Positions 1-64,000 of a stretch of DNA of 64,000 bases are shown piece by piece. Both the position numbers and the translations under genes were made by a program. Positions within the stretch are counted from its first letter, which is position 1. The number at the start of each line of letters is the position of its first letter. Below the pieces are notes generated by a model. It was not told where the DNA came from. It did not search any database and saw only the letters and a list, made by a program, of their open reading frames with translations. The stretch comes from a virus: positions 55,045 to 119,044 of the IMG/VR virus record IMGVR_UViG_3300042503_002645; one strand, written 5' to 3'.

Positions 1-1
1 C

Positions 2-1069
2 GTTTCGACCACCGAAAAGAGCATCCGGCTCAAGAGCGAGAAGGACGTCATGGTCCTCGCCGGAAACGAGGGCGGCGCGGGCGGCGTGCTCATCGAGAGC
101 CGGTCCAAGCTTCAGACCTACGACTTTGAGAAGGGCGGCGAAGAAGTACAGTTTGGCGGCGTCGTGCTGCGTTCGCCACACTCCAGCGTTGTGAACCTCG
201 CGCACCAGATCTACCTGCGCACGGGCGGCGGCGGGAGCGAGATTCAGCCCGGAAACATCACCATCGACGCGGGCAAGGGCGAAGCTGACCTGGTGACCAA
301 GAGCAGCCAGCTCTTTCATTACGTCGGCCAGAGCGGGCAGATTTGCCACTTCTTCCGCGGCAGCGCAGACGACGCCACGCAGAAGGCCAACTACTTCAGC
401 AGCAATTTCACGCTGCTCACCGGGCCGCTTGGTGTGGACGGACCGGCGATTGTTGCCGGGCCGGTGCTGGCCAACGGCAGTATCTACACGAACAGCGGCC
501 ATATCTACACACAGCAGGCGGCCTCCGGCAGCGTGTTCGTGCTCCCATGCGACGGCAACTGCGCGGGCCAGATTGAAGAAGCGATTCAGAAAGTTCGCGA
601 GTACGTCGAGCAGATCTTGCCCGACACCGGCGACAACGTGGACGCGTCCTACCTCGAAGGCCTCTGGTACGAGGCCAAGCAGGCTGGCAACGCTGATGTC
701 ATGGACAGCATGGAGTTCAGCTTCCGCACCGACGACCAGTACAACATTCCCGATTTTGTGCTGTTCGAGGACCGGTGGCAGCAGATGGCGCGGCTGGCGA
801 ACAATGTGCCGGAGCGCTGGACGGAGCGCGCGGTCACATCCAAGAAAGCGGGCGAGACGTACCCGTTCCCCGGCAAGAAGTGGCTGGCCGAGTCCGACGC
901 GTTCCTGACGCAAGATTTCAGTCTGGTGGACTTCAACGGCGACGGCCTGGTCGACAAGCCGCGCGGCAGCGACGGCGATCTCGCCAGTGAGTACGCCGAG
1001 CCCCGCTTCTCGAGCGAGCAGAGAACGAAGATTAACGGGCAGTACCCGATTGTTGGCGTTGTCAAGTAA
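2..1069 (+). CDS. Spike/baseplate-like virion protein, 5' end outside window
   Basis: The reading frame is open from the first bases of the window, so the N-terminus is missing; 355 residues are visible. The first 120 residues are short polar beta-strand-like repeats (for example IRLKSEKDVMVLAG and GGVLIESRSK), resembling the beta-helix tails of gp5/VgrG-type spikes. An EF-hand-like loop, DFNGDGLVD, lies near the C-terminus and may bind calcium. It sits directly upstream of the tail genes, which fits a spike or baseplate part. Family assignment is inference from sequence texture and context. Confidence 0.45.
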   Translation, partial: VSTTEKSIRLKSEKDVMVLAGNEGGAGGVLIESRSKLQTYDFEKGGEEVQFGGVVLRSPHSSVVNLAHQIYLRTGGGGSEIQPGNITIDAGKGEADLVTKSSQLFHYVGQSGQICHFFRGSADDATQKANYFSSNFTLLTGPLGVDGPAIVAGPVLANGSIYTNSGHIYTQQAASGSVFVLPCDGNCAGQIEEAIQKVREYVEQILPDTGDNVDASYLEGLWYEAKQAGNADVMDSMEFSFRTDDQYNIPDFVLFEDRWQQMARLANNVPERWTERAVTSKKAGETYPFPGKKWLAESDAFLTQDFSLVDFNGDGLVDKPRGSDGDLASEYAEPRFSSEQRTKINGQYPIVGVVK

Positions 1070-1079
1070 GGAGGCACGT

Positions 1080-2066
1080 GTGGAACTGGTAGAGAACCCG
1101 TACGTTTCTGATTTCACCAAGGCGACGCTCGAGCAGTTTGGCTGGAAGGTCGGCGACGCCTTTCCAGCAACGCTCGGCGCGCTGCTGCTGCAGTTCAAGG
1201 AAACGGCGGCGCCCTCGTCGCGCACCGACGTGCTGGTGGACAGCGCGGGCCTCAGTCCGGCGCAGATTGCGGAGGTGCGCGCACTGCTGGCCGAGGCCAA
1301 ACGGGTGGCGGCCAACCGCGATAAGACGGAAGCGGTCGAAGCGGAAACGCAGAACATGTCTCCGGAAGTCGCGGCGCTCTACAAGACGCTTGAGGATGCC
1401 GGGCCGGAGATCGTCGACGACCGGGAAGCCCCGCCGCCCCCGCCGCCTGCTGCGCCCCAGACTCCCGCGCCGCCTGCCCCTGAACCCGCGCCTGCGGATG
1501 CCCCGGCAACCTCGGCGCCCATGGTGATCCTGCCGTTCTGCCCGCGCTGCGGCTGGGACATGCGGCAGAAGTTCGAGGTCGAGGTCACCGACAACGACAA
1601 GCAGGAGTTTCTGGCGTCGACCCTCGGTGGCCGCCGGTTCCAGCGCCGGTTTGATATCTTTGGCGGCAAGCTGGTGCTGGTCTTCCGGTCGATGCTGGCC
1701 GAAGAAAACCGTCTGATCATGCGGCAGCTCGTGCTCGACCAGGCCTCGCAGGACATCGTCACCGAGGACGAGTGGTTTCTTCGTCTCATGGAGTACCGCC
1801 TGGCTTGCTCGCTGGAACTCATGCTTGACGGAAACGGCAAGCCGCTGCATACCGTTCCGGAGCTGTCGCAGTTCCCGCACTCGCCGCCGCCGGACAAGCC
1901 ACTGCAAACAGCCCTGGTGGGCCTGCGCGAGTTCGTGAACAACACGATCTTGCCGCACGAGGTGACCCGGCGCATGGTTGGGCAGCAGCTGCGGTATTTC
2001 CAGCGGCTCGTTGAAGCCATTGAGGCTATGGCGCTCGAACCAAGTTTTTGGCACGGGATCGGGTAG
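1080..2066 (+). CDS. Hypothetical protein before tape measure, possible tail assembly chaperone
   Basis: 328 residues starting at GTG 1080, chosen because AAGGAGG lies just upstream and the stop of the previous gene is at 1069. Residues 115-150 are a Pro/Ala-rich linker. It is followed by a zinc-ribbon-like FCPRCGWDM (one CxxC pair only) and a helical C-terminal domain. Its place just before the long tape-measure-like gene is where tail assembly chaperones usually sit. The family is not recognised. The T-run GTTTTTGG 18 nt before the stop could allow slippage into the next gene. Confidence 0.5.
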   Translation: MELVENPYVSDFTKATLEQFGWKVGDAFPATLGALLLQFKETAAPSSRTDVLVDSAGLSPAQIAEVRALLAEAKRVAANRDKTEAVEAETQNMSPEVAALYKTLEDAGPEIVDDREAPPPPPPAAPQTPAPPAPEPAPADAPATSAPMVILPFCPRCGWDMRQKFEVEVTDNDKQEFLASTLGGRRFQRRFDIFGGKLVLVFRSMLAEENRLIMRQLVLDQASQDIVTEDEWFLRLMEYRLACSLELMLDGNGKPLHTVPELSQFPHSPPPDKPLQTALVGLREFVNNTILPHEVTRRMVGQQLRYFQRLVEAIEAMALEPSFWHGIG

Positions 2067-2455
2067 CAGCACTGATGGTGCGGGCTGCTGCGGCGGGAGT
2101 GGTCGACTACTCCCGCGCCGATCCCCAAGACGGTAAGTGGAGAATCAAGCACCGGCTGCTGCTGCAAGAACTCGAGCGGCAGGAGAACTACAAGCTGCTC
2201 GACGCGGTCCACCGGCAGTGGCTCAGCCATGTGTCGCACGGGCACCTTGTCGACGAGAGCTACCAGAACGTTAAAACGCACGCAAACGAAACGCTAGAGG
2301 CCCTGGAAGCCAACCTTTTCCCGTGGGCCGTGATCCCAAAACCCCAGGGTGAAAAAGATACAATAAGTCCCGACGCACAAATCGCGATCGAGAAGTACAA
2401 GCAGTATCGAGCCAGCTTGCAAAACGGCGAAGACAGCGATGCCCAACCCACTTGA
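2048..2455 (+). CDS. Small helical hypothetical protein, possibly frameshift partner
   Basis: The frame opens at TTG 2048, inside the upstream gene; the first ATG is at 2075 and has no clear ribosome-binding site. The product is about 126-135 residues, charged and mostly helical. It overlaps the upstream gene by 19 nt and the downstream gene by 17 nt. The lack of a good start, and its position between a possible chaperone gene and the tape measure gene, would fit a G/GT-type -1 frameshift arrangement. This is inference. Confidence 0.5.
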   Translation: MARDRVAALMVRAAAAGVVDYSRADPQDGKWRIKHRLLLQELERQENYKLLDAVHRQWLSHVSHGHLVDESYQNVKTHANETLEALEANLFPWAVIPKPQGEKDTISPDAQIAIEKYKQYRASLQNGEDSDAQPT

Positions 2456-5400
2456 TCCATTTTCCGGGGGTATGTTTCGGGTGCCGCACTACGGCCCGGG
2501 CCAGTCTGCGTCGATGATGCAGGACCCCATGTCGACAATGATCATGTTGTTCGGCATGCCGATTCTGCAGCAGCAGCTGGGCGGGCGCGACAAGTTCTTG
2601 CCGCACCTCACGCCTAACCAGGCGTTGATGGACCAGTTCATGGCCTCGCAGTACCAGCGAGCAAACATGAACGCCACTCTTGCCGCGTCCCAGGCCGGGC
2701 AGGCGGCGGTGAGCAACCGGGTCGCCGGGCTTATGTCCATGATGACCGGGCAGCCCGTAACGCCCCTCAACCGGGAGCAGTCGGACAACATCGCCGGGGT
2801 CATTAACAACCCTGTCGTAAAGATGGTCTTGGGTCAGATGATCGGCCCGGACAACCTCGAAGCGGTCATGTTCGGCCGCCACGGCGACCCGAGCGCGCTG
2901 GCCGGTGCTGTGGGCCGGACGGGCTTCTTCCGCCAGGACCCCATGGGCGGGCAGCGGATGACGGCGAAATCCCTGGAAGAGTTCACAAAGTCGATTCACG
3001 CCAACCTGTACGGCGAGGGCGCCGACGTCGATCAGATGCGCGGCTTTATGGCCGGGCAGGCCGGGCAGATGTTCGAGAATCTGTTCCAGCGCGGCATGCT
3101 CCCCCAGAGCATCGGCGCCCTGACGCCTGCGGAGCGAGTGCGCGCCATCGGCGACGAGGCCCGGCGAGATGACGCCACGATGAACCGGCTGGCCGAGGAA
3201 ATGGCGCGCACCGAGCTGATGCAAAGCACGGAACTGTTTGACGGCCGTCGCTTCGACGAAGTCACCGAGCAAGAGCGCAAAACTATCCTCGAAGGGCGGC
3301 TGCCGACGTACCGCGGCCGCGTCGATGACACGATGCGGAAGATTGACGAATTCCGCAACAACGACCCACGCGCGTCGTCCGTCGAGGACATCGAGAAAAG
3401 CGCCGGGTTTGACTCCCTGGCGCGGAACGTTGACGGCGTGAAGGCCGCGAACAAGGTGAAAGAGTTCGCGGGCGCCGTGTCCGCCGTGCGCGAGATCTTC
3501 GGCGACAACGGCAATCCGAACGCCCCAATGCCTGCGCTGTTGGCAGCCCTGGACCAGCTCACGCAGGGCACGATGGCGCAGATGAGCACCGGCAAGGTTG
3601 AGAACACGCTGCGCCAGATGCGGCTGGCTGCTAAGGATGCCGGAATCGGCATGGAGCAGCTCATGGGCATGTCGGGCGAGATTAGCGCCTACGGCGACAC
3701 GCTTGGCATTGCGCGCCCGATCTCGCTGCAGAACACGGTGAACGCCGCGTTGATGACGCAGGCGATGCGGCAGGCCGGAAGCTTTGACAAGCCCGTCTTC
3801 GGCCGCATGGACCAGGCCACGGCGTCGCGCGAAGCGGCCATGCGTATCCAGCAGGGAGACGCGTCGGGCGTGGGCAAGACGCTGGCATCCATGGCCCGTG
3901 CCGTCGCAGAGAACCCGACGCAGTACGCGGGCACCGAGGTCGAGGCGCTTGTAAGCGCGTACAACAACGGTCAGGAAACGTACAACTTCGACGGCAAGAC
4001 CGTGAACCTGGCGCAGCTGGCGGGCGTGGGCGGCGCTCCGGCGCTGGCCGAGTTGTTCACGCGGCCTGAGAACAAGGGCAACATGGCCACGCTGGAGATG
4101 TTCTCCTACGACCAGACGACGCAGCGCTACATGAAGCCAGGGTATGCGGTGCTGGCGCAGCGTTTTCAGCTCCAGCGCGACATGGCCAATTCGAATTTGG
4201 GCGGCGCGATCATGGACCTGGTCGACGCCAAGGGTTTCGAGAACGTGGCGGCCGGACTGGGCATTCCGCTAACCGATCCGGACGCCGAGCGCTTCGGTTT
4301 CGGCAAGATGTTCGCAAGCGGCCTGGCCGACGTGATCCTCAGCGAAACGGGAAACATGAACCCGGAGGAGCGCGTCGACTACCTGATGAAGGACAACCGG
4401 GTCGGGCGCATGCTCGAGCAGCAGTTCGTCGCGGCGGGGTACACCCCAGACGAAGCCAAGCGGCGGGCAGAGGCGTCAATGCCGCTGGTGATCGGAAACA
4501 CGCCCGAGGAGCAGCGGGACCGGCTGGGGCGGTTCCTGTCGGCTGCAGACGTGGACGCCCAAGCTATTACCGGTCGTTCGCTGGCGGCCAACGCTCAAAT
4601 GCAAAGTCCAGCTGTCCAGGCGAATTACGTGCGAAACCAGCAGCGCTCAGAAGCGCGGTCGGAGCGTTACCGGGCCATGGCCATGGGCAACGAATCCAGT
4701 CTGCTCCAGCGCGTTTTCGAGGAGGTCGACAAAGTCTCCCAGGGCGAGACGTTTAGCCTGGAGCGCGTGGCCAACGTGCTCAGCGTTGCGGGCATGGAGC
4801 AAAAGTACGCCGCGGGCATTGCCGCGGGGCTCGAGTCGGCCTACGGCGAACGGGCCAAATTGTTTGTCTCTAAGCCTGAAGTGGATGACCTCAAGGCGCG
4901 CGCCGAGAAGGGCGACCAGGCGGCGATCAAGCAGCTCAAGTTCATGACCGGCGTTAAGGACGGCACCGAGGTCGTCTCGGCGGACGACATCAGCACCAAG
5001 CTCGGCCTTAAGTCGAACGAAGAAATCAACGACATCTACAAACGGCTCGTTGACGCGGGCGAAACAGACACGGCCAAGCAAATCACGGCGCTCTCCACCG
5101 CGGCGGGCATCGAGAACGTGGCGGGCGTGCTCGACCCGGACAAGGATCAGATCACGCAGGCGCAGCTTTCCAATCTGGCCGAAGGTACAGTTGGCCGGGT
5201 GTTCAAGGGGAGCACCGTCGAAGAGCAACGAGCCAGCCGAGACCGCGCCCGCGAAATCGAAACTTACACGAACGCGGTCTACAACGCGGCCGGGCTCGAG
5301 ACCGCCGCTGGCAGCCTGGCGACGGAGGCCGCGTCTGCGCGCAAGCTATCCGAGCCGCAAACAAAGGAGCTCCGCGAGCAGTACGCCAAGGCGCTGCAAG

Positions 5401-5957
5401 GGGACGCAGCGGCGTTGACCGCGCTCGAGAAAACCGAGTCCACAGATTCGATCACGCGGCTCAAGTCGCTGATCTCGGCGAAGACGGAAGCGGTCAAGGG
5501 CAACATCATGGCCGACGCGGGATTCCAGACCCGCTTCAGCACCGCCGACGACGCGCTCCAGCAACAGGAAGTCCAGAAGCGCGCCGAAGAGGTCACCAAG
5601 CAGAACAACGAGATCAAAGCGCGGGCCGCTGGCCGGGACCCCGCCGACGCAGCGCAGAAAGACACACCCGTTCCCGACGCCACGCAGCAGCTCGCCTCAG
5701 CGACACTGCAGGCCAGCACGGTGCAGCTCACGGCCCAGGCGGTCAACATGAACGCCGCCCCCGCCGTCGACGATGTCGCGTCTGGAACGCGGTCGCTCAC
5801 GCCGTTGTCCGCCGTGGGTTCAGACGGGAACCAGCTCGTTGTGAACGGCACACTGACCCTGGACAACATGCACCGAGCCGTGCTCGAGGTGGTGGGCGAC
5901 AAGCCGCTGGAGACGCCGGACGGTCCGCCGATCATGAACGCACACGTTTACGGTTGA
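2439..5957 (+). CDS. Probable tail tape measure protein
   Basis: 1172 residues, the longest protein in the window. It is rich in Ala, Gln, Met and charged helices, with many short Gly turns in the N-terminal 200 residues. No enzyme motif is visible. Length, alpha-helical composition and position between possible tail chaperones and tube/baseplate genes all fit a tape measure protein, which sets tail length in siphoviruses and myoviruses. A large scaffold-like structural protein is the main alternative. Start ATG 2439 overlaps the previous gene by 17 nt. Confidence 0.55.
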   Translation: MPNPLDPFSGGMFRVPHYGPGQSASMMQDPMSTMIMLFGMPILQQQLGGRDKFLPHLTPNQALMDQFMASQYQRANMNATLAASQAGQAAVSNRVAGLMSMMTGQPVTPLNREQSDNIAGVINNPVVKMVLGQMIGPDNLEAVMFGRHGDPSALAGAVGRTGFFRQDPMGGQRMTAKSLEEFTKSIHANLYGEGADVDQMRGFMAGQAGQMFENLFQRGMLPQSIGALTPAERVRAIGDEARRDDATMNRLAEEMARTELMQSTELFDGRRFDEVTEQERKTILEGRLPTYRGRVDDTMRKIDEFRNNDPRASSVEDIEKSAGFDSLARNVDGVKAANKVKEFAGAVSAVREIFGDNGNPNAPMPALLAALDQLTQGTMAQMSTGKVENTLRQMRLAAKDAGIGMEQLMGMSGEISAYGDTLGIARPISLQNTVNAALMTQAMRQAGSFDKPVFGRMDQATASREAAMRIQQGDASGVGKTLASMARAVAENPTQYAGTEVEALVSAYNNGQETYNFDGKTVNLAQLAGVGGAPALAELFTRPENKGNMATLEMFSYDQTTQRYMKPGYAVLAQRFQLQRDMANSNLGGAIMDLVDAKGFENVAAGLGIPLTDPDAERFGFGKMFASGLADVILSETGNMNPEERVDYLMKDNRVGRMLEQQFVAAGYTPDEAKRRAEASMPLVIGNTPEEQRDRLGRFLSAADVDAQAITGRSLAANAQMQSPAVQANYVRNQQRSEARSERYRAMAMGNESSLLQRVFEEVDKVSQGETFSLERVANVLSVAGMEQKYAAGIAAGLESAYGERAKLFVSKPEVDDLKARAEKGDQAAIKQLKFMTGVKDGTEVVSADDISTKLGLKSNEEINDIYKRLVDAGETDTAKQITALSTAAGIENVAGVLDPDKDQITQAQLSNLAEGTVGRVFKGSTVEEQRASRDRAREIETYTNAVYNAAGLETAAGSLATEAASARKLSEPQTKELREQYAKALQGDAAALTALEKTESTDSITRLKSLISAKTEAVKGNIMADAGFQTRFSTADDALQQQEVQKRAEEVTKQNNEIKARAAGRDPADAAQKDTPVPDATQQLASATLQASTVQLTAQAVNMNAAPAVDDVASGTRSLTPLSAVGSDGNQLVVNGTLTLDNMHRAVLEVVGDKPLETPDGPPIMNAHVYG

Positions 5958-5974
5958 CCGGGGAGTAAATCTAC

Positions 5975-6526
5975 ATGGCTACTAGCGTATTCTCTCCGCG
6001 CACCGGCGCCGTCGTGAAGGTGAAGCCGGACGCGTCGACCACGGGGGTCTTCACGATCACCGTGAACGGCGCCCCGCTCACGCTGCCGGTTACGGGCTTC
6101 GCGCTCGACATGAACACCAACCACCAGTTCCTGCACACGCTCAACGACTTCATTTACGTTCATGTGTTCGGCGAGCGAATCGGGGAGCTGACCGTGTCGG
6201 GCATGTGCTTCATGGGCGACACCTGCAACAACCCCGAGCTGTCGGTGAAGAGCGCGCTGACGCAGTACAACCAGTACCGGCTCTCGAAGACCAAGCGCGG
6301 CTATCCGATCGCGCTCTCTGACGCGGGCACGTTTTGGGGCTTTCTGACCGGCATGCGCATCGACTCGGCTCGGCCCGACCTGATGATGGCGCAGTGGTCC
6401 ATGCGGTTCCACGTCATCCAGAACAACAGCGGACCTATTTCCAGCCTCAACATGTGGCGCCCGCCGTCTTCAAACTACATGAACACGTTCCCGGGCGGCT
6501 TCCTGGACGGCCCCGTGCTTACCTAG
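5975..6526 (+). CDS. Tail tube/tube-initiator-like structural protein
   Basis: 183 residues, ATG 5975 behind GGGGAG. The protein is beta-rich, with a C-terminal stretch (LTGMRIDSARPDLMMAQWSM) that looks like the strand pattern of tube-fold proteins. Its place after the tape measure gene and before the hub-like genes suits a tube, tube-initiator or tube-baseplate adaptor. There is no decisive motif. Confidence 0.4.
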   Translation: MATSVFSPRTGAVVKVKPDASTTGVFTITVNGAPLTLPVTGFALDMNTNHQFLHTLNDFIYVHVFGERIGELTVSGMCFMGDTCNNPELSVKSALTQYNQYRLSKTKRGYPIALSDAGTFWGFLTGMRIDSARPDLMMAQWSMRFHVIQNNSGPISSLNMWRPPSSNYMNTFPGGFLDGPVLT

Positions 6527-6539
6527 TCGGATTGCTGCC

Positions 6540-7343
6540 ATGATCAACCACGCACGCACCCTGTTGCTGAACGTACCCGGCGCGACGAGCAGCCACGCTG
6601 CCGTCGGCGAGGAGTACATTCCGCCGACGTACGCGCCGCTCCAGGAGCCGTCCTACACCCAGGCCGTGCGCCGCACGCTGCTTGGGACGTCGCCGGACCG
6701 GTACTTCCTGAACTTCCGTGCGCGGGAGCTGATGCATAACATTCACCAGACGGAGCTGGCCGAGTACGTCTACGCGCTGGACCCACGGGTGACGTACTGG
6801 CCGGAGGTGGACACGCCTTTCCTGGGCGCCGGGTCAAAGATATCTATTGCACGCGTCGCCGGGGCAGGCAACAGCCGCTTGGTCGTCGTGGGCCAGCCAG
6901 TTGCCGACAACGGCCGCGGTCGGGCGCTGCGCGAGTACGATGTCGAGGTAGACGCGACCAACCTGACTGTCTCGGCGGTGCTCCTCCGCGGCGAGCCACG
7001 CGCGGCTGAAACCGCGCCGCTGGCCACGGTCGACGGTATGTCGGCGCCGGTGCGCGCACCGCGCAGCCAGCTTTCCGTTAAAGTGGCATTGCCCGAGACT
7101 GGCGACCGCTGGCGGTTGACTGCGCTGGCCCGGCCCGAGCCCGCGATCACCACGCTACTACCGATCCTGGAAATTCTGGGCGAATCGGTGTTTCTTGGGT
7201 TGTTCGGCGTCGGTAACGCTGAGCCGTACAACACCTTCAAAAACCTGTGGCTCGACCACCCCGATCCAGCGTACCGGTTGGGCGGTCTGACCATGGCGTT
7301 GATTTACCGCACGAACGACATCAGGAACGGTATCAATGTCTAG
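6540..7343 (+). CDS. Hypothetical baseplate/tail structural protein
   Basis: 267 residues, beginning 13 nt after the upstream gene and overlapping the next by 8 nt, so it is translated as part of the baseplate operon. The sequence is mixed alpha/beta without recognised motifs. An AT-rich GATATC site at 6839 is read here as AAG-ATA-TCT, which uses the rare isoleucine codon ATA. I do not recognise the family; the role is inferred from context only. Confidence 0.5.
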   Translation: MINHARTLLLNVPGATSSHAAVGEEYIPPTYAPLQEPSYTQAVRRTLLGTSPDRYFLNFRARELMHNIHQTELAEYVYALDPRVTYWPEVDTPFLGAGSKISIARVAGAGNSRLVVVGQPVADNGRGRALREYDVEVDATNLTVSAVLLRGEPRAAETAPLATVDGMSAPVRAPRSQLSVKVALPETGDRWRLTALARPEPAITTLLPILEILGESVFLGLFGVGNAEPYNTFKNLWLDHPDPAYRLGGLTMALIYRTNDIRNGINV

Positions 7344-9003
7344 CCCGCCGTATGTCACCAGTAGCTTCGCGATCAAGGCCGAGTTCACCACCGAAAGCGG
7401 CGTGGTTGAGTTTCGGGACATCCTCTCGTTCTCGGGCTCGTATGGCTTGAACACCGTGCCCGTCGCCACCCTGGTTGTCGCGACCGGCCGCGAGGCCAAG
7501 CAGAGCGGCAAGCTGGCCACGATTCACACGGCGCGCGACCAGCTGCGCCCGGGCGACGAGGTCAAGGTCACGCTGACGATCACCGAGCACGACGGCCAGA
7601 CTGGGCGCATGGACCAGGGCACGTACGTGATCTTCGAGGGCAAGTACGCCGGGATAGGCTACCAGCGGAGCTACAACCACGCGAACTACGTGCTGCACCT
7701 GGTTCACTGGCTCGACAACCTCAACCAGGGGTCGATGATCAACGGCAACTGGTTTCCCGGCGCGCCGTATGACATGGCTCAGAACGGCCTGTACATCGGC
7801 CTGGGACCGGTGCGCGAAGGCGCGGCGGGAGCTGAAAAGGGGCACCCGGTTCCGAAGATCGACACTGAGGGCAAGCTGATCAACCTCACAACGGTGCAGG
7901 AAGACCTGTGGGGCCAGGCTCTGCGGCCTGTGTTTGAGAAAATCGCCAAATGGCCGACGCCGCGCTATCAGGATTCCGAACGCACGCAGAACGAGGAAGA
8001 CAACAAGTATGTGCTGGCCGCGTTGAGCCGGATGCCGGGCAAGGGAGCGCAGTACTACACGCCGTTGAAGCTCGATCTGTCGGGCATCCGATCCAAGAAC
8101 ACCGTAGAGGCCATCAAGTCCGCGCTGACCAAAGACGCGCTGGACTCGTTCGCCTACACCACGTTTTGGAACAAGCTCGTCGGTGACTACGCGCCGCAGT
8201 TCTACTTTGCCATTTCACCGGCGGCCGAGTTCGCGCTCCCCGTGCCGTTCTTCGCTGGCCTTAAGACGCCCTACAAGACCATCAAGGCAAGCGAGTACAG
8301 TTACTCGAATTTTAATGCCAGCCAGGTCAGCGTGCTGGAGTCAGTGGATATCTTCTACTCCGTTAACGGTGACACAGGACTCTTCGCAGGTGCCCCGCTG
8401 CCCGGCGCCCAGCAGCCGTCGTACAAACTCGTTCCGGGCTTTTATCCGCCGCGCGATTTGCAGAAGAAGAACAAGCGCCGCGGCCTTAAGCTCATCAAAG
8501 AGCCGCCCACGTGGATGACAAACCTTTTGGCGGGCCCGGCCTTCGCCGGGCGCGCGAGCGGTGTTGGCGCGCCGGGCAAGTGCGTCTGCTCGCCAGCCGC
8601 GGGCAACACACAAATGCCCGCAGGGTTTGTCGGCGCAGGCGCGGTGCAGGTCGAAGTGCAGCAAAGCCAGGCCCTCACCCGGTTTGCCGAGCACTGGTAC
8701 AAGACCGAGGTCCTATACCAGCGCCAGGGTGAGATGTCCGGCAAGCTGCGGTTCGACATCGCGCCAGGCAGCGTCGTCGGCATCGAAACCGCCGACTACG
8801 ACCTCGGCATGTACGACACGCTTTTCGCCACCGTGACGCAGGTTTCATACGCGATCAACGCCGAGCAAGCGACAGCGGGTACGAGCTTTTCTCTGGCGCA
8901 CATCCGCTCGAGCAAAGAAAACGAAGAAGAGACGCTTGTTTCAGACCGCCCGCCCATGTATCTCAGCCCGTGGAAGGGCGCACCGCTCGCTATCAGGACG
9001 TGA
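7336..9003 (+). CDS. Probable baseplate hub protein (gp27/gpD-like)
   Basis: 555 residues. The N-terminal part is beta-rich (VTLTITEHDGQTGRMDQGTY). A C-terminal domain contains SGKLRFDIAPGSVVGIETAD followed by LFATVTQVSYAIN, a layout seen in hub proteins of the gp27/gpD type that form the base of the tail tube. It lies between tube-like and gp25/J-like genes. No enzymatic motif is visible. Assignment is moderate, based on domain texture and position. Confidence 0.5.
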   Translation: MSSPPYVTSSFAIKAEFTTESGVVEFRDILSFSGSYGLNTVPVATLVVATGREAKQSGKLATIHTARDQLRPGDEVKVTLTITEHDGQTGRMDQGTYVIFEGKYAGIGYQRSYNHANYVLHLVHWLDNLNQGSMINGNWFPGAPYDMAQNGLYIGLGPVREGAAGAEKGHPVPKIDTEGKLINLTTVQEDLWGQALRPVFEKIAKWPTPRYQDSERTQNEEDNKYVLAALSRMPGKGAQYYTPLKLDLSGIRSKNTVEAIKSALTKDALDSFAYTTFWNKLVGDYAPQFYFAISPAAEFALPVPFFAGLKTPYKTIKASEYSYSNFNASQVSVLESVDIFYSVNGDTGLFAGAPLPGAQQPSYKLVPGFYPPRDLQKKNKRRGLKLIKEPPTWMTNLLAGPAFAGRASGVGAPGKCVCSPAAGNTQMPAGFVGAGAVQVEVQQSQALTRFAEHWYKTEVLYQRQGEMSGKLRFDIAPGSVVGIETADYDLGMYDTLFATVTQVSYAINAEQATAGTSFSLAHIRSSKENEEETLVSDRPPMYLSPWKGAPLAIRT

Positions 9004-9007
9004 CGAT

Positions 9008-9820
9008 ATGCCCAATCAAAAGCAACCCGGAATGCCGTCTATTCTCGACGACACGCCTATGCCGTTTTCGGCTCCTCCGCGGCCGCAGGGCGTTGGCGAG
9101 GACTTCGACGCCACGTTCAAGCAGTGGCAGCAGGACCGCACGCCAGAGAACAACACGCGGCTGCTCAAAAGCGTGCATCCTGTGATCGAGACCGCGCTGA
9201 CGAGCTATGCCGGTGGTAACACCAGCCCGACGATGCGCAGCCGCGCCCGGCTCATGGCACTGAAGGCCATGGAGAACTACGACCCGCAGCGCGGCAACGT
9301 CCGCACGCACTTGCTGAGCCAGCTGCAAAGCTTGCGGCGGCTGTCCGCGCAGTCCCAGAACATCATCTCGATTCCTGAGCAGGTTGGCTTGGACTACCAG
9401 CGGCTGCTGGAAAGCGAAAACGAGTTGCGCGATCGGCTGGGCCGCAACCCATCGGACGACGAGCTGGCAGATCACACGATGTTGTCCCGGCGCCGGATCC
9501 GAAAGATTCGCGGTTTTCGCCCGCCGCTCGCCGAAGGCGCCACCGTCATCGAGAGCGGCGATGAGGGGAATGACGGCAGCGTTGCCAGCACAATTCCCGG
9601 CAGCACCCGGGCGGCCGACGCGTGGATGGATTTCGTCCATGATGATTTGAGCCCCATCGACAAGCTCATCATGGACATGACGCTGGGCCGTAACGGCCGG
9701 GCCCGCGCCAGCACCCAGGAAATCGCCCAGCGGCTGAACATCACGCCGGGCGCGGTCAGCCAGCGCGCCGCTAAGATCCAGGCGCTGCTCGACAAGCGGT
9801 ACACGCAGGGAGGATTCTGA
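9008..9820 (+). CDS. Sigma-70-like protein inside the baseplate operon
   Basis: 270 residues from ATG 9008, five bases after the hub gene stops. Residues 141-168 (RDRLGRNPSDDELADHT) match the sigma region 3 pattern. Residues 235-258 (STQEIAQRLNITPGAVSQRA) form a region 4-type helix-turn-helix for -35 recognition. The N-terminal half carries a region 2-like YDPQRGNVRTHL segment. It would bind host core RNA polymerase and direct phage promoters. Its place among structural genes is odd, so a virion-packaged or structural role cannot be excluded. Confidence 0.8.
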   Translation: MPNQKQPGMPSILDDTPMPFSAPPRPQGVGEDFDATFKQWQQDRTPENNTRLLKSVHPVIETALTSYAGGNTSPTMRSRARLMALKAMENYDPQRGNVRTHLLSQLQSLRRLSAQSQNIISIPEQVGLDYQRLLESENELRDRLGRNPSDDELADHTMLSRRRIRKIRGFRPPLAEGATVIESGDEGNDGSVASTIPGSTRAADAWMDFVHDDLSPIDKLIMDMTLGRNGRARASTQEIAQRLNITPGAVSQRAAKIQALLDKRYTQGGF

Positions 9821-10311
9821 TGGCACACGGGCAGCCCAAGGGCGTCGTTGACGCGGCGTTCGAAGAGCGCATCAAGGACCTGGAAGCGTACGCCAGGAAC
9901 TGCGCCGAGCAGTTCAAGACGTGGGAGGACCCGCGCCCGTGGGCCGTGCCCGAGCAACTCAAGGACCGCGACCTGTTGGACGTTCCCAGCCTGCACGAGC
10001 CGTGTTGGAACCGTAACAACATCAACGAACTGTACTCTGAACAGGTGCTGAGTGATTACGGAGCAGAAAGCGGCACGGTCGGCGACCTGATCGCGATGAA
10101 GTGGCAAGCTGACTTTATGGCCGTAGAAGAGCGCGCCTTTAGATTGCGCCACGCGTCACTCCCGCGGTGCGCGGCGGTGGCGCATGGGCGCATGGACGGG
10201 CACGGGATCACTGAACACGGCATTTTCTCGAATCTTCGGCGCGCGGTGCAGGCTTACATCGACGCGGGACGCGCGAACGCGGCTCCCGGCGCTAACGACG
10301 ACTACGCATGA
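9820..10311 (+). CDS. Hypothetical protein in baseplate operon
   Basis: 163 residues, with ATG in a TGATG overlap with the sigma-like gene and GGGAGG upstream. The N-terminal half is charged and helical (EERIKDLEAYARNCAEQFKT). His and Cys residues are scattered through the rest without a clear metal site. The family is not recognised. Coupling to the sigma-like gene suggests co-expression and perhaps joint function. Confidence 0.55.
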   Translation: MAHGQPKGVVDAAFEERIKDLEAYARNCAEQFKTWEDPRPWAVPEQLKDRDLLDVPSLHEPCWNRNNINELYSEQVLSDYGAESGTVGDLIAMKWQADFMAVEERAFRLRHASLPRCAAVAHGRMDGHGITEHGIFSNLRRAVQAYIDAGRANAAPGANDDYA

Positions 10312-10319
10312 GGTTGACC

Positions 10320-10787
10320 ATGGGCGTTGCCGACTACGCAGACCGCAAGTACGACTACCTGGCTTTTCGTGACGTGAAGCCGCTGGGCGACCAGCGGCTG
10401 GGGCTGGAGCTCTACAACAAGAACACGAGCGGCCAGATCGCTACGGGTATTCAAAAGCTCGCGCAGCGGTGGGCGCTCGAGTTCCTCACTGAGCGCGGCT
10501 CGATGCCGGGGCTGCCGGAGCGCGGGTCTGACTTCATGCTGGCTGTGCGGCGGGGTTATCTCCGCAGCGAATTGGACGTGATTACTACGTTCAACACGGC
10601 CAATTTGTACATGACGCGCGCGCTGCGCAACGAAGAATACGAGGGCATGCCGGATGACGAGCGCTTCGATTACGCCGAGATCCGGAGCGTGGAATTCCTA
10701 CCCGGATACATGAACCTAACTGTTATGATCAACAGCGTCGCAGGCGAGTCGCGCGCCGCAATTCTCCCCATTGAAACACTGGTGTAG
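10320..10787 (+). CDS. Possible gp25/W-like baseplate wedge protein
   Basis: 155 residues from ATG 10320, preferred over ATG 10308 because GAGG lies at proper distance. The order of elements fits gp25-like wedge proteins: a helix (IQKLAQRWALEFLTERGSMP) then RGSDFM, followed by a basic/aromatic segment and a final strand pair. These proteins connect baseplate wedges to the sheath. It lies immediately before the J-like gene, the usual W-J order. Similarity is weak and unconfirmed. Confidence 0.45.
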   Translation: MGVADYADRKYDYLAFRDVKPLGDQRLGLELYNKNTSGQIATGIQKLAQRWALEFLTERGSMPGLPERGSDFMLAVRRGYLRSELDVITTFNTANLYMTRALRNEEYEGMPDDERFDYAEIRSVEFLPGYMNLTVMINSVAGESRAAILPIETLV

Positions 10788-10795
10788 GTGCTTTT

Positions 10796-12439
10796 ATGGC
10801 CCTGGAAATCGGCAGCCTGTCGGAGCTGAATGCAGCGCAGGTCGACGCGATGTTTGCGACGTTCACGCAGCTCATGAAGGAGCGCCATCCCGAGGTCGAG
10901 TTGACCCGCGGCGTGTTCCATGACCTGGTCGTTTACTTCAATGCTGTCCTGAATGCCTCGGTCCGCGAGAACATTTCCCGGGTGCTGGCCAGCAACAGCC
11001 TGCTGGCTATCTCCAGTAACCCGGAGCTGGCCGACGATGCCTTGGTGGACAAGGTGCTCTCCAACTACAACCTGGCCCGCGACGCCGGAGCGCAGGCCGT
11101 GGGAGAGGCCACGCTGGTGTTTAACCTGAACACGCAGACTTCGATCTCGGCCGCCACGGTATTTTCCGCGGACGGCATTCAGTTTCAGCCTACGCAGACG
11201 TTCACCGCCCTGCCGACCGGTTCGATCGCCGCGGACGACAGCCAGCGGGTGATGATCCCGGCGGGCGACGGATCATACGTCATCAACATCCTAATGCGTG
11301 CCGTCTCGGTGGGGACGGCCGGTAACATCCGCCGCGGCACGAAGCTCATTCCTGACAACATCATTAACAACACCACGCAGGCGTTCGCGGCCACGGACTT
11401 CGTGAACGGCGCCGAGCCGCTCACCAATGTCGAGTACATCAGCAAGCTCTCGGCGGGCCTGGCCTCCAAGGCGATCGGCGGTCGGCAGAACTACATCGCG
11501 CAGATCCGAAACCAGGCCGCGTTCACGAACATCCCCCATCTGTCGATCATCGGCTGCGGTGACCCTGAGCAGCAGCGGGATCAGCACAGCCTGTTCCCCA
11601 TCTCCGGCGGCGGCAAGATCGACATTTACACGCAGACGCATTCCGCCGCCCAGGAACGCGAGCATCTGCGCGAGGCGGTGTACGTCGGCCCGGGCACAAA
11701 CGGCACGATCTGGCAGGTCGTGCTGGGACGTGACGCCGCGCCGGGTTTCTACGAAGTCGTGCGCGTGGCCAAGCCGCTCGCCACCGCGGACACCGGTTAC
11801 GCCGTGGTGCAGGACTCCCGCAACTTTGACCTGACGGACCTGGACTTTGTGCCAGATATCGTCAGCGTCGCGGAGGGCGCCTACACCCGTTACCAGACGG
11901 CCGTGATTCGCTTCGAGGACACGGACACGCTTCCCGGGACGCTCGTTCCCCAGGTGAGCCGCGCGTTCTACTCCGTAACGACCGCAGGCCTGCCGCTCAT
12001 CAACGAGCTACAGGATTACCTGGCTGACCGGGACGTGCGCAGCCGTGCCGCCGACGTGCTGGTCAGGGCGGCCGTTCCCTGCTTCACAAAGATATCTTTC
12101 GAAATCCGCAAGGCCGCGAACGACCCGGCCATCGACACAGCGCCCATCAAAACCGCCCTGGTGGCGGCTATCCGCGAGGTCGGCTTCACCGGCCAGCTCC
12201 ACGCGTCGACCATCTCGAGCGTCGTGCACCGGTACCTTACAGGCCGGGCGGCGCTGGGGGCGATCGACATGTTCGGCCGCATCCGGCGCCCTGACGGCAC
12301 AACGCAGTACGTCCGCGACAACACCCTGCTGCAGATTCCCGACGACCCGGCCCGCCTGGTGACGGGGCGCACGACGGCGTTCCTGGTGGGCGAAGACGAC
12401 ATCACGATTTCCTTTGTCGCCGCGGGCTTCACGAACTGA
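10796..12439 (+). CDS. Baseplate J-like protein (gpJ/gp6 family)
   Basis: 547 residues. The layout is that of P2 gpJ / T4 gp6 type wedge proteins: a helical N-terminus with LTRGVFHDLVVYFNAVLNAS, a central region with GTAGNIRRGTKLIPDNI, and a C-terminal wedge domain ending in TLLQIPDDPARLV. These proteins form the dimeric ring of the contractile-tail baseplate. The GATATC site at 12091 is the full palindrome AAAGATATCTTT and is read out of the Asp-Ile frame, as AAG-ATA-TCT. Confidence 0.8.
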   Translation: MALEIGSLSELNAAQVDAMFATFTQLMKERHPEVELTRGVFHDLVVYFNAVLNASVRENISRVLASNSLLAISSNPELADDALVDKVLSNYNLARDAGAQAVGEATLVFNLNTQTSISAATVFSADGIQFQPTQTFTALPTGSIAADDSQRVMIPAGDGSYVINILMRAVSVGTAGNIRRGTKLIPDNIINNTTQAFAATDFVNGAEPLTNVEYISKLSAGLASKAIGGRQNYIAQIRNQAAFTNIPHLSIIGCGDPEQQRDQHSLFPISGGGKIDIYTQTHSAAQEREHLREAVYVGPGTNGTIWQVVLGRDAAPGFYEVVRVAKPLATADTGYAVVQDSRNFDLTDLDFVPDIVSVAEGAYTRYQTAVIRFEDTDTLPGTLVPQVSRAFYSVTTAGLPLINELQDYLADRDVRSRAADVLVRAAVPCFTKISFEIRKAANDPAIDTAPIKTALVAAIREVGFTGQLHASTISSVVHRYLTGRAALGAIDMFGRIRRPDGTTQYVRDNTLLQIPDDPARLVTGRTTAFLVGEDDITISFVAAGFTN

Positions 12440-12449
12440 CAGGTGACTG

Positions 12450-14027
12450 ATGGCCGTATTCGTCTATCCGGGCTCCGACCTCGACCGTGCCAATGCTCTG
12501 CTGGCCGTGCTGGGCAGTTTCTGGGCGCGCACCTACGCCGCGAGCGACCAGGTGCGTTCTTACACAACCGCAACAGCGCAGTCTGTCGCGCAGTCGCACC
12601 GCAACCTGCTTGAGGTGGCGGCGGCGCTGAGCCGGTTTGAAGTGCCGCTCTATCACACCGAGAGCTGGGTGCCGATCGCGCTGCGCAAGAGCGAAATGAA
12701 CGCGGGCCTGGTGGGCGCGGCGCGCTTCAACGATGGCCTGGTCACGTTCGACGACAACAAGGCCCGCTTCGACCAGCCGATCGCGCGCGCTACATATGCT
12801 TTCCCGAAGCCAGAGAAGCTGGTCAGCGCGGCGCAGATGTTCAACAAGCTCGTCGTGCCCACGGTCGCCCTGTCCGAGAACGTCGACTTCTACATCGACG
12901 AGACCCGGTCGGCGATCGTGTTCACTGCCGACCCGTTTGAGCGGCCGGACTTTCTGCGGCGCATCATCTACGAAAACTCGCAGCCCGTTGACGAAGAGAT
13001 CACGATCTGGGCGTTCCAGGGTCAATTTGATTACGAGTATGTGTTCAACCAGTTTGCGTACGCCCTGGGGATGCGGCTAAAGACCAGCCAGGGCTTCAAG
13101 AACCTGATGAACGCCGTGATCGATGGCCTGGTCAACGGCGGCGCCACGGCGCTCGACCTGGACCTGGCGTTCTCGGCGATCTGTGGCATTCCGCTGGCCA
13201 CGGAAACCGAGACGGTCGAGGTTTTACAGCGCGACGCCCACGGGATCTTCATCGCCACCGACAAGCACGTTTACCGATTTCCGGACGACGCCGTGCCCGT
13301 GGTGGCCGCCGGAGATAGGGTCCGGGCTGGTTCGCCGTTGGTTGACGCGCTGACCGTCGTGCCGCTGACCGACGGAACTGTGCCTGTAAGCGTTTCCGCG
13401 CTGGCGCTCGACGGCGGCTATTTGGCAGCCTGCTTTTACGCGGACCTGGTGTTCGAAAACAAGGAGCTGCCGCTCGAGGTGCGCACAGACCACCCGAGCG
13501 GTTACACGTTCGTGCGGTTCCCGCTGGGCGGCTTCCCTGCGGACGCGGAACGCTTTTTTGACGAGCTGCACGCCCGAGGCGTTGCCGCCGCGCAGTTTGT
13601 GCCGGACCCATGTGACCGGAAAAACCGTAAGCTGGGGACGCTGGCGCACCTCCTTGACCGGCGGGCCCAGCCCTCCGGCGAGCCCAACGCCAGCCACCTT
13701 CCGGCTACGATCAATCCGCTCCAGTTCATCGCAAAAAACATCCTGCGCAACAATGTCTTCCTCGTCCGTATCCGGGCGGGCGCGTTGGGGCAAAATCGGC
13801 TCGGCTTGTACAATATGAGGCACCTGCGGCAGCTTTTGCCGCCGCACTCGGCCATGATCGTGATTTACGAGATCGGTGGGATCCGGGACAGCGTTAACGG
13901 CGAAGATAACGTGTCGTCCGGCGCAAGTACCTTTACCGGAGCCGAGCCGCTAACGGACGCAGTGACCGAGGAAATGGTGCGGGACGTCGGAGCAACCGCG
14001 CGAGCACTGTCTGGAACGTGCCAATAA
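12450..14027 (+). CDS. Baseplate/tail structural protein after J
   Basis: 525 residues, starting 10 nt after the J-like gene, with CAGGTGAC upstream. A helical N-terminus (about residues 1-70) leads into long beta-rich segments, including a lipoyl/barrel-like AGDRVRAGSPLVDALTVVP. Position corresponds to gpI or gp7/gp8-type wedge components. No specific family recognised; the structural role is inferred from the operon. Confidence 0.5.
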   Translation: MAVFVYPGSDLDRANALLAVLGSFWARTYAASDQVRSYTTATAQSVAQSHRNLLEVAAALSRFEVPLYHTESWVPIALRKSEMNAGLVGAARFNDGLVTFDDNKARFDQPIARATYAFPKPEKLVSAAQMFNKLVVPTVALSENVDFYIDETRSAIVFTADPFERPDFLRRIIYENSQPVDEEITIWAFQGQFDYEYVFNQFAYALGMRLKTSQGFKNLMNAVIDGLVNGGATALDLDLAFSAICGIPLATETETVEVLQRDAHGIFIATDKHVYRFPDDAVPVVAAGDRVRAGSPLVDALTVVPLTDGTVPVSVSALALDGGYLAACFYADLVFENKELPLEVRTDHPSGYTFVRFPLGGFPADAERFFDELHARGVAAAQFVPDPCDRKNRKLGTLAHLLDRRAQPSGEPNASHLPATINPLQFIAKNILRNNVFLVRIRAGALGQNRLGLYNMRHLRQLLPPHSAMIVIYEIGGIRDSVNGEDNVSSGASTFTGAEPLTDAVTEEMVRDVGATARALSGTCQ

Positions 14028-14036
14028 GGGAATGCC

Positions 14037-14684
14037 ATGGCCTGCGACAAGATTGGAGTTAACGGGTCCGGGGTGCGCGGGCGCGTCACGCTGTGGCGCG
14101 TCGACGAGGCGAGCGGCCTGCTGACGCCCCTGCACAGCCAGCGCAACCAGATCGTCCTGTCATGGGGCCACATCGCGGCGCGCCAGCTCGGGTTTCGGCC
14201 GGGCGCCGGTCGGCCCAGCTACCACATCTCGGCGATGTACATCGAGTACGAGAACGTGGGCGACCCGGAAGACCCGGCGACCGTGGCCGTTCTCAATTCC
14301 CGCGACTTCGACCCGGATTACTACTACGGGCAGCTGGTGAACAGCTCGACCCAGGGCTTCGTTCGCGTGCCGCTGCGAATCGAGCCGACGCTCGGTATCT
14401 CGGCGCAAACTGCCGATGATTACCCCGACTACTTCACAGACGGCGTGAACGGCAACCAGCTCACGTTCTTTGCGCAGACCTCCAACGCCGAGGTGCAGAA
14501 CGCTGTCCCTTTTGGCGCGGCTTACAACAGCAAAGTGTACGCCGCCGCCCTGGTCGCCACCCCTGCGGGCGACGACCACACCCAGGACGTTGTGTTCGCG
14601 CGGACGACTTTCGCGGAGGCCAACCAGGTCACCAAGGAAGCGTCCTCGCAGATCGGCATCTCCTGGGACGTCGCCTTCGAATAG
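14037..14684 (+). CDS. Hypothetical distal baseplate/fibre protein
   Basis: 215 residues, ATG 14037 behind AAGGGA. The sequence is beta-rich, with many Tyr/Asp residues (DFDPDYYYGQLVNSSTQGFV) and a final segment TKEASSQIGISWDVAFE typical of tail-fibre-associated proteins. It opens the appendage gene block. Exact function is not recognised. Confidence 0.5.
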   Translation: MACDKIGVNGSGVRGRVTLWRVDEASGLLTPLHSQRNQIVLSWGHIAARQLGFRPGAGRPSYHISAMYIEYENVGDPEDPATVAVLNSRDFDPDYYYGQLVNSSTQGFVRVPLRIEPTLGISAQTADDYPDYFTDGVNGNQLTFFAQTSNAEVQNAVPFGAAYNSKVYAAALVATPAGDDHTQDVVFARTTFAEANQVTKEASSQIGISWDVAFE

Positions 14685-14726
14685 TCGCTCAATCACGCGG
14701 ACGTGTGAAAGTCTGGGAGGACAGGG

Positions 14727-16619
14727 ATGTCCAGCAGCCAATGGTTCAACAACGTTAAGCACGTCGCGCCGGGCGAGCCCGTGAACGCGGGCGTTGTCTC
14801 TCGGCCTGACCAGGCGCTCGTCAACCGCACGAACTACCTGAAGGAGCGCCTCGACGCCGCAGCGCTGGGTCAGGCCCTGTTCGACACGGACGCCACGGTT
14901 GCGCCGGACGTGCTGCCCGGACAGCCGGTGTACTGGAACGCCGCGACGCAGCGGTACGAAAAAGCCATCGCGCTGGCGGAGATCGAGCCCAACACGCAGA
15001 CGGTCGTTACGCGGCCCTCAAGCGACGTGCTCGGTCTCTGCTACCGGAAGCGGTCCGCTACCCTGGCTGACATCGTGCTGCGCGGCATTGTGCAGCTCCC
15101 GGAGCTTACCAACGCCATCGCGGGCACGATCACGCCCGGGCGTTACTACCTGTCGGCCACCGAGCCCGGCAAGCTCGTCAAACAACGACCGCCCGTTTCT
15201 GTGAACGTCTGTTTCGTGCAGGGTGTCAAGGACAGCTGCGCCGACGCCCCGTGGGTGCTCGTGATGCCGCAGGTTCGCGACTTTCTCGAGGACCACATTC
15301 ATTACCGCTTCGAGCTGACGACGCTGCCCGCGGGCGACCACGACCCGGAAGAGGCCGCGCTGAGCGGCGTGCATACCGTCACCGACGCAGACGACTCGCT
15401 GCCCGGCTGGCTCCCAGCTAACCACGCGGTGTTCGACGGCCGCGCGCCCGCAGGCGCAAAGTTTGGCTACAACCTTTCGCAGCACCAGGCGCTCTCGCTT
15501 GTCTGGCCGCCCCAGCCGCTCCAGGCGGTCGCTGTGCTCTGGGACAAAGGCATAAACCGCGTTGGCGCCACAGAAGTCCCGCTGGGCGCGGACGGGCTGT
15601 GCGTTGTCAACAAGGACGGCATCTGGTGGATGAACGATTGCTACGCCAACGTGCCCTGGCCAGCGGACCTGAGCACCTCCGAGACCTCGTCCGAGGGCAG
15701 TCTGCCGGAGTGCCCCAAGCCGGAAAGCATGCGGCTGGTGGTGGTCTTCCTGCGCATGCTTTACGGCAACGACCGCAGCGTCGTGACCAGCCTGAAGCCC
15801 GCGTCTGGCAGCCCGATCACGGTGGTCAACTGCGACGGTCTCCCCGCGAACGTCGACAACGCGCTGACGGGCGATCTGGAGCTCGGACTGAACCTGCAGC
15901 TTCTGGAAGACCCGGTAGTTGTTAACGGCGGGCAGGTCTACAAGCAGATCACCAACGAGTTCAAGTTTCGCAAGGGCTGGGTGACCGAGGGCGTCCGCAT
16001 CGGCTTCGGTCCGCTGACGATCAACAGCACCAACAGCCGCGTGTTGACAAGCTCGGAGAAGACCGCGCTGGATCTGCCGCCGACAGACACGTCCTTGCTC
16101 CATCAGGGCCTGATCACGCTCTCCTACGACGACCAGCTCGTCGAGCGCGAAATCTCGCCGCAGATCATCAGGCTTTCGGACACGGTCGAGCGACTCTACA
16201 AGGATATCCCGTATCTGGGATTTCCCGAGGGCCAGAACTCGCTGGTACGCGTGCGACTCAACGTGCCCGCCTCGAACCTGGGCCAGTTCCTCGAGATGAA
16301 GATCCGCGTGCAGCTCTTCGGCCGCACGACGGGCCTGCTGCCTGAGATGACCATGTCGTACCGGCGGCTGCCCAGGCCGTCGCCGAATCCGGTGGCGCTC
16401 ACGCCGTCCGACTTTGAGTACGACATTGACTTCACCGTGCCCACCACCTCGCTGGCGATCGACACGATGGTCGAGATTGAGAGCGAGTCGTTCTGCATCA
16501 AGGAAGGCGACACGATCCTGGTCACGCTGGCGCGCAACGGCGCGTCGGACAGCTACAACGCCGAGGTCGGGATGCTGCGCATGTCTGGAATCGTGAACGT
16601 TTCTTCTACTTGCACGTGA
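14727..16619 (+). CDS. Probable tail fibre/distal baseplate protein
   Basis: 630 residues, ATG 14727 with a strong GGGAGGAC. The N-terminus has VSRPDQALVNRTNYLKERLD, a phage fibre-like attachment helix. It is followed by a beta-rich body and a C-terminal domain with IDTMVEIESESFCIKEGDTI that resembles a jelly-roll receptor-binding part. It lies between the J-like block and the paralogous YP-motif proteins. Role as a fibre or fibre-connecting protein is inferred. Confidence 0.5.
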   Translation: MSSSQWFNNVKHVAPGEPVNAGVVSRPDQALVNRTNYLKERLDAAALGQALFDTDATVAPDVLPGQPVYWNAATQRYEKAIALAEIEPNTQTVVTRPSSDVLGLCYRKRSATLADIVLRGIVQLPELTNAIAGTITPGRYYLSATEPGKLVKQRPPVSVNVCFVQGVKDSCADAPWVLVMPQVRDFLEDHIHYRFELTTLPAGDHDPEEAALSGVHTVTDADDSLPGWLPANHAVFDGRAPAGAKFGYNLSQHQALSLVWPPQPLQAVAVLWDKGINRVGATEVPLGADGLCVVNKDGIWWMNDCYANVPWPADLSTSETSSEGSLPECPKPESMRLVVVFLRMLYGNDRSVVTSLKPASGSPITVVNCDGLPANVDNALTGDLELGLNLQLLEDPVVVNGGQVYKQITNEFKFRKGWVTEGVRIGFGPLTINSTNSRVLTSSEKTALDLPPTDTSLLHQGLITLSYDDQLVEREISPQIIRLSDTVERLYKDIPYLGFPEGQNSLVRVRLNVPASNLGQFLEMKIRVQLFGRTTGLLPEMTMSYRRLPRPSPNPVALTPSDFEYDIDFTVPTTSLAIDTMVEIESESFCIKEGDTILVTLARNGASDSYNAEVGMLRMSGIVNVSSTCT

Positions 16620-16625
16620 TAATCC

Positions 16626-17579
16626 ATGGCAGTCGGCAACTGGAATCTCCAATTCCTAAACCACAACTCGCAGCGGGCGTATCCGCTGACCGAGCGCGCC
16701 ACCAAAACAGACACGACCGGCACGATTCGCATTCCGGACAGTTTCATCGTCGGCATGAACCTGCCAATCCACGCCGGGCTGGAGATCGAGCCCGCGAAGT
16801 TCTACATCAAGACTCTGCTGCTGGCGCCGACCGGCTTTAACATCACGATCAGCTACGACAACGGCCAAGGCGAAAGCAACCCAGACGTGGCCGCGGCGAT
16901 CATTGCCCGCAGCGCCTTCGCGCCGAACCGGGCCTTCGCGCTGGCAGGCGTCGATGAGTTCGTCGACACGATCGGCGAGGTTGTCATTGGGCGGCTAGAC
17001 GAGATCGACGCGCTACCGCCCGGGCTGTACACGTTCGCGCCCGAGGCCGGAGCGCTCGAAACTGACCCGGTGCGCCCCATGATCCGCGGCATCCCGCGGC
17101 TCCGCGTGGCCAGCGGCGCCGAGATCAGCGAGGACATCTACGGCGACGTGACGCTTGTCGCGGGCGCCAACATGCGGATCGTCGTCGAGAACAGCCCGAC
17201 CGCTGACCCGCGCATCACCTTCAGCGCTATCAGCGGCGAGAACCTCAACAAGGACTGCGCCTGTCAGACGCCGCAGACGGGCGAGTGCATTCGCTGCATC
17301 AACGGAGTGTGCTCGGACGACGGCACGTTCACGCTTAACCCGGGCGAGTGCGTCGATATCACGGCGGCCAGTGGCGGCCTGTCGTTCGCGGACATCTGCG
17401 CCCAGCCCTGCTGCGGCTGCGCCGAGCTGGACGCGCTGGCGGAACAGGTGGACCGCTTCAGCGACGGCGTGAACACGCTGCAGAACTTCACGTCCCGGCT
17501 GAGTGCGGAAGTTACGCAGATGTCGCTGGTGGTTCTGGGCAGTCGACTGGGCGACACCGGTTGCAGTACCTGTAACTGA
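16626..17579 (+). CDS. YP-motif appendage protein, paralog 1
   Basis: 317 residues. The N-terminal segment NHNSQRAYPLTERAT matches the same position in the proteins at 19132, 20695 and 21479, defining a shared domain of about 150-180 residues. The middle has GDVTLVAGANMRIVVENS, also echoed in the paralogs. Then comes a Cys-rich stretch (CACQTPQTGECIRCINGVC) and a C-terminal helix (about 275-305). Likely a virion surface protein with a common docking domain and a variable tip; this is inference from the paralogy. Confidence 0.55.
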   Translation: MAVGNWNLQFLNHNSQRAYPLTERATKTDTTGTIRIPDSFIVGMNLPIHAGLEIEPAKFYIKTLLLAPTGFNITISYDNGQGESNPDVAAAIIARSAFAPNRAFALAGVDEFVDTIGEVVIGRLDEIDALPPGLYTFAPEAGALETDPVRPMIRGIPRLRVASGAEISEDIYGDVTLVAGANMRIVVENSPTADPRITFSAISGENLNKDCACQTPQTGECIRCINGVCSDDGTFTLNPGECVDITAASGGLSFADICAQPCCGCAELDALAEQVDRFSDGVNTLQNFTSRLSAEVTQMSLVVLGSRLGDTGCSTCN

Positions 17580-17587
17580 GGGCCGCC

Positions 17588-19129
17588 ATGAGCTGCGACG
17601 ACTTCATTATTTCGCCGCGGGGCCGAGCGGGCATTGGCGTGAATCAGCCGCAGAGCGGGCTGGACTACCCGCTTGTCGCGCCCTCCGCGGACATTAGATA
17701 TCTAATCGCCGACTTCTACCTGGCGTACGACGACCCGCACTTCTACAGGGCTGCCATCCCCGAGCGCGTCCATCCGCTGCGCATCAAGTGGCTGTACGGC
17801 GTCGGCTGCGAGGCTGCCAGCGCGCCGGGCTGGGCGCCGACGCCCGTGCACGCCGCGGACATTATCGTGGTGGACGCCGAGGAGAACGTCGTCTTCGACT
17901 CGACGCAGCTCATCGCCGCCCGTGGCGATCCGGAATACTCGAGCTTTCGCCAGCGCTCCTGGGGCGACGACTACGAGATCTACGAGTGGATCGGCAGCGA
18001 GGCCGTTTGTCGCCTCGTCGTCTACAAGACCTGGCCGCCGTCTTCGAGCACTGCCATTGACGACGAATGGGCGCGGCGAAACTGGCCCGTGCATTTGGCG
18101 CCTGAGAACGCCGTCCTGGACGAGCGCGCCGTGTACAAGCTGCCGCGCCGTCTGCGGTCGCTGCGCGTCGGGGCCACGCCGACCGGGCTCGCGTTCCGGC
18201 AAACCGGCGTGGTGCTCGCCGAGGGGCACAACATGGAGATCACCGCAGCCGCGCCAGGCCGCGTCGGCGCGCGGCGCAACACGAACATCACGCTCGCCGT
18301 CATCCCGGGCACCGGGACCGGCAAGTACGAGGACTGCCCCGAGGACGAACCGACTAGCCCTATCCTGCAAATCAACGGCGTGTCACCGCGCGAGGGTGGC
18401 GATTTTCTCCTGTCCGGAGCTGACTGCATCTACATCAGGCAGCCGACCGAGCTTGTGGGCGACCGTGCCCGCCCGCTCCGCGTGGGCGGTTCGGCCGCGC
18501 TGGCGATCAATACTGACTGCCCGGCCTGCTGCGACTGCCCTGATTACGCCGCCGTTGCGCTCTACATGAATCGCGTGGCGGCGCTATACGCCGGTGTCGG
18601 CCAGCAGGCGCATCAGGCCAAGCTGCTCCACGAGGGCAACATCGACCGCTGGGTCGAGCAGCGCGATTGCCGCCTGCAGCGACCGCTTCGCGTGCTCATG
18701 ACGCCGCAGAACTGCCCGACCGTAGACGTCGTGATCATGTACTGCAACCAGTGCCAGCAGTGCGCCGAGGACGTCTCCCTGGCCGTTTCGTTCAGTGCGT
18801 TCCCGGCGCCCGAAACGGTCGAGGTCGTCTGCGGCTACACAACGCTGACCGCGCCAGGTTACCCCGGCGTGAATTACAAGCTACAAGGTACATACCCGAA
18901 CTTCACGGCGCAGTTGCCGCCGATCGACGTCGGAAACTCTGCGTACGTGAAGTTCCGGCTGCGGTTCCTACCGAAAACGGCGCCATATGCCGTCACCGCG
19001 ACGCTGACCGGAACGGACGCCGGAGACGCAGTCCGGGCGGGGTGTGAACTTACGAACCCGAGTGCGTCCGCGACGACCACGGTCACGCTAAAATGCAGCG
19101 CCACCGGTGAAACCCTGCAGAACTGTTAA
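17588..19129 (+). CDS. Large Cys-containing appendage protein of the YP block
   Basis: 513 residues. The N-terminus has GLDYPL and DIRYLIADFYLAYDD, a weaker version of the YP domain. The middle contains CPACCDCPDYAAVALYMNRV and repeated CNQCQQC-type cysteines; the C-terminal 120 residues look like a beta-sandwich. At 17694-17705 the AT-rich palindrome TTAGATATCTAA is read as AGA-TAT-CTA, using rare codons. Virion appendage role inferred from neighbours. Confidence 0.5.
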   Translation: MSCDDFIISPRGRAGIGVNQPQSGLDYPLVAPSADIRYLIADFYLAYDDPHFYRAAIPERVHPLRIKWLYGVGCEAASAPGWAPTPVHAADIIVVDAEENVVFDSTQLIAARGDPEYSSFRQRSWGDDYEIYEWIGSEAVCRLVVYKTWPPSSSTAIDDEWARRNWPVHLAPENAVLDERAVYKLPRRLRSLRVGATPTGLAFRQTGVVLAEGHNMEITAAAPGRVGARRNTNITLAVIPGTGTGKYEDCPEDEPTSPILQINGVSPREGGDFLLSGADCIYIRQPTELVGDRARPLRVGGSAALAINTDCPACCDCPDYAAVALYMNRVAALYAGVGQQAHQAKLLHEGNIDRWVEQRDCRLQRPLRVLMTPQNCPTVDVVIMYCNQCQQCAEDVSLAVSFSAFPAPETVEVVCGYTTLTAPGYPGVNYKLQGTYPNFTAQLPPIDVGNSAYVKFRLRFLPKTAPYAVTATLTGTDAGDAVRAGCELTNPSASATTTVTLKCSATGETLQNC

Positions 19130-19131
19130 AC

Positions 19132-20691
19132 ATGCCCGTCCGCAATCAAAACTGGTACGACCTTCAGGCGAACCGGCGCTACCCGCTGGACGAGCAAAGC
19201 ACCGGTCTGGACGACGAGGGCGCGTTCATTCGCGACAACATCCTCGTTGATTGCCACATCCGCTTCCCCTCAACGCTTGGCAACTATCTGTACATCCAGG
19301 GCATGACGGTCGCGCCCGCCCTGGTGTCGATTGTGTTCGGCGTGGCCGACGCGCTGTCTGACACCACCGGCACAACGATCGCGGCAATCACGTTGCCCCG
19401 TACCGCGCCGCAAAGCGTCAACCACCAGATCACTCCGCTGCAGCCCGGAGTCGCAGGCTGGGTTGTGCTGGGCCCGGGGGTAGCAGAGGAATTCGTCGGC
19501 CGGTACGCCGCGCCGCTGCAGACCATGATCTCACAGCGGTGCGCCCGCCGTTATCGCCCGCTGCCTGTTCCAACCATCGGAAAAGTGGGCCTCGGGGCCG
19601 GGCTCGAGAACATTGTGAACATGACGGCGCAGGCGCCCCTTTCTGCCCGCCACGAAAAGCTCACGATAAACGGGCAGGAGAACTGCGACGCAATCGTGTT
19701 GCGCCTCGATACAGAGCAACAGGGCGATTACAACCCGCTGCAGTACTTCCTGGGCCCGTGCGCGGAGCGGCCCGAGAGCGGCACTTGCCCCAAGACGCCC
19801 ATTGAGACCATCAACGGTGTCGTGCCGGACTGCGACGGCAACATCACCCTGGTGTTCGAAGGCTTCGAAGCCTACCCGTACGCGGACTGCGGCGGCGTCG
19901 ACGTCGTCTCCAACATCGGCCTGGCGGAAGCCTGCGCGCCGTACGGCGACCCGCGCGCCCGCACGCCAGTCGACCAGTGCAGCGAAAGCCTCTCCGATCC
20001 GTTTGCCCAGCTGCCCGACGCCGAGGAGTACTCGTCTGAGACGCTGCCCGACGGCGCGTATCTCGGGTCATGTCTCGTCACGCCGGTCTGCGTCGACTTC
20101 TCCGCGGGCTCGACTTCGAACTTCTTCGTGCAGAGCGGCCTGTTCGTTTTCGAGAACGTCTCCGGGCCGCCGCTGTGCGGGCTCAGCTCCGCGTCGCCGT
20201 TTACCGCACACTACACGTACACCGCGGCCAACATCGTGCGCCGCAACATTGCCCTGTTCAAGAACTGCCCCACGAGCTGGGCGCTGGGCAAGACGATCAG
20301 CACCGAACTCCGGCTGACCTTCGCCGGGCTGCGGCGCAACGGCGGCATCGTGCTGAACTATCTCGTCGGCGCCCAGACGACGTACTTAGTCGCCATGATC
20401 GATGGTGACACGAACCAGCTCAGGCTGTTGCGCTTTAACGGATCGAGCCTGGTTAACGAATACAGCACGAACTTCCCGACGGCGGTCGGCCAATGGTACA
20501 ACTTGTCTGCCACGCCGTTTTCGTCGGGCAGCGGGGTATCGGTTACGGTAGCCGCTTCAGTGATCGGCAGCCTGGTTCCGCCAGTGGTTTTTACCAGTGC
20601 TGTGGCGAATTACGGAAACCCGATTGGGTTGTCTGGGCTCTATACCGATCGCGCCTTCACGAACTTCAACAAGTTCATCGTCGAGGATTGA
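19132..20691 (+). CDS. YP-motif appendage protein, paralog 2, with lectin-like C-terminus
   Basis: 519 residues, starting 2 nt after the previous stop. The N-terminus NQNWYDLQANRRYPLDEQST is the clearest form of the shared domain. A second shared element, CDGNITLVFEG, follows near residue 235. The C-terminal 190 residues (LRLTFAGLRRNGGIVLNYLV to the end) look like a jelly-roll/concanavalin-type fold, as in carbohydrate-binding fibre tips. Host binding is a reasonable inference. Confidence 0.55.
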   Translation: MPVRNQNWYDLQANRRYPLDEQSTGLDDEGAFIRDNILVDCHIRFPSTLGNYLYIQGMTVAPALVSIVFGVADALSDTTGTTIAAITLPRTAPQSVNHQITPLQPGVAGWVVLGPGVAEEFVGRYAAPLQTMISQRCARRYRPLPVPTIGKVGLGAGLENIVNMTAQAPLSARHEKLTINGQENCDAIVLRLDTEQQGDYNPLQYFLGPCAERPESGTCPKTPIETINGVVPDCDGNITLVFEGFEAYPYADCGGVDVVSNIGLAEACAPYGDPRARTPVDQCSESLSDPFAQLPDAEEYSSETLPDGAYLGSCLVTPVCVDFSAGSTSNFFVQSGLFVFENVSGPPLCGLSSASPFTAHYTYTAANIVRRNIALFKNCPTSWALGKTISTELRLTFAGLRRNGGIVLNYLVGAQTTYLVAMIDGDTNQLRLLRFNGSSLVNEYSTNFPTAVGQWYNLSATPFSSGSGVSVTVAASVIGSLVPPVVFTSAVANYGNPIGLSGLYTDRAFTNFNKFIVED

Positions 20692-20694
20692 GCC

Positions 20695-21477
20695 ATGTCG
20701 GGCGCCCGCATCCTTTACCCCCAGTTTCGCGACCAGCAGGCGGACTCTCGCTATCCGTTCGCTGACCGCGCCACGCTGGTGTCTCGCGAGCGACAGCTCG
20801 AGATCGGCCGCGACACGTTCATTGACGCCGCGCTGTACGCCATCGGCGGCGGGCGGCAGGCGTACATTTCTGCGGTGGTGGTCACGCCGCAGCTGATCAC
20901 GATCCGCATCGGTGACGTCGAGACGCGCGAGCGCGCCAGCGCCAGCTTCAATCCGCTGCAGCTCCCCGAAGACGGCGTGCTGCAGGTGTTTGATATCTAT
21001 GACCGCCCGGCAGGCATGCTGCTCTCGACCCCGCTCGCCCTGGCCCGGTTCTCGGGCTGGCCCGCCGAGACGCACAGCTTTGCCCAAGCGGCGACCGAGT
21101 TTGTCGCCTCGGTGGTCATTCCGGCCCGCGAGCCGGGTGTGCGGGCCCTGGTCGCGGACGACGGCGCGCTGCTCACCGGGGACGTCTGGCTCGTCGGCGG
21201 CCGGGGCGTCGTGGTCAGGAAGGAAGACGAGCAGACGATTCGCGTGGACGTGATCGGAGAGCCGCTGTTCAATCGTTTTCTGTGCGACCCAGTGCAGCGC
21301 TTCCAGCCGAAGACGCATCTGCGAACCATCACGGTCGACCGCGTGACCTGCGGCCCGGACGTGTACGGCAACTTTAACATCACGGCAAACGGCCACGCCG
21401 CGGCAGACACGGTGCTGCGAATCTCCGCCCAAGACGGAAACGTTAGAATAGACACCATCGGCCGAAAGGTGGTATAG
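20695..21477 (+). CDS. YP-motif appendage protein, paralog 3 (short form)
   Basis: 260 residues, consisting almost only of the shared domain. FRDQQADSRYPFADRATL lies near residue 10, and YGNFNITANG near the C-terminus matches the NITLVFEG/DVTLVAG elements of the other copies. Having the domain alone helps to mark its boundaries. AT-rich site at 20992 (F-D-I-Y codons). Confidence 0.55.
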   Translation: MSGARILYPQFRDQQADSRYPFADRATLVSRERQLEIGRDTFIDAALYAIGGGRQAYISAVVVTPQLITIRIGDVETRERASASFNPLQLPEDGVLQVFDIYDRPAGMLLSTPLALARFSGWPAETHSFAQAATEFVASVVIPAREPGVRALVADDGALLTGDVWLVGGRGVVVRKEDEQTIRVDVIGEPLFNRFLCDPVQRFQPKTHLRTITVDRVTCGPDVYGNFNITANGHAAADTVLRISAQDGNVRIDTIGRKVV

Positions 21478-21478
21478 C

Positions 21479-22420
21479 GTGGCGCAGACTAGTTTCTACA
21501 ACGACAACGAATACCGCGCGTACCCTTTCGTTTACCGGTCGAGCTACCCGGGAGCAGCCCTGCCCGACGCCACCATTCTGGACGCTGGGATCATCATGGG
21601 GCTGGACAGCGAGTACGACCCGGCCGAACACAGCGTCTGGCTCGCTTCGATCGCACGCGCGGGCGGTTCGCTGCAGTTCACGTTCGCCACGGATGCGCCC
21701 GGCGCGGCAACCACGCCCCTCGTGTTCTCATGCCCGGATACCGCCGACGACTGGCGCACGGCCATGGCCGAGTCGGATCCGTCCGGTGACGTACTCGCGG
21801 CATGTGATCCGGCGCCCGTTTGGGAGGGCTTCCTGGTCACCGGCCCGCTCACTGATCTGCTCGCGCAGCTGGCGCCAAACACGTCGTTAACCTTTCAGTC
21901 GGGCGTGCGACTTCTCGAGCCTGGCCGCATCCAAAGCCTGGTGCGCGGCTATTTGCGCAGCATCAACGTCGGCAACTTCGCGCGAACGCGCGCACTACCG
22001 CCGACGGCCTGTGCGGACGGTGAAGAGCAACCCGACCCAGACGAGGTTGTTGTCAACGCCACCTGCATGAGCGGCAACATCCGCATCAAGGAAGGCTACA
22101 ACTGCCAGCTGCGCCAGGTCGCCCGCACCAACGAGCTCAACTTCTCGGCGCAACGAGGAGCAGGCGACACCGTAGGCGCCGAGCTGTGTGCGCACGGCGG
22201 AGAGCTCCCCCTGTATGACGATGAGCCGTTCGATCCGCAGACTGGTTTTTACAGCGGCGGCGCGGCTTGCAACCAGGTGATTGCCGCGGTCAACGGCGTC
22301 GGCGGTCCCAACATCTCGTTTGTCGGCGGCACTGGCGTCGTTATCACAGCGGACCCGACAACGAATTCTGTGAAGATCGCGCTGGCGCAAGATAATATCG
22401 TCGGCAACTGCGGAACGTAA
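21479..22420 (+). CDS. YP-motif appendage protein, paralog 4
   Basis: 313 residues from GTG 21479, nearly abutting the previous gene. The N-terminus SFYNDNEYRAYPFVYRSS is the shared domain. A later SGNIRIKEGYNCQLRQVA matches the second shared element. The C-terminus (PNISFVGGTGVVITADPTTN) is a beta-strand hairpin typical of trimeric fibre ends. Probably part of the same appendage complex as the other three. Confidence 0.55.
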   Translation: MAQTSFYNDNEYRAYPFVYRSSYPGAALPDATILDAGIIMGLDSEYDPAEHSVWLASIARAGGSLQFTFATDAPGAATTPLVFSCPDTADDWRTAMAESDPSGDVLAACDPAPVWEGFLVTGPLTDLLAQLAPNTSLTFQSGVRLLEPGRIQSLVRGYLRSINVGNFARTRALPPTACADGEEQPDPDEVVVNATCMSGNIRIKEGYNCQLRQVARTNELNFSAQRGAGDTVGAELCAHGGELPLYDDEPFDPQTGFYSGGAACNQVIAAVNGVGGPNISFVGGTGVVITADPTTNSVKIALAQDNIVGNCGT

Positions 22421-22431
22421 GGCAAGGCAGC

Positions 22432-24582
22432 ATGACGCCTGTCGACCCCATCTTTGATCCGGACAAGTGTGGCCTGGGAGAGATTCCCAAGCCGCCGACG
22501 GACTTCGTCCAGGACTGCGAGATCAAAGAGCCGCCGCCGCCGATTTTCGATTGCGCGCCGCCGATTGTGCCGGTGGACCCGCCGCCCCCGCCGTGCCCCG
22601 AGTTTGACGCGACTGTGGTGGTGGACGTCGCGCGGGCGGGATGCAGCGGCCCGTCTGCGCCCAGCGGCGTGATCACGATTACACCGCTCGATACGGATCC
22701 GTGCCGCTTCGCGCTCGATCTCGATCTGTCGATCCCCGTGCCCGCGGTGCCGTGCCCAGACATAGGTGGCGGGGACGTGCTGGTGAACGTTGGTTACGCC
22801 GACTGTGTCTCGGGCGCCAGCGGCACGCTGACGATCACGCCCACGCCGCCGACTGACCCGTGCAGCGGCAACGAAGAAGACCAGCGCTGCCGGTTTACGG
22901 TCGACCTCGACTTGCAGGTGCCTATTCCGCGGCCGCCATGCCCGGAGATCAACGAGGGCACGGTGGCGGTGAGCGTCGGTTACGACAACTGCGTGTCGGG
23001 GCCCAGCGGCGCGTTCACGATTACCAAGACTGAAACGCCCGGCGACTGTGACACGCCCGCTGGTTGCGAGTTCACCATTGACCTCGACCTCCAAGTGCCG
23101 GTCCCCGTGCCGCCTTGCCCGACGATCAACGAAGGCACGGTAGCGGTGAACGTCGGCTACGACGATTGCGTTTCGAGCGCGGGCGGCGAGTTCACGATCA
23201 CCAAGACCGAAACGGCGGGCGACTGCGATACGCCGCCCGGCTGCGAATACACCATCGACCTCGACCTGTCGATCCCCGTGCCGCGGCCACCCTGCCCGAC
23301 GCTGTCTGCGACGGGAACCATTCAATACGGCGCGGCTCCGGCGGTCACCGTTTCGGCCACCACCAACGAGACGCCCGGCGACTGCGACACGCCCGCGGGT
23401 TGCGAGTTCGACCTGTCTATCGACATCACCGTGCCCCAGCCGCCGTGTCCTGAGATCAGCGGCACGCTCTCGGTTTACGAGGCCGCTGCGCCGACGGGCG
23501 CCTTTACCGTGACCCGCAACGAAGCGGTGTCTGGAGCCTGTGAGTTCTCGCTCGATATCTCGCTTGGAATTCCCAAACCGCCATGTCCTGAGATCAGCGG
23601 CACGCTCTCGGTTTACGAGGCTGCTGCGCCGACGGGCGCTTTTACGGTCACCCGCAACGAAGCCGTGTCCGGGGCCTGTGAATTCTCTCTCGACATCTCG
23701 CTCGGTATCCCTCAGCCGCCGTGCCCTGAGATCAGCGGCACGCTCGAGGTGTACGAGGCTGAGACGCCGACGGGGAGTTTCACGGTCACGCGTAACGAAT
23801 CAGTGACGGGTGTCTGTGAATTCTCGCTCGACATTTCGCTTGGAATTCCCAAACCGCCATGTCCTGAGATCACAGGCACTGTTTATCTCTACCAATCGAC
23901 AGAGCCGACCGGGGGCTTCACGATCACGCGCGATGAGACAGTCTCCGGCTTGTGCTCGCTGGCGATTGATCTGTCTCTCGGCATCCCCTCCCGGCCGTGC
24001 CCAGAAATCTCGGGCGCGGTCTCCGTGTATACGGCCGAAGAACCCACCGGCGTAATCACGATCACTCAAACAGAAAGTCCAAGCGGGTTGTGCAGCTTCG
24101 ATATCGATCTGGAGATCGGAGTGCCAACAGGGCGGCCGTGTCCGGTAATCACCGGCGCCATCACTGTCCACGAAACTTACGACCCAACGGGCGTGATCAC
24201 GATTACGCCCACGGAGCCGTCCGGCCCCGGCGCACCATGCCAATACAGCGTAGACGTGGAAGTTGGCTACGTTCGCGCGAAGATCGAAAAGGGCGAGGTC
24301 ACGTGCGCCTATACCACTTGCGGCGTGGATCCGACGTGCGACGTGCTCATTCACGAACCAGATGAGTACGGCGTGCAGAAACTGGATATCGCCATTTACA
24401 TCCCGCGCCCGCCGGAGTACACCGGTGGCGAGCTGGTGCTCCGCGACGCGAGCAACAACGTTTACGGCACGGGCCACATCTCAGTGGGCGCCACTGGCTG
24501 CTCTCGTGACGTCAGCGGCGCGGTTACGCTTAACGTCACCGCGTGCAGCTCGGGTGGCAGCCCCGGCGATATCCCGATTTAA
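22432..24582 (+). CDS. Tandem-repeat Pro/Cys fibre protein
   Basis: 716 residues. After a Pro-rich N-terminus, about ten units follow, each ending in a Pro-rich PCP signature (for example DISLGIPKPPCPEISGTL). From about residue 340 the unit is 46 residues (138 nt), and the DNA copies are almost identical, so recent duplication is likely. Each unit carries one Cys in PCP and often one before the FSLDIS-like strand, suggesting a string of small disulfide-capable beta modules. Most likely a fibre shaft. No enzyme motif. Confidence 0.6.
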   Translation: MTPVDPIFDPDKCGLGEIPKPPTDFVQDCEIKEPPPPIFDCAPPIVPVDPPPPPCPEFDATVVVDVARAGCSGPSAPSGVITITPLDTDPCRFALDLDLSIPVPAVPCPDIGGGDVLVNVGYADCVSGASGTLTITPTPPTDPCSGNEEDQRCRFTVDLDLQVPIPRPPCPEINEGTVAVSVGYDNCVSGPSGAFTITKTETPGDCDTPAGCEFTIDLDLQVPVPVPPCPTINEGTVAVNVGYDDCVSSAGGEFTITKTETAGDCDTPPGCEYTIDLDLSIPVPRPPCPTLSATGTIQYGAAPAVTVSATTNETPGDCDTPAGCEFDLSIDITVPQPPCPEISGTLSVYEAAAPTGAFTVTRNEAVSGACEFSLDISLGIPKPPCPEISGTLSVYEAAAPTGAFTVTRNEAVSGACEFSLDISLGIPQPPCPEISGTLEVYEAETPTGSFTVTRNESVTGVCEFSLDISLGIPKPPCPEITGTVYLYQSTEPTGGFTITRDETVSGLCSLAIDLSLGIPSRPCPEISGAVSVYTAEEPTGVITITQTESPSGLCSFDIDLEIGVPTGRPCPVITGAITVHETYDPTGVITITPTEPSGPGAPCQYSVDVEVGYVRAKIEKGEVTCAYTTCGVDPTCDVLIHEPDEYGVQKLDIAIYIPRPPEYTGGELVLRDASNNVYGTGHISVGATGCSRDVSGAVTLNVTACSSGGSPGDIPI
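23451..24143 (+). repeat. 138-nt tandem coding repeats in fibre gene
   Basis: Units begin with TGAGATCAGC at 23451, 23589 and 23727, with TGAGATCACA at 23865 and CAGAAATCTC near 24003, each 138 nt apart. The next unit is 141 nt further on. The first four are nearly identical, while units before 23440 are more diverged and longer. The pattern indicates growth of the fibre by in-frame duplication. Confidence 0.85.
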
Positions 24583-24626
24583 GTTAGCCGCGTAGTGTTT
24601 GAAAATGCGAAACAGCGTGATGCCTG

Positions 24627-25487
24627 ATGGCTGTAAAGTATTTGTTTACCCACTACGGCAAGTTGCTTGTCTCCGGCGCCGCGCTGGCGATCAGCTCAGC
24701 GTGTTGTTGCTCGTCGTCATCGTCGAGCAAGTCGTCGTCTAGCTCCAGCTCCAGCTACAGCTCCAGCTCCAGCTCCAGCTCCAGCTCCAGCTCCAGCTCC
24801 AGCTCGCGTTCCAGCTCCAGTTCTAGCTCCAGCTCCAGCTTCAGCTCCAGCTTCAGCTCCAGCTCCAGCTCCAGCTTCAGCTCCAGCTTCAGCTCCAGCT
24901 CCAGCTCCAGCTTCAGTTCCAGTTCCAGCGACAGCTCTAGCTCCAGCTCCAGCTTCAGCTCCAGCTTCAGCTCCAGCTCCAGTTCAAGCTCCAGCTCTAG
25001 CAGCAGCTCCAGCTCTAGCCGCAGCTCTAGCTCTAGCTCTAGCTCTAGCTCGAGCTCCAGCCGGAGCTCCTTTAGCTCCAGTTCCAGCCCCAGCTCGAGC
25101 GACAGCAGCCTGTCCAGCTCCAGCCGCCGCGGCGGTTGGAAATGTGTGTCTTCGAGCAGCTCGTCCAGTTCCTCGAGCAGTTCGCCCAGTTCTTCGAGCC
25201 GCTCGTCGCAGTCGCAAAGCTCTAGCAGCTCGACGTACGGAAACTTCTGCCGTTGCCAGGTTGTGAATTACGTTATTGTTGACGGGTCTTGCGTTACGCT
25301 TTCTGCGGAAGAAGCCTGCGCTGCGTGCCCCGGCGCCTGCACCGGCGCCGCGTGTTTTGTCGAGGAACCGTGCGCTGGCGGCGGCTGCGGCTACGACTAC
25401 AGCCCTGGCGATTGCCCGGCGCCGCTGATGCCGATGATGATGATGCCGACTTCAAACGAAAACACGATTTACCTCTGCGACGATTGA
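24627..25487 (+). CDS. Polyserine protein with hydrophobic N-terminus
   Basis: 286 residues. The N-terminus KLLVSGAALAISSACCC is a short hydrophobic stretch ending in three Cys, signal- or lipobox-like but imperfect. Residues about 28-165 are almost all Ser, interrupted by single Tyr, Arg, Phe, Asp and Pro. The tail is Cys-rich (FCRCQVVNY, CAACPGACTGAAC) and ends in LCDD. Long Ser tracts act as flexible, glycosylation-prone linkers, and a two-domain glycosyltransferase is encoded 2 kb downstream. Virion adhesin or linker role is inferred. Confidence 0.5.
   Translation: MAVKYLFTHYGKLLVSGAALAISSACCCSSSSSSKSSSSSSSSYSSSSSSSSSSSSSSSSRSSSSSSSSSSFSSSFSSSSSSSFSSSFSSSSSSSFSSSSSDSSSSSSSFSSSFSSSSSSSSSSSSSSSSSRSSSSSSSSSSSSSRSSFSSSSSPSSSDSSLSSSSRRGGWKCVSSSSSSSSSSSSPSSSSRSSQSQSSSSSTYGNFCRCQVVNYVIVDGSCVTLSAEEACAACPGACTGAACFVEEPCAGGGCGYDYSPGDCPAPLMPMMMMPTSNENTIYLCDD
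24738..25090 (+). repeat. AGCTCC hexanucleotide repeat encoding Ser-Ser
   Basis: An array of AGCTCC units with single-base variants (AGCTTC, AGTTCC, AGCTCT, AGCTAC) encodes the polyserine tract. Such arrays are prone to slippage in multiples of six, so tract length may vary between individuals without frameshift. Confidence 0.85.
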
Positions 25488-25499
25488 GCGTGAGCGATC

Positions 25500-26984
25500 A
25501 TGGGTACATGCGTCTACTTCGACGATTGTCCGGGGTGTTATGAAACCCAAGTGCTCTGCGAGTGCTTGTGTGGCAATCCGAACCCGTCAGAGGAGTGCGT
25601 GTGCGCTGCGGCGCCGGAAAGCGTCGAGTGCGTGTGCATCGGTCTGGGCCAGTGGGAAGAGTGCCCCGCTAATCACGTCCTGGTCGTCAACCAGGGAGAG
25701 GTCACTACGACCTGCACGTGCGAGTGCGCTGCTGCGTGCGCCAGCGTGACAGAGGTCCAATTCGATGATTGTTCATGTTGCGACTTAAGCACGCACGAAC
25801 GGTGTTTTGACGCGAACGGCGCCGAGCTGTGCGTTACGCTTTGCACGGAAGGCACGACGCGCTGCAACGCGCCAGGTGACGAGGAATGTCCCTTTGTCTG
25901 CTGTAATTCCGCGACGGAGTTTTGCTGCAACGGCGAGTGTTACCAGGAATGCGCGGCCAACGAAACAAAATACCTGATCACTCGGCCGTGGGAGTGCGCA
26001 TACATTTGCTGCAACTCCGAAACCGAGGTGGGCTGCGGCGAAAACTGCGTGCCAAAGTGCAATGAACCCGAAGTGTTGTCGCAGCGGACGTGTAACTGTT
26101 TTTGTCCGCCTGAGTACGAACGGGTCAACGGACAATGCGTGCAGCGGTCCTACAACTGTCTTGGCGGCGTTTGCCTTCAGGTCAGCGGCACAGGCGGCGC
26201 CTACGACACGCTCTACAACTGTCGCGCCGGATGCCAGGGCGGCTGTAGCGTCATTCCGCTCCCGCCCCCCTCCGTGCCGCTGTTCTGCGCTGACGGCACG
26301 CAGTACGGACTGATCGTCTACAGCCAGTTTGATCCGCTGACTTGTAGCTGGTCGCCCACGACGCTCATCTTCAACATTTGCCAGCCGCCGGAAAGCAGCA
26401 GCTCTGGCGGCGGCCCGGAACCGAGCAGCTCTTCCTCGTCGTCGTGCTGTGCCAAAGCACCTGGCCGAGCGTTTACGGAGCAGTGCGGTTACCTTGTGCC
26501 CACCGTTGTGCCAGATCCGAGCCCGTGCGCAAAGTGGTATATCCGCTACAACTGGTGCGAGACATGTTTAGACAACGGCGCGCCTAAACTACAGTCCGTC
26601 TGGCATTTTCACCTGAACCCCAACACCTGCGCGTTCGAGCCAAGCCCCGGCAACGGGCTTGGCGGTTTCACGTGCCCGCCTAGCTCAAGTTCAAACTCGT
26701 CGGCGAGTTCGATTTCGTCCAGCTCAAGCGACAGTAGTTCGTCAAGCAGCGAGAGCTCGAGTTCTAGTGTGAGCAGCAGCTCCAGCAGCTCCAGCAGCTC
26801 CAGCAGCTCCAGCAGCTCATCAAGCAGCAGTTCCAGCAGATCATCCAGCAGTTCATCAAGCAGCAGCTCCAGCAGCTCCAGCAGATCATCCAGCAGTTCA
26901 TCAAGCAGCAGCTCCAGCAGATCATCCAGCAGCAGCACGGCAGGCGGCGGTCCAGGCGGCGCGGGAGGCGGCGAGCCGCTGTAG
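25500..26984 (+). CDS. Cys-rich, granulin/EGF-like protein with polyserine tail
   Basis: 494 residues. The first 270 residues contain many Cys in close pairs (CPGCYETQVLCECLCG, ECPFVCCNSATEFCCNGEC, CAYICCNSETEVGCGENC), resembling granulin/EGF-type disulfide modules repeated at least twice. Two further Cys segments (about 315-395) are separated by a short Ser run. The last 100 residues are nearly pure Ser. A secreted-type disulfide architecture is unusual in a phage virion protein. It starts 12 nt after the other polyserine gene. Adhesin function is inference. Confidence 0.5.
   Translation: MGTCVYFDDCPGCYETQVLCECLCGNPNPSEECVCAAAPESVECVCIGLGQWEECPANHVLVVNQGEVTTTCTCECAAACASVTEVQFDDCSCCDLSTHERCFDANGAELCVTLCTEGTTRCNAPGDEECPFVCCNSATEFCCNGECYQECAANETKYLITRPWECAYICCNSETEVGCGENCVPKCNEPEVLSQRTCNCFCPPEYERVNGQCVQRSYNCLGGVCLQVSGTGGAYDTLYNCRAGCQGGCSVIPLPPPSVPLFCADGTQYGLIVYSQFDPLTCSWSPTTLIFNICQPPESSSSGGGPEPSSSSSSSCCAKAPGRAFTEQCGYLVPTVVPDPSPCAKWYIRYNWCETCLDNGAPKLQSVWHFHLNPNTCAFEPSPGNGLGGFTCPPSSSSNSSASSISSSSSDSSSSSSESSSSSVSSSSSSSSSSSSSSSSSSSSSSRSSSSSSSSSSSSSSRSSSSSSSSSSSRSSSSSTAGGGPGGAGGGEPL
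26680..26940 (+). repeat. AGCAGCTCC / TCATCCAGCAG repeats encoding polyserine
   Basis: Two unit types alternate: AGCAGCTCC-like nonamers (26770-26815) and longer units containing AGATCATCCAGCAG and TTCATCAAGCAG, repeated at least three times up to 26930. This is different from the AGCTCC array in the preceding gene, so the two Ser tracts arose separately. Confidence 0.8.
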
Positions 26985-27055
26985 TGTGTCGCAAATTGTA
27001 TTTTCTAGGTCCCGCGATACACTGACGGTTCACGCGCATCAAGGAGGCGTTGACC

Positions 27056-27583
27056 ATGCGTTGTCGTTATGCAGAAGTGCCGTGCGCCAGCGGGGGCGGT
27101 TTTATTTGTTTGCGTTGCGTGAACTGCAAAAAGCAGCTGAGCGTGGCCCGCAACCTTCGCGACAAGCTTGATGCGACTACGGCTGTTTTGCCAGACTGCG
27201 CCGCCACTACGGATCTTGGCGCGGCCGCCGTTGCGGAGCTTGAAGCGGCAACTGCCGCGGAGGCCCTGCCATTCGCCGCTTTCCCGCCGTTACCGCCCGC
27301 GCGGATCGTTTGGGATCCGACCGGCGCTGGGACGCAACTCAAGTTCTTGCTGTCGAAGCTGGGCATCAAATCAACCGAGAATTGTTCGTGTAATGCCCGC
27401 GCACGCGCCATGAACGAGCGCGGTATCGAGTGGTGCGAGCAGAATGTTGGCGAAATCGTCGGCTGGCTCAAAGAAGAGGCCACACGGCGCAACTTGCCGT
27501 TCCTCGCGTATCCCACGAAGCTGCTTGTTCAGCGCGCTATCAAGATCGCCAAGCGGCAGCGAGACAAGAAAGAGCCGCAATAG
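27056..27583 (+). CDS. Conserved phage protein with C-terminal Cys motif domain
   Basis: 175 residues from ATG 27056 behind a strong AAGGAGG. The N-terminus has CLRCVNCKKQ (zinc-knuckle-like). An acidic Ala/Glu linker follows. The C-terminal domain (about 95-155) reads GTQLKFLLSKLGIK, CSCNARARAMNERGIEWCEQ and WLKEEATRRNLPF, a pattern I associate with conserved small proteins of planctomycetes and their phages; no function is known to me. Confidence 0.5.
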   Translation: MRCRYAEVPCASGGGFICLRCVNCKKQLSVARNLRDKLDATTAVLPDCAATTDLGAAAVAELEAATAAEALPFAAFPPLPPARIVWDPTGAGTQLKFLLSKLGIKSTENCSCNARARAMNERGIEWCEQNVGEIVGWLKEEATRRNLPFLAYPTKLLVQRAIKIAKRQRDKKEPQ

Positions 27584-27592
27584 GAACCAGTC

Positions 27593-29485
27593 GTGACGCG
27601 GCCTCGTCGGCTGGTTCTTACCCACAAGCGGGCGCCCGGCGACACCGTTGTCATGACGGCGCTCGTCCGGGACATCGCGCTGACGTACCCCGGCGAGTTC
27701 GAGGTCGCCGTGGACACAAACGCCCCGGCGTTCTGGGAGAACAATCCCTATGTCGTGCGGCTCAAAGATATCAAAGCCCACGGCGCCGCCGTCCAGCAGG
27801 TCCGGCTGACCTACGGGCAGGGCCTGAAAGAGCAGAACACCGAAACCGTTCACTTCCTTTCCTATTTTCACAGGGACCTCGAGGCCCAGACACGAATCCG
27901 GGTGCCGCTGACCCTGCCGTACCCGGATCTCCACCTGAGCCCCGAGGAACGCTCCCAGAGGCCCGTAGAGGGCCGCTACTGGGTGTTTCTCTCCGGGGGG
28001 AAGTCAGACTTCACCGCCAAGGTCTGGGGCGTCCAGGCGTGGCGCCAGACGGCCCAGGAGCTAATCGGGCTGGGCATCCCGCTGGTTCAGCTCGGCGCGA
28101 CCATCCACGGCCACTGGCACCCCGAAATTCCGGGCGCCCTGAACCTGGTTGGCCGGACCAGCCCGCGGGACTGGGTTCGGCTGATACACCACGCCGACGG
28201 GGTCATTTGCGGCGTAACCGGCGCGATGCACCTGGCGGCCGCGCTACAGCGCCCCTGCGTCGTTCTGGCGGGCGGACGGGAGGCCTGGTGGTGGGAGGCC
28301 TATGTGCGGGAGAACGCCGGTCTGGGAGGCCTCCAGACGGCCCAGAAGCTCGAGGTGCCGCACCGCTACCTGCACACGATCGGCCTGCTGGACTGCTGCA
28401 GGCGGCACGGCTGTTGGAAAAACAAGGTGTTGCCCCTCAACGGCGACCCGTCGATCTGTAAGTATCCGGTGATCCAGCCGGGCCAGGCTGTGCCAAAATG
28501 CCTGGACCTGATTACGCCCGCCCATGTTGTGGAGGCCGTCATGAGCTATTACGAGGACCGGTCGCTGCCGCCGCTCCGGCCCCTGGAAGATGTCGTGCGC
28601 TACCGTGCCGAAGGGCCGCCCGCGGACCCGCCGGTCCTGGCGCCGGACGCCGCGCTTGGCGAACCAGTTGCGCCAACCAACCGCCTGCCGCCCGGCGCAA
28701 CGGACAAAGATATCTTTGACCACCCGGTCATCGGCGGGAAATTCACGGTCTGCGTGTTGTTCTACGGCCCGGCCGAGTTTCATGCGCTGCACATGCGCTG
28801 CCTGAACTCGATCATCGCCACCACGCCGCCCAACCGGATCGATCTGCGCGTGGGGTCCAACGAGCTTTGCGAGGAGACCTGCGCCGTGCTGGACCGGCTG
28901 GTGGAGCACGGCGTGATCACCAAACACTACAAGCACGTGGAAAACGCGCTGAAATACCCGGTGATGCGCGAAATGTTTCACGACCCCGATGCGCCCATCA
29001 CAACCAATTACCTGCTTTGGTTCGATGACGACTCCATCGCCGATCGAAATCAGCAGTGGCTGACGCTGCTTGCCAAGACGATTATTGCCAACCAAGAGGC
29101 CGGGTTGTTCGGCGCCGACATGACCATCCGACTGGCCCCGGCGCAGCAGCAACTCTACCGTTCGCGGCCCTGGTACCGCGGCCAGCCGTTCCTGATGCGC
29201 AACAAACGGCCCGCGCCCAATGGCGACCACACGCTTTTCGTGGCCGGTGGGTTTTTCGCGCTGAAGACCGAGGCGCTGCGTGCCGCAGACGTTCCAGACG
29301 CGACGCTCACGCACAACGGCGGCGACTACACGATTGGCGAACAGCTGCGCCAGGCAGGCTACGCCGTCGTGGGCTGGAACCGGCAGAAGCAGTACATTCA
29401 TACATCGAGCGTGCCGCGCCGCGGAGTGGCGCAGCCCCATTTCGGGACGACTGCCTGGCAGGCCGCAATTCGGAGAAAACCATGA
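27593..29485 (+). CDS. Two-domain glycosyltransferase (GT9-like plus GT2-like)
   Basis: 630 residues from GTG 27593 with AGGAA upstream. Residues 1-330 resemble GT-B heptosyltransferases (GT9): HKRAPGDTVVMTALVRDI at the start and DGVICGVTGAMHLAAALQRP near residue 205. Residues about 384-610 resemble a GT-A domain with an acidic WFDDDS motif near residue 477 (DxD, metal and nucleotide-sugar binding) and GDYTIGEQLRQAGY. Likely substrates are the Ser-rich virion proteins upstream or host surface glycans; both are inference. AT-rich GATATC sites at 27767 and 28709. Confidence 0.8.
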   Translation: MTRPRRLVLTHKRAPGDTVVMTALVRDIALTYPGEFEVAVDTNAPAFWENNPYVVRLKDIKAHGAAVQQVRLTYGQGLKEQNTETVHFLSYFHRDLEAQTRIRVPLTLPYPDLHLSPEERSQRPVEGRYWVFLSGGKSDFTAKVWGVQAWRQTAQELIGLGIPLVQLGATIHGHWHPEIPGALNLVGRTSPRDWVRLIHHADGVICGVTGAMHLAAALQRPCVVLAGGREAWWWEAYVRENAGLGGLQTAQKLEVPHRYLHTIGLLDCCRRHGCWKNKVLPLNGDPSICKYPVIQPGQAVPKCLDLITPAHVVEAVMSYYEDRSLPPLRPLEDVVRYRAEGPPADPPVLAPDAALGEPVAPTNRLPPGATDKDIFDHPVIGGKFTVCVLFYGPAEFHALHMRCLNSIIATTPPNRIDLRVGSNELCEETCAVLDRLVEHGVITKHYKHVENALKYPVMREMFHDPDAPITTNYLLWFDDDSIADRNQQWLTLLAKTIIANQEAGLFGADMTIRLAPAQQQLYRSRPWYRGQPFLMRNKRPAPNGDHTLFVAGGFFALKTEALRAADVPDATLTHNGGDYTIGEQLRQAGYAVVGWNRQKQYIHTSSVPRRGVAQPHFGTTAWQAAIRRKP

Positions 29486-29838
29486 GCTGCGCGACCTTTG
29501 CCCGCGACGACTTTTACAAGCTCATCGCGGCCGACGATTTCTTCGAGCACAACCCGGCCTTCGCGCCCGTCCAGGAAACCGTGACGCAGTGCAAGCAGGC
29601 CTACGTCGAGAGCGCAGCCAAGAAGAGCTGCGGCTGCGGCGGCTCCTCGCAGCTGATTTTCGGCTGCCTGGACGCGACGCTGGCCCTGATGGAAACATTT
29701 CGCGCCGAGAACCCAGAAGCCCTGACAACGCTGCTCGAGTACGTCCGCCGCAATCGCGGCGACCAGAGAATTACCGCGATAACGTTATACTATCGCAAGA
29801 CATCGCAGGAGCCGCTGCTAAAGGTCACGTTCCCATGA
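29482..29838 (+). CDS. Small CGCGG-motif hypothetical protein
   Basis: 118 residues, ATG 29482 overlapping the glycosyltransferase stop by four bases and preceded by GGAGAAAA. A central KKSCGCGGSSQLIF could bind metal; the flanks are helical. Translationally coupled to the genes on both sides. Family not recognised. Confidence 0.5.
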   Translation: MSCATFARDDFYKLIAADDFFEHNPAFAPVQETVTQCKQAYVESAAKKSCGCGGSSQLIFGCLDATLALMETFRAENPEALTTLLEYVRRNRGDQRITAITLYYRKTSQEPLLKVTFP

Positions 29839-30140
29839 GCACGCCCGATCCGACCCGATCCAAACTGCTGTTCGGCAACAGGCACCAGGCCAAAGCCGAC
29901 GGTGTGGAGACCGTCGCGATCAAGGTGCGGTTGCGCGATTTCCGCGGACGGCCGATTGCCGGGCGGTACGTCGAGCTGATGGCTGACCGAGATGGCGTGG
30001 AGATCGAGCAGCCCGGCCCGACAGATGCGACCGGGCTGGCTATTGGGCTGGTCCGCGCTACGACCCCCGGGCCGGTCAACATTAACGGCGTCGTCCTGCC
30101 GGAAGAAGAGCTTGGGTCGTCTTCCACTGCGCTAATTTAA
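29835..30140 (+). CDS. Single Ig-like (Big_1) domain protein
   Basis: 101 residues, ATG 29835 in an ATGA overlap. The pattern fits invasin/intimin-type Ig-like domains: ADGVETVAIKVRLRDFRGRP, then IAGRYVELM, then PTDATGLAIGLVRATTPGPV and a final strand. Phages use such domains as accessory virion decorations that bind carbohydrate or cell surfaces. Placed within the appendage block, it is likely a surface decoration. Confidence 0.7.
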   Translation: MSTPDPTRSKLLFGNRHQAKADGVETVAIKVRLRDFRGRPIAGRYVELMADRDGVEIEQPGPTDATGLAIGLVRATTPGPVNINGVVLPEEELGSSSTALI

Positions 30141-30171
30141 CATGCCTCTGTGAAATGCCAGGGAGGGCAGC

Positions 30172-30714
30172 ATGAGTTGCGAACAGTCTTCTTCGTTTGG
30201 CGGCGCGATTGAGCTTAACGAAGCAATCGGGATCAACTTTTACGCACCGGATGCGCCGGTCGAGCCGCCCAGCACAAGCGGCCGCCGCGTCCGCCTCACC
30301 TGGAGCGTGAGTCGGTACAACTTCCACGGCACCGACGGCATCCGCGTGCGCATCGAGGCGGCGGACGCCGAGTTGATGTCGGACAAGGTGTTCGCCTACC
30401 TGCTTCTGCCGATGAAGCCCGCGGCTGGTGAACGCGAAGGCGCGTTCAGCCATGTCTGCTCGCCAACGGACCTCGCCGAGTACCCCGAGGACGAGCCGAT
30501 TCCCGGCGTCCGCCCGGAGTTCTTTCGGCTCAACTACGTCGACGTGCAGCTGCGCTCGCGCTCTGAAGCCAAGGCGTTCATTCAGGACGTCACCGATGAC
30601 GTGCAGCGACTCAAGACTACGTTGGACATCATGGACACGCTGCAGACGGGCGGCTCGGTGTGGATCGGCGACGAGCCAGAGCCGGAAGTTTCCTCCTCGG
30701 AGAGTATCGGATGA
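30172..30714 (+). CDS. Hypothetical virion-associated protein
   Basis: 180 residues, ATG 30172 with GGGAGG. A beta-rich core (RVRLTWSVSRYNFHGTDGIR) is followed by an acidic C-terminal helix and a Ser-rich end. No family recognised. The last base pairs overlap the start of the next gene (ATGA). Confidence 0.45.
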   Translation: MSCEQSSSFGGAIELNEAIGINFYAPDAPVEPPSTSGRRVRLTWSVSRYNFHGTDGIRVRIEAADAELMSDKVFAYLLLPMKPAAGEREGAFSHVCSPTDLAEYPEDEPIPGVRPEFFRLNYVDVQLRSRSEAKAFIQDVTDDVQRLKTTLDIMDTLQTGGSVWIGDEPEPEVSSSESIG

Positions 30715-31013
30715 CGGAGCTGGCGATCATTGAAGACAGCACGATCCTGACGATGCTGCGCGACCCGCGCTTCACCGAGGCTATTCCATGCCTAGCGAAC
30801 AAGCTCGCGCTGTTCAAGCAGGCTGCGGGCGGCTGCGGCACCTGCGCTCAGAAGCGCAAGGAAAAGCAGCGGACCGAGATGGCCAAGATCAAGTCGTGCC
30901 TGGCGGCGCTGGCCCCCGACAAGAAAGTCGCGCTGAAGCAGCTGCTCGACGCAAAGAAAGTTCGCGTTACGTACGTTAACGCCGCAGGCACGGTGGTGCA
31001 GCTAACGTTCTGA
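30711..31013 (+). CDS. Small helical protein with CxxC
   Basis: 100 residues, ATG 30711 overlapping the previous stop by four bases. One GGCGTCAQKRK pair of Cys, then basic helices (KIKSCLAALAPDKKVALKQL) and a short terminal strand. Tail-assembly or regulatory role unknown. Confidence 0.45.
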   Translation: MTELAIIEDSTILTMLRDPRFTEAIPCLANKLALFKQAAGGCGTCAQKRKEKQRTEMAKIKSCLAALAPDKKVALKQLLDAKKVRVTYVNAAGTVVQLTF

Positions 31014-31099
31014 CAACCAGCTAAATTTTGGCAAAAACTCCGGCATATTAGGTGTACCACCAACATTGGTTTTGGCGGTAGTCACCACGGAGGTTTGTC

Positions 31100-31471
31100 A
31101 TGGCTCTTGCCACCTGGAACGAGTTGGAGACGATCGAGGGGATCATCGGAGGGCTCGTTACGCCCGAGGCGCTGCCGTTCGCGCAGCTCTCAACCGACGA
31201 GCAGGCTGCCGTGATCAACGAGATCGATGACGTCATTGAGGACGTCGCGCCCAGCGTCACCGAGCGGTACGCCGAGTTGGACAACCCGGCACAGCGCAAC
31301 GACCGCCTCCGCGCCTATCGGGAGGAGCTGCTGCGCCGCAAAGATCCCTCGGTGCGCGACGCCTGGGCGTCGTACTTCGACGCCTTGATGGGCGTCTGCC
31401 TTCGGAACGCCTCCGCTCCCCGGAACTACTCGATCGACGAGTCCGGGGTAGTGGTGACGTTCGCCGCCTGA
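31100..31471 (+). CDS. Hypothetical acidic helical protein
   Basis: 123 residues, ATG 31100 with GGAGG ten bases upstream. Strongly helical and acidic (EQAAVINEIDDVIEDVAPSV). It is the last gene before the large palindrome at 31488. No family recognised. Confidence 0.5.
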   Translation: MALATWNELETIEGIIGGLVTPEALPFAQLSTDEQAAVINEIDDVIEDVAPSVTERYAELDNPAQRNDRLRAYREELLRRKDPSVRDAWASYFDALMGVCLRNASAPRNYSIDESGVVVTFAA

Positions 31472-31487
31472 TAGGTGCGTCATGTTT

Positions 31488-31551
31488 CGGCTATGTGGCC
31501 GGACACGACTCATATCTACCCAGATATGATCGTGCTCTGGCCACATAGCCG
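31488..31551. repeat. 64-nt near-perfect palindrome
   Basis: The outer arms CGGCTATGTGGCC (31488-31500) and GGCCACATAGCCG (31539-31551) match exactly. The inner arms CATATCT and AGATATG (31511-31517, 31522-31528) match exactly around loop ACCC. The middle segment pairs as well if one C is bulged on each side. The symmetry axis is the same for all arms. No T-run follows, so it is not a normal terminator. Possible roles: recombinase, replication or telomere-resolution site, or a structured leader for the gene at 31598. Confidence 0.9.
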
Positions 31552-31597
31552 TTGCGTATCTATCGTGTCTCCTTTTCCTTTGCTATCAGGGATTCCT

Positions 31598-32131
31598 GTG
31601 AAAAAGCACACCCTCGAAAAAAGACCGCCAACGAAGCGGCCGCCTTTTGTGATGAAGGAGCCAAACGACAATCTCGAGGCGTATGGTTTCTCTCTTCGCA
31701 CGTTGCGGGACCGTACAGAGCTCGACCTGGCCGGGCGGCCGCTGTTCCAGATTGCCATCGACATCAAGGAGATGCGCAAGTACGGGGTCGAACTCGAGTT
31801 CCTCGACCCGAATTACCTGCACTACATGCTTGAGCAGCGCCCCGAGATTAAGAAGGGGGCAGAAAAAGCCAGGGCCGCGGGTTATTCACCCGAGGCCCTG
31901 GAGAAGTTCAAGAACACCGTAGTCAAGGTCTTCGAAGAACACGTGCTGGTCGACATCGTCCAGCGGTTTTTCAAAGTCTCGTCACTCGTCGCCCAGTTCT
32001 ATGCGGCCAAGCTTGCCTATGAAGACACGTTTGGCCGCGACGACGAAGACGAGGACGCGGCGCAGGAAGCCGCGCCCAAAAAGAAAAAGCCGCCTCAAAT
32101 CGACGCCAAGACCACGAAGTCCCGGCGGTAG
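31598..32131 (+). CDS. Hypothetical structural or assembly protein
   Basis: 177 residues from GTG 31598 (AGGGA upstream), chosen over earlier starts because those would run through the palindrome. The N-terminus is basic (KKHTLEKRPPTKRPP). The core is helical (FQIAIDIKEMRKYGVELEFL), and the C-terminus is acidic then Lys-rich. The 3' end overlaps a minus-strand gene by 37 nt. No family recognised. Confidence 0.5.
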   Translation: MKKHTLEKRPPTKRPPFVMKEPNDNLEAYGFSLRTLRDRTELDLAGRPLFQIAIDIKEMRKYGVELEFLDPNYLHYMLEQRPEIKKGAEKARAAGYSPEALEKFKNTVVKVFEEHVLVDIVQRFFKVSSLVAQFYAAKLAYEDTFGRDDEDEDAAQEAAPKKKKPPQIDAKTTKSRR

Positions 32132-32370
32132 CCAGCGACCGGCCCGCGCTTGCCCATAAGCAGCTCGTCATCGGTCTTCCCGTCGGCGTCGACCGGGTAA
32201 GGTCCGCTGGCATTCGAGACGCCCGGCCTGTTCAGTCCGGCCTCAGCGGCCTTCTGCAATACCATGTTCGACGTGGAGGCGGCGAGCAGGTCCTCGATGC
32301 TCTTGCTCGTGACCGTGAAGTCGGCCCGCCCGTTCGTGACCTTCGACAACTCGTTCAAAATGGAAACCAT
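32095..32370 (-). CDS. Small minus-strand hypothetical protein
   Basis: 91 residues. On the minus strand the ATG at 32370 is preceded by CGGAGGTG at good distance, which supports a real gene. The sequence starts MVSILNELSKVTNGRADFTV and ends in GYRRDFVVLASI; no family is recognised. Its start codon shares the CATG tetranucleotide with the start of the plus-strand gene at 32369, and its end lies inside the plus-strand gene that ends at 32131. Confidence 0.6.
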   Translation of the reverse strand: MVSILNELSKVTNGRADFTVTSKSIEDLLAASTSNMVLQKAAEAGLNRPGVSNASGPYPVDADGKTDDELLMGKRGPVAGYRRDFVVLASI

Positions 32371-32836
32371 GGAAAACACCTCCGAGAGTGAATTGGCCGT
32401 AACGGTGGCCAGTCTAACGCCGATTCTGAAGCTCGACAAGCTGCAGCTGCGCATGCTTACGGGCGGCTACAGTGATCTTGAGCCGCTGCCCAAATCACGT
32501 GTCGGCATACTGCTGCTGGCCGACCTGCTTGAACGCCTGGCGTTTTTGACGCCGAGTCAACGGCAGACAGTTCTTGCGCACTACAAGCCCGACCTACCGG
32601 CCACCTTCCCCGTGTGGGAAACGTTGGCGTTCGCCGACGGAAACTGGTGTACCTGGACCGGCCAAACCGGCTGGCTCGACCTCACCACGGGCGACGTCGT
32701 CGAAGCCCTCCCCGCCGCTCCGGTGGAGACCATTGGGTACAATCTGGTAACGCGCTACGTGCGAGCAATGGCGCAGCTTAGGAAAAGGACTTCCGATGGC
32801 GAAAAACATCCTGCAGGAAGCATGGACCAGCCGTGA
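32369..32836 (+). CDS. Hypothetical protein divergent from minus-strand gene
   Basis: 155 residues if started at ATG 32369 (ATG 32360 is also possible; neither has a clear ribosome-binding site). A helical first half (LKLDKLQLRMLTGGYSDLEP) is followed by a Trp-rich core (GNWCTWTGQTGWLDLTTGDV). It overlaps the next gene by 41 nt. Start assignment is uncertain. Confidence 0.45.
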   Translation: MENTSESELAVTVASLTPILKLDKLQLRMLTGGYSDLEPLPKSRVGILLLADLLERLAFLTPSQRQTVLAHYKPDLPATFPVWETLAFADGNWCTWTGQTGWLDLTTGDVVEALPAAPVETIGYNLVTRYVRAMAQLRKRTSDGEKHPAGSMDQP

Positions 32837-33470
32837 AACCTTCGCGTCGGTGCTGCTGACGCTATTCCTGGACCGGTTCGGCACGGAAGCGCTCGAGTGG
32901 GAAGCTTCCACGATCGCCCTGGAAATCGAGGAGGAGTTCGACGTCGATCTGTCGCGCCTGAGCTTCGACAAGCTTATGGTCGCCGTGCAGATCCTGACGA
33001 CGGATCGTTTCCACAAGAGCCTTCCAGACTTCATCGAGTTCTGTAACGTCCTGAACGGGGACATCTACGACCCCAACACGTTCGACCCGGCCGACGCCGA
33101 AGACGTGGCCTGGGGCATCACCGAGGCGCTGCTGATCGCGCCCCCGGACGACGATGACCCTGAGCCGTTCACGGCCGAAATTCGGGCCTACATCGGCGCC
33201 GTCCTCGACCAAGAGGGGATCATCAACGCGCCGGACATTTTGCGCATTGCTTTGCGCAAGGCCCGAGTCTCGCCCGCGATCGGTGATTTCTCTGACGACC
33301 CGGAAATGTTCTCGGCGATCTACGAAGTCGAGGCTGGGAAGACAGAAGAAATCAACCAGACCATCCGCACTAAGACGCAGATTCTTGCGGCCCAGCTTGC
33401 CGCACTGCACCTGACCAATGGAAACACTCAGTCTGTAGCCAAGTTGCTGGGCGATTCTGCGCAGCGCTAG
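32796..33470 (+). CDS. Hypothetical protein, possible assembly factor
   Basis: 224 residues, ATG 32796 behind AGGAAAAGGA. All-helical, acidic (EIEEEFDVDLSRLSFDKLMV). The family is not recognised; the composition would fit a structural chaperone-like role. It lies 15 nt upstream of the CsrA gene, possibly in the same transcript. Confidence 0.5.
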   Translation: MAKNILQEAWTSRETFASVLLTLFLDRFGTEALEWEASTIALEIEEEFDVDLSRLSFDKLMVAVQILTTDRFHKSLPDFIEFCNVLNGDIYDPNTFDPADAEDVAWGITEALLIAPPDDDDPEPFTAEIRAYIGAVLDQEGIINAPDILRIALRKARVSPAIGDFSDDPEMFSAIYEVEAGKTEEINQTIRTKTQILAAQLAALHLTNGNTQSVAKLLGDSAQR

Positions 33471-33485
33471 GCAGAAAGGATTCCC

Positions 33486-33680
33486 GTGCTCGTTCTCTCG
33501 CGCAAGCGGAACGAAAAGATCAACATCGGCAAAAATATCAAAATCACAGTCGTCGAGATTTTGCACGACCGCGTTCGACTGGGGATCGAGGCGCCCGCGG
33601 AACTGACAATCGTCCGCGAAGAGATAGCCGACAGCTGGCGCAAGGGCAAAGAAAAGGCCAACGGCAATGGGGTGGAATGA
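33486..33680 (+). CDS. csrA: CsrA/RsmA translational regulator
   Basis: 64 residues from GTG 33486. MLVLSRKRNEKINIGKNIKI followed by VVEILHDRVRLGIEAPAELT and IVREEI is a complete CsrA, including the conserved N-terminal strand, GIEAP and the RNA-binding VREEI. CsrA dimers bind GGA loops near ribosome-binding sites and change translation or RNA stability. A phage copy could retune host metabolism or control phage mRNAs, many of which have GGA in their Shine-Dalgarno sequences. The next gene overlaps by 14 nt. Confidence 0.96.
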   Translation: MLVLSRKRNEKINIGKNIKITVVEILHDRVRLGIEAPAELTIVREEIADSWRKGKEKANGNGVE

Positions 33681-33945
33681 CCGCCTCGCCGAAGATCCCT
33701 ACGAACAATCTGATGAGCAGCGCCAGGAGTATCTCGACTGGCAGGAATTCCAGCACTATCTTGCGTCCATAGAAGACGCTGCTCTTGAGCCGCCTGCTCC
33801 GGCTCCGCCATGTCCCGACCGCCTGGCCATTGATATCTTTGGCCTGGCCGGGTTCCCTACCTCAGAAACACCATGCAACGCACCAGAGAAGAAAGAGCCA
33901 AAGTCACCCGGCAGCGGATGCTCGCAGAGGTCAGGAAAGACCTAA
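33667..33945 (+). CDS. Small hypothetical protein overlapping csrA
   Basis: 92 residues, ATG 33667 inside the csrA 3' end, so likely translationally coupled. The N-terminus is acidic and Gln-rich (EDPYEQSDEQRQEYLDWQEF); the remainder is Pro-rich with three Cys. The AT-rich site at 33832 is read I-D-I-F. Function unknown; a CsrA partner or antagonist is possible but only by position. Confidence 0.45.
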   Translation: MGWNDRLAEDPYEQSDEQRQEYLDWQEFQHYLASIEDAALEPPAPAPPCPDRLAIDIFGLAGFPTSETPCNAPEKKEPKSPGSGCSQRSGKT

Positions 33946-34166
33946 GACACATCTGTGACGAGACGTTCTCGTACAAGATGCACTATCTCAACAACGGCCA
34001 GACGGCGTTGATCCGGCGCGAGGCGTACCGCCTGCGGCTCCTCATCGAGGATTGCTGCGCGGCCGAAGCCCCGCCGCCCATCCCGTCGAAGAAGAAGCGA
34101 ACCGGCCCACTTCTCAAAAAAGTGAAGCACCGCGGCAGCAAAGCAAAAGATCAAGCGCCGCCGTAA
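33873..34166 (+). CDS. Basic small hypothetical protein
   Basis: 97 residues, ATG 33873, overlapping the previous gene by 73 nt in another frame. The N-terminal helix is highly basic (QRTREERAKVTRQRMLAEVR); the tail is Lys-rich (KKKRTGPLLKKVKHRGSKAK). It may bind nucleic acid. Its stop TAA abuts the minus-strand gene end, forming TAATCA. Confidence 0.45.
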   Translation: MQRTREERAKVTRQRMLAEVRKDLRHICDETFSYKMHYLNNGQTALIRREAYRLRLLIEDCCAAEAPPPIPSKKKRTGPLLKKVKHRGSKAKDQAPP

Positions 34167-35342
34167 TCAGTCTTCGCGCGCCAGCTCGTAAAGCCGGTCC
34201 AGCGGAAGCAGGTTGTCAGCCGCGGCTGACTTCACGGCAGGCGCCAGCCCTTTCTCCGCAGCCAACCGATCGAGCGTGGACGCCATGCCGCGGTCCAGGG
34301 TGGGCACGATGGACGCAAGCTTGTCACGGTCGAGGTATACGCCTCCGGCCGTCACGGCATCCGCGAACTCGTCGCCCATCCAGGACCGGACGTCTTCCTC
34401 GGCAAGCTTCTCGAGATCCTCGAGGTTGTAGACGTTGCCGGTGGTGGTCTCGACGTGCGCCTTCATGAAGTCCGCGGCCACCTTTTCGGTGATCGCAAAC
34501 AGGACCTCTTCGGGACGCGTCAGGCCGCCCTCGTCATAGAGCCGCGCAAGTCCGGTCGCCCGGTCGTATTCGTCGACCGCGGCGGCCAGCTTCAGCCGCA
34601 TCGCCTCGCTGCGGGCCTCCTCGGGGTTCGCCTCGACCACACCGGCAAGCTTCGTCATCTCTGCGGCCAGTTCTTTCTGGCTGTGCGCGACGAGGCTCGC
34701 CCGGTTCCGCAGCATGTCGGCGGCAACCTTGGCCGCGCACGCGCCCCGGCCAGCAGCCAGCTCCAGGGCGTCGTCCGCTTCGCGCGTATCGACGCCGTAC
34801 GCGGCGGCCTTTTCGAGAATCTTGTTGGCGATCGTGTGGCGATCGGCGAAGGTGAACTGGTCGCGGTGCGCCTTAAAGTGCGCGGCCGCGAACTTGACCT
34901 CGGCGCCGTTGCGCAGCGGCCAATGTCGGTCCTTGTTACCGGCTTCGTCCGCCCAAACGATGGCGAACTCGCTGTCCGGAAGGTTGTCCAAATCCACGCC
35001 CTGCGCGGCTGACACCTTCTCGCGGAGTTCCTTCACGAGGCCCGTGATGCCAAAATGATAGGCGGCGCTCTCGAGCCGGGCGGTGATGTCGGCGGCCTGC
35101 TTCTCGGAAAACGAGGCGCGCTTGTCTTCAAAGAAAAGAGCGCTGAGCCACGTTGCAGCCGCGGTGTGGCACGGATAGAGTTTGTTGAACTGGTCGGCGT
35201 ACATGTGCCGCTGGAGGTTTTCACCCCCATGCAGCCGTTCCTGGCTGGCCGACTTCACGAAATCCGGCGGCGGGTATAGGGAGGTCAGCCGGTGAGTTTC
35301 CCGACCACTAACGTCCTGAGCCTGATCGAGCGGATTTGACAT
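34167..35342 (-). CDS. Minus-strand virion-type structural protein
   Basis: 391 residues from ATG at 35342. The second quarter contains SEFAIVWADEAGNKDRHWPL, RNGAEVKFAAAHF and RHTIANKILEKAAAYG, a pattern seen in structural proteins of large myoviruses. The rest is helical. It is one of four minus-strand genes. Its stop abuts the plus-strand stop at 34166 with no gap, and its start overlaps the plus-strand start at 35341 within CATG. Role in the head or tail is inferred. Confidence 0.5.
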   Translation of the reverse strand: MSNPLDQAQDVSGRETHRLTSLYPPPDFVKSASQERLHGGENLQRHMYADQFNKLYPCHTAAATWLSALFFEDKRASFSEKQAADITARLESAAYHFGITGLVKELREKVSAAQGVDLDNLPDSEFAIVWADEAGNKDRHWPLRNGAEVKFAAAHFKAHRDQFTFADRHTIANKILEKAAAYGVDTREADDALELAAGRGACAAKVAADMLRNRASLVAHSQKELAAEMTKLAGVVEANPEEARSEAMRLKLAAAVDEYDRATGLARLYDEGGLTRPEEVLFAITEKVAADFMKAHVETTTGNVYNLEDLEKLAEEDVRSWMGDEFADAVTAGGVYLDRDKLASIVPTLDRGMASTLDRLAAEKGLAPAVKSAAADNLLPLDRLYELARED

Positions 35343-37977
35343 GGCGTCGTTACCTGTATCTTTAGTCCGCCGACACAACCATCTCAGCGCCCTGTCGGCT
35401 CTGGGCATTCTGCCGGAAAAGCCCGCGTTTCCAGCGGTCGTCGATTGTCCGTTCTGCCAGCAACCTCAACTGTACTTGTTCGATGACGTGGTGACAGACG
35501 GTATCTGGACGCACTGCGAAGCCTGCCGTGCGCATGGAGATATCATAACCTGTGGCGCGTTAATCTGGAACAATAGCCGCGCCGAGGCGCTGACGCGGCT
35601 GGTAGACCTGGGTGCAGCCAGTCAAGGCGAAGCCGATCGGCTGTCCGGAGACTATTTCCGGGCAATAAATCGGCTGGAAGCGGCCGAGGCGTTCTGGAAT
35701 CTGGCACGCGAGCAGATCTGGAACCACCACGACGACGTTATCGCGTGCCGTCAGCGCGAGCTAGGGTTTGATAACACGATCGACGCCTGCGCCGATGTTG
35801 TTGGCGTGGCGCATCCCGATCAAGTCGCCGAGTTCTGCCGCGCCGTCGGCCGGGCCGTACCACCGCGCATGCGTGAACACGGTCCCAGCCTGGTCCTGCC
35901 GTACTACGACTTGCCCGGGCGGCTCACGGGCGTACTGCTCGTCCAGTACAACGACGATTTCATGTCGCGGCGCACGTTTATCGCGCTGCAGGGCTGCCCA
36001 AAACGCCGGGCGGACGCCGGGTACTTCATGCTCAACACGGTTCTGCTGCCCTGCAATCCGGCGCTGCGCGACTCGTACTTCGTCTCCGACGACCCGTTCT
36101 GGGTAATCCGCGCGCAGATGGCGCAGCGGAAAGCGGGCCTGACGGCGCTGCCGCTGGCGGCCAGCTATTCTGGTCCGGAGGCCGTGAGCACCGGGCTGAA
36201 CTGGCAATCGTTCGCGCCAACGCCCCGGTTCTTCCACAGCGCGCTTCTGACGCCGGATGTTATCTCGCAGGCCTGCACGGCCAAAGGTTACGTCTGCGTC
36301 CTACCCAACCAAAGCGTTGAGTCGCGGGCCACGCCGGTGCGCAACATGCAGCGCCTGGCCGCAATACGGCGGCAGGCGCAAACCTGGCAGGCGGCGCTCG
36401 AGTCGGCACTGGCGCACACCAACGAGACAGCTGCGCACTCGTTCATGTCCAAACTGACCATCGCGCTACCCCGGCTGCAGTACTTTTTCCAGAATCGCAA
36501 GCACGATCTCTCGCCCGAGTTCTGCGCGCGCCTGCTGACACAGATCGAGGCGGCACCTGGGCTGCCGACCAAGGTCTACAAGAAAGCAACCATCATCGAG
36601 CGCGACGGGTGTTGGTGGACGCATACCAACCACCAAGTCTGCAACGCTCGGCCGCGCATTTACAAGATCGTGCACTCCGACCAGGGCGAGCGGATGTACG
36701 TCGGCACGGTCGCCATTAACGGCCAGGAGCTGGATTTTGTCGACAGCGCCACGCGTATCGAACGCGTCGGCCTGCTCGCCTTTGCGGCGCAGCACGCTGC
36801 ATCGCACGGGCAACTGCTCCTGTTCGACCGGCACTGGAACGTGAAGAGCCACCTGGTTGCAATGCGGCTGCACGAGCCGGAAATCGTGCATATCTCCGGC
36901 GACGCAGGCTGGAACGAGCAGACCAGTCAATTCTGCTTCAGGAACTACGCGATCAATAACGACGGCAGCGTTACCTCCTGCCCATATCCGCAGATCCAGG
37001 CCGCGCTGCCGAACTTTCCCGAGCCGATCGAGATCGCGCCGGTGACGGTGCATCCGCTGCTGACGCCGTCCTACGAGAACGCCACCATCTGGACCAGTTT
37101 CGCTGCGATCGCCGCCGACTTGCTGGCGCCGGTCCTCAACCAGCAGGCGACGGCCACGGCTGCGACCGGCAGTACGTTCAACACGGCCTTGGAGGTCGGG
37201 TTGAGTCTCGACTGCACCCAGCACCGTTGCTCCAGCTCGCAGCGGCAGAACGCGTCCAGCAGCGTCATTACGCACCTTAAGAACGTCCGCTGGCCGCTTT
37301 TTACCGCCCACGCCTTCGACGACCTGATGCTGTGCCGCACCGTGTTGCGCGTCCCCAACGGGCCGATCTTTGCCCGCTTGGCCGACCTGACCGCGCACCT
37401 GGCGCCAGGCTACGGCTGGCAGGTTATCCGCGGTCCCGGGCTGGACGTTGTGCCCGACCTTTCGGCCCTACGGTACATCCTACCGACGTACATCCAGCGC
37501 GCGCTGACGCGGCGAATGCAGCTCGCGACGCAGAAAGAACACCTGACAACGGCCGTGCTCCAGGACCTCTCCGGGTGGCTCAAAGATATCTATGGCGCAA
37601 CGTTCAACCTGGCGTACGCGACCAACAAGCTGGTCACCCCCGCCCAGGCCCACGAGGCCTTGATGGCGGCGATCAACATCGGTATCACCGCGGGAAAGCT
37701 CGATGTACTCCCCCGGCCACGCCGGAAGGACCAGCAAGGCAACTACCTGCTCCGACAAAAAACAAACTGGTGGTTGAATCAGAAGGCCATAGATCGTTAC
37801 TGTATTTTTGCTGGCGGAGTGATTCCGAATTGGGCGGCAGTTACCGAGTTACTGGCGCAGCGCGGTTTGCTGCACGATGAACAGGTCGTGAACGGCATGC
37901 CGGGCTTGCTGGTCGACAAAGAATGGTGCGACGCTTTCTGGAGCGATTACACAACCAATGCACGCGAACTTGGATAG
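35341..37977 (+). CDS. Zinc-ribbon primase-like / replication protein
   Basis: 878 residues. Residues 31-60 carry a CHC2-like zinc ribbon (VDCPFCQQPQLYLF, then THCEACRAHGDIITC). A following region has LPYYDLPGRLTGVLLVQYND and a possible Toprim-like segment (YFVSDDPFWVIRAQM). Later, HISGDAGWNEQTSQFCF resembles the entry to DUF927/helicase-like domains, but where a P-loop is expected only ATGSTFNTALEVG is seen, so ATPase activity is doubtful. Primase or replication initiator is the best guess. Confidence 0.5.
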   Translation: MASLPVSLVRRHNHLSALSALGILPEKPAFPAVVDCPFCQQPQLYLFDDVVTDGIWTHCEACRAHGDIITCGALIWNNSRAEALTRLVDLGAASQGEADRLSGDYFRAINRLEAAEAFWNLAREQIWNHHDDVIACRQRELGFDNTIDACADVVGVAHPDQVAEFCRAVGRAVPPRMREHGPSLVLPYYDLPGRLTGVLLVQYNDDFMSRRTFIALQGCPKRRADAGYFMLNTVLLPCNPALRDSYFVSDDPFWVIRAQMAQRKAGLTALPLAASYSGPEAVSTGLNWQSFAPTPRFFHSALLTPDVISQACTAKGYVCVLPNQSVESRATPVRNMQRLAAIRRQAQTWQAALESALAHTNETAAHSFMSKLTIALPRLQYFFQNRKHDLSPEFCARLLTQIEAAPGLPTKVYKKATIIERDGCWWTHTNHQVCNARPRIYKIVHSDQGERMYVGTVAINGQELDFVDSATRIERVGLLAFAAQHAASHGQLLLFDRHWNVKSHLVAMRLHEPEIVHISGDAGWNEQTSQFCFRNYAINNDGSVTSCPYPQIQAALPNFPEPIEIAPVTVHPLLTPSYENATIWTSFAAIAADLLAPVLNQQATATAATGSTFNTALEVGLSLDCTQHRCSSSQRQNASSSVITHLKNVRWPLFTAHAFDDLMLCRTVLRVPNGPIFARLADLTAHLAPGYGWQVIRGPGLDVVPDLSALRYILPTYIQRALTRRMQLATQKEHLTTAVLQDLSGWLKDIYGATFNLAYATNKLVTPAQAHEALMAAINIGITAGKLDVLPRPRRKDQQGNYLLRQKTNWWLNQKAIDRYCIFAGGVIPNWAAVTELLAQRGLLHDEQVVNGMPGLLVDKEWCDAFWSDYTTNARELG

Positions 37978-38284
37978 CAGCGCAACACTCGTGTCTTTCG
38001 AGGCCTACAACGAGCTGGCGAAGCAGTACGCCCGCTTTGACGACGGCCTCGACGACGACTTTGTCGAGGAAGAGTGGCAGTTCGTGCGCGAGGACGACGA
38101 GGACGACGACGAAGACAGCGCGCCGCCAACGCCGGGCTGGCTCTTTACTGACGACGAAGACGACGCCGAAGACGATGAAGACGACGGCGGAGATGACGAC
38201 CAGGACTGGGACGCTGGCACTGAGGACGCTGACGAAAACGAAGACGACGACAACGACTGGTTCGAAGATGACGAGGAGGAGTAA
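37958..38284 (+). CDS. Hyper-acidic protein, possible DNA mimic
   Basis: 108 residues, ATG 37958 overlapping the previous gene by 20 nt. From residue 29 on, Asp and Glu dominate (REDDEDDDEDSAPPTP, DDQDWDAGTEDADENEDDDN), with Trp/Phe at intervals. The composition fits Ocr/Gam/Arn-like DNA mimics that block DNA-binding enzymes, but low-complexity acidic tails also occur in unrelated proteins. Its end GAGGAGGAG doubles as ribosome-binding site for the next gene. Confidence 0.45.
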   Translation: MHANLDSSATLVSFEAYNELAKQYARFDDGLDDDFVEEEWQFVREDDEDDDEDSAPPTPGWLFTDDEDDAEDDEDDGGDDDQDWDAGTEDADENEDDDNDWFEDDEEE

Positions 38285-38733
38285 TACAAACTTTTCTACC
38301 GTACGACCGCTTCAACAAGTGTGCGTACTGTTTGGACAACAGACGTTTGTTCAAACAAGCCGTTGAAAGCAAGCAGATACTTCTGGCGCTCGGCGTATCA
38401 GTCGGCGCCAACCGGCCAACGGGCAGCAAGGCCTGGCAGAATCACCCCGCCGTGCGCATGTGGCGTGGGCACGAGCTGGCGCTGGCCATCTACTCCGTGC
38501 ATATCTCGCGCGAATGCCGCCGTCGCGGCTACAAAGACAAACTGCTCGAGGAGTTCCTCGACGTTGTCCGGCGCCTGCGCAAGCCCGGCGAGCCCGCACG
38601 CTATCCGCCGTGGATCCGCGACTGGGGCATTATGTTTAGTCACCGCTCAAACCTTCTACGAAAGGACAAGGACCACTACACGCGGTTTGGCTGGCTCGTA
38701 AAACCAGACCTGCCGTACAAGTGGCCGTGTTGA
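38284..38733 (+). CDS. Pyrimidine-dimer DNA glycosylase-like protein, ATA start
   Basis: 149 residues. Family members typically begin MQTFLPY; here the frame reads ATA-CAA-ACT-TTT (I-Q-T-F-L-P-Y) at 38284, right behind GAGGAGGAG, with no ATG/GTG/TTG until TTG 38332, deep in the domain. So ATA seems to be the start codon. NHPAVRMWRGHELALAIYSV and SHRSNLLRKDKDHYTRFGWL are the conserved core. The enzyme family removes UV-induced pyrimidine dimers by base excision. The upstream stop TAA overlaps the ATA by one base. Confidence 0.75.
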   Translation: MQTFLPYDRFNKCAYCLDNRRLFKQAVESKQILLALGVSVGANRPTGSKAWQNHPAVRMWRGHELALAIYSVHISRECRRRGYKDKLLEEFLDVVRRLRKPGEPARYPPWIRDWGIMFSHRSNLLRKDKDHYTRFGWLVKPDLPYKWPC

Positions 38734-38738
38734 ACAAC

Positions 38739-38975
38739 ATGAACACAAAACCAGACTCAAAAGACGGCGGGCAGGCTTTCCCGGTGACAGACATGAACGG
38801 TGGCCCGGCCTCTGGCGGCATGAGTCTCCGCGACTACTTCGCGGCGGCGGCGCTGCAGGGGTTTTTGGCGCACCCAGACCCCGACCCCGACAAGCCAGCG
38901 GTCACGTTCGCGGCGTGGGCCTACGAACAAGCCGACGCGATGCTCGCCGCGCGCGAGCCGCGGGAGAGGGAGTGA
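38739..38975 (+). CDS. Conserved small phage protein (GMSLRDYFAA family)
   Basis: 78 residues from ATG 38739. DGGQAFPVTDMNGGPASGGM then SLRDYFAAAALQG is a widespread small phage protein family of unknown function, followed by AWAYEQADAMLAARE. Followed by a TGATG overlap with the next gene. Confidence 0.75.
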   Translation: MNTKPDSKDGGQAFPVTDMNGGPASGGMSLRDYFAAAALQGFLAHPDPDPDKPAVTFAAWAYEQADAMLAAREPRERE

Positions 38976-39277
38976 TGCGCGATCCCGTAATCTCGTTGTT
39001 TCACCACGCAAACGGCACGCGCGTTGCCATTGTGCAAGAAGAAAGCTCGGCTGATTTTTGGGAGAAACACGACAACCATGACCGCAATAACACGGACGAA
39101 TACATCGAAGACGTTCCGCTGCCGCCGTTGTTTGCCGCGGCCACCGACTTGCTAGCGGCACTCAAGGGTATGGTTGCCATGGTTGAGGCTGAGTACGGCG
39201 GATTTGATGCGGTGCCCGAGTGGCAGGTTGCTACAGAAGCGATCAACAAAGCAGAGAGGAAGGAACGCAACCCGTGA
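38975..39277 (+). CDS. Hypothetical accessory protein
   Basis: 100 residues, ATG 38975 in TGATG. The first half has His/Asp-rich WEKHDNHDRNNTDEYIED; the second is helical (FAAATDLLAALKGMVAMVEA) and resembles the EAL-region helices of many short phage proteins. Function unknown. Confidence 0.5.
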   Translation: MRDPVISLFHHANGTRVAIVQEESSADFWEKHDNHDRNNTDEYIEDVPLPPLFAAATDLLAALKGMVAMVEAEYGGFDAVPEWQVATEAINKAERKERNP

Positions 39278-39483
39278 GAGCATTTCTGGAGGGTATGGCC
39301 CGCTGCTTCGATCTCTTCGGCATTCTCGACGAACCGATCGATCTGCCGAAGACAGACGCAGAAGCGTTCGAAAGAGATAAACTGGCGCTACAGAAAGACT
39401 GGGAAACCATTTACGGCCAGGCTGTGTTCCTGGAACCGCCTGTAGCGCAAAGCGAGGACAAGCATGAGCTGGATCGTAGTTGA
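39274..39483 (+). CDS. Short hypothetical protein
   Basis: 69 residues from GTG 39274, with AGGAAGG upstream and a GTGA overlap with the previous stop. The central LFGILDEPIDLPKTDAEAFE resembles short phage proteins with the pattern D-W/Y near the end. It overlaps the exonuclease gene by 20 nt. Confidence 0.45.
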   Translation: MRAFLEGMARCFDLFGILDEPIDLPKTDAEAFERDKLALQKDWETIYGQAVFLEPPVAQSEDKHELDRS

Positions 39484-39982
39484 CGTTGAAGCTGACGGCC
39501 CGGTGCCACCCACGTTCTCGATGATCTGCTTCGGCGCCGTTGTCGTTGAGGCTGGACTGAGCCGAACGTTCTACGGTGAAGTTGCACCCATCTCGGAGCA
39601 GACAAACCTGGCGGCGGCCGCAATTAGCGGCATCAGCCGGGCCAAGCACGAGACGTTTGAAGCGCCGAAGATCGTCATGGCGCGGTTTGCCGACTGGATC
39701 ACCGCGAACACCAAGGGCCGCCCGATCTTTGTGTCGGACAATCCGGCATTCGACTGGCAGTGGATCAACTATTACTTCCACTCGTTCTGCGGTGGAAACC
39801 CGTTCGGCTACTCGGCGCGCAGGATCGGCGACCTGTACTGCGGCATGGAAAAGAACGCGTACGCGCAATGGAAGCATCTGCGCAAAACACGACACGACCA
39901 CAACCCGGTAAACGACGCCAAAGGCAACGCCGAAGCGCTGCTGCGCATGCGTGAACTGGGACTGAAAGTGAACTTCGAATGA
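39464..39982 (+). CDS. DEDDh 3'-5' exonuclease (RNase T/DnaQ-like)
   Basis: 172 residues. Asp7 and Glu9 in VVDVEADGP form motif I. Asp97 in SDNPAFDWQ is motif II. His146 and Asp151 in HNPVNDAKGNAEAL form motif III of the DEDDh type. It would cut single-stranded DNA or RNA from the 3' end using two metal ions. No polymerase domain is attached. Likely in DNA repair or RNA processing; substrate not visible from sequence. Confidence 0.85.
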   Translation: MSWIVVDVEADGPVPPTFSMICFGAVVVEAGLSRTFYGEVAPISEQTNLAAAAISGISRAKHETFEAPKIVMARFADWITANTKGRPIFVSDNPAFDWQWINYYFHSFCGGNPFGYSARRIGDLYCGMEKNAYAQWKHLRKTRHDHNPVNDAKGNAEALLRMRELGLKVNFE

Positions 39983-40287
39983 GCATCAACTTCGAGATCG
40001 AAACCATCCGGCATGTCCGCCTGGCCTATATCATCCGCCACGTCAGCCACGAGGTCCGGGACTTTGTCGACGAGGCGCTGATCAATAGCGACTTGTCTTT
40101 CGGCACCAACGAGAATACGCTCGCAAGTCGCCAGGCAATCATCGATATTCTTGAGTCCGCCTGGGCAGGATACGACGAAGATCGCGAACAAGACGAAGAG
40201 TACTGCGAGCAAAAAGACGCCCTCGCCCGTGTGATCGCCGCGATCAACGCGCTCCCCGACGACGTGCTGTTCTCACTGGGATCTTGA
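39979..40287 (+). CDS. Acidic helical hypothetical protein
   Basis: 102 residues, ATGA overlap with the exonuclease gene, so probably co-translated. Helical (RHVRLAYIIRHVSHEVRDFV), with an acidic segment DEDREQDEEYCEQKDALARV. No family recognised. Confidence 0.5.
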   Translation: MSINFEIETIRHVRLAYIIRHVSHEVRDFVDEALINSDLSFGTNENTLASRQAIIDILESAWAGYDEDREQDEEYCEQKDALARVIAAINALPDDVLFSLGS

Positions 40288-40288
40288 T

Positions 40289-40612
40289 ATGGAAACGGTC
40301 GAGTGCGACGAGTACCAGGTCTCCGCACGCGTGACGCTGCGCAAGGGCGACCTGTTCCGGGCCACCGGCGGGCCGTACTACATCGTGCGCGACGAGACCG
40401 GCAAGAAGATCAAGTCGTCCATGGCGGCCAAAGGCCCGTTCAGATTCGTTTCGTACTGCGAGCGCGGTCGGCGAAAATGGATCGTGGCTTACTCCACCAA
40501 AGAGGGCGGCTATACAACGCTGCCCCTCACGCGGTGGCGCACAGTGGACTTAGACAACTTCGTGAATCGCCCCTACAAGATTCTGGGCAAGAAGCGCCCC
40601 AAGAAGAGGTGA
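40289..40612 (+). CDS. Basic small beta-barrel-like protein
   Basis: 107 residues, starting one base after the previous stop. A beta-rich pattern (ARVTLRKGDLFRATGGPYYI) and a basic C-terminus (RPYKILGKKRPKKR) suggest nucleic-acid binding. Function not recognised. Confidence 0.5.
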   Translation: METVECDEYQVSARVTLRKGDLFRATGGPYYIVRDETGKKIKSSMAAKGPFRFVSYCERGRRKWIVAYSTKEGGYTTLPLTRWRTVDLDNFVNRPYKILGKKRPKKR

Positions 40613-40615
40613 CCC

Positions 40616-40780
40616 ATGAGTCGAACCAGAAAGCGACCCTACACCCGGTCCAAACGTTTTGACACTAGCTGCCGTTGTCATGGCGGCTGCCCGTGGTGCC
40701 GCAACAACCGGCTCCACAGCGACATCAGTCGTCGGACTGCTGCCGACACTGCCATCCGTGAGTACCGCTACGCAAGCTGA
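40616..40780 (+). CDS. Short basic Cys-cluster protein (CRCHGGCPWC)
   Basis: 54 residues from ATG 40616. RTRKRPYTRSKRFDTSCRCH then GGCPWCRNNRLH is a compact Cys4 zinc-binding motif after a basic arm, like other very short phage proteins. It starts four bases after the preceding stop. Codon use and conserved-looking motif support a real gene. Possible RNA- or DNA-binding role. Confidence 0.6.
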   Translation: MSRTRKRPYTRSKRFDTSCRCHGGCPWCRNNRLHSDISRRTAADTAIREYRYAS

Positions 40781-40830
40781 GGTTCGCGCAGCGCGGTTCG
40801 ATAAAATGGATGTCGCACGGAGGCGGCACC

Positions 40831-41274
40831 ATGAATTTCGAAATCAGAATCAAAGATATCAATGCGTTGTCGCCAACCGAGGTGACCACGATCTACAACC
40901 AGCTGTCGCATCCGGCATCTGGTTTGGTCGATTCAATCCGCCCAGAGCTGGAGCGTCGCTATATCAAGCCGACGCCCGGACCGCACCCGCCGATGTGGCT
41001 GGCGATGGTCTGGAAAAACGGCGCGTTCGTGGCCTGGGTCGGCACGCGCCCATGGCCTGAGACGTTCAAAAGCCAGCCGGTCACGGCGCAGACCATCGAG
41101 TGCTTCACGGCGCCCGATGCGCGCCGCCACGGGCTGGCCCGCCTGGGGCTGCAGGCGTTGATCTCCGCTGGCCTAATCAACCGCGACAGGATCGTTTCAG
41201 TCTATGCTGCGGAGGTAGTCAAGCTGGCGCAGCAGTGCGGCTGCAAGACTGTGGTTTTGTGTCGCGCCTCTTAG
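40831..41274 (+). CDS. GNAT-like acetyltransferase
   Basis: 147 residues from ATG 40831 with GGAGG seven bases upstream. WLAMVWKNGAFVAWVGTRPW then TIECFTAPDARRHGLARLGL has the order of a GNAT fold, with R-R-x-G-L-A in the place of the acetyl-CoA-binding loop. Substrate unknown. The AT-rich site at 40855 lies in the first codons (K-D-I-N). Confidence 0.5.
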   Translation: MNFEIRIKDINALSPTEVTTIYNQLSHPASGLVDSIRPELERRYIKPTPGPHPPMWLAMVWKNGAFVAWVGTRPWPETFKSQPVTAQTIECFTAPDARRHGLARLGLQALISAGLINRDRIVSVYAAEVVKLAQQCGCKTVVLCRAS

Positions 41275-41370
41275 ATGCACCTGGATTTTACGGTCGCCGC
41301 ATATCTGGCGCGACGATCGTATCGTGCGTGTGTTTGTTCTCGCGCGCGAATCGCGTACTTTACAGACAAC

Positions 41371-42408
41371 ATGTCTTCAGATAACAACCAGGATGATGAG
41401 CCGCTTTTACTTCAGTTAAGGCGCGATACACAGTATCTAAATGATCCTGATATTCCACAACGACTACTCACGGTTGACGAAGAAGCCGCCTATATCCGGC
41501 GATACATGGCGTCAATCCGCGACATTACACACTGGTCTAAGTCAGAGGCGATTACCGCTGAGATTGAATTTTGCGTGCAGAACAACCTTGTCCGGCATCT
41601 TTGCGCCATAGCCGCGCACTTCTACGCGCAACACGAATACTCGGTGCGGTGGCGCCCGGTGGGTTTCTTCAAAGGCGGCGGCAGCTATCGCGAAATCAAA
41701 TTGGAGTTCGACAAGTACGACGTCGACACCAAAACATCTCGAACCTATGAAGGTACTTTAACTCGAGAATGGGAGCGCGGTGAACGGTACACGTTATGTG
41801 TCAACGGGGGGAATGAAGAAGAGTACCGCCGGGCTAACGGAATTGTAGATATTTTGAACATCCTGGGCGTTCCGCGCGCTTACATTGACGGCTTGTTCGA
41901 TATGTTGGACTACGGTATGGAGGCAACAGACAACGAGTACGCGCACAAACGCAAAGAACTTGCGCAGATACGCGAGCGGCTAATCGACCTAGAGCACCAG
42001 GTACGTGAGCGCTCCCAGCAATTGCAGTCGTTGAAACGCCCCGACAAATGGCGACGAAAACGGTACCCGATAATTAAGCCGAGCGACGCGGCGGCAATGC
42101 CTGCTGTTCCGGCTTCAATAGAGCCGTTGTTGGAGGCTGTAACAAAGTACCAACAATGCTCTGGGATATATTTCCTCTGGGACCTTAACCGCACGTGCGC
42201 TTATGTCGGAAAATCGCGCAATGTTGGCAGTCGACTGTCCAGCCACAACAAAGCCGTAAAAGAACACGCAGTCAGCGTATTACCGCTGCCGGTTGCCGAG
42301 ATCCATTACGCGGAGTTGTACTATATTTGGTTGCTGCGCCCGTATTTGAACCGAGAAGGCGCAGAAACGGCAAAAGCAATCACCCCCAATACAGCACCTG
42401 CAACATGA
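41371..42408 (+). CDS. GIY-YIG nuclease-domain protein
   Basis: 345 residues from ATG 41371; an in-frame ATG at 41275 would add 32 residues. Residues 265-289 show CSGIYFLWDL and AYVGKSRNVGSRLSSHNK, the GIY-YIG core (the second motif is AYVG) with the catalytic Arg. Glu315 in HYAELYYIWLLRPYL is the likely metal ligand. The N-terminal 250 residues are unrecognised, with a coiled coil (about 185-222). The gene is less GC-rich than its neighbours and may be a recent arrival such as a homing-type nuclease. Confidence 0.75.
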   Translation: MSSDNNQDDEPLLLQLRRDTQYLNDPDIPQRLLTVDEEAAYIRRYMASIRDITHWSKSEAITAEIEFCVQNNLVRHLCAIAAHFYAQHEYSVRWRPVGFFKGGGSYREIKLEFDKYDVDTKTSRTYEGTLTREWERGERYTLCVNGGNEEEYRRANGIVDILNILGVPRAYIDGLFDMLDYGMEATDNEYAHKRKELAQIRERLIDLEHQVRERSQQLQSLKRPDKWRRKRYPIIKPSDAAAMPAVPASIEPLLEAVTKYQQCSGIYFLWDLNRTCAYVGKSRNVGSRLSSHNKAVKEHAVSVLPLPVAEIHYAELYYIWLLRPYLNREGAETAKAITPNTAPAT

Positions 42409-42614
42409 AACGCTACCACGAAGAACAACACATCGTCGCGCGGCGGGAGCGGGAGTACAGCGCGGCATACGAGCACGCCCCGCGCACACCTGGCCGATTT
42501 CGCAAGACGCACATCGGCTGCAACCGGGCGAGCTGCCAAGTGTGCCACCCCGAAAAGTTTCCCCGTCGAACGCCCACACGCCAGGAACAACGGCCGTGGG
42601 GCGACGGGTATTGA
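42405..42614 (+). CDS. Short basic HxxC...CxxCH protein
   Basis: 69 residues, ATGA overlap with the nuclease gene. The C-terminal half THIGCNRASCQVCHPEKFPR has Cys/His at zinc-knuckle spacing, and the ends are basic. Its stop TGA is part of the AT-rich GATATC site at 42613. Function unknown. Confidence 0.5.
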   Translation: MKRYHEEQHIVARREREYSAAYEHAPRTPGRFRKTHIGCNRASCQVCHPEKFPRRTPTRQEQRPWGDGY

Positions 42615-42621
42615 TATCTAT
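42610..42621. promoter_or_regulatory. AT-rich GATATC site, intergenic
   Basis: ATTGATATCTAT lies across the stop of the previous gene, 24 nt before ATG 42642. One of 17 WWWGATATCWWW sites in the window. Function unknown. Confidence 0.4.
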
Positions 42622-42641
42622 TCACACAGGAGAAAGTCGAG

Positions 42642-43397
42642 ATGGGCGCAGTTCTACACTGCGAAACGTTCGATGGAAAACTGACACCGGCTGAGCTGCG
42701 GAAGGCGTACGCCGATCGGCGAGAAAACATGCTTATCGAGCACGGAGCTGACCCGTATAACGGCACGTGGAGCACGTTGGACGGCTCGCTTGTGTTTGTA
42801 GGTGACGTCCTAAATTCGCGCGAAGACGCTGAGGGCTTTATCGATGGCCGCGCCGATAAGTGGGGCGCGGCGTTTGCTGTGCGATTTCACGACAACCGCA
42901 CGGAAACCACGAAGAAGCCGACGTTCAACAGTGAGCCAGCCGATTCTCACAAGAACATGTTCTTGCTGTTTTGGCGACCCGGCGTAACTGATGGGGACTA
43001 TCGCACGCGCGCGGTCGTGACGCAACGCGACGTTTTGCGCCCAGGCGACCCAGCCGCCCGCGTCATCGTCGCTGCCGACCAGCTTTCTGCAGCTGGAAAG
43101 ACGCAACTTGCTGCGGCGTGCCGTGCTTGCGTCGCAGCCGACAAGGACTTTAACGCCGTCAATAGAACGGTGCAGGCGCTTGTCGCTGCGTTGTCTGACC
43201 CGCGCAAAGAAGTCACAACAGCAGAGTTCGCGGAGTTCAAGAAGCAACGCAAGCAGGCTGCAAAGCTCGCCAAGATTCGAGATAAGATGGCCGTGCGCCT
43301 TTACGAATTGGACACGCGCTTTGCAAGCAAGCTCTACAGCACCGAGACTGTCAATCACGGTCAAAGCTGGCTCGTCGGCGGTCTGTGCGGTTGTTGA
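42642..43397 (+). CDS. Hypothetical accessory protein
   Basis: 251 residues, ATG 42642 with AGGAG. An N-terminal mixed domain (ETFDGKLTPAELRKAYADRR, then DPYNGTWSTLDGSLV) resembles phage proteins of unknown role; the second half is helical and basic (EFKKQRKQAAKLAKIRDKMA). It ends in VGGLCGC. Confidence 0.5.
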   Translation: MGAVLHCETFDGKLTPAELRKAYADRRENMLIEHGADPYNGTWSTLDGSLVFVGDVLNSREDAEGFIDGRADKWGAAFAVRFHDNRTETTKKPTFNSEPADSHKNMFLLFWRPGVTDGDYRTRAVVTQRDVLRPGDPAARVIVAADQLSAAGKTQLAAACRACVAADKDFNAVNRTVQALVAALSDPRKEVTTAEFAEFKKQRKQAAKLAKIRDKMAVRLYELDTRFASKLYSTETVNHGQSWLVGGLCGC

Positions 43398-43459
43398 CCG
43401 CAGCGCTCGGCGCTCTCGTGACGAGCATCATCTGGCTCGTGCAATACCTGAAGAACTGA
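43394..43459 (+). CDS. Possible very short membrane peptide
   Basis: 21 residues from TTG 43394, overlapping the previous stop as TTGA. LTAALGALVTSIIWLVQYLK would be a single membrane span. Too short to be certain; it could be chance. Confidence 0.25.
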   Translation: MTAALGALVTSIIWLVQYLKN

Positions 43460-43469
43460 AGGAGTAACG

Positions 43470-43763
43470 ATGGATTACAAGTACCACCTCAGCGTCCCGA
43501 ACAGCAATCCCAACAGCGCGTTCTCGCATTATCAGATTTGCTGCGTCCTGCCAATCGACACGGTTCCCGACGTGCCGGAAAGGACTGACGCCAGCTACAG
43601 CGGCGGTGAGCCCGGTCAGATGGTGTACACGCTTATTGGTATCTACAGCGGCCGAACTGGCTGGCGACCAATCGTGCCCTCCAGTCCCGATCTGGGATCA
43701 CTCAAAACTCTGCTGGTGGACATCAACGGCCCGATTCCCGAGGAAGCCGAAAACGGCGGCTGA
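43470..43763 (+). CDS. Small hypothetical protein
   Basis: 97 residues, ATG 43470 with AAGGAGT. A beta-rich sequence (SNPNSAFSHYQICCVLPIDT) ending in SLKTLLVDINGPIPEEAE. No family recognised. Confidence 0.45.
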   Translation: MDYKYHLSVPNSNPNSAFSHYQICCVLPIDTVPDVPERTDASYSGGEPGQMVYTLIGIYSGRTGWRPIVPSSPDLGSLKTLLVDINGPIPEEAENGG

Positions 43764-43821
43764 CCCGGGCAATTGCGGCAACAGCGACGACAGTACTCAC
43801 CAACAACAAGGAACAACGAAC

Positions 43822-44139
43822 ATGGCTCAGGACTACGCACAGAACATTGTCGATCTCGGCGACAAGCTCGCCGATGCCACGAAGGCGGAGATGCAGCTGG
43901 AAGACATTCGCCACACCGTGAAGCTGGCCGCCATCGAGCGGATTATGAAGAGCGGCGACAATCCGATGACCAACAAGCCGCATTCGTTCAGCTCGGCCGA
44001 GGCCGCGGTGAGCACCGACGGCTCGTACGCCGAACACCTCGAGCAGCAGCGCGACGCCGCGGCCGCGCGAATTCGGGCGCGGGCGCGGTACGATGCTGCG
44101 GTGGCGGCCGCCCGCCTTGCGGCGGAGGTGGCTTCGTGA
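43822..44139 (+). CDS. Small Ala-rich helical protein
   Basis: 105 residues from ATG 43822. Mostly helical (YAQNIVDLGDKLADATKAEM), with an Arg/Ala-rich coiled-coil tail (RDAAAARIRARARYDAAVAA). It ends in a GTGA overlap with the next gene. Function unknown. Confidence 0.5.
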   Translation: MAQDYAQNIVDLGDKLADATKAEMQLEDIRHTVKLAAIERIMKSGDNPMTNKPHSFSSAEAAVSTDGSYAEHLEQQRDAAAARIRARARYDAAVAAARLAAEVAS

Positions 44140-44477
44140 CCGCGGGCACCTCGACGGTCACGCTTCAAACCATCAAAAATGCGATCAAGAACTTCGAGGC
44201 CGTGCAGAACAAGTTTCGCAGCTTTGGCGCGAATGACACGGAACCGGACTCTGTCTTTCAGGGAATTCTCTGGGCCGTCATCAACGACGAAGACACCAGC
44301 ATTCCCATGAGCGGTGACGGCTGGGAGCTGTACTCCAGCAGCATGGACTGCAAAGAAGCCGCTGATGCGCTGCATCTGGCGGCGGTGGGTGCGGTGCAGC
44401 AGATCTTTGGCTGTCCGCCCGCGCTGCGCAAAGAGATGCGGAAGTACATCAAGGACTACTGCTGGAGATATAACTAG
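44136..44477 (+). CDS. Small hypothetical protein
   Basis: 113 residues from GTG 44136, translationally coupled to the previous gene. Mixed helix, with SMDCKEAADALHLAAVGAVQ and three Cys. No family recognised. Confidence 0.5.
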   Translation: MTAGTSTVTLQTIKNAIKNFEAVQNKFRSFGANDTEPDSVFQGILWAVINDEDTSIPMSGDGWELYSSSMDCKEAADALHLAAVGAVQQIFGCPPALRKEMRKYIKDYCWRYN

Positions 44478-44478
44478 C

Positions 44479-44964
44479 ATGCCGCGCGGACCCACGCGGG
44501 TACCCAACTGCAAAGCACAAAAGCTGGTAAAGGACCGTATCCCGTTCAACGGGAGCAACATCTTCGGGCGCAGGCTGCGACACGGCTACTGCGTGTATTC
44601 CTACAACGCGCAGTGGCCGCTCTACCTGCACTACTGCGACAACTGGTACGGCGTCATAGGTTATCGTTCGGCCACGACGCAGCGGCACAAAAGCCAGCTT
44701 TGCCCTGACGACGTGAAGGCCTATCTGCCGCGGCCGGTGCTGCAGCTGTTCGCGACCCTGGCAGACACGTATTACGGCAGCAACACGGACCTCGAGCTGA
44801 TCGTGCGGGCGCATTTTCCTGCTTGCACGCTGACCGCTGACGAGCGAAACCTCGACCGGGAGCGGTACCGTACTGCGGCAGGCGCAATCCAAGTCTCGAC
44901 GCCACTGGCCCGCGCCACCGTCGACTGGAACGCCGTGCGGCGCCGACGCGTGATGCCGGTCTGA
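44479..44964 (+). CDS. Small basic hypothetical protein
   Basis: 161 residues from ATG 44479, one base after the previous stop. Beta-rich middle (RHGYCVYSYNAQWPLYLHYC) and basic C-terminus. No motif recognised. Confidence 0.45.
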   Translation: MPRGPTRVPNCKAQKLVKDRIPFNGSNIFGRRLRHGYCVYSYNAQWPLYLHYCDNWYGVIGYRSATTQRHKSQLCPDDVKAYLPRPVLQLFATLADTYYGSNTDLELIVRAHFPACTLTADERNLDRERYRTAAGAIQVSTPLARATVDWNAVRRRRVMPV

Positions 44965-44976
44965 ATAGATATCTAT
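44965..44976. promoter_or_regulatory. AT-rich GATATC site, intergenic
   Basis: ATAGATATCTAT lies directly after the stop of the preceding gene and about 33 nt upstream of ATG 45009. Perfectly palindromic across 12 bases. Confidence 0.4.
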
Positions 44977-45008
44977 CAAGCGGCACACCCATCTTCAGGA
45001 GTCACCGA

Positions 45009-45410
45009 ATGTTTTTCACCTTCAATCAGAACAACAGTGGGGGCCGTTTTCGTGGGCCCGCTTACTACGTCATCATCGAGGCAGATACGCCCACCGAGGC
45101 AAACAACATCGCCGAAAACCACGGCGTCTATTTCGACGGCTGCCGTGATGGCACCGATTGCGAGTGCTGTGGCGATCGCTGGTATCCCGTGAGCGCGCAC
45201 GACGGCCATCCCGAGCCGATGATCTACGGCATGGCTGTGAATATCGCGGCGCCCTCCCGTACGCTCGAAGACGGCGCGGAGTTTTGCGAGGTCATGATCG
45301 TCTACAAGGACGGCCGCGTCGTGAAAGCAGCCGAACCGCGGCGGACTTACGACGAGAGTGGGTCAATGCCTACGCGCGTCGAGTTGTTCGGCAACGCGAG
45401 CGACAGCTAG
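45009..45410 (+). CDS. Conserved phage protein (MFFTFNQNNSGG family)
   Basis: 133 residues, ATG 45009 with AGGAG. MFFTFNQNNSGGRF at the start, YYVIIEADTPTEANNIAEN and GVYFDGC...CECCGDRWYPV form a widespread small phage family with a Cys cluster; function unknown. Its stop TAG overlaps the minus-strand terminase stop in CTAG. Confidence 0.75.
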   Translation: MFFTFNQNNSGGRFRGPAYYVIIEADTPTEANNIAENHGVYFDGCRDGTDCECCGDRWYPVSAHDGHPEPMIYGMAVNIAAPSRTLEDGAEFCEVMIVYKDGRVVKAAEPRRTYDESGSMPTRVELFGNASDS

Positions 45411-47332
45411 TACCCGCCGAAGAACCTGCCGCCCATGGCGTCATCTTCCCAGTCCGTGGGGTTCTCGGCGGCAGCGGTCTGAGGACTGATGCGGCCAAGC
45501 CCGGCGATCTCGGCAAAGTTCGGGAATGCCTGGTTGATGTGCCACGCAGCGGAAACACCGAAGTTCACAGCCTGTGCGAAGTCGTCGGACAGCAGCACGT
45601 TCCTGGTGATCGTGTAGATGTCTCCAGTTGACCTCGACTCAGTTTTGTTTTCGGTGAGTGCCAGGAAATCAGAAATCAGGCCCGGGCTATCCTGGTTCGC
45701 CCAGTCAAACTGGAAGAACCGTACCTGCTTGAGCTTGATGGCCTGGCAGGTGTACAGGAGCGAGCGCGTCTTATCCAGGCTGTAATGGGCCCGGTGATTC
45801 AGTGCAGTCGGCTCCTTGTACACCATGTAATCCTGCGACGCCGAGCGCACCAGGCGAATGGCCATGATGCGATCCAGGTTGAACCCGGCTTGGACGAGCA
45901 CGGTCTCGCGCACTGTTCCGGCGCCCGTGTAGTCGTGGACCACGAAATCGCACTTAAACTGCTGCGAATACTTCATGCACTCGACAGCTTCGGCCAGGTG
46001 CTCGCCGCCGAGCATCAGGCGTTTGCCCCAAAGCACGTCGATCGCGCCGTCGGGCCGGAAGCCGAGCACCGCAAGCACGGTAAACGATACGCCCTCCTCG
46101 CCGCCGCCGCCCCAGTCAACGGCCAGAATGCGCTGTTTGTAGTCGTTGATGTTCTTCAAACACTCGGGGTCTGGCTCGCGCTTGTTTTCCCACGGAAGAA
46201 TCGACGCGTTGCGAAGATCTGTTTCGCTGACGAGCTTCTGCCCTGCGTCAACGCTCTCGCCCAGCACCTCGTTGTAGAACTGGGCCTGCGTGATGTTGAA
46301 GCCCTCACGCTTCATCAAGAGCGTGGCCCACTTGTCCTGGTCGGCGTAGTGCAGCGGCAACAAGATCTGCGGAACATGGTAACCCGCGAAGTTCCAGCGG
46401 CGATCCGGATGCCGATGGACCCAGCGACCAAACCGCGGATTGACCGGCTTGCGGCACTTCGCGCAAACAGTTCCTGGCGACTTCTCGGAAATGTCGTCAC
46501 GGTACGGCCCAATCATCGCGTCGAGATCGTGCTCGAGCGCCGGTATGTTCCAGTGGCCGCACGATACACACTTGATGAACCACTCCGCAGCGCTGCTGCG
46601 CGAGTACAAGCCCTGGAGCGGATTGTCCATGGACTTGGGCGTACCCGTGAAATGCGTCATCGCAAAACGAGAGTACGACATCGTTTCCTGGATGATCGGA
46701 ATATGGTCCGGGTCGATGTCCTGCACCTCGTCGATGCAGACGCGGTCGCTCGACACGCCACGCACGCGGTCAGCGTCAAGCAGGGCGAAGGAGAAGAGCA
46801 TCATGCTCTTGTTCTTGAAGCTGCGCTGCAGCACGTTGTTCTCAGTGTCCGTCCCCATCCACTGCGTCTTAATGGGCGACTGATCAATGAAGCTGCGCAC
46901 GTAGTTGTTGCTAAAACGCCGAATCTGCTCGAACAGCGGCGTCACAAACAGCGTCTTGAAAAACGGGACGCTGTTGGACAGCACCACCCCGTGCGACGCC
47001 AGGCTCGTGGACTTTGACACCTGCCGCCCTGTTTTCCACACTTGGTTCTTGGGCATCAGCACGCGAAAAATCGGGCTGAAGACAAAGTGGTCCTTAACGC
47101 TGTACGGACGGCCGTTCAGGTTGAGCACCAGCGGCAAGATCGGCTCGAGCGAAGGGAACCCGCGCTGCTCGGCCAGCGCTTTCAAAACGTACATCCGCTC
47201 TTGCGCGGACTGCTGATCGGTAACATCAATGCCGGTCAGCTCTGTAAGCAGCGCGCGCACTCCCGCGTTAGGGATTGCGCGTGTTGTTAATTCTGGCGGG
47301 CTCACCTCCCGCTCATCTATTAATGGTGCCAT
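45407..47332 (-). CDS. terL: Terminase large subunit
   Basis: 641 residues from ATG at 47332, on the minus strand. The Walker A-like TGRQVSKST is at residues 101-109 and Walker B CIDEVQD at 199-205. A Cys4 zinc site (Cys254, Cys257, Cys289, Cys292) precedes the nuclease domain, which begins with AVDWGGG near 404-409. It cuts concatemeric DNA and powers packaging into the prohead. It overlaps the plus-strand stop at 45410 and abuts the plus-strand start at 47333, so it has no visible promoter or terminator of its own. Confidence 0.92.
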   Translation of the reverse strand: MAPLIDEREVSPPELTTRAIPNAGVRALLTELTGIDVTDQQSAQERMYVLKALAEQRGFPSLEPILPLVLNLNGRPYSVKDHFVFSPIFRVLMPKNQVWKTGRQVSKSTSLASHGVVLSNSVPFFKTLFVTPLFEQIRRFSNNYVRSFIDQSPIKTQWMGTDTENNVLQRSFKNKSMMLFSFALLDADRVRGVSSDRVCIDEVQDIDPDHIPIIQETMSYSRFAMTHFTGTPKSMDNPLQGLYSRSSAAEWFIKCVSCGHWNIPALEHDLDAMIGPYRDDISEKSPGTVCAKCRKPVNPRFGRWVHRHPDRRWNFAGYHVPQILLPLHYADQDKWATLLMKREGFNITQAQFYNEVLGESVDAGQKLVSETDLRNASILPWENKREPDPECLKNINDYKQRILAVDWGGGGEEGVSFTVLAVLGFRPDGAIDVLWGKRLMLGGEHLAEAVECMKYSQQFKCDFVVHDYTGAGTVRETVLVQAGFNLDRIMAIRLVRSASQDYMVYKEPTALNHRAHYSLDKTRSLLYTCQAIKLKQVRFFQFDWANQDSPGLISDFLALTENKTESRSTGDIYTITRNVLLSDDFAQAVNFGVSAAWHINQAFPNFAEIAGLGRISPQTAAAENPTDWEDDAMGGRFFGGY

Positions 47333-47497
47333 ATGTCGAAGTATCACAATCGAGGGCGGCGGCGGCAACCGCCGCCAGGCGAACTGCAGTGGTTGGAAGA
47401 CGGTATTTGTGACCTGTTTGCGATTGCCGTCTGCGCTGTAGTTACGCTAGCGCGCGGGCTTTGGGAACTGCTCAGCGGCGAGAAGCCGCTGCGGTAG
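47333..47497 (+). CDS. Short membrane-type protein next to terminase
   Basis: 54 residues, ATG 47333 directly adjacent to the terminase ATG on the other strand (CATATG). A basic arm (YHNRGRRRQPPPG) is followed by a hydrophobic span (ICDLFAIAVCAVVTLARGLW). It could be a small membrane protein. No ribosome-binding site is obvious; moderate doubt. Confidence 0.4.
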   Translation: MSKYHNRGRRRQPPPGELQWLEDGICDLFAIAVCAVVTLARGLWELLSGEKPLR

Positions 47498-47566
47498 GCT
47501 CGGCCTAACGCTTTGGCCTGAACGAGTATACTCAAGGGTGACTCACTCAGGTTCAAGGAGCACAGC

Positions 47567-47791
47567 ATGGCAACCATCGGCCGCAGCGCCAAACTTTACC
47601 AAGAGCGGCGAGAATCTGGCATCAGGTCCACCTTGCGCGGCCCCGGCCCGCAAGTTTACCTGCCGGACAACGCCGTTCACCGACTCGACATTGAAGCACC
47701 TTTGCCCTTGCCATCACTGGTCGAGGACGGCTGCCAACCTGGCGACACAAAGACACAAGTCTGGCCCCATGGAGACAAGTACGCCCCGTGA
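47567..47791 (+). CDS. Small basic hypothetical protein
   Basis: 74 residues, ATG 47567 with a good AAGGAG. A basic N-terminus (GRSAKLYQERRESGIRSTLR) and Pro-rich remainder. TATACT at 47527-47532 could be a -10 element, but no good -35 is seen. Function unknown. Confidence 0.45.
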   Translation: MATIGRSAKLYQERRESGIRSTLRGPGPQVYLPDNAVHRLDIEAPLPLPSLVEDGCQPGDTKTQVWPHGDKYAP

Positions 47792-47985
47792 GCAAACCGT
47801 ATGATTACGCCTCTCTGTTTCTGATTTTCGGTCTTGGTCCGCTTGCTGGCGCCGCGGTGGCGCTGTACTGCAACGCGATCACATGGCTTGATTTCTGTGC
47901 CGCGTTATTCGCGGCGTTCATCGTTCTGCGCATCAGCAACACAATGCAGCGCGAAGACGCGCGCTGGCATAAAGACGAGAGGTAG
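47788..47985 (+). CDS. Small two-span membrane protein
   Basis: 65 residues from GTG 47788, GTGA overlap with the previous gene. Two hydrophobic segments (LFLIFGLGPLAGAAVALYC and LDFCAALFAAFIVLRI) and a charged C-terminus. Size and topology would allow a holin or a membrane anchor, but no lysin is nearby. Confidence 0.5.
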   Translation: MSKPYDYASLFLIFGLGPLAGAAVALYCNAITWLDFCAALFAAFIVLRISNTMQREDARWHKDER

Positions 47986-47989
47986 ACCC

Positions 47990-48340
47990 TTGCTGAATCT
48001 TTTTGACTTTGTGGCTGTTGTGCTGGCCACCGGAAGTCTGATCGAGGGCTGGCACAAAGGTTCGATCTTTGCAGACTGGCGCGCAAGAGCGCAAGCGATT
48101 CAGGACGTCACCGATCCCGACTCAGCTCGCGGACGCCTGCTGGAGTTGCTCGACTGCCCGTTCTGCAAAAGCTATCACGTGCCTTTCTGGCTGCTCGCCG
48201 CGCTCTTGCTGGGCGACTGGCTTGGCGCTACGATCGGCACCGTAGTCCGGCTGGTGGTTTACGCGCTCGCGGCAACCCGCGCGTCGAACCTGCTGGACGG
48301 ATTTCTTCCGCCACGGATGCGCTACACCCCGCCCATTTGA
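47990..48340 (+). CDS. Membrane protein resembling DUF1360
   Basis: 116 residues from TTG 47990, behind GAGAGG. ARGRLLELLDCPFCKSYHVP then FWLLAALLL matches the CPFCxxYH signature I associate with DUF1360-type membrane proteins, with hydrophobic spans on both sides. Phage role unknown. Confidence 0.6.
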   Translation: MLNLFDFVAVVLATGSLIEGWHKGSIFADWRARAQAIQDVTDPDSARGRLLELLDCPFCKSYHVPFWLLAALLLGDWLGATIGTVVRLVVYALAATRASNLLDGFLPPRMRYTPPI

Positions 48341-48351
48341 AGGAACCGCAC

Positions 48352-48762
48352 ATGCCCGAACAACTTGACGAGACGCCATCTGAGAGCAAAGCCGCGCGGC
48401 TGCCTTTTGACGTCGAGTTTTACACGCAAGCGGACGCGTTCTGCACGACCGCGATGCATATCATTCCGGAACTTTCCGGCGTCGTTATCATGCCGCTGTG
48501 GCACACCCCGGTGCCGGAGTCGCCACCTGGTTTGGTGCGCACGCGCGACCCACAGAACCCGCAGAACCTGCAGGCGTCAAAGCTGCAGCTGCTGTTGCGC
48601 ACGCTGCAGCAGCTCACCCTGCTTAGCGTTGACATCCACAAAGGCCTGATGGGCCAGATTCAGGTGTTCAACCTCTACGCTAGCAGGCTTGCGCAGGACA
48701 TCAAGAGCAAGCAAGAGCAGCTTGCCGACATGCCGCCGGAGGCGCCGACCCCCGATGCCTGA
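48352..48762 (+). CDS. Hypothetical protein
   Basis: 136 residues from ATG 48352, with AAGGAA at good distance. The first half has FDVEFYTQADAFCTTAMHII and PELSGVVIMPLWHTP; the second is a long helix (KLQLLLRTLQQLTLLSVDIH, QVFNLYASRLAQDIKSKQEQ), possibly a coiled coil. No family recognised. Confidence 0.5.
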   Translation: MPEQLDETPSESKAARLPFDVEFYTQADAFCTTAMHIIPELSGVVIMPLWHTPVPESPPGLVRTRDPQNPQNLQASKLQLLLRTLQQLTLLSVDIHKGLMGQIQVFNLYASRLAQDIKSKQEQLADMPPEAPTPDA

Positions 48763-49057
48763 CAACGACGTGCCCACGACTGAAATCCAAATCACGGCCG
48801 ACAACGAGCTGCTGCGGCAAATGCTGCAGCGGCAGTACGGAAAGATGGCGCCCGAAGAGCTGCGAGCGGCGCTTGAAACGACGTACGTGTCCGTCTGGAA
48901 CGAAGACGAGTTCAAGGTTGCATTCACGCCCAAGGACGAACACCCGCCGTACGTCACCGTCACAAACAACGCGACGGGAGAAACCGGCACGGTGATCTAC
49001 GTCGACTCGCCCAGGTTTTACTTCCTGTTCAATCCCGAGATTCCACCCAATGAGTGA
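48755..49057 (+). CDS. Small hypothetical protein
   Basis: 100 residues, ATG 48755 overlapping the previous gene by eight bases. Helical N-terminus (NELLRQMLQRQYGKMAPEEL), beta-rich C-terminus (YVTVTNNATGETGTVIYVDS). It overlaps the next gene by eight bases. Confidence 0.5.
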   Translation: MPDNDVPTTEIQITADNELLRQMLQRQYGKMAPEELRAALETTYVSVWNEDEFKVAFTPKDEHPPYVTVTNNATGETGTVIYVDSPRFYFLFNPEIPPNE

Positions 49058-49505
49058 AGACGCGCACCACTTCGAGACCGGGGCTGTTCGTTCTGCTGAC
49101 CGAGACGCTGAGCGCTGGGATTTGATATCCCCAGTTGGCTTGAAGGCTTTGGCGCGCACGTACGCCGAGGGCGCGGCCAAGCGCGGCGCATCGAACTGGG
49201 AGAACGGGATGCCTGTCACCGATTTGCTGAACCACGCAATCGGCCACATCTACGATTTCCTGTCGGGCGACCGCAACGAGGATCACCTGGCGCATGCCGC
49301 CTGGAACGTGATCGGCGCGATCCACAGCCTCGAGGTGTGGCCGGAATTGAATGCGGGCTTGCTGCGGGGGCCAGGCTGCACTTGCCCGCCCGCCGCCGCG
49401 AAGCCCGCGGCCAACGGTGAAAAGATATCTTTGGGCCCGAACGAAGTCAGGCAACGGCTGGAGCAGCTCACGAAGAAGACGCCAGCCTACGAAAGCTCGA
49501 CCTGA
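49050..49505 (+). CDS. DUF5664-type dATP/dGTP diphosphohydrolase-like protein
   Basis: 151 residues. The core reads ETGAVRSADRDAERWDLISP, ALARTYAEGAAKRGASNWEN, HAIGHIYDFLSGDRNEDHLA and HAAWNVIGAIH, the DUF5664 signature with the metal-binding EDHLAHAAWN. Related phage proteins hydrolyse dATP/dGTP to monophosphates and assist in modified-base synthesis or pool control. No PurZ-like partner is in this window. The AT-rich site at 49424 is read AAG-ATA-TCT here. Its stop TGA abuts the integrase stop. Confidence 0.8.
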   Translation: MSEDAHHFETGAVRSADRDAERWDLISPVGLKALARTYAEGAAKRGASNWENGMPVTDLLNHAIGHIYDFLSGDRNEDHLAHAAWNVIGAIHSLEVWPELNAGLLRGPGCTCPPAAAKPAANGEKISLGPNEVRQRLEQLTKKTPAYESST

Positions 49506-50417
49506 TCATTCGAGGTTGCCCTCCGCGTCAGCGCCGTTGAACTTCGGATCAGGCGCCAAGCGTGGAATCTTGTCGCATGGCATATCGGTCCGCACGATTC
49601 GCGGATCGATGTACTTCCGCGTCACCGAGGAGTTCGAGTGGTCGAGCAGCCGCGTCGCATCGCCCCCTGCCTGCTCGAAGTAGGTCGCGACGGTCCGCCG
49701 GATCCGGTGGAACTTGCTGCGCTGATCACGCGGCAGCCCGGCTTGCTTGAGGATGTAGTTCAGCTTGTAGTAGATGTGCGTCGACCACTGCGGCCACTCG
49801 AAGACCAGCGCGCGCTGCGGTCGCCCCGCGGTGAGCTGCTTGATCGTTGCCGTCGTGTCTGGCGCCAGCTCAAACAGCAGATCGCGCGTCTTGTTCTTGC
49901 GCAGCTCGGCGGGGATGACCAGCACGCCGCGGCTTAGATCCAGGTTGCGGATCCGCACGCCCATCAGCGCGCCGATCCGTTCGCCGGTATCCCAGATGGC
50001 CAGGATCAACCCGCGCCACCAAAGGCTGGCCGGGTAATCGCCGACCTGGTAGTTGAGCGCACTGACGGCGCTCATGATGCGTGTCATCTCTTCGATGGTC
50101 CACGCCTGCGGCACGCGCTCGGGTACCCGTATAGGCGGCAAGGTCGGAAAATCCGCTGTCTTGTGCCTTCTGGCCGCAAGATTCCACAGCGCGGCGATCT
50201 GCGCCCTATCCTTGGCTACAGTCCCCTGGCTTGCGCCCTTGGCAAGCCTTGCGCGGAGGAACTTCCCCACCGTGATGTCGGTGAGGTCGTCGAACGTGGG
50301 CGTGTGCCCCAGAAACTCGCGGAAGCGATCGAGACTCTGCCTGTACAACTCCACCGTCCGCGGCGCACAGTTGCGCAGCGGCACGTACGCATCGGTCAGC
50401 CAATCGTAAAGGTCCAT
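49506..50417 (-). CDS. int: Tyrosine site-specific recombinase (integrase)
   Basis: 303 residues from ATG at 50417. The N-terminal SAM-like core-binding domain spans about 1-95. Catalytic residues are Arg147 (DTGERIGAL), Lys176 (ELRKNKTRD), His237-Arg240 (KFHRIRRTVATYF), His260 (LLDHSNSSVT) and the nucleophile Tyr269 (RKYIDP). All are present, so it should be active. It would integrate the phage genome at attP/attB. The non-coding region upstream (50418-50873) and the HTH protein beyond it fit an attP plus excisionase layout. Confidence 0.95.
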   Translation of the reverse strand: MDLYDWLTDAYVPLRNCAPRTVELYRQSLDRFREFLGHTPTFDDLTDITVGKFLRARLAKGASQGTVAKDRAQIAALWNLAARRHKTADFPTLPPIRVPERVPQAWTIEEMTRIMSAVSALNYQVGDYPASLWWRGLILAIWDTGERIGALMGVRIRNLDLSRGVLVIPAELRKNKTRDLLFELAPDTTATIKQLTAGRPQRALVFEWPQWSTHIYYKLNYILKQAGLPRDQRSKFHRIRRTVATYFEQAGGDATRLLDHSNSSVTRKYIDPRIVRTDMPCDKIPRLAPDPKFNGADAEGNLE

Positions 50418-50873
50418 GGACGTACCCCGGGCTACAGCGATGTTCTCTCACGGCATCAGCTCCTGTGCGCTGGTGGGTGCAGTGTCTGACTGCGGTCCGG
50501 GTAGGGTATCTGCCTACCCCACACATTGCACAAGTATCGGCAGCCGAAACCGTGAAGTTTCGACAGCCATCCGTGTCGGCACCCAGCCTGGGTTGTCCGG
50601 AGTAGGCCGCGTAAACAGCCGACTCACCATCATGGATACAACCGGAATGTCCGGCCAAGAAAAAAGATGATCTGCGAAGAAAGCTTCAACTTTCTCTCAA
50701 GATCAGAACTTTGTCCTCTCCGTTCGAACCGCCCATAAGGGTGGTGAACTCGGATATTCCCTTATCCGAACCACCTGTAAGTGGTGGTTTAGGGCCGTTT
50801 TCGGCCCGCGCGCTTAGGCTGCGCGCCCGTACAGAGCGCGCAATTCTAGCTCTCCTTTCGAACGGTTCAACCC
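50418..50873. other. Hairpin-rich non-coding region, possible attP/leader
   Basis: No convincing gene; short plus-strand frames at 50416-50670 and 50711-50905 lack ribosome-binding sites and normal composition. Perfect or near-perfect hairpins occur at 50499-50519, 50545-50562, 50642-50654, 50728-50745, 50751-50768, 50769-50789 and 50792-50807. GTTCGAACC at 50722 resembles a tRNA T-arm, a common integrase target, but no cloverleaf is present. Likely the attachment region, a regulatory leader or a structured RNA. Confidence 0.55.
50728..50807 (+). ncRNA. Cluster of four adjacent stem-loops
   Basis: Stem 1: ACCGCCC/GGGTGGT (50728-50745). Stem 2: CGGATA/TATCCG (50751-50768). Stem 3: AACCACC/GGTGGTT (50769-50789). 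Stem 4: GGGCCG/CGGCCC with a TTTT loop (50792-50807). Stems 1 and 3 are related in sequence, and their differences keep the pairing, which argues for RNA structure. Strand shown is that of the downstream HTH gene; the other orientation would serve the integrase mRNA. Confidence 0.45.
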
Positions 50874-51137
50874 ATGCCCCAGAAAAATTCACGCGGGCGT
50901 CGTGAAGTGATTCAAGAGGTGCAGCGGACATTCGTGTCCACCGCAAAGGCCGCTGAGATTCTGGGCTACTCAAAGTCCTCCGGCACCATCCAGCGGTTGA
51001 TTAACGACGGGTTGATCGAAGCCGAGCACGGCCCGGGGCACGGCCTGCTCGTCTACCTTGATTCGGTGCACGCCTATCTCGAGCACCATCTTCGACATCG
51101 CCACGGGCCTGGACGCCCGCGGGGCGCGCAGCTCTAA
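50874..51137 (+). CDS. HTH DNA-binding protein, excisionase-like
   Basis: 87 residues, ATG 50874. RTFVSTAKAAEILGYSKSSG followed by TIQRLINDGLIEAEHGPGHG and VYLDSVHAYLEHH is a winged HTH of the MerR/excisionase (HTH_17) type: helix-turn-helix, wing, then terminal helix. Position next to the integrase suggests recombination directionality or lysogeny control. The TTTCAC/GTGAAA palindromes just downstream are candidate operators. Confidence 0.7.
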   Translation: MPQKNSRGRREVIQEVQRTFVSTAKAAEILGYSKSSGTIQRLINDGLIEAEHGPGHGLLVYLDSVHAYLEHHLRHRHGPGRPRGAQL

Positions 51138-51148
51138 CGCGGGTCGAT

Positions 51149-51168
51149 TTTCACAGAACGAAGTGAAA
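51149..51168. promoter_or_regulatory. TTTCAC/GTGAAA operator-like palindrome 1
   Basis: TTTCAC-N8-GTGAAA, twelve bases after the HTH gene. Same half-site as the palindromes at 51211 and 51689. Confidence 0.4.
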
Positions 51169-51175
51169 CATTTCA

Positions 51176-51201
51176 AGCGCCCAGGTTATTTCTTGGGCGC
51201 T
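51176..51201 (+). terminator. Terminator-like hairpin after HTH gene
   Basis: AGCGCCCA/TGGGCGCT, eight perfect pairs, with a ten-base loop. The following CTTGAATTCTCGTTTT has only a weak T-run, so termination efficiency is uncertain. Confidence 0.45.
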
Positions 51202-51210
51202 CTTGAATTC

Positions 51211-51238
51211 TCGTTTTCACAAACTATTGTGAAAACGA
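51211..51238. promoter_or_regulatory. Perfect TCGTTTTCACAA inverted repeat (operator candidate)
   Basis: TCGTTTTCACAA (51211-51222) and TTGTGAAAACGA (51227-51238) match exactly around ACTA. Placed upstream of the gene at 51317. Probably a dimeric regulator site; the HTH protein at 50874 is the nearest candidate. Confidence 0.55.
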
Positions 51239-51316
51239 AACGCACGCTGCACGCTGCAGCGCGCAGTTATCTCGTTGCCAACCATGAAGGTTTTTTCTCG
51301 TAAGCGGAGTTTTTTC

Positions 51317-51682
51317 ATGCCGTTCAAGCCCTACAAGCCGACCAAGGCCGACGCCGCGCGCGCCGTAGCCGCGCAACTCAAGGCCGCGGGTCAGCCCCCA
51401 CTCCCGCAGGCCGTCCTCGCAATCCTCGAGCAGCGGGGCATCAAGATGGACCCCGGCCACTGCTCGGTGATCACGCGCGAGTTTCGCAAGAGCCTCCGCC
51501 GCGCCCGGAAGCGCCAGGCCACCAAGGTGTCGACCAGCCGCCCCACTCCGGCGCCCACCATTACCGCCGACGCCCGCCTCCTCGCGGCGGCGCAGTTCGC
51601 GAAGAGCTGCGGCGGCTTCCTGCAGGCCAAGAAAACGCTCGCCGAGCTGACGCAGATCCTTGCCCCGCTCGTCCGACCGTGA
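51317..51682 (+). CDS. Regulatory-looking protein, paralog of the next gene
   Basis: 121 residues from ATG 51317 with GGAG nine bases upstream. A basic helical N-terminus (KPYKPTKADAARAVAAQLKA) leads to LAILEQRGIKMDPGHCSVIT and a C-terminal helix AAAQFAKSCGGFLQAKKTLA. The same order occurs in the protein at 51727 (SLAERGVTVTAPQVSVALRN, then FVQNNGGLETARTLLDAYAR). I associate this layout with planctomycete proteins. DNA-binding is possible. Confidence 0.5.
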   Translation: MPFKPYKPTKADAARAVAAQLKAAGQPPLPQAVLAILEQRGIKMDPGHCSVITREFRKSLRRARKRQATKVSTSRPTPAPTITADARLLAAAQFAKSCGGFLQAKKTLAELTQILAPLVRP

Positions 51683-51688
51683 GATAAA

Positions 51689-51704
51689 TCACACAAGCGT
51701 GTGA
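51689..51704. promoter_or_regulatory. TCACAC/GTGTGA palindrome
   Basis: TCACACAAGCGTGTGA, 23 nt upstream of ATG 51727. Related half-site to the palindromes at 51149 and 51211. Confidence 0.4.
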
Positions 51705-51726
51705 AGTTCAATCCGCAGGAACCACC

Positions 51727-52449
51727 ATGACCAACAACGAAGCTGCCGACCTGTGGAATTCGAGCGAACCGTTCGAAAACCAGTCGCGGCCAGAACCCAA
51801 GGCAAGGAAGGCCAAACCAGGCACGGAAGCCGAGATCGTCCTACCCGAAACCGACGAAGAGTTCGCGCCCGAGCCCGATACGCTCGGCGAACTGATTGAC
51901 GGCAGCGAAGACGACATCTCTTATCTTGAGGAGCAGGCTACACCTGTTCCGGTCGCGAGCGCTGTTGCTCGAGACAATCGTGCCCGAGTAGTGGCTGCTG
52001 TTGCCGCCGCTGCTCAAAAAAGGAGTACAGCCCCCATGGCTGAAACGAAGACGAAGGTCGAGTCGATTCGCGAAGAGATCGCCCGGCGGAAGAACGCAGG
52101 GGAAGAGAACATTCGCCCGCGCGACGTGATTGCGTCCCTCGCTGAGCGGGGCGTCACGGTGACCGCACCCCAGGTCAGCGTCGCCCTGCGCAACGTGACG
52201 ACCTCGATCGTCGAGCGGAACGGCAAGGCGCCCGCCAAGGCGACCAAGCCCACCACGGCCGCGGAGAAGCCTGCCAAGCGCGTCCTAGCCCGCGTGACCG
52301 CCAACGCGCCTACGCCCGCGCCCGCGGCCAACGGACCGTCCTACGCGGCTCTCGAGGCCACGGCGGCGTTCGTGCAGAACAACGGCGGCCTGGAGACGGC
52401 CCGTACCCTGCTCGACGCCTACGCCCGCCTGTTCAATCCGGCGGGCTGA
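51727..52449 (+). CDS. Acidic/basic two-part protein with HTH-like core
   Basis: 240 residues, ATG 51727 with AGGAA. The N-terminal 90 residues are acidic (ETDEEFAPEPDTLGELIDGS); residues about 110-165 have the RPRDVIASLAERGVTVTAPQ HTH-like segment, then an Ala/Lys/Pro linker and a C-terminal FVQNNGGLETARTLLDAYAR. Paralogous to 51317. Likely a regulator; target unknown. Confidence 0.5.
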   Translation: MTNNEAADLWNSSEPFENQSRPEPKARKAKPGTEAEIVLPETDEEFAPEPDTLGELIDGSEDDISYLEEQATPVPVASAVARDNRARVVAAVAAAAQKRSTAPMAETKTKVESIREEIARRKNAGEENIRPRDVIASLAERGVTVTAPQVSVALRNVTTSIVERNGKAPAKATKPTTAAEKPAKRVLARVTANAPTPAPAANGPSYAALEATAAFVQNNGGLETARTLLDAYARLFNPAG

Positions 52450-52472
52450 TCAAGCCTTCCTGTCGCCTGCGG

Positions 52473-52491
52473 CGTCCGGGGTTCCCGGACG
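52473..52491 (+). terminator. GC-rich hairpin after the 51727 gene
   Basis: CGTCCGGG/CCCGGACG, eight perfect pairs, GTT loop, 24 nt after the stop. No T-run follows. A second hairpin, CGCGCGGC/GCCGCGCG (52560-52581), lies just before the next ribosome-binding site. Confidence 0.4.
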
Positions 52492-52596
52492 TGTCACCAC
52501 ACGCCTGCCCCATCGGGGCCCCGGCGCCGCGGGTCCGATTCCTGGGCACTCTGCCCGCTCGCGCGGCCTATCTGCCGCGCGCACTAAGGAGGTTCT

Positions 52597-52875
52597 ATGC
52601 CAACGGCCTGTCCGTCGCCGCCGCGCGACCCTACCGCGCTGGTTATGCCCGCGGGGACCATCAAACGTATCCACGTGAATCAGCACATCATCCGCGCCAA
52701 CGTCAAAGCCAAGACCGACAACCCCGGGGTTACGGTCCAGTGGCGCGGCAAGAGCTATGTCGCTCGCGCCGTCGTCATTCGCGGCACAAGTACCGTAATG
52801 CAGCGAATGAACAAGCCGCTGAGCTGCGGCGCCCGCATCTGGATTCAAACTCGCGCCGAGGTGGAGATCTTATGA
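52597..52875 (+). CDS. Conserved small phage protein
   Basis: 92 residues, ATG 52597 with a strong AAGGAGG. IHVNQHIIRANVKAKTDNPG and NKPLSCGARIWIQTRAEVEI match a widespread small phage protein family of unknown role. It overlaps the next gene by four bases (ATGA). Confidence 0.65.
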   Translation: MPTACPSPPRDPTALVMPAGTIKRIHVNQHIIRANVKAKTDNPGVTVQWRGKSYVARAVVIRGTSTVMQRMNKPLSCGARIWIQTRAEVEIL

Positions 52876-53183
52876 GCCAGTATCACGAAACACAACGCGA
52901 CGAAGATCGAGCCGCGCTGAGCAACGCGCTGCAGTACATCGACAACTTGCGCGCTACTTTTGGCGACGTAATCGCTATCCCTGAAGTCGTGACGATTGAA
53001 GATGTTTGTGGCCTCGCTCTGGACACCACTAAGGGGCCACAGCAGGTCGGAGATGTTTGTAGCCGCGAGGAAATCGTCGCCATTCTTAAAGCGATCGAGA
53101 ACAACCCCTGCGGCGATATCGCCCTGATTGCGCAGCTTGCATTGAACGAGTATCGAGAAACCAACCTCACCAACAAGGAGTGA
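52872..53183 (+). CDS. Small hypothetical protein
   Basis: 103 residues, ATG 52872 in an ATGA overlap. Helical and acidic (AALSNALQYIDNLRATFGDV). No family recognised. It precedes the DUF1257 gene by three bases. Confidence 0.5.
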   Translation: MSQYHETQRDEDRAALSNALQYIDNLRATFGDVIAIPEVVTIEDVCGLALDTTKGPQQVGDVCSREEIVAILKAIENNPCGDIALIAQLALNEYRETNLTNKE

Positions 53184-53186
53184 CCC

Positions 53187-53549
53187 ATGAGTCACATCGT
53201 GCAGATCAAGACGGAAGTGAAGGACGAGATGGCGGTCCGGGCGGCGTGTCTCCGCCTCAAGTGGGAGCAGCCCACCTTTGGCGATTTCCGCGTCTACGCC
53301 GTCACCCGTACCGGCTTGGGCGTGAAGCTCCCGGGCTGGTCGTTCCCGGTCGTCTGCAACCTGCAGACCGGCGCCGTGGATTACGACAACTTCAACGGCA
53401 GCTGGGGCGCGCAGAAGACGCTCGACCAGTTCATGCAGGCCTATACGATCGAGAAGGCGAAGCTGGAAGCCGCCAAGATGGGCTACAGCGTCTATGAGGA
53501 GTCGCTCGTCGACGGCTCCGTGAAGCTCACCGTCAACGTGGAAGGTTGA
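53187..53549 (+). CDS. DUF1257/Ycf35-like protein
   Basis: 120 residues, ATG 53187 with AAGGAG. MSHIVQIKTEVKDEMAVRAA, LKWEQPTFGDFRVYA and QKTLDQFMQAYTIEKAKLEA match the DUF1257 (Ycf35) family known from cyanobacteria, plastids and some planctomycetes and phages. Function unknown. It is followed at once by a DUF2997-like gene and a Ycf46-type AAA ATPase, a conserved trio. Confidence 0.85.
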   Translation: MSHIVQIKTEVKDEMAVRAACLRLKWEQPTFGDFRVYAVTRTGLGVKLPGWSFPVVCNLQTGAVDYDNFNGSWGAQKTLDQFMQAYTIEKAKLEAAKMGYSVYEESLVDGSVKLTVNVEG

Positions 53550-53555
53550 AGAAAC

Positions 53556-53744
53556 ATGAAGACCATCGAAATCGTCGTGTCGCCCAAGGGCGAGAGCAAG
53601 ATCGAGACCAAGGGTTTCTCCGGAGCGGGCTGCCAGGAGGCCACCCGCGCGATGGAGCAGGCGCTCGGCGCCAAGACGAGCGAGACGCTCACCGGTGAGT
53701 ACTACACCGAGGTCAACACCAATCACATCGAAGCCCAGAACTGA
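53556..53744 (+). CDS. DUF2997-like protein
   Basis: 62 residues. MKTIEIVVSPKGESKIETKG followed by FSGAGCQEATRAMEQALG is the DUF2997 signature. Usually found next to DUF1257 and a Ycf46 ATPase, as here. Role unknown; the single conserved Cys may matter. Confidence 0.85.
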   Translation: MKTIEIVVSPKGESKIETKGFSGAGCQEATRAMEQALGAKTSETLTGEYYTEVNTNHIEAQN

Positions 53745-53764
53745 CCCTCAACCAAGGAAACACG

Positions 53765-55258
53765 ATGAGCCTGCCGCAGCAGATCAAGGAGCTCGTTTGC
53801 GCCGGTTTTTCCGGCATCTGGGTCGACACCCAGGAATCTGATGATGCCATCGCTTCGGTCAAGAAGCTCTGCGAGGAGCGCGACTGGGGTTTCGAAGTCT
53901 GGGACTTGGATCGCCAGCTGTACAACCACAACGCCACCGCCGCCCCCGGCCCGGTGCAGGCGCTGCGCTGGCTCGATACGCCCGACGCGCGGACCAAGAG
54001 CACCCAGCTGCTCGTCCTGAAGAACTTCCACAAGTACCTGCCCAACCCAGAGGTGATGCAGGTCCTGCAAAACCGGATCGTCACGGGCAAGGCCATCGGC
54101 CAGCACGTCGTGGTGCTCTCGCCGGTGCTCCAGCTCCAGCCCGAGATCGAAAAGCTGTTCACCGTGGTGCATCACGAGTTGCCCACCCGCGAGCAGCTCA
54201 CGACGATCGCCAACGATCTGTTCACCGGCGAGGGGAACACGTTCGAGCGGCCAACCGACGAGGTGATCGCCAACGTCGTCGATGCCGCCTCGGGCATGAC
54301 GCGGCTCGAGGCCGAGAACGCGTTCGCGCTCTCGATGGTCCGGCACAACACGCTCAACCCGGACGTGATCTGGAACCTCAAGGCCCAGACGCTCGAGAAG
54401 GCGGGCACGCTCAGCCTCTACCGTGGCGACGCGACGTTCGACGCCCTCGGCGGCCTGGACAACCTCAAGCAGTTCTGCATCCGCGCCATGAAGCGCCAGG
54501 GCGAGGCGGACCCAGAGAAGCGGCCGCGGGGCGTGCTGCTCCTGTCGCCGCCGGGCTGCGGCAAGTCGCAGTTCGCCAAGGCGCTGGGCAACGAGGTCGG
54601 GCGGCCCACGGTCGTCCTGGACTTCGGCTCGCTCATGGGCAAGTTCGTCGGCGAGTCGGAGGGCAACATTCGCCGGGCGCTGGCCCTGGTGGACGCCATG
54701 GCGCCCTGCATCCTGTTTTGCGACGAGATCGAGAAAGGCCTCTCGGGCGTCGGCTCGAGCGGCCAGACCGACTCCGGCGTGACGGCGCGCCTGTTTGGCA
54801 CGTTCCTCACGTGGCTCAATGACCACAAGAGCGACGTGTTCTTCATCGGCACCTGCAACGACGCCAGCAAGCTGCCGCCGGAGTTCACCCGCGCGGAGCG
54901 TTTCGACGGCGTGTTCTTCGTGGACCTGCCCGGCGCGGCAGCGCGGAGCTACATCTGGGAGCTCTACCTCAACAAGTTCGGCATCGACAAGACCCAGCCC
55001 AAGCCGGACGACAGCAACTGGACGGGCGCCGAGATCAAGTCGTGCTGCCGCCTGGCCGCGCTTCTGGACGTCTCGCTCGTCGAGGCCGCGCAGAACGTGG
55101 TCCCAGTGGCCGTGACCAACGCTGATTCCATCGCCAACCTGCGGACCTGGGCCGACGGCCGCTGCATCTCGGCCGATGCCAGGGGTTACTTCAAGAAGGC
55201 GGCCAAGGCAATCACCGAGCCCGCCACCCGGCGCCGCGTTGCGCCCAGCTCGAATTGA
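53765..55258 (+). CDS. Ycf46-type AAA ATPase
   Basis: 497 residues. An N-terminal domain (1-215) of the Ycf46 kind (AGFSGIWVDTQESDDAIASV, QLLVLKNFHKYL) is followed by an AAA module: Walker A SPPGCGKS 261-268, Walker B ILFCDE 316-321, sensor-1 Asn365 in FFIGTCND and arginine-finger candidates in TRAERFD 375-381. Such ATPases remodel proteins as hexamers; the cellular target is unknown. Third gene of the DUF1257-DUF2997-AAA cassette. Confidence 0.85.
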   Translation: MSLPQQIKELVCAGFSGIWVDTQESDDAIASVKKLCEERDWGFEVWDLDRQLYNHNATAAPGPVQALRWLDTPDARTKSTQLLVLKNFHKYLPNPEVMQVLQNRIVTGKAIGQHVVVLSPVLQLQPEIEKLFTVVHHELPTREQLTTIANDLFTGEGNTFERPTDEVIANVVDAASGMTRLEAENAFALSMVRHNTLNPDVIWNLKAQTLEKAGTLSLYRGDATFDALGGLDNLKQFCIRAMKRQGEADPEKRPRGVLLLSPPGCGKSQFAKALGNEVGRPTVVLDFGSLMGKFVGESEGNIRRALALVDAMAPCILFCDEIEKGLSGVGSSGQTDSGVTARLFGTFLTWLNDHKSDVFFIGTCNDASKLPPEFTRAERFDGVFFVDLPGAAARSYIWELYLNKFGIDKTQPKPDDSNWTGAEIKSCCRLAALLDVSLVEAAQNVVPVAVTNADSIANLRTWADGRCISADARGYFKKAAKAITEPATRRRVAPSSN

Positions 55259-55303
55259 AAGATATCTTTGCGCCCGGCGGTGGCTGTGTAGCTGCCGCCG
55301 GGC
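55258..55303 (+). terminator. AAAGATATCTTT site plus GC hairpin
   Basis: The full palindrome AAAGATATCTTT (55258-55269) overlaps the AAA gene stop and is followed after two bases by GCCCGGCGG/CCGCCGGGC (55272-55280, 55295-55303). No T-run follows. The same site-plus-hairpin order occurs at 61632-61680. Confidence 0.45.
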
Positions 55304-55342
55304 CGGGAAAGAAACAGCCATGACCAACTGGAGCCAGGAACG

Positions 55343-55795
55343 ATGAACGAGCCGATCATGAAGCGCTGGGTTACGGCCCTGCGCAGCGGCGATTACCAGC
55401 AGAGCCGTGGCGCGCTGCGTAGCACAACCGCGGACGACAAGGAGTTGGGCAATAACTTTTGCTGCCTGGGCGTGCTCTGTGATCTTTACGCCAAAGAACA
55501 CCCGAACGCGGCCTGGGTCCGCGGCGACGACGACTCCACCTGTTGGTTTGACGCCAACACGGGCCCCGCCCCAGCCGCCGACGATGAAACGCTGCCGGAG
55601 GCCGTGCGACAATGGGCTGACATGAACGACGGACTTGGTCGCTTAAAGACCGAAGAAACTGTCGCCAAACTGCAAGCGTTGCTCCCGGACCACAAGAAAA
55701 AATCTTGGATGACCAGCCTCGCGGACATCAACGACGACGGCGTGCCGTTTCCACAGATCGCCGATTTCATCGAACAGAACTGGCAAGACCTTTGA
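55343..55795 (+). CDS. Phage protein of CCLGVLCDLY family, copy 1
   Basis: 150 residues, ATG 55343. RWVTALRSGDYQQSRGALRS, NNFCCLGVLCDLYAKEHPNA and FPQIADFIEQNW define a widespread phage family of unknown function. Copy 2 at 55803 is a tandem duplicate with similar ends and a diverged middle. Confidence 0.75.
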   Translation: MNEPIMKRWVTALRSGDYQQSRGALRSTTADDKELGNNFCCLGVLCDLYAKEHPNAAWVRGDDDSTCWFDANTGPAPAADDETLPEAVRQWADMNDGLGRLKTEETVAKLQALLPDHKKKSWMTSLADINDDGVPFPQIADFIEQNWQDL

Positions 55796-55802
55796 GGCCA
55801 AC

Positions 55803-56264
55803 ATGAAACAGGAAGTAGCAGAGAAGTGGGTCGCAGCACTGCGCAGCGGTGAGTACCAGCAGGGCCACGGCCGCCTGCGAGACACAAATACGGAGGAAGT
55901 CGGCGGCGATAAGCAAATTACACCCGGAGCGCGTTTCTGCTGTTTGGGTGTGCTCTGCGATCTGTACGCCAAGGAACACCCAAACGCGCAATGGATTCCC
56001 GAAACGGATCCAGGCGAGGACGAGTGCCTGTTTGCGCCGGATATCACGTCAGCTCACGTTGCCGCGGACGGCGACAAATTCGTCTTGCCGTCGATGGTGC
56101 GTGACTGGTCAGGAGTGCGTGAAACCGACGGCACGCCCAGCACGTTGGCCGCCGCCGACGAGCTAAGGAAATTCAACAGCAGCGCGCTTACAGAAGCCAA
56201 CGATAGAAACGTCACGTTCAAACAAATCGCAGATTTCATCGAGCAAAACTGGCAAGCCCTGTAA
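55803..56264 (+). CDS. Phage protein of CCLGVLCDLY family, copy 2
   Basis: 153 residues, ATG 55803. KWVAALRSGEYQQGHGRLRD, RFCCLGVLCDLYAKEHPNAQ and FKQIADFIEQNW match copy 1 closely at both ends; the region between residues 60 and 130 differs. Tandem gene duplication with divergence. Confidence 0.75.
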   Translation: MKQEVAEKWVAALRSGEYQQGHGRLRDTNTEEVGGDKQITPGARFCCLGVLCDLYAKEHPNAQWIPETDPGEDECLFAPDITSAHVAADGDKFVLPSMVRDWSGVRETDGTPSTLAAADELRKFNSSALTEANDRNVTFKQIADFIEQNWQAL

Positions 56265-56282
56265 ACACCCTAGGAGGTACGT

Positions 56283-57242
56283 GTGAGCACGACTCTCGAA
56301 GCCCCGCCGGAAGCCCCGGCGGGCGACGGCGCCCCGATCGCTGACGCAGCGCAGGAGATGCGCGCCAGCATGGGCGCGGTCGAACTGTCGTTCACTTGGC
56401 TCGGCACCCAGCGCAAGCTGGAAGACCGGCAGACCAAGCAGGCCGCCGATACGTTTCACGCCGACGCCAAGAGCGTGCGCGCCAGCAAGGTGCTCATCGA
56501 CTCGAAGCACCCGGCGTACAAGGCGGCCACTATCATTCGCAGCCAGGCCCGGAGTTTCCTCCGCGGCATCAGCCTGCCCTATCCGCAAGAAGGCGTTCGC
56601 CTGATCAAGCTCTCTGATATTGATCGCTTCGAGGCGCAGATGCGCGAGTTCCGCCAGCGGCTGGACGACGCCGTGGCGACGCTCACCGAGCACTACGACG
56701 CGATCAAGGCCAACGCCCGCGAGCGCCTCGGGGACCTCTACAACCCGACCGACTACCCCAACAACCTCGACGGGGTGTTCAGCCTCACGTGGGAGTATCC
56801 GTCGATCGAGCCGCCGGAATACCTGCTCCACTACAACCCGCAGCTCTACCAGCAGAAGCAGGCCGAGGTGCGCGACCGGTTTGAGCAAGCGGTGATCCTG
56901 GCTGAGAACGCGTTCGGCGAACGACTCCAGGAGCTGATCGATCACCTGCTCGAGCGCCTCCGCGGCGTCGAGACAGGCGATACAAAGCGATTCTCGAACG
57001 CGACCGTGGAGAACTTCACCGAGTTTGCGGCCGAGTTCCGGAAGATGAACATCCGCGGCAACACGCAGCTCGAGGCGCTGGTGGACCGCGCCCAGGCCGT
57101 CGTGGCGGGCGTTGATTCCAAGGCGGTCAAGGCCAACGGCGACCTCCGGCAGACGCTCTCGACCCAGATGGGCGAAGTGCGCGACGCGTTGGACACTCTT
57201 CTGGCCAACCAGCCTCGTCGCCGCGTCATGCGGATGGACTGA
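56283..57242 (+). CDS. Helical hypothetical protein
   Basis: 319 residues from GTG 56283 with AGGAGG. Mostly helical (QRKLEDRQTKQAADTFHADA), with a coiled coil at the C-terminus. It ends RRRVMRMD, and the next protein carries RRIMRMEETS at its end. Family not firmly recognised. TGATG overlap with the next gene. Confidence 0.5.
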   Translation: MSTTLEAPPEAPAGDGAPIADAAQEMRASMGAVELSFTWLGTQRKLEDRQTKQAADTFHADAKSVRASKVLIDSKHPAYKAATIIRSQARSFLRGISLPYPQEGVRLIKLSDIDRFEAQMREFRQRLDDAVATLTEHYDAIKANARERLGDLYNPTDYPNNLDGVFSLTWEYPSIEPPEYLLHYNPQLYQQKQAEVRDRFEQAVILAENAFGERLQELIDHLLERLRGVETGDTKRFSNATVENFTEFAAEFRKMNIRGNTQLEALVDRAQAVVAGVDSKAVKANGDLRQTLSTQMGEVRDALDTLLANQPRRRVMRMD

Positions 57243-58243
57243 TGGACGAGGTCGCCAAGCTCAAAGATTCATTGACGCCTGATTTCTCAAATCCGCCGTC
57301 GATCCGAAAGAAACGTGCGCCCAAGCACGATTTCAAGGACGGCAACGGGCGGGTGTTCGCGCACCGCCACGATCACGGCGGCGGCTGGGTGGCGGACACG
57401 GCCTGGGTAGCGCCCACTGCAAAGGTCACCCGCAACGCACAGGTCTACGGTTTTGCACGCGTCGCGGACCAGTGCGAAATCACTGGCGCGTCGCGCGTCT
57501 ACGGTCGCGCGCGGCTGTTTGATCGTGTGCAGTTGCATCAGTGCGCCGAGGTTTCCGGTTGCGCCAAGGTGATGGATCGCAGCACCTTGTACGATGACGC
57601 GCAGGTCACCGACAACGCGCTGGTTTGCGGCAGCAGCTCGTTCACCCAGCGTGTGTACGTTGCCAACGACGCCTTGGTACACAACACGCGGATCGCCGGG
57701 CCGCCTAAGAACGGCCGTGCGATGATCCTCGACTCGGCGCGCGTATTGAACTGCGTAATTGAGGGCCACACGCGGGTTGAAAACGCATCGCTGTGCGAAA
57801 ACACGGGGCTGCGCAACGCGCGCGTGCACCTGACGGCGCGGCTCGTCCATAGTAATTTGCACGGCAACCTTTCTGCGCGCTATTACCTGTACGCGCATGG
57901 TAGCCTGGAGTTAAACCCCGGCGAGCCAACGCTCGAGTCGCAGGTCGTATCGTTTAGCGGCGCGGCATATCGAAGCGCGTATTTTGGCCACCCCGCCGTC
58001 ATTGGTCCAAACGTCCATCTGTTCCATTCCACTTTTCGGCTCGATGGCGAAGAGGTGAATGACTACTTCGCTGCGCTGAACTACAGGTTTGTGGACGTCA
58101 ACGCGTATAACCTGGACGCAATCCGCAGGCTTGTCGAGGGGCCACAGCCGCAGCTGGTCGCTGTTCCGGTACCGCCGTCGCGTCCCGCCAGTTTCGATTC
58201 TGTGGGTCAACGCCGCATCATGCGGATGGAGGAAACCTCGTGA
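57242..58243 (+). CDS. Left-handed beta-helix (hexapeptide-like) protein
   Basis: 333 residues, ATG 57242 in TGATG. Residues about 50-230 contain stacked strand repeats (DTAWVAPTAKVTRNAQVYGF, ARVADQCEITGASRVYGRAR) typical of hexapeptide/YdcK-like beta-helices that are common in phages. No transferase active-site residues recognised. Could be a virion or host-interaction protein. Confidence 0.7.
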   Translation: MDEVAKLKDSLTPDFSNPPSIRKKRAPKHDFKDGNGRVFAHRHDHGGGWVADTAWVAPTAKVTRNAQVYGFARVADQCEITGASRVYGRARLFDRVQLHQCAEVSGCAKVMDRSTLYDDAQVTDNALVCGSSSFTQRVYVANDALVHNTRIAGPPKNGRAMILDSARVLNCVIEGHTRVENASLCENTGLRNARVHLTARLVHSNLHGNLSARYYLYAHGSLELNPGEPTLESQVVSFSGAAYRSAYFGHPAVIGPNVHLFHSTFRLDGEEVNDYFAALNYRFVDVNAYNLDAIRRLVEGPQPQLVAVPVPPSRPASFDSVGQRRIMRMEETS

Positions 58244-58512
58244 ACATCTACGTGCGCCCCGACGGCAATGCTCAGTGCATCTACGACGAGGCTATCGATC
58301 TAGACCAGGTGGGCGCCGTGGCCATTCGCCGCGCGTCCCACGTCGAGCCCGCGGCCAACGGACCGGGTTGGACAGCTGACCTGTCGCCCGTGGGTGGGCC
58401 GGTGCTGGGTCCGTTTCCCAAGCGCAACGAGGCTCTCGCCGCCGAGATCGCGTGGCTGGAAGTGAACCTGGCCAACGGACCGGTTACGGTGCGTGAGGGT
58501 CCAAGTGAGTAG
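58240..58512 (+). CDS. Conserved small phage protein (GPVLGPF family)
   Basis: 90 residues, GTGA overlap with the previous gene (the start is GTG 58240). IRRASHVEPAANGPGWTADL then SPVGGPVLGPFPKRNEALAA and EIAWLEVNLANG match a common short phage family of unknown role. Confidence 0.75.
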   Translation: MNIYVRPDGNAQCIYDEAIDLDQVGAVAIRRASHVEPAANGPGWTADLSPVGGPVLGPFPKRNEALAAEIAWLEVNLANGPVTVREGPSE

Positions 58513-58813
58513 CTGCGTGCCGTGGACAATCGAAGACATCGATGGGGACAACCCTCGCGGCGCGCCGGGCACGTTCGACTTCAACGTTTGGTACGAGTTG
58601 AATGCGCCGGAGTACGGCGCGCCGCAGATCGAGATTATCGGAGTCACCTGCACACGCGCAGAATTCAATGCAGCGCAAGACGAGCTAGTTGCCGCGCAAG
58701 ACAGAGAACAGCTGGCCGAGTGGTTTGATATCTATCTCAACACTCACCCTGATGAACTTGCGGCCATACAAGATCAAGCTCGCATCTTCTGCCATATCGA
58801 TCTTGTGAATTGA
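58505..58813 (+). CDS. Small hypothetical protein
   Basis: 102 residues from GTG 58505 with GAGGG upstream (GTG 58493 is possible). WTIEDIDGDNPRGAPGTFDF at the start, an acidic C-terminus with FDIYLNTHPDELAAIQDQAR. The AT-rich site at 58727 is read F-D-I-Y. Confidence 0.5.
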   Translation: MSSCVPWTIEDIDGDNPRGAPGTFDFNVWYELNAPEYGAPQIEIIGVTCTRAEFNAAQDELVAAQDREQLAEWFDIYLNTHPDELAAIQDQARIFCHIDLVN

Positions 58814-58865
58814 GAGAAGCCTGGCAAGGCGCGTAAGTTAGTATCCAGCAACAGCGCGAGGTGGT

Positions 58866-58895
58866 TTGACGAAACACACCACTTGCGCTTATGCT
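58866..58895 (+). promoter_or_regulatory. Sigma-70-type promoter for secreted-protein gene
   Basis: TTGACG (58866-58871), 18-base spacer, TATGCT (58890-58895), 132 nt upstream of ATG 59028. One of few good matches to a housekeeping promoter in the window. Confidence 0.6.
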
Positions 58896-59027
58896 TTCGA
58901 CCCGCGCAACACGTTTGCCCGGCAGTTTGATTTCTGGCACGCGATGGAAAGCGTGACCAGCGTTTGAGTGGCCGACGAACTACAGTACGTTCCGGCCAGG
59001 TTTTTGCGTTTCGCAAAGGAGTTTCTC

Positions 59028-59435
59028 ATGAAGTCGTTTTTCTTCGCCCTCGCCCTCTGCGCCCTCGTCTGCGGTTCGGCCTTCGCCGGTGAAACGGTGA
59101 GCGTCGTCAACCACGGCGCAGCCGAGAAGGCCGCACCAGTCGTGGCGGCACCTGCTCCGGCTCCGGCCGTAGTCGTGGCCCAGGCACCGGTCCAGGAGAT
59201 CGTGGTCGTCGACGCCCGCCAGCCGCGGCCGATCGTGATCGTCGACAACGGACCGCGGCGTTGCCTGAACGGCCGCTGCAGCACGACCACGCGGGCCAGC
59301 AGCACCTGCACCGGCCCGAACTGCCAGCAGTACAAGGTGCAGGAGACCGACACCGAAACCGCCCGTCGTCGCTGGCTCGGCGGCGGCTACGTGATCCGGA
59401 ACAACAACCGGACGGTCGTTAAGCCGACCCGTTGA
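59028..59435 (+). CDS. Secreted small protein with signal peptide (moron candidate)
   Basis: 135 residues, ATG 59028 with AAAGGAG. MKSFFFALALCALVCGSAFA is a complete Sec signal peptide with cleavage likely after AFA. The mature part is Ala/Pro/Val-rich, then has NGPRRCLNGRCSTTTRASST and a basic end. Own promoter upstream (58866) and terminator downstream (59464) mark it as an independently expressed unit, as in prophage morons altering the host envelope. Function unknown. Confidence 0.6.
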   Translation: MKSFFFALALCALVCGSAFAGETVSVVNHGAAEKAAPVVAAPAPAPAVVVAQAPVQEIVVVDARQPRPIVIVDNGPRRCLNGRCSTTTRASSTCTGPNCQQYKVQETDTETARRRWLGGGYVIRNNNRTVVKPTR

Positions 59436-59463
59436 TCGTTACGGGTCTGACAAACTCTTCACG

Positions 59464-59504
59464 GGGGCGCACGGGTATGTACCTGTGCGCCCCTTCTCTT
59501 TTCC
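59464..59504 (+). terminator. Rho-independent terminator
   Basis: GGGGCGCACGGG pairs with CCTGTGCGCCCC (one G-U) around TATGTA, followed by TTCTCTTTTCC. Position 28 nt after the secreted-protein stop. Confidence 0.8.
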
Positions 59505-59528
59505 CCTCCCCGTTACACAAAGGACCTC

Positions 59529-61046
59529 ATGGCTCGACTGACCGCGCGACAGAAGAAAACCATCGTCAATGTCGTGAGCCGCTGGGCGCACACTATCAAC
59601 GGCACCGTTCCGGAAACAGTCGAACGAGTGCAGCAGATTCTTGCTCCTGTCTATCGCGGAACCGTGCACACCAGGTTTCGAAGGAGAAAGCGTTCCAGGC
59701 GCTTCGGTTCGTCGTGGGTGCGACAAAATTACAAACTCAAGCCCCCAAAGATCCATGTCGTGCATTCGCCGGTGGCTTTTCGAATCGCCGCAGGGGTGCT
59801 GCGTGGTCGAATCTCCAAAGCCGTAGCAACAGAGCTGTGCGCCGCGTTCAATATCGATCCGTCCTTCGTCGCGGGACTGCGGCGCGACGCGATGCTCGGC
59901 ACGCGGCAAGATACGCAAAACTGGTATCGCCAGGCCTCCACGCTCACGGAGATGTGGGACCACACCGTGCGAATGCCGATCCGCGGAGCGCTGGCCGCGT
60001 TGTTCGAGCCAAAAGAAGAGACAGCGGTGTCGCAGTCTGCGGCGCTCGCCGAGCGCGCACGGCGTTCTCGCCGCGGCAACGGTCAAAGCCGCGCAGATCG
60101 GGAGGCGGGCAAGTACCGCGAAATGTTTGAGGCGGAGTTTGCCGCCAAGGCCGTGCCCGCGTCGCGCGACGCGGACATTCGCAATCTGGCAAACAACCAC
60201 ATCTGGAACGTGACCAGATCACTCACGGTCGGCACAATCGGCGCCTTCTGGCAGGCCCCGGACACAGCAAACCTTGTTGCCCATCTGGTCAATGTGCCGA
60301 ACAGCAGTAGCGAAGTTCGAGCGTCGCACATCCGGATGGACGCCGCGGCGCTTGGCAGCAGCTGGGGAGTGAACTCCATCGACGGCGAAGTTCTTTCCGC
60401 GGCCATGAGCTTCGACAAGAAGCTGACCTGGCGCACTGAACTTCTGCACGCGGCCAGCGCCTGTATGACGTTCAAAACTCAAGCCCTTGTGCTGCTCGGG
60501 CGGCCGACGCTCGTCCAAAACAACAACGGCGAGTTGCACAACGACGAAGGCCCGGCCGTGGTTTATCTCGACGGCGCCAAGCAGTACTGGCTGGACGGGC
60601 ACGCGCTCGGCGCGCTGGGCCAAAAGATCGTCGAGGCGCCCGAGACGCTCACGATTGATGACATTTCCGGCGAACGCAACGAAGAGGTCAAGCGTCTCGC
60701 AATTGAGGCCTTCGGCTGGAGCCGATATCTGGACGCCGTTCAAGCCACCGTGCTCGACCGCCGCCAGAACGACGTGGACAACACGATCGAAGCGCTCGTT
60801 CGGATCCCCGAGCAGATTGAGCGCTGGGAATGGGACCACGCCGAACGCAAGAACGTGTCCCGCAAGACAACGATCTACACGCACAAGCTGGTATTGGCTT
60901 GTCGCAGCACAGCCCGGCAGTATTTCCTGAACGTGCCGGACGACATCGCCACCTGCGAAGCAGGCCAGAAATGGCTGCACGAAGGCGCGAACGACAACTC
61001 AATTGACGTGATGAACTATCCCGTGCGCCTGCTTGGCGCGTCCTGA
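59529..61046 (+). CDS. DUF6745-like protein
   Basis: 505 residues, ATG 59529, first gene after the terminator. Residues about 335-430 (ELHNDEGPAVVYLDGAKQYW, LDGHALGALGQKIVEAPETL, ERNEEVKRLAIEAFGWSRYL) resemble DUF6745. The N-terminal 330 residues are basic and unrecognised. The following gene (61071) is a frequent partner in my recollection. Function unknown. Confidence 0.65.
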   Translation: MARLTARQKKTIVNVVSRWAHTINGTVPETVERVQQILAPVYRGTVHTRFRRRKRSRRFGSSWVRQNYKLKPPKIHVVHSPVAFRIAAGVLRGRISKAVATELCAAFNIDPSFVAGLRRDAMLGTRQDTQNWYRQASTLTEMWDHTVRMPIRGALAALFEPKEETAVSQSAALAERARRSRRGNGQSRADREAGKYREMFEAEFAAKAVPASRDADIRNLANNHIWNVTRSLTVGTIGAFWQAPDTANLVAHLVNVPNSSSEVRASHIRMDAAALGSSWGVNSIDGEVLSAAMSFDKKLTWRTELLHAASACMTFKTQALVLLGRPTLVQNNNGELHNDEGPAVVYLDGAKQYWLDGHALGALGQKIVEAPETLTIDDISGERNEEVKRLAIEAFGWSRYLDAVQATVLDRRQNDVDNTIEALVRIPEQIERWEWDHAERKNVSRKTTIYTHKLVLACRSTARQYFLNVPDDIATCEAGQKWLHEGANDNSIDVMNYPVRLLGAS

Positions 61047-61070
61047 ACACCCAACCCAAGGAACACTTTC

Positions 61071-61628
61071 ATGCGCACCGCCACCCTCAAGGTTTCCGAG
61101 ACTCTCGCTCAGATTTCCGCGGCCGTCGAGGCCGTCAAGAACGACCAATTGCAGCACTTCAGCGCCGCCGCTGCTCCGGGCGACTCCCTGCGCCAGGGCG
61201 ACGTGGTCCTGCAGTTCCTCGGCGACGGCGCCGTCAACGTCCCGCCCCACATCTATCAAAAGCTCGACGAGCCCGTCCTCCAGCTCGCTCCGGGCAATTC
61301 GAAGGGCAGCCGCCACATCCTCGCCAGCGCCGACGGCGTCGAGATGTGGGCCCCTGTGCCCACGGACGAAGCCGTGCTCAAGTGCGTCTATGCCAAGCAC
61401 GGCAAGAAGGTCCCCAAGAACGTCCGCTCTTGGGAGCTGGACTTCACCGACGAACGTTCGGCTCTCGAGCGGGCCATGCTGATGGCCGGGCCGATCTTCA
61501 CGCTCCACAAGGAGAACGTCCTGACGCACCCGGAGCACGGTGACTGGGCGCTGCCCTGCGGGACGTATCGCGTCATCTTTCAGCGGACGCTCAACCAGCA
61601 GCAGCACATCGCGCGCGTCCTCGACTGA
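61071..61628 (+). CDS. DUF6745-partner protein (GSRH...HPEHG family)
   Basis: 185 residues, ATG 61071, 24 nt after the DUF6745-like gene. RQGDVVLQFLGDGAVNVPPH, GNSKGSRHILASADGVEMWA, NVLTHPEHGDWALPCGTYRV and IFQRT are the recognisable blocks, with conserved His residues. The pair 59529-61628 is bounded by a terminator and a strong hairpin, so it behaves as a two-gene cassette. Function unknown. Confidence 0.6.
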   Translation: MRTATLKVSETLAQISAAVEAVKNDQLQHFSAAAAPGDSLRQGDVVLQFLGDGAVNVPPHIYQKLDEPVLQLAPGNSKGSRHILASADGVEMWAPVPTDEAVLKCVYAKHGKKVPKNVRSWELDFTDERSALERAMLMAGPIFTLHKENVLTHPEHGDWALPCGTYRVIFQRTLNQQQHIARVLD

Positions 61629-61631
61629 TCG

Positions 61632-61680
61632 ATAGATATCTTTGGCGGAGCCGGGGCCCCGGTTTGCGGGCCCCGGCTCC
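61632..61680 (+). terminator. GATATCTTT site plus 13-bp GC hairpin
   Basis: ATAGATATCTTT (61632-61643), then GGAGCCGGGGCCC (61647-61659) and GGGCCCCGGCTCC (61668-61680), thirteen perfect pairs. No T-run. Same order as at 55258-55303. Confidence 0.5.
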
Positions 61681-61721
61681 TCGGCCAGCCACCACACTAA
61701 CACACCACACTGGAGCCAACC

Positions 61722-62066
61722 ATGTCTCTCATGGATCTGCACGTCTACGTCAAATCCGCCAACGGGCAGACGCAGTTCACCATTCACAACTTCGAGCCGA
61801 CCGTGCGCGTGTCGGACGAAACACAGCATCCGGGCCCGGAATACAACTACATCACGCTGACGCATGGAAAGTATGCCGACCCGGTCACGACGACCGTGTT
61901 CATGAACTGCGCGGACGTGATCGCGATGTACGACAAGCTGACGCCCGTCGTCGCGCGATTTCGTGAACTCATGGCGGCAAAGCACTCTGCACCCGCCCCT
62001 GCCCTTGTCGCCCAGGAGACAACTGAATGCCCGACCGATTGCCCGACGTCACCCGCGTCCGTGTGA
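61722..62066 (+). CDS. Small hypothetical phage protein
   Basis: 114 residues, ATG 61722. Beta-rich first half (HVYVKSANGQTQFTIHNFEP, then YITLTHGKY) and a helical middle; short Cys-containing tail. It overlaps the next gene by 40 nt. Confidence 0.5.
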   Translation: MSLMDLHVYVKSANGQTQFTIHNFEPTVRVSDETQHPGPEYNYITLTHGKYADPVTTTVFMNCADVIAMYDKLTPVVARFRELMAAKHSAPAPALVAQETTECPTDCPTSPASV

Positions 62067-62359
62067 GCGCTGACGACCTCAAAGATATCAATCCCGAGTC
62101 GGAACTCTACAAGCGCGCCAAGAGCGATCTTGACGAGTTTCCAGCGGGCGCCGCCTATCGGGAGTACGCGCGCGAGCGGCTCCAAGACGACGGCGAACTC
62201 GAGTTCGACTACGACGCTGTAGTCAGCCTCAGCGGCGAGCCCGGGGCGTACGTCATGGCTTGGGTCTGGATTGACGAGGAAGAGCTGCGCGAGGAAGGCT
62301 ACCTACCTGCCAACGACGCAGCCGAAAACGCGGAGGGCGCAGATGGCAGCGCGAGTTGA
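62027..62359 (+). CDS. Small acidic hypothetical protein
   Basis: 110 residues, ATG 62027. ELYKRAKSDLDEFPAGAAYR, then an acidic strand region (LEFDYDAVVSLSGEPGAYVM) and an acidic tail. AT-rich site at 62084 (K-D-I-N). Confidence 0.5.
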   Translation: MPDRLPDVTRVRVSADDLKDINPESELYKRAKSDLDEFPAGAAYREYARERLQDDGELEFDYDAVVSLSGEPGAYVMAWVWIDEEELREEGYLPANDAAENAEGADGSAS

Positions 62360-62522
62360 CCGCGTGCAGGAATGGCTGAATCAGTTTCCGCCTAACTGGG
62401 AAATCGGCATTGATGATGGCGGGCTTGAGCTCGTTGTCACGGCGCCCGCGCGACAAATAACGGCCACTTACGAGCTGGGCGGCATGCCAGAAGAAAACCA
62501 AGAGGACACCGATGGCACGTAG
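62343..62522 (+). CDS. Very short hypothetical protein
   Basis: 59 residues, ATG 62343, overlapping the previous gene by 17 nt. VDRVQEWLNQFPPNWEIGID and DGGLELVVTAPARQITATYE. No family recognised. Confidence 0.45.
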   Translation: MAARVDRVQEWLNQFPPNWEIGIDDGGLELVVTAPARQITATYELGGMPEENQEDTDGT

Positions 62523-62889
62523 TGGCAACCGCAGCATCGAGGCTTACCGGTTTCCGACCAGTGAGCCGGACAAATTCATCGAAGTCAAAGTCGCCTATTC
62601 CGAAGGCGGCATCAACTGGCTCGGCGGCACCAATGACCGGGCCTACTACATGCACGTGACGCCGATCGAGATCGAGCAGTACCAAGGCGCGGAGATCAAG
62701 AAATTCATGATGTTTCGCGGCTGCAAATACCAGATGGAAGAGGCCAAGCGCTACAACGAGAAACGGATTCTCAATCTGGTCGAGCAGGTCCGGCAAGACT
62801 GCGAGGCACGAATGCCGCACATTATGCGGCTGGTCAATCACGTGCTGACAGAAGAAAACCTGACACTTCAGGAGGCGGTGGCGACATGA
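62512..62889 (+). CDS. Small conserved-looking phage protein
   Basis: 125 residues, ATG 62512. Beta-rich start (KFIEVKVAYSEGGINWLGGT, then AYYMHVTPIEIE) and a helical end (KRYNEKRILNLVEQVRQDCE). Overlaps both neighbours by a few bases. Confidence 0.5.
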   Translation: MARSGNRSIEAYRFPTSEPDKFIEVKVAYSEGGINWLGGTNDRAYYMHVTPIEIEQYQGAEIKKFMMFRGCKYQMEEAKRYNEKRILNLVEQVRQDCEARMPHIMRLVNHVLTEENLTLQEAVAT

Positions 62890-63098
62890 ACGGCAGCGAG
62901 TTTCGCGTCGTGTGGCAGCAGTGCCCGCACGTCCAATATCCGCGTAACGTGATTTTTATCGAGGCGACGGACAAAGACGCCGCCGAGCGGATCGCGCGCG
63001 ACTACATCGAGCGCACGCACCGGATCACCTGGTTTTCAATCCACAGCTGCGAACTGTACGAGCGGCCCACCGGCGGCCGAGTCTTGGAGGCGCAATGA
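62886..63098 (+). CDS. Short ferredoxin-fold-like protein
   Basis: 70 residues, ATGA overlap. VIFIEATDKDAAERIARDYI fits a beta-alpha-beta pattern. Function unknown. Confidence 0.45.
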   Translation: MNGSEFRVVWQQCPHVQYPRNVIFIEATDKDAAERIARDYIERTHRITWFSIHSCELYERPTGGRVLEAQ

Positions 63099-63292
63099 CG
63101 CAATCTGTGCGCGAGTTTTGCAAAAAGTACGCAAGCCTGGCGGTCATGTATACGCCGACTGTGCTTTGCGCAACACAGTTGATTTCAGACCGGGAACTCT
63201 GGCTCATGCTCGGCGGCTCCATACTCGGTTGGATGTCAGCGCTGCTGCATGAGTGGTATCTAGCTTCAACGGAGACGTCGAATGACGGCTAA
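63095..63292 (+). CDS. Small membrane protein
   Basis: 65 residues, ATGA overlap. Two hydrophobic stretches (YASLAVMYTPTVLCATQLI and LWLMLGGSILGWMSALLHEW). Role unknown. Confidence 0.5.
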   Translation: MTQSVREFCKKYASLAVMYTPTVLCATQLISDRELWLMLGGSILGWMSALLHEWYLASTETSNDG

Positions 63293-63746
63293 GCTTGCCT
63301 ACATGATGCGCCACGGCGCCGAATTCGATCCCGCGCACATGCGCGAGATCATCTATGACCTGTTCGCGGGGTCGTTCGAAAACGACTGCGGCGCGGTTGA
63401 TCTGATCACGGACGCGCTCTCGACGGCTATCTTCCGGTACCGCTGCGCGACGGAAGACGAGCTAGACGTTTCCAAGGATTTCATCTCTGACTCGAAGCAG
63501 TCAGAGTCGTACTTCTGCGACTGCATGCGCAAAATCTTGCTCAAGCACGGGTTTTGCGAAGACATGCTGGAAGATTACGCCGTTTGGCCAGACTGTCTGT
63601 CAGTCGAGACGCGGTGGGAGAAGGAAGTGCTACGCGAGCTGGCGCTGATCCAAGCCGGACACGACCTGGTCGTACGAGACCAGCTCAAGCGCCTGTGGGC
63701 AGAAGAACAAGCCAAGGAGGCCGCGGAAAAAGCGGCGCAAGCATGA
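63282..63746 (+). CDS. Hypothetical helical protein
   Basis: 154 residues, ATG 63282, overlapping the membrane-protein gene by 11 nt. Helical and acidic with several Cys (SYFCDCMRKILLKHGFCEDM); coiled coil at the end. No family recognised. Confidence 0.45.
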   Translation: MTAKLAYMMRHGAEFDPAHMREIIYDLFAGSFENDCGAVDLITDALSTAIFRYRCATEDELDVSKDFISDSKQSESYFCDCMRKILLKHGFCEDMLEDYAVWPDCLSVETRWEKEVLRELALIQAGHDLVVRDQLKRLWAEEQAKEAAEKAAQA

Positions 63747-64000
63747 CAGCAGACGAGCAGGCACAACTGAGGACAGAACGCGTGACGCTTGAGATCACAA
63801 ACGAGCGTGGCTTCTTCCCGCAAGACATCGCTTTGCAGCTCGCGCTGGATGGCCTCCACGCGAAGGGATTGCACGTCCGCGTCGTCAGCGACGAAGAGCG
63901 GGAGGCGGAGTTGGCGAGTCTGCGGGACGCCAACGACAAACTGTGGAGAGACAAGTGCAGCCTGATCGAGAAACTGCGTCCGTTGAACGAGGCGATTCCG
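63743..64000 (+). CDS. Hypothetical protein, 3' end outside window
   Basis: ATGA overlap start at 63743; the frame stays open to the last base of the window. TLEITNERGFFPQDIALQLA followed by a coiled-coil-like helix (EREAELASLRDANDKLWRDK). Partial. Confidence 0.45.
   Translation, partial: MTADEQAQLRTERVTLEITNERGFFPQDIALQLALDGLHAKGLHVRVVSDEEREAELASLRDANDKLWRDKCSLIEKLRPLNEAIP

Follow-up and report, generated by a model that had tools for sequence, protein, structure and literature searches.

We analyzed a 64,000-nucleotide stretch of viral DNA (hereafter the window), which spans positions 55045-119044 of a 119,044-bp IMG/VR virus contig. Three consecutive open reading frames on one strand, separated by gaps of 6 bp and 20 bp, encode a DUF1257 protein, a DUF2997 protein, and an AAA ATPase. 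These three genes (the trio) and the features discussed with them are as follows:

44479..44964, plus strand: 161-aa protein that may also carry the tag (C-terminus VRRRRVMPV)
52597..52875, plus strand: 92-aa upstream neighbor, conserved in the window phage lineage only
52872..53183, plus strand: 103-aa upstream neighbor, conserved in the window phage lineage only
53187..53549, plus strand: DUF1257 (Ycf35-like) protein, 120 aa, putative adaptor subunit (sub-threshold PF06868 match plus leave-one-out profile)
53556..53744, plus strand: DUF2997 protein, 62 aa, putative adaptor subunit (PF11211, conservation, fusion to DUF1257 in loci L092 and L098)
53765..55258, plus strand: tandem AAA ATPase, 497 aa (Pfam, motifs, AlphaFold2, Foldseek)
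55199..55255, plus strand: C-terminal tail of the AAA, disordered, with TRRRVAPSSN as its last residues (R-x-[VL] motif kept, linker variable)
55272..55303, plus strand: G+C-rich hairpin with a 13 bp stem and a TGTGTA loop, after the AAA gene
55343-55795 and 55803-56264, plus strand: paralogous gene pair (phrog_18067, 45% identical) between the AAA and the coiled-coil partner
56283..57242, plus strand: mostly helical (coiled-coil) partner, 319 aa, tail PRRRVMRMD (codons 57213-57239)
57242..58243, plus strand: hexapeptide-repeat (left-handed beta-helix) protein, 333 aa, tail QRRIMRMEETS (codons 58208-58240)
58240..58512, plus strand: conserved module protein, 90 aa

The preliminary description had named the three families from the letters, and homology searches with Pfam or leave-one-out profiles recovered all of them. 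The DUF2997 protein matched Pfam PF11211 (E = 1.3e-15; 57.4 bits, cut-off 24.1), and the AAA matched PF00004 (E = 4.8e-26) and phrog_8638 (E = 3.5e-79). The DUF1257 protein scored 16.5 bits against PF06868 alone, under the cut-off of 22.2; a leave-one-out profile, built from its DUF1257 relatives with the window protein omitted, placed it in the family beyond doubt (E = 1.3e-26), and its relatives in L338C, HJ05, Tunturi_3, and FBPa45 scored over the Pfam cut-off. Residues S2, H3, D67, and Y86 are invariant in DUF1257; in DUF2997, EYY is conserved and the cysteine of G..G..C is nearly invariant. Two Clostridia encode DUF1257 and DUF2997 as a single polypeptide directly after the AAA (L092:6557-7111 and L098:4319-4888), which is strong evidence that both act together.

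Architecture and kinship of the AAA ATPase

The key AAA motifs, said earlier to be intact, are all present: Walker A (PPGCGKS), Walker B (FCDEIEKG), sensor-1 N365, arginine fingers R376/R379, and an aromatic pore loop (KFVG). With these five motor motifs kept, the protein belongs to the classic AAA ATPases. An AlphaFold2 model from 45 aligned sequences (pLDDT 85.9, pTM 0.79) comprised a P-loop-less, D1-like AAA+ domain (residues 1-220), an active, D2-like AAA domain (residues 221-470), and a disordered tail (residues 479-497, pLDDT below 50). The best PDB matches found by Foldseek were p97/Cdc48/Rix7, with both domains matched over the full length. The window AAA shares with these proteins two AAA+ domains in tandem and an active D2 with a classic pore loop, but its D1 lacks Walker A, it has no separate p97 N-domain, and its adaptors are different; we therefore regard it as working alike and do not count it among the p97/Cdc48-type tandem AAAs. 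As modeled, this two-tier architecture with an inactive first tier and no protease domain suggests an unfoldase or remodeler. Membership in a MoxR-vWA chaperone pair was also considered and rejected: the AAA matched the classic AAA model only, and no vWA domain was detected among the window neighbors scanned with Pfam.

The label Ycf46 given to the AAA stands at the level of the broad family, to which the window protein belongs by its N-terminal P-loop-less domain, its AAA domain, and its association with DUF1257/DUF2997. A closer identity does not stand. In the AAA tree, the window protein, its phage relatives, and four planctomycete sequences (L083-L086) formed one group (SH-aLRT 95), apart from cyanobacterial Ycf46 proper (L151 and L154) and from the AAAs of other cultured phages, which had long branches. 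This grouping makes Planctomycetes a possible host or gene source. The proposed kinship with a cyanobacterial and planctomycete gene set was supported. A 14-sequence alignment was too divergent for collection scans.

One relative has an unusual segment order. In the AAA of phage Tunturi_3 (gp103, L016:3689-5284), two segments of the AAA core have changed places within one open frame: the Walker B segment (VIIWYDEIEKG...MQERG) comes first and the Walker A segment (GVPGVSKS...) second. We found no close relatives of this protein in IMG/VR, so this order may reflect either a real permutation or a local assembly error.

Genomic context and recurrence of the trio

The window contig encodes a tail-sheath protein and an RNA polymerase beta-like protein of 1459 aa, which bears out that the trio lies in a phage genome. 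Given these two proteins and relatives on contigs of up to 204 kb, the contig probably represents part of a large myovirus genome. The RNA polymerase beta-like gene lies at L029:6988-11367 (contig 25988-30367), and most of its length matches two PHROG families whose function is unknown. A PHROG scan of nine large window ORFs returned no matches.

Relatives of the AAA are encoded at 12 IMG/VR loci. At 11 of these, which include the near-identical pairs L004/L011 and L008/L010, DUF1257 and DUF2997 directly precede the AAA in the same order; neither was found at the twelfth (L013), where the AAA has 29% identity. This recurrence, together with that in unrelated cultured phages, indicates that the adjacency of the three genes is not due to chance. 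The preliminary description had also placed the trio between hairpin-bounded junctions. One strong hairpin is real (55272-55303), yet gene order is conserved in the relatives from about 51.3 kb to 61 kb, past the trio on both sides, and in L004, L011, and L008 the gene for the coiled-coil partner follows the AAA after only 63-67 bp. Synteny on both sides and the closeness of the next conserved gene leave a hairpin-bounded cassette without support.

Several smaller features accompany this conserved order. The phrog_18067 pair is absent at the matching place in L004, L008, and L011, and a relative of it also lies near the AAA in Tunturi_3 (L016:8451-8984). Upstream of the trio, the genes at 51275-51682 and 51727-52449 are conserved in the window lineage and belong to families with overlapping profiles (likely paralogs). 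Relatives of the 90-aa protein lie just after DUF2997 in FBPa45, L338C, and HJ05 and near DUF2997 in Tunturi_3, and one is also present in L012. G+C-rich hairpins with a T[GA]TGTA hexaloop and stems of 8-16 bp, all intergenic, occur in the window at 55272-55303 and 59476, and in the relative G003 (L069-L076) near 121.8, 124.3, and 132.2 kb; these are perhaps terminators or RNA processing sites of the window phage lineage.

Beyond this lineage, AAA relatives were found in 126 phage records, and the trio, as assigned by Pfam or leave-one-out profiles, is found again in unrelated siphophages that infect Rhizobium, Rhodobacter, Aeromonas, Pseudomonas, Agrobacterium, and Tunturiibacter as well as in an archaeal spindle virus. 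In Rhizobium phage L338C, Rhodobacter phage RcDurkin, Aeromonas phage HJ05, Pseudomonas phage FBPa45, and Agrobacterium phage JP1, the order is AAA, at least one other gene, DUF1257, and DUF2997. In Tunturiibacter phage Tunturi_3 and Acidianus tailed spindle virus, no other gene separates the AAA from the DUF1257 and DUF2997 genes that come after it; in the latter, leave-one-out profiles identified DUF2997 at E = 1.9e-8 and DUF1257 at E = 3.7e-6. Other archaeal spindle viruses also encode AAA ATPases, namely ATV p529 and the MoxR-type p618 (PMC4124505). Although p529 is, like the AAA of the trio-bearing Acidianus tailed spindle virus, an AAA ATPase of a spindle virus, kinship with it was dropped because DUF1257 and DUF2997 are absent beside it.

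The trio is also found on plasmids and in cells. In an operon exemplified by the Rhodococcus aetherivorans BW2 plasmid and Paenibacillus polymyxa pPPM1a, the order is AAA, DUF1257, DUF2997, a helix-hairpin-helix (membrane) protein, and a 4Fe-4S single cluster protein. The protein of about 200 aa that lies beside tagged cellular partners was of the NrdG/PflA radical-SAM type in 12/12 loci compared (five by Pfam scan, the rest homologous by BLAST), and NCBI annotation of the plasmids gives the same operon, including the radical-SAM gene. These operons have the same core trio as the phages and the same kind of C-terminal tag on the AAA and a partner; the phages, in contrast, lack the radical-SAM gene and the helix-hairpin-helix membrane partner and have other tagged partners. 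The three genes are therefore not unrelated neighbors everywhere else, as they recur together in cells, phages, plasmids, and an archaeal virus, and their presence on mobile elements (phages, conjugative plasmids, and the archaeal virus) agrees with the transferability first suggested for them.

All three families (Ycf46, Ycf35, and DUF2997) are conserved among cyanobacteria, and Ycf46 and Ycf35 are also conserved in many algal plastids; to our knowledge, no mechanism is known for any of the three. The cyanobacterial and plastid Ycf46 (slr0374) cluster comprises the same three families, with ycf35 directly after ycf46 in L151 and L154, and a conserved AAA tail (AEYQRMEF). The window differs in that its AAA belongs to another clade, no ferredoxin is present, and the helical and beta-helix partners are phage-specific.

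A shared C-terminal tag

In the window phage lineage, the tag RR[VI]M is found on the coiled-coil and left-handed beta-helix proteins encoded downstream of the AAA. Among all predicted proteins of the contig, 4/6 occurrences of RR[VIL][MA] lie in a C-terminus, where 0.4 would be expected. Residue R489 of the AAA tail is at least 90% conserved in an alignment reaching down to 22% identity, and relatives keep the tagged ends with changes such as RRKL, RRRL, and RRLL in L006. The 319-aa partner is a conserved neighbor of the AAA, both in phages and at planctomycete and verrucomicrobial loci. More generally, 5/7 phage partner genes had ends of the form [RK].[LIVM].[LIVMF], compared with 1.9% in the background. 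Scoring AAA tails by BLOSUM against all tails of each phage was noisy over whole proteomes, and tests with defined motifs were used instead. The 161-aa protein at 44479..44964 may only resemble another protein of the window phage, which ends VARQRMAETA.

Cellular AAAs carry a tag of the form R-x-[LVIM]-[DE]-[LFIY]-COOH (RGGRTLDF, GRKLEI, RQMEL, AEYQRMEF, and others), and so do unrelated neighbors, including membrane-anchored helix-hairpin-helix partners. The RR[VI]M of the window lineage departs from this R-x-h-D/E-h form and in some cases is followed by further residues. At one locus (L115), six consecutive ORFs are tagged beside an AAA ending GGRTLDF. At loci with a tagged AAA, 17/227 neighboring genes carried the tag, compared with 4/485 at loci with an untagged AAA (locus-level Fisher p = 2e-5); the expectation from internal frequency was 0.6, and 16/17 of the tagged neighbors lie on the strand of the AAA. 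Because the tag pattern had been partly shaped on this first data set, we examined new data. Tagged partners were present in 8/13 fresh genome loci (Flavobacteriales and an actinobacterial order) and were seen again on plasmids pZXY22 and Rhodococcus BW2 (L190, L193). On pPPM1a, a changed tag is common to the AAA (RRISH) and its partners (RVIHF, RVIRL), a lineage-specific variant. The cyanobacterial Ycf46 tail AEYQRMEF was conserved in 9 genes; among real genes of 20 cyanobacterial genomes, Ycf46 itself was the only one found to end in RMEF.

Most tagged cellular partners combine hydrophobic N-terminal segments with a ComEA-like helix-hairpin-helix domain. A protein from Gastranaerophilales (L155:7809-8549), encoded beside a Ycf46-like AAA, has N-terminal hydrophobic segments, an Mrr-type nuclease domain, and the tag GRRLDV. 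The AAA tail was associated with the presence of DUF1257/DUF2997 in the locus (20:2 versus 12:22, p = 3e-5, confounded by phylogeny and uncorrected). Mycobacterium phage Firecracker and Javan368 have a tagged AAA, yet neither DUF1257 nor DUF2997 was found near it.

A possible tag-guided unfoldase and its alternatives

From these sequence patterns, we propose, with about equal weight for and against, a tag-guided unfoldase in which DUF1257 and DUF2997 would act as adaptors and partners would dock by the shared C-terminal tag and be remodeled. On this view, the system is widespread and has a viral branch, with the trio at its core. The motor would be a two-ring AAA of p97/Cdc48 type, with the ATP site lost from the first ring, and DUF1257 and DUF2997 together would be its dedicated adaptor pair. 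The short C-terminal peptide would be the recognition element by which partner or client proteins are found; in the window phage, these would be the helical protein (56283-57242) and the beta-helix protein (57242-58243). As the AAA itself carries the tag, partners probably dock where the AAA tail docks, most likely on DUF1257/DUF2997, and would then be threaded through the active-ring pore, unfolded, and remodeled. The biological job may be the remodeling of a viral assembly or, in cells, of a membrane- or DNA-associated one.

DUF1257/DUF2997 would be the first candidate for the tag receptor, given the association of the tail with the pair, their fusion, and the absence of any other shared gene. 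The tagged AAAs of Firecracker and Javan368 imply that the pair is not the sole possible receptor, and the AAA itself may serve. A point against the adaptor role is that the fold of the pair matches no known peptide-binding fold: a fold search returned no PDB match at E below 0.001 for the model of the fused DUF1257-DUF2997 protein (AlphaFold2 pLDDT 90.8). The divergent RR[VI]M form of the window lineage and the lack of a second RMEF-ending protein in the cyanobacterial genomes searched also weigh against the tag-guided reading. A weak resemblance of this model to TBP-like repeats (RnlA, TBP) was not used as evidence. Some known AAA machines read a short C-terminal peptide of their client, as in Vps4-ESCRT-III (MIT-MIM) and CbbX with the RbcL tail. 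These are analogues of the proposed mechanism; their sequences are unrelated, and AAAs of the window type differ in bearing the tag too.

The same tail might instead be an assembly or targeting signal that brings the AAA and its partners to one membrane patch, viral compartment, or protein shell without the AAA reading it, which we regard as rather unlikely. Co-localization is plausible because most tagged cellular partners have hydrophobic N-terminal segments and helix-hairpin-helix domains, and the AAA would be tagged as a fellow passenger; however, hydrophobic segments would already take such partners to the membrane without an address tag. In addition, the tag tracks DUF1257/DUF2997 and occurs next to AAAs of this family, which would be expected of a signal that the machine reads. 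In another scheme, docking would be of the HbYX type: AAA and partner tails would insert into a ring of DUF1257 and/or DUF2997, opening or anchoring it, with the partners as co-regulators and not clients. The AAA tail does lie at the extreme C-terminus behind a disordered linker, as in proteasomal ATPases, and its association with the DUF pair would fit, but no ring-forming or protease fold was seen in the DUF model and both proteins are very small, so we find this scheme improbable.

The preliminary description had looked to host metabolism or defense, and neither role gained support. That the phage trio modulates an iron-sulfur or radical-enzyme process of the host, as an auxiliary metabolic or redox system, could be argued from the NrdG/PflA-type radical-SAM protein in cellular operons, the near-invariant cysteine of DUF2997, and the position of duf2997 and ycf35 adjoining the ferredoxin gene fed7 in cyanobacteria (PMC4284462). 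The phages lack the iron-sulfur partners of the cellular systems: no Fer4_12 radical-SAM gene was found in 14 viral records (the window record and 13 others) by a search that found the gene in 14/14 control genomes, which leaves this reading very improbable. According to a later paper that cites the work, loss of Ycf46 in Synechocystis lowers the activity of the carbonic anhydrase EcaB (Jiang 2015, cited in PMC7496141). Anti-phage defense or superinfection exclusion carried by the phage would suit a patchy distribution (4/296 and 11/297 genomes), carriage on plasmids, and the Mrr-type nuclease domain of one tagged partner (L155). We nevertheless hold it to be very unlikely, since PADLOC gave generic AAA matches only and the module of the cultured phages belongs to their normal gene order, with lysis genes on one side and replication genes on the other. 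Membership in the IetAS system was rejected, as IetA models matched only the AAA core (about 54 bits) and PADLOC gave no other match, with none for either DUF or for the phage partner proteins tested.

If the trio is a tag-guided unfoldase, the shared tag would name the partner proteins in each genome and predict where they bind, which offers a concrete handle on Ycf46, Ycf35, and DUF2997. The carriers of the machine include tailed phages, plasmids, and an archaeal virus, which suggests a general remodeling job rather than a photosynthetic one. We found no description of the trio-plus-tag system in the literature searched. It is conceivable, at slightly less than even confidence, that an undescribed family of peptide-tag-coupled unfoldases is at hand, consisting of a p97-like AAA whose first ring is inactive, the adaptor pair DUF1257-DUF2997, and tagged partners. 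This family might extend over bacteria, archaea, cyanobacteria, plasmids, tailed phages, and an archaeal spindle virus, with partners of unrelated folds having converged on the tag of the AAA, a proposal on which we lean a little toward doubt.

On the Treponema succinifaciens plasmid pTRESU01 (L191:4321-8545), a Ycf46-like AAA ending VRKLEM adjoins a 4Fe-4S radical-SAM protein. The pair lies directly before a gene for a "phage baseplate assembly protein V", which suggests that this locus is a contractile-injection-type cluster.
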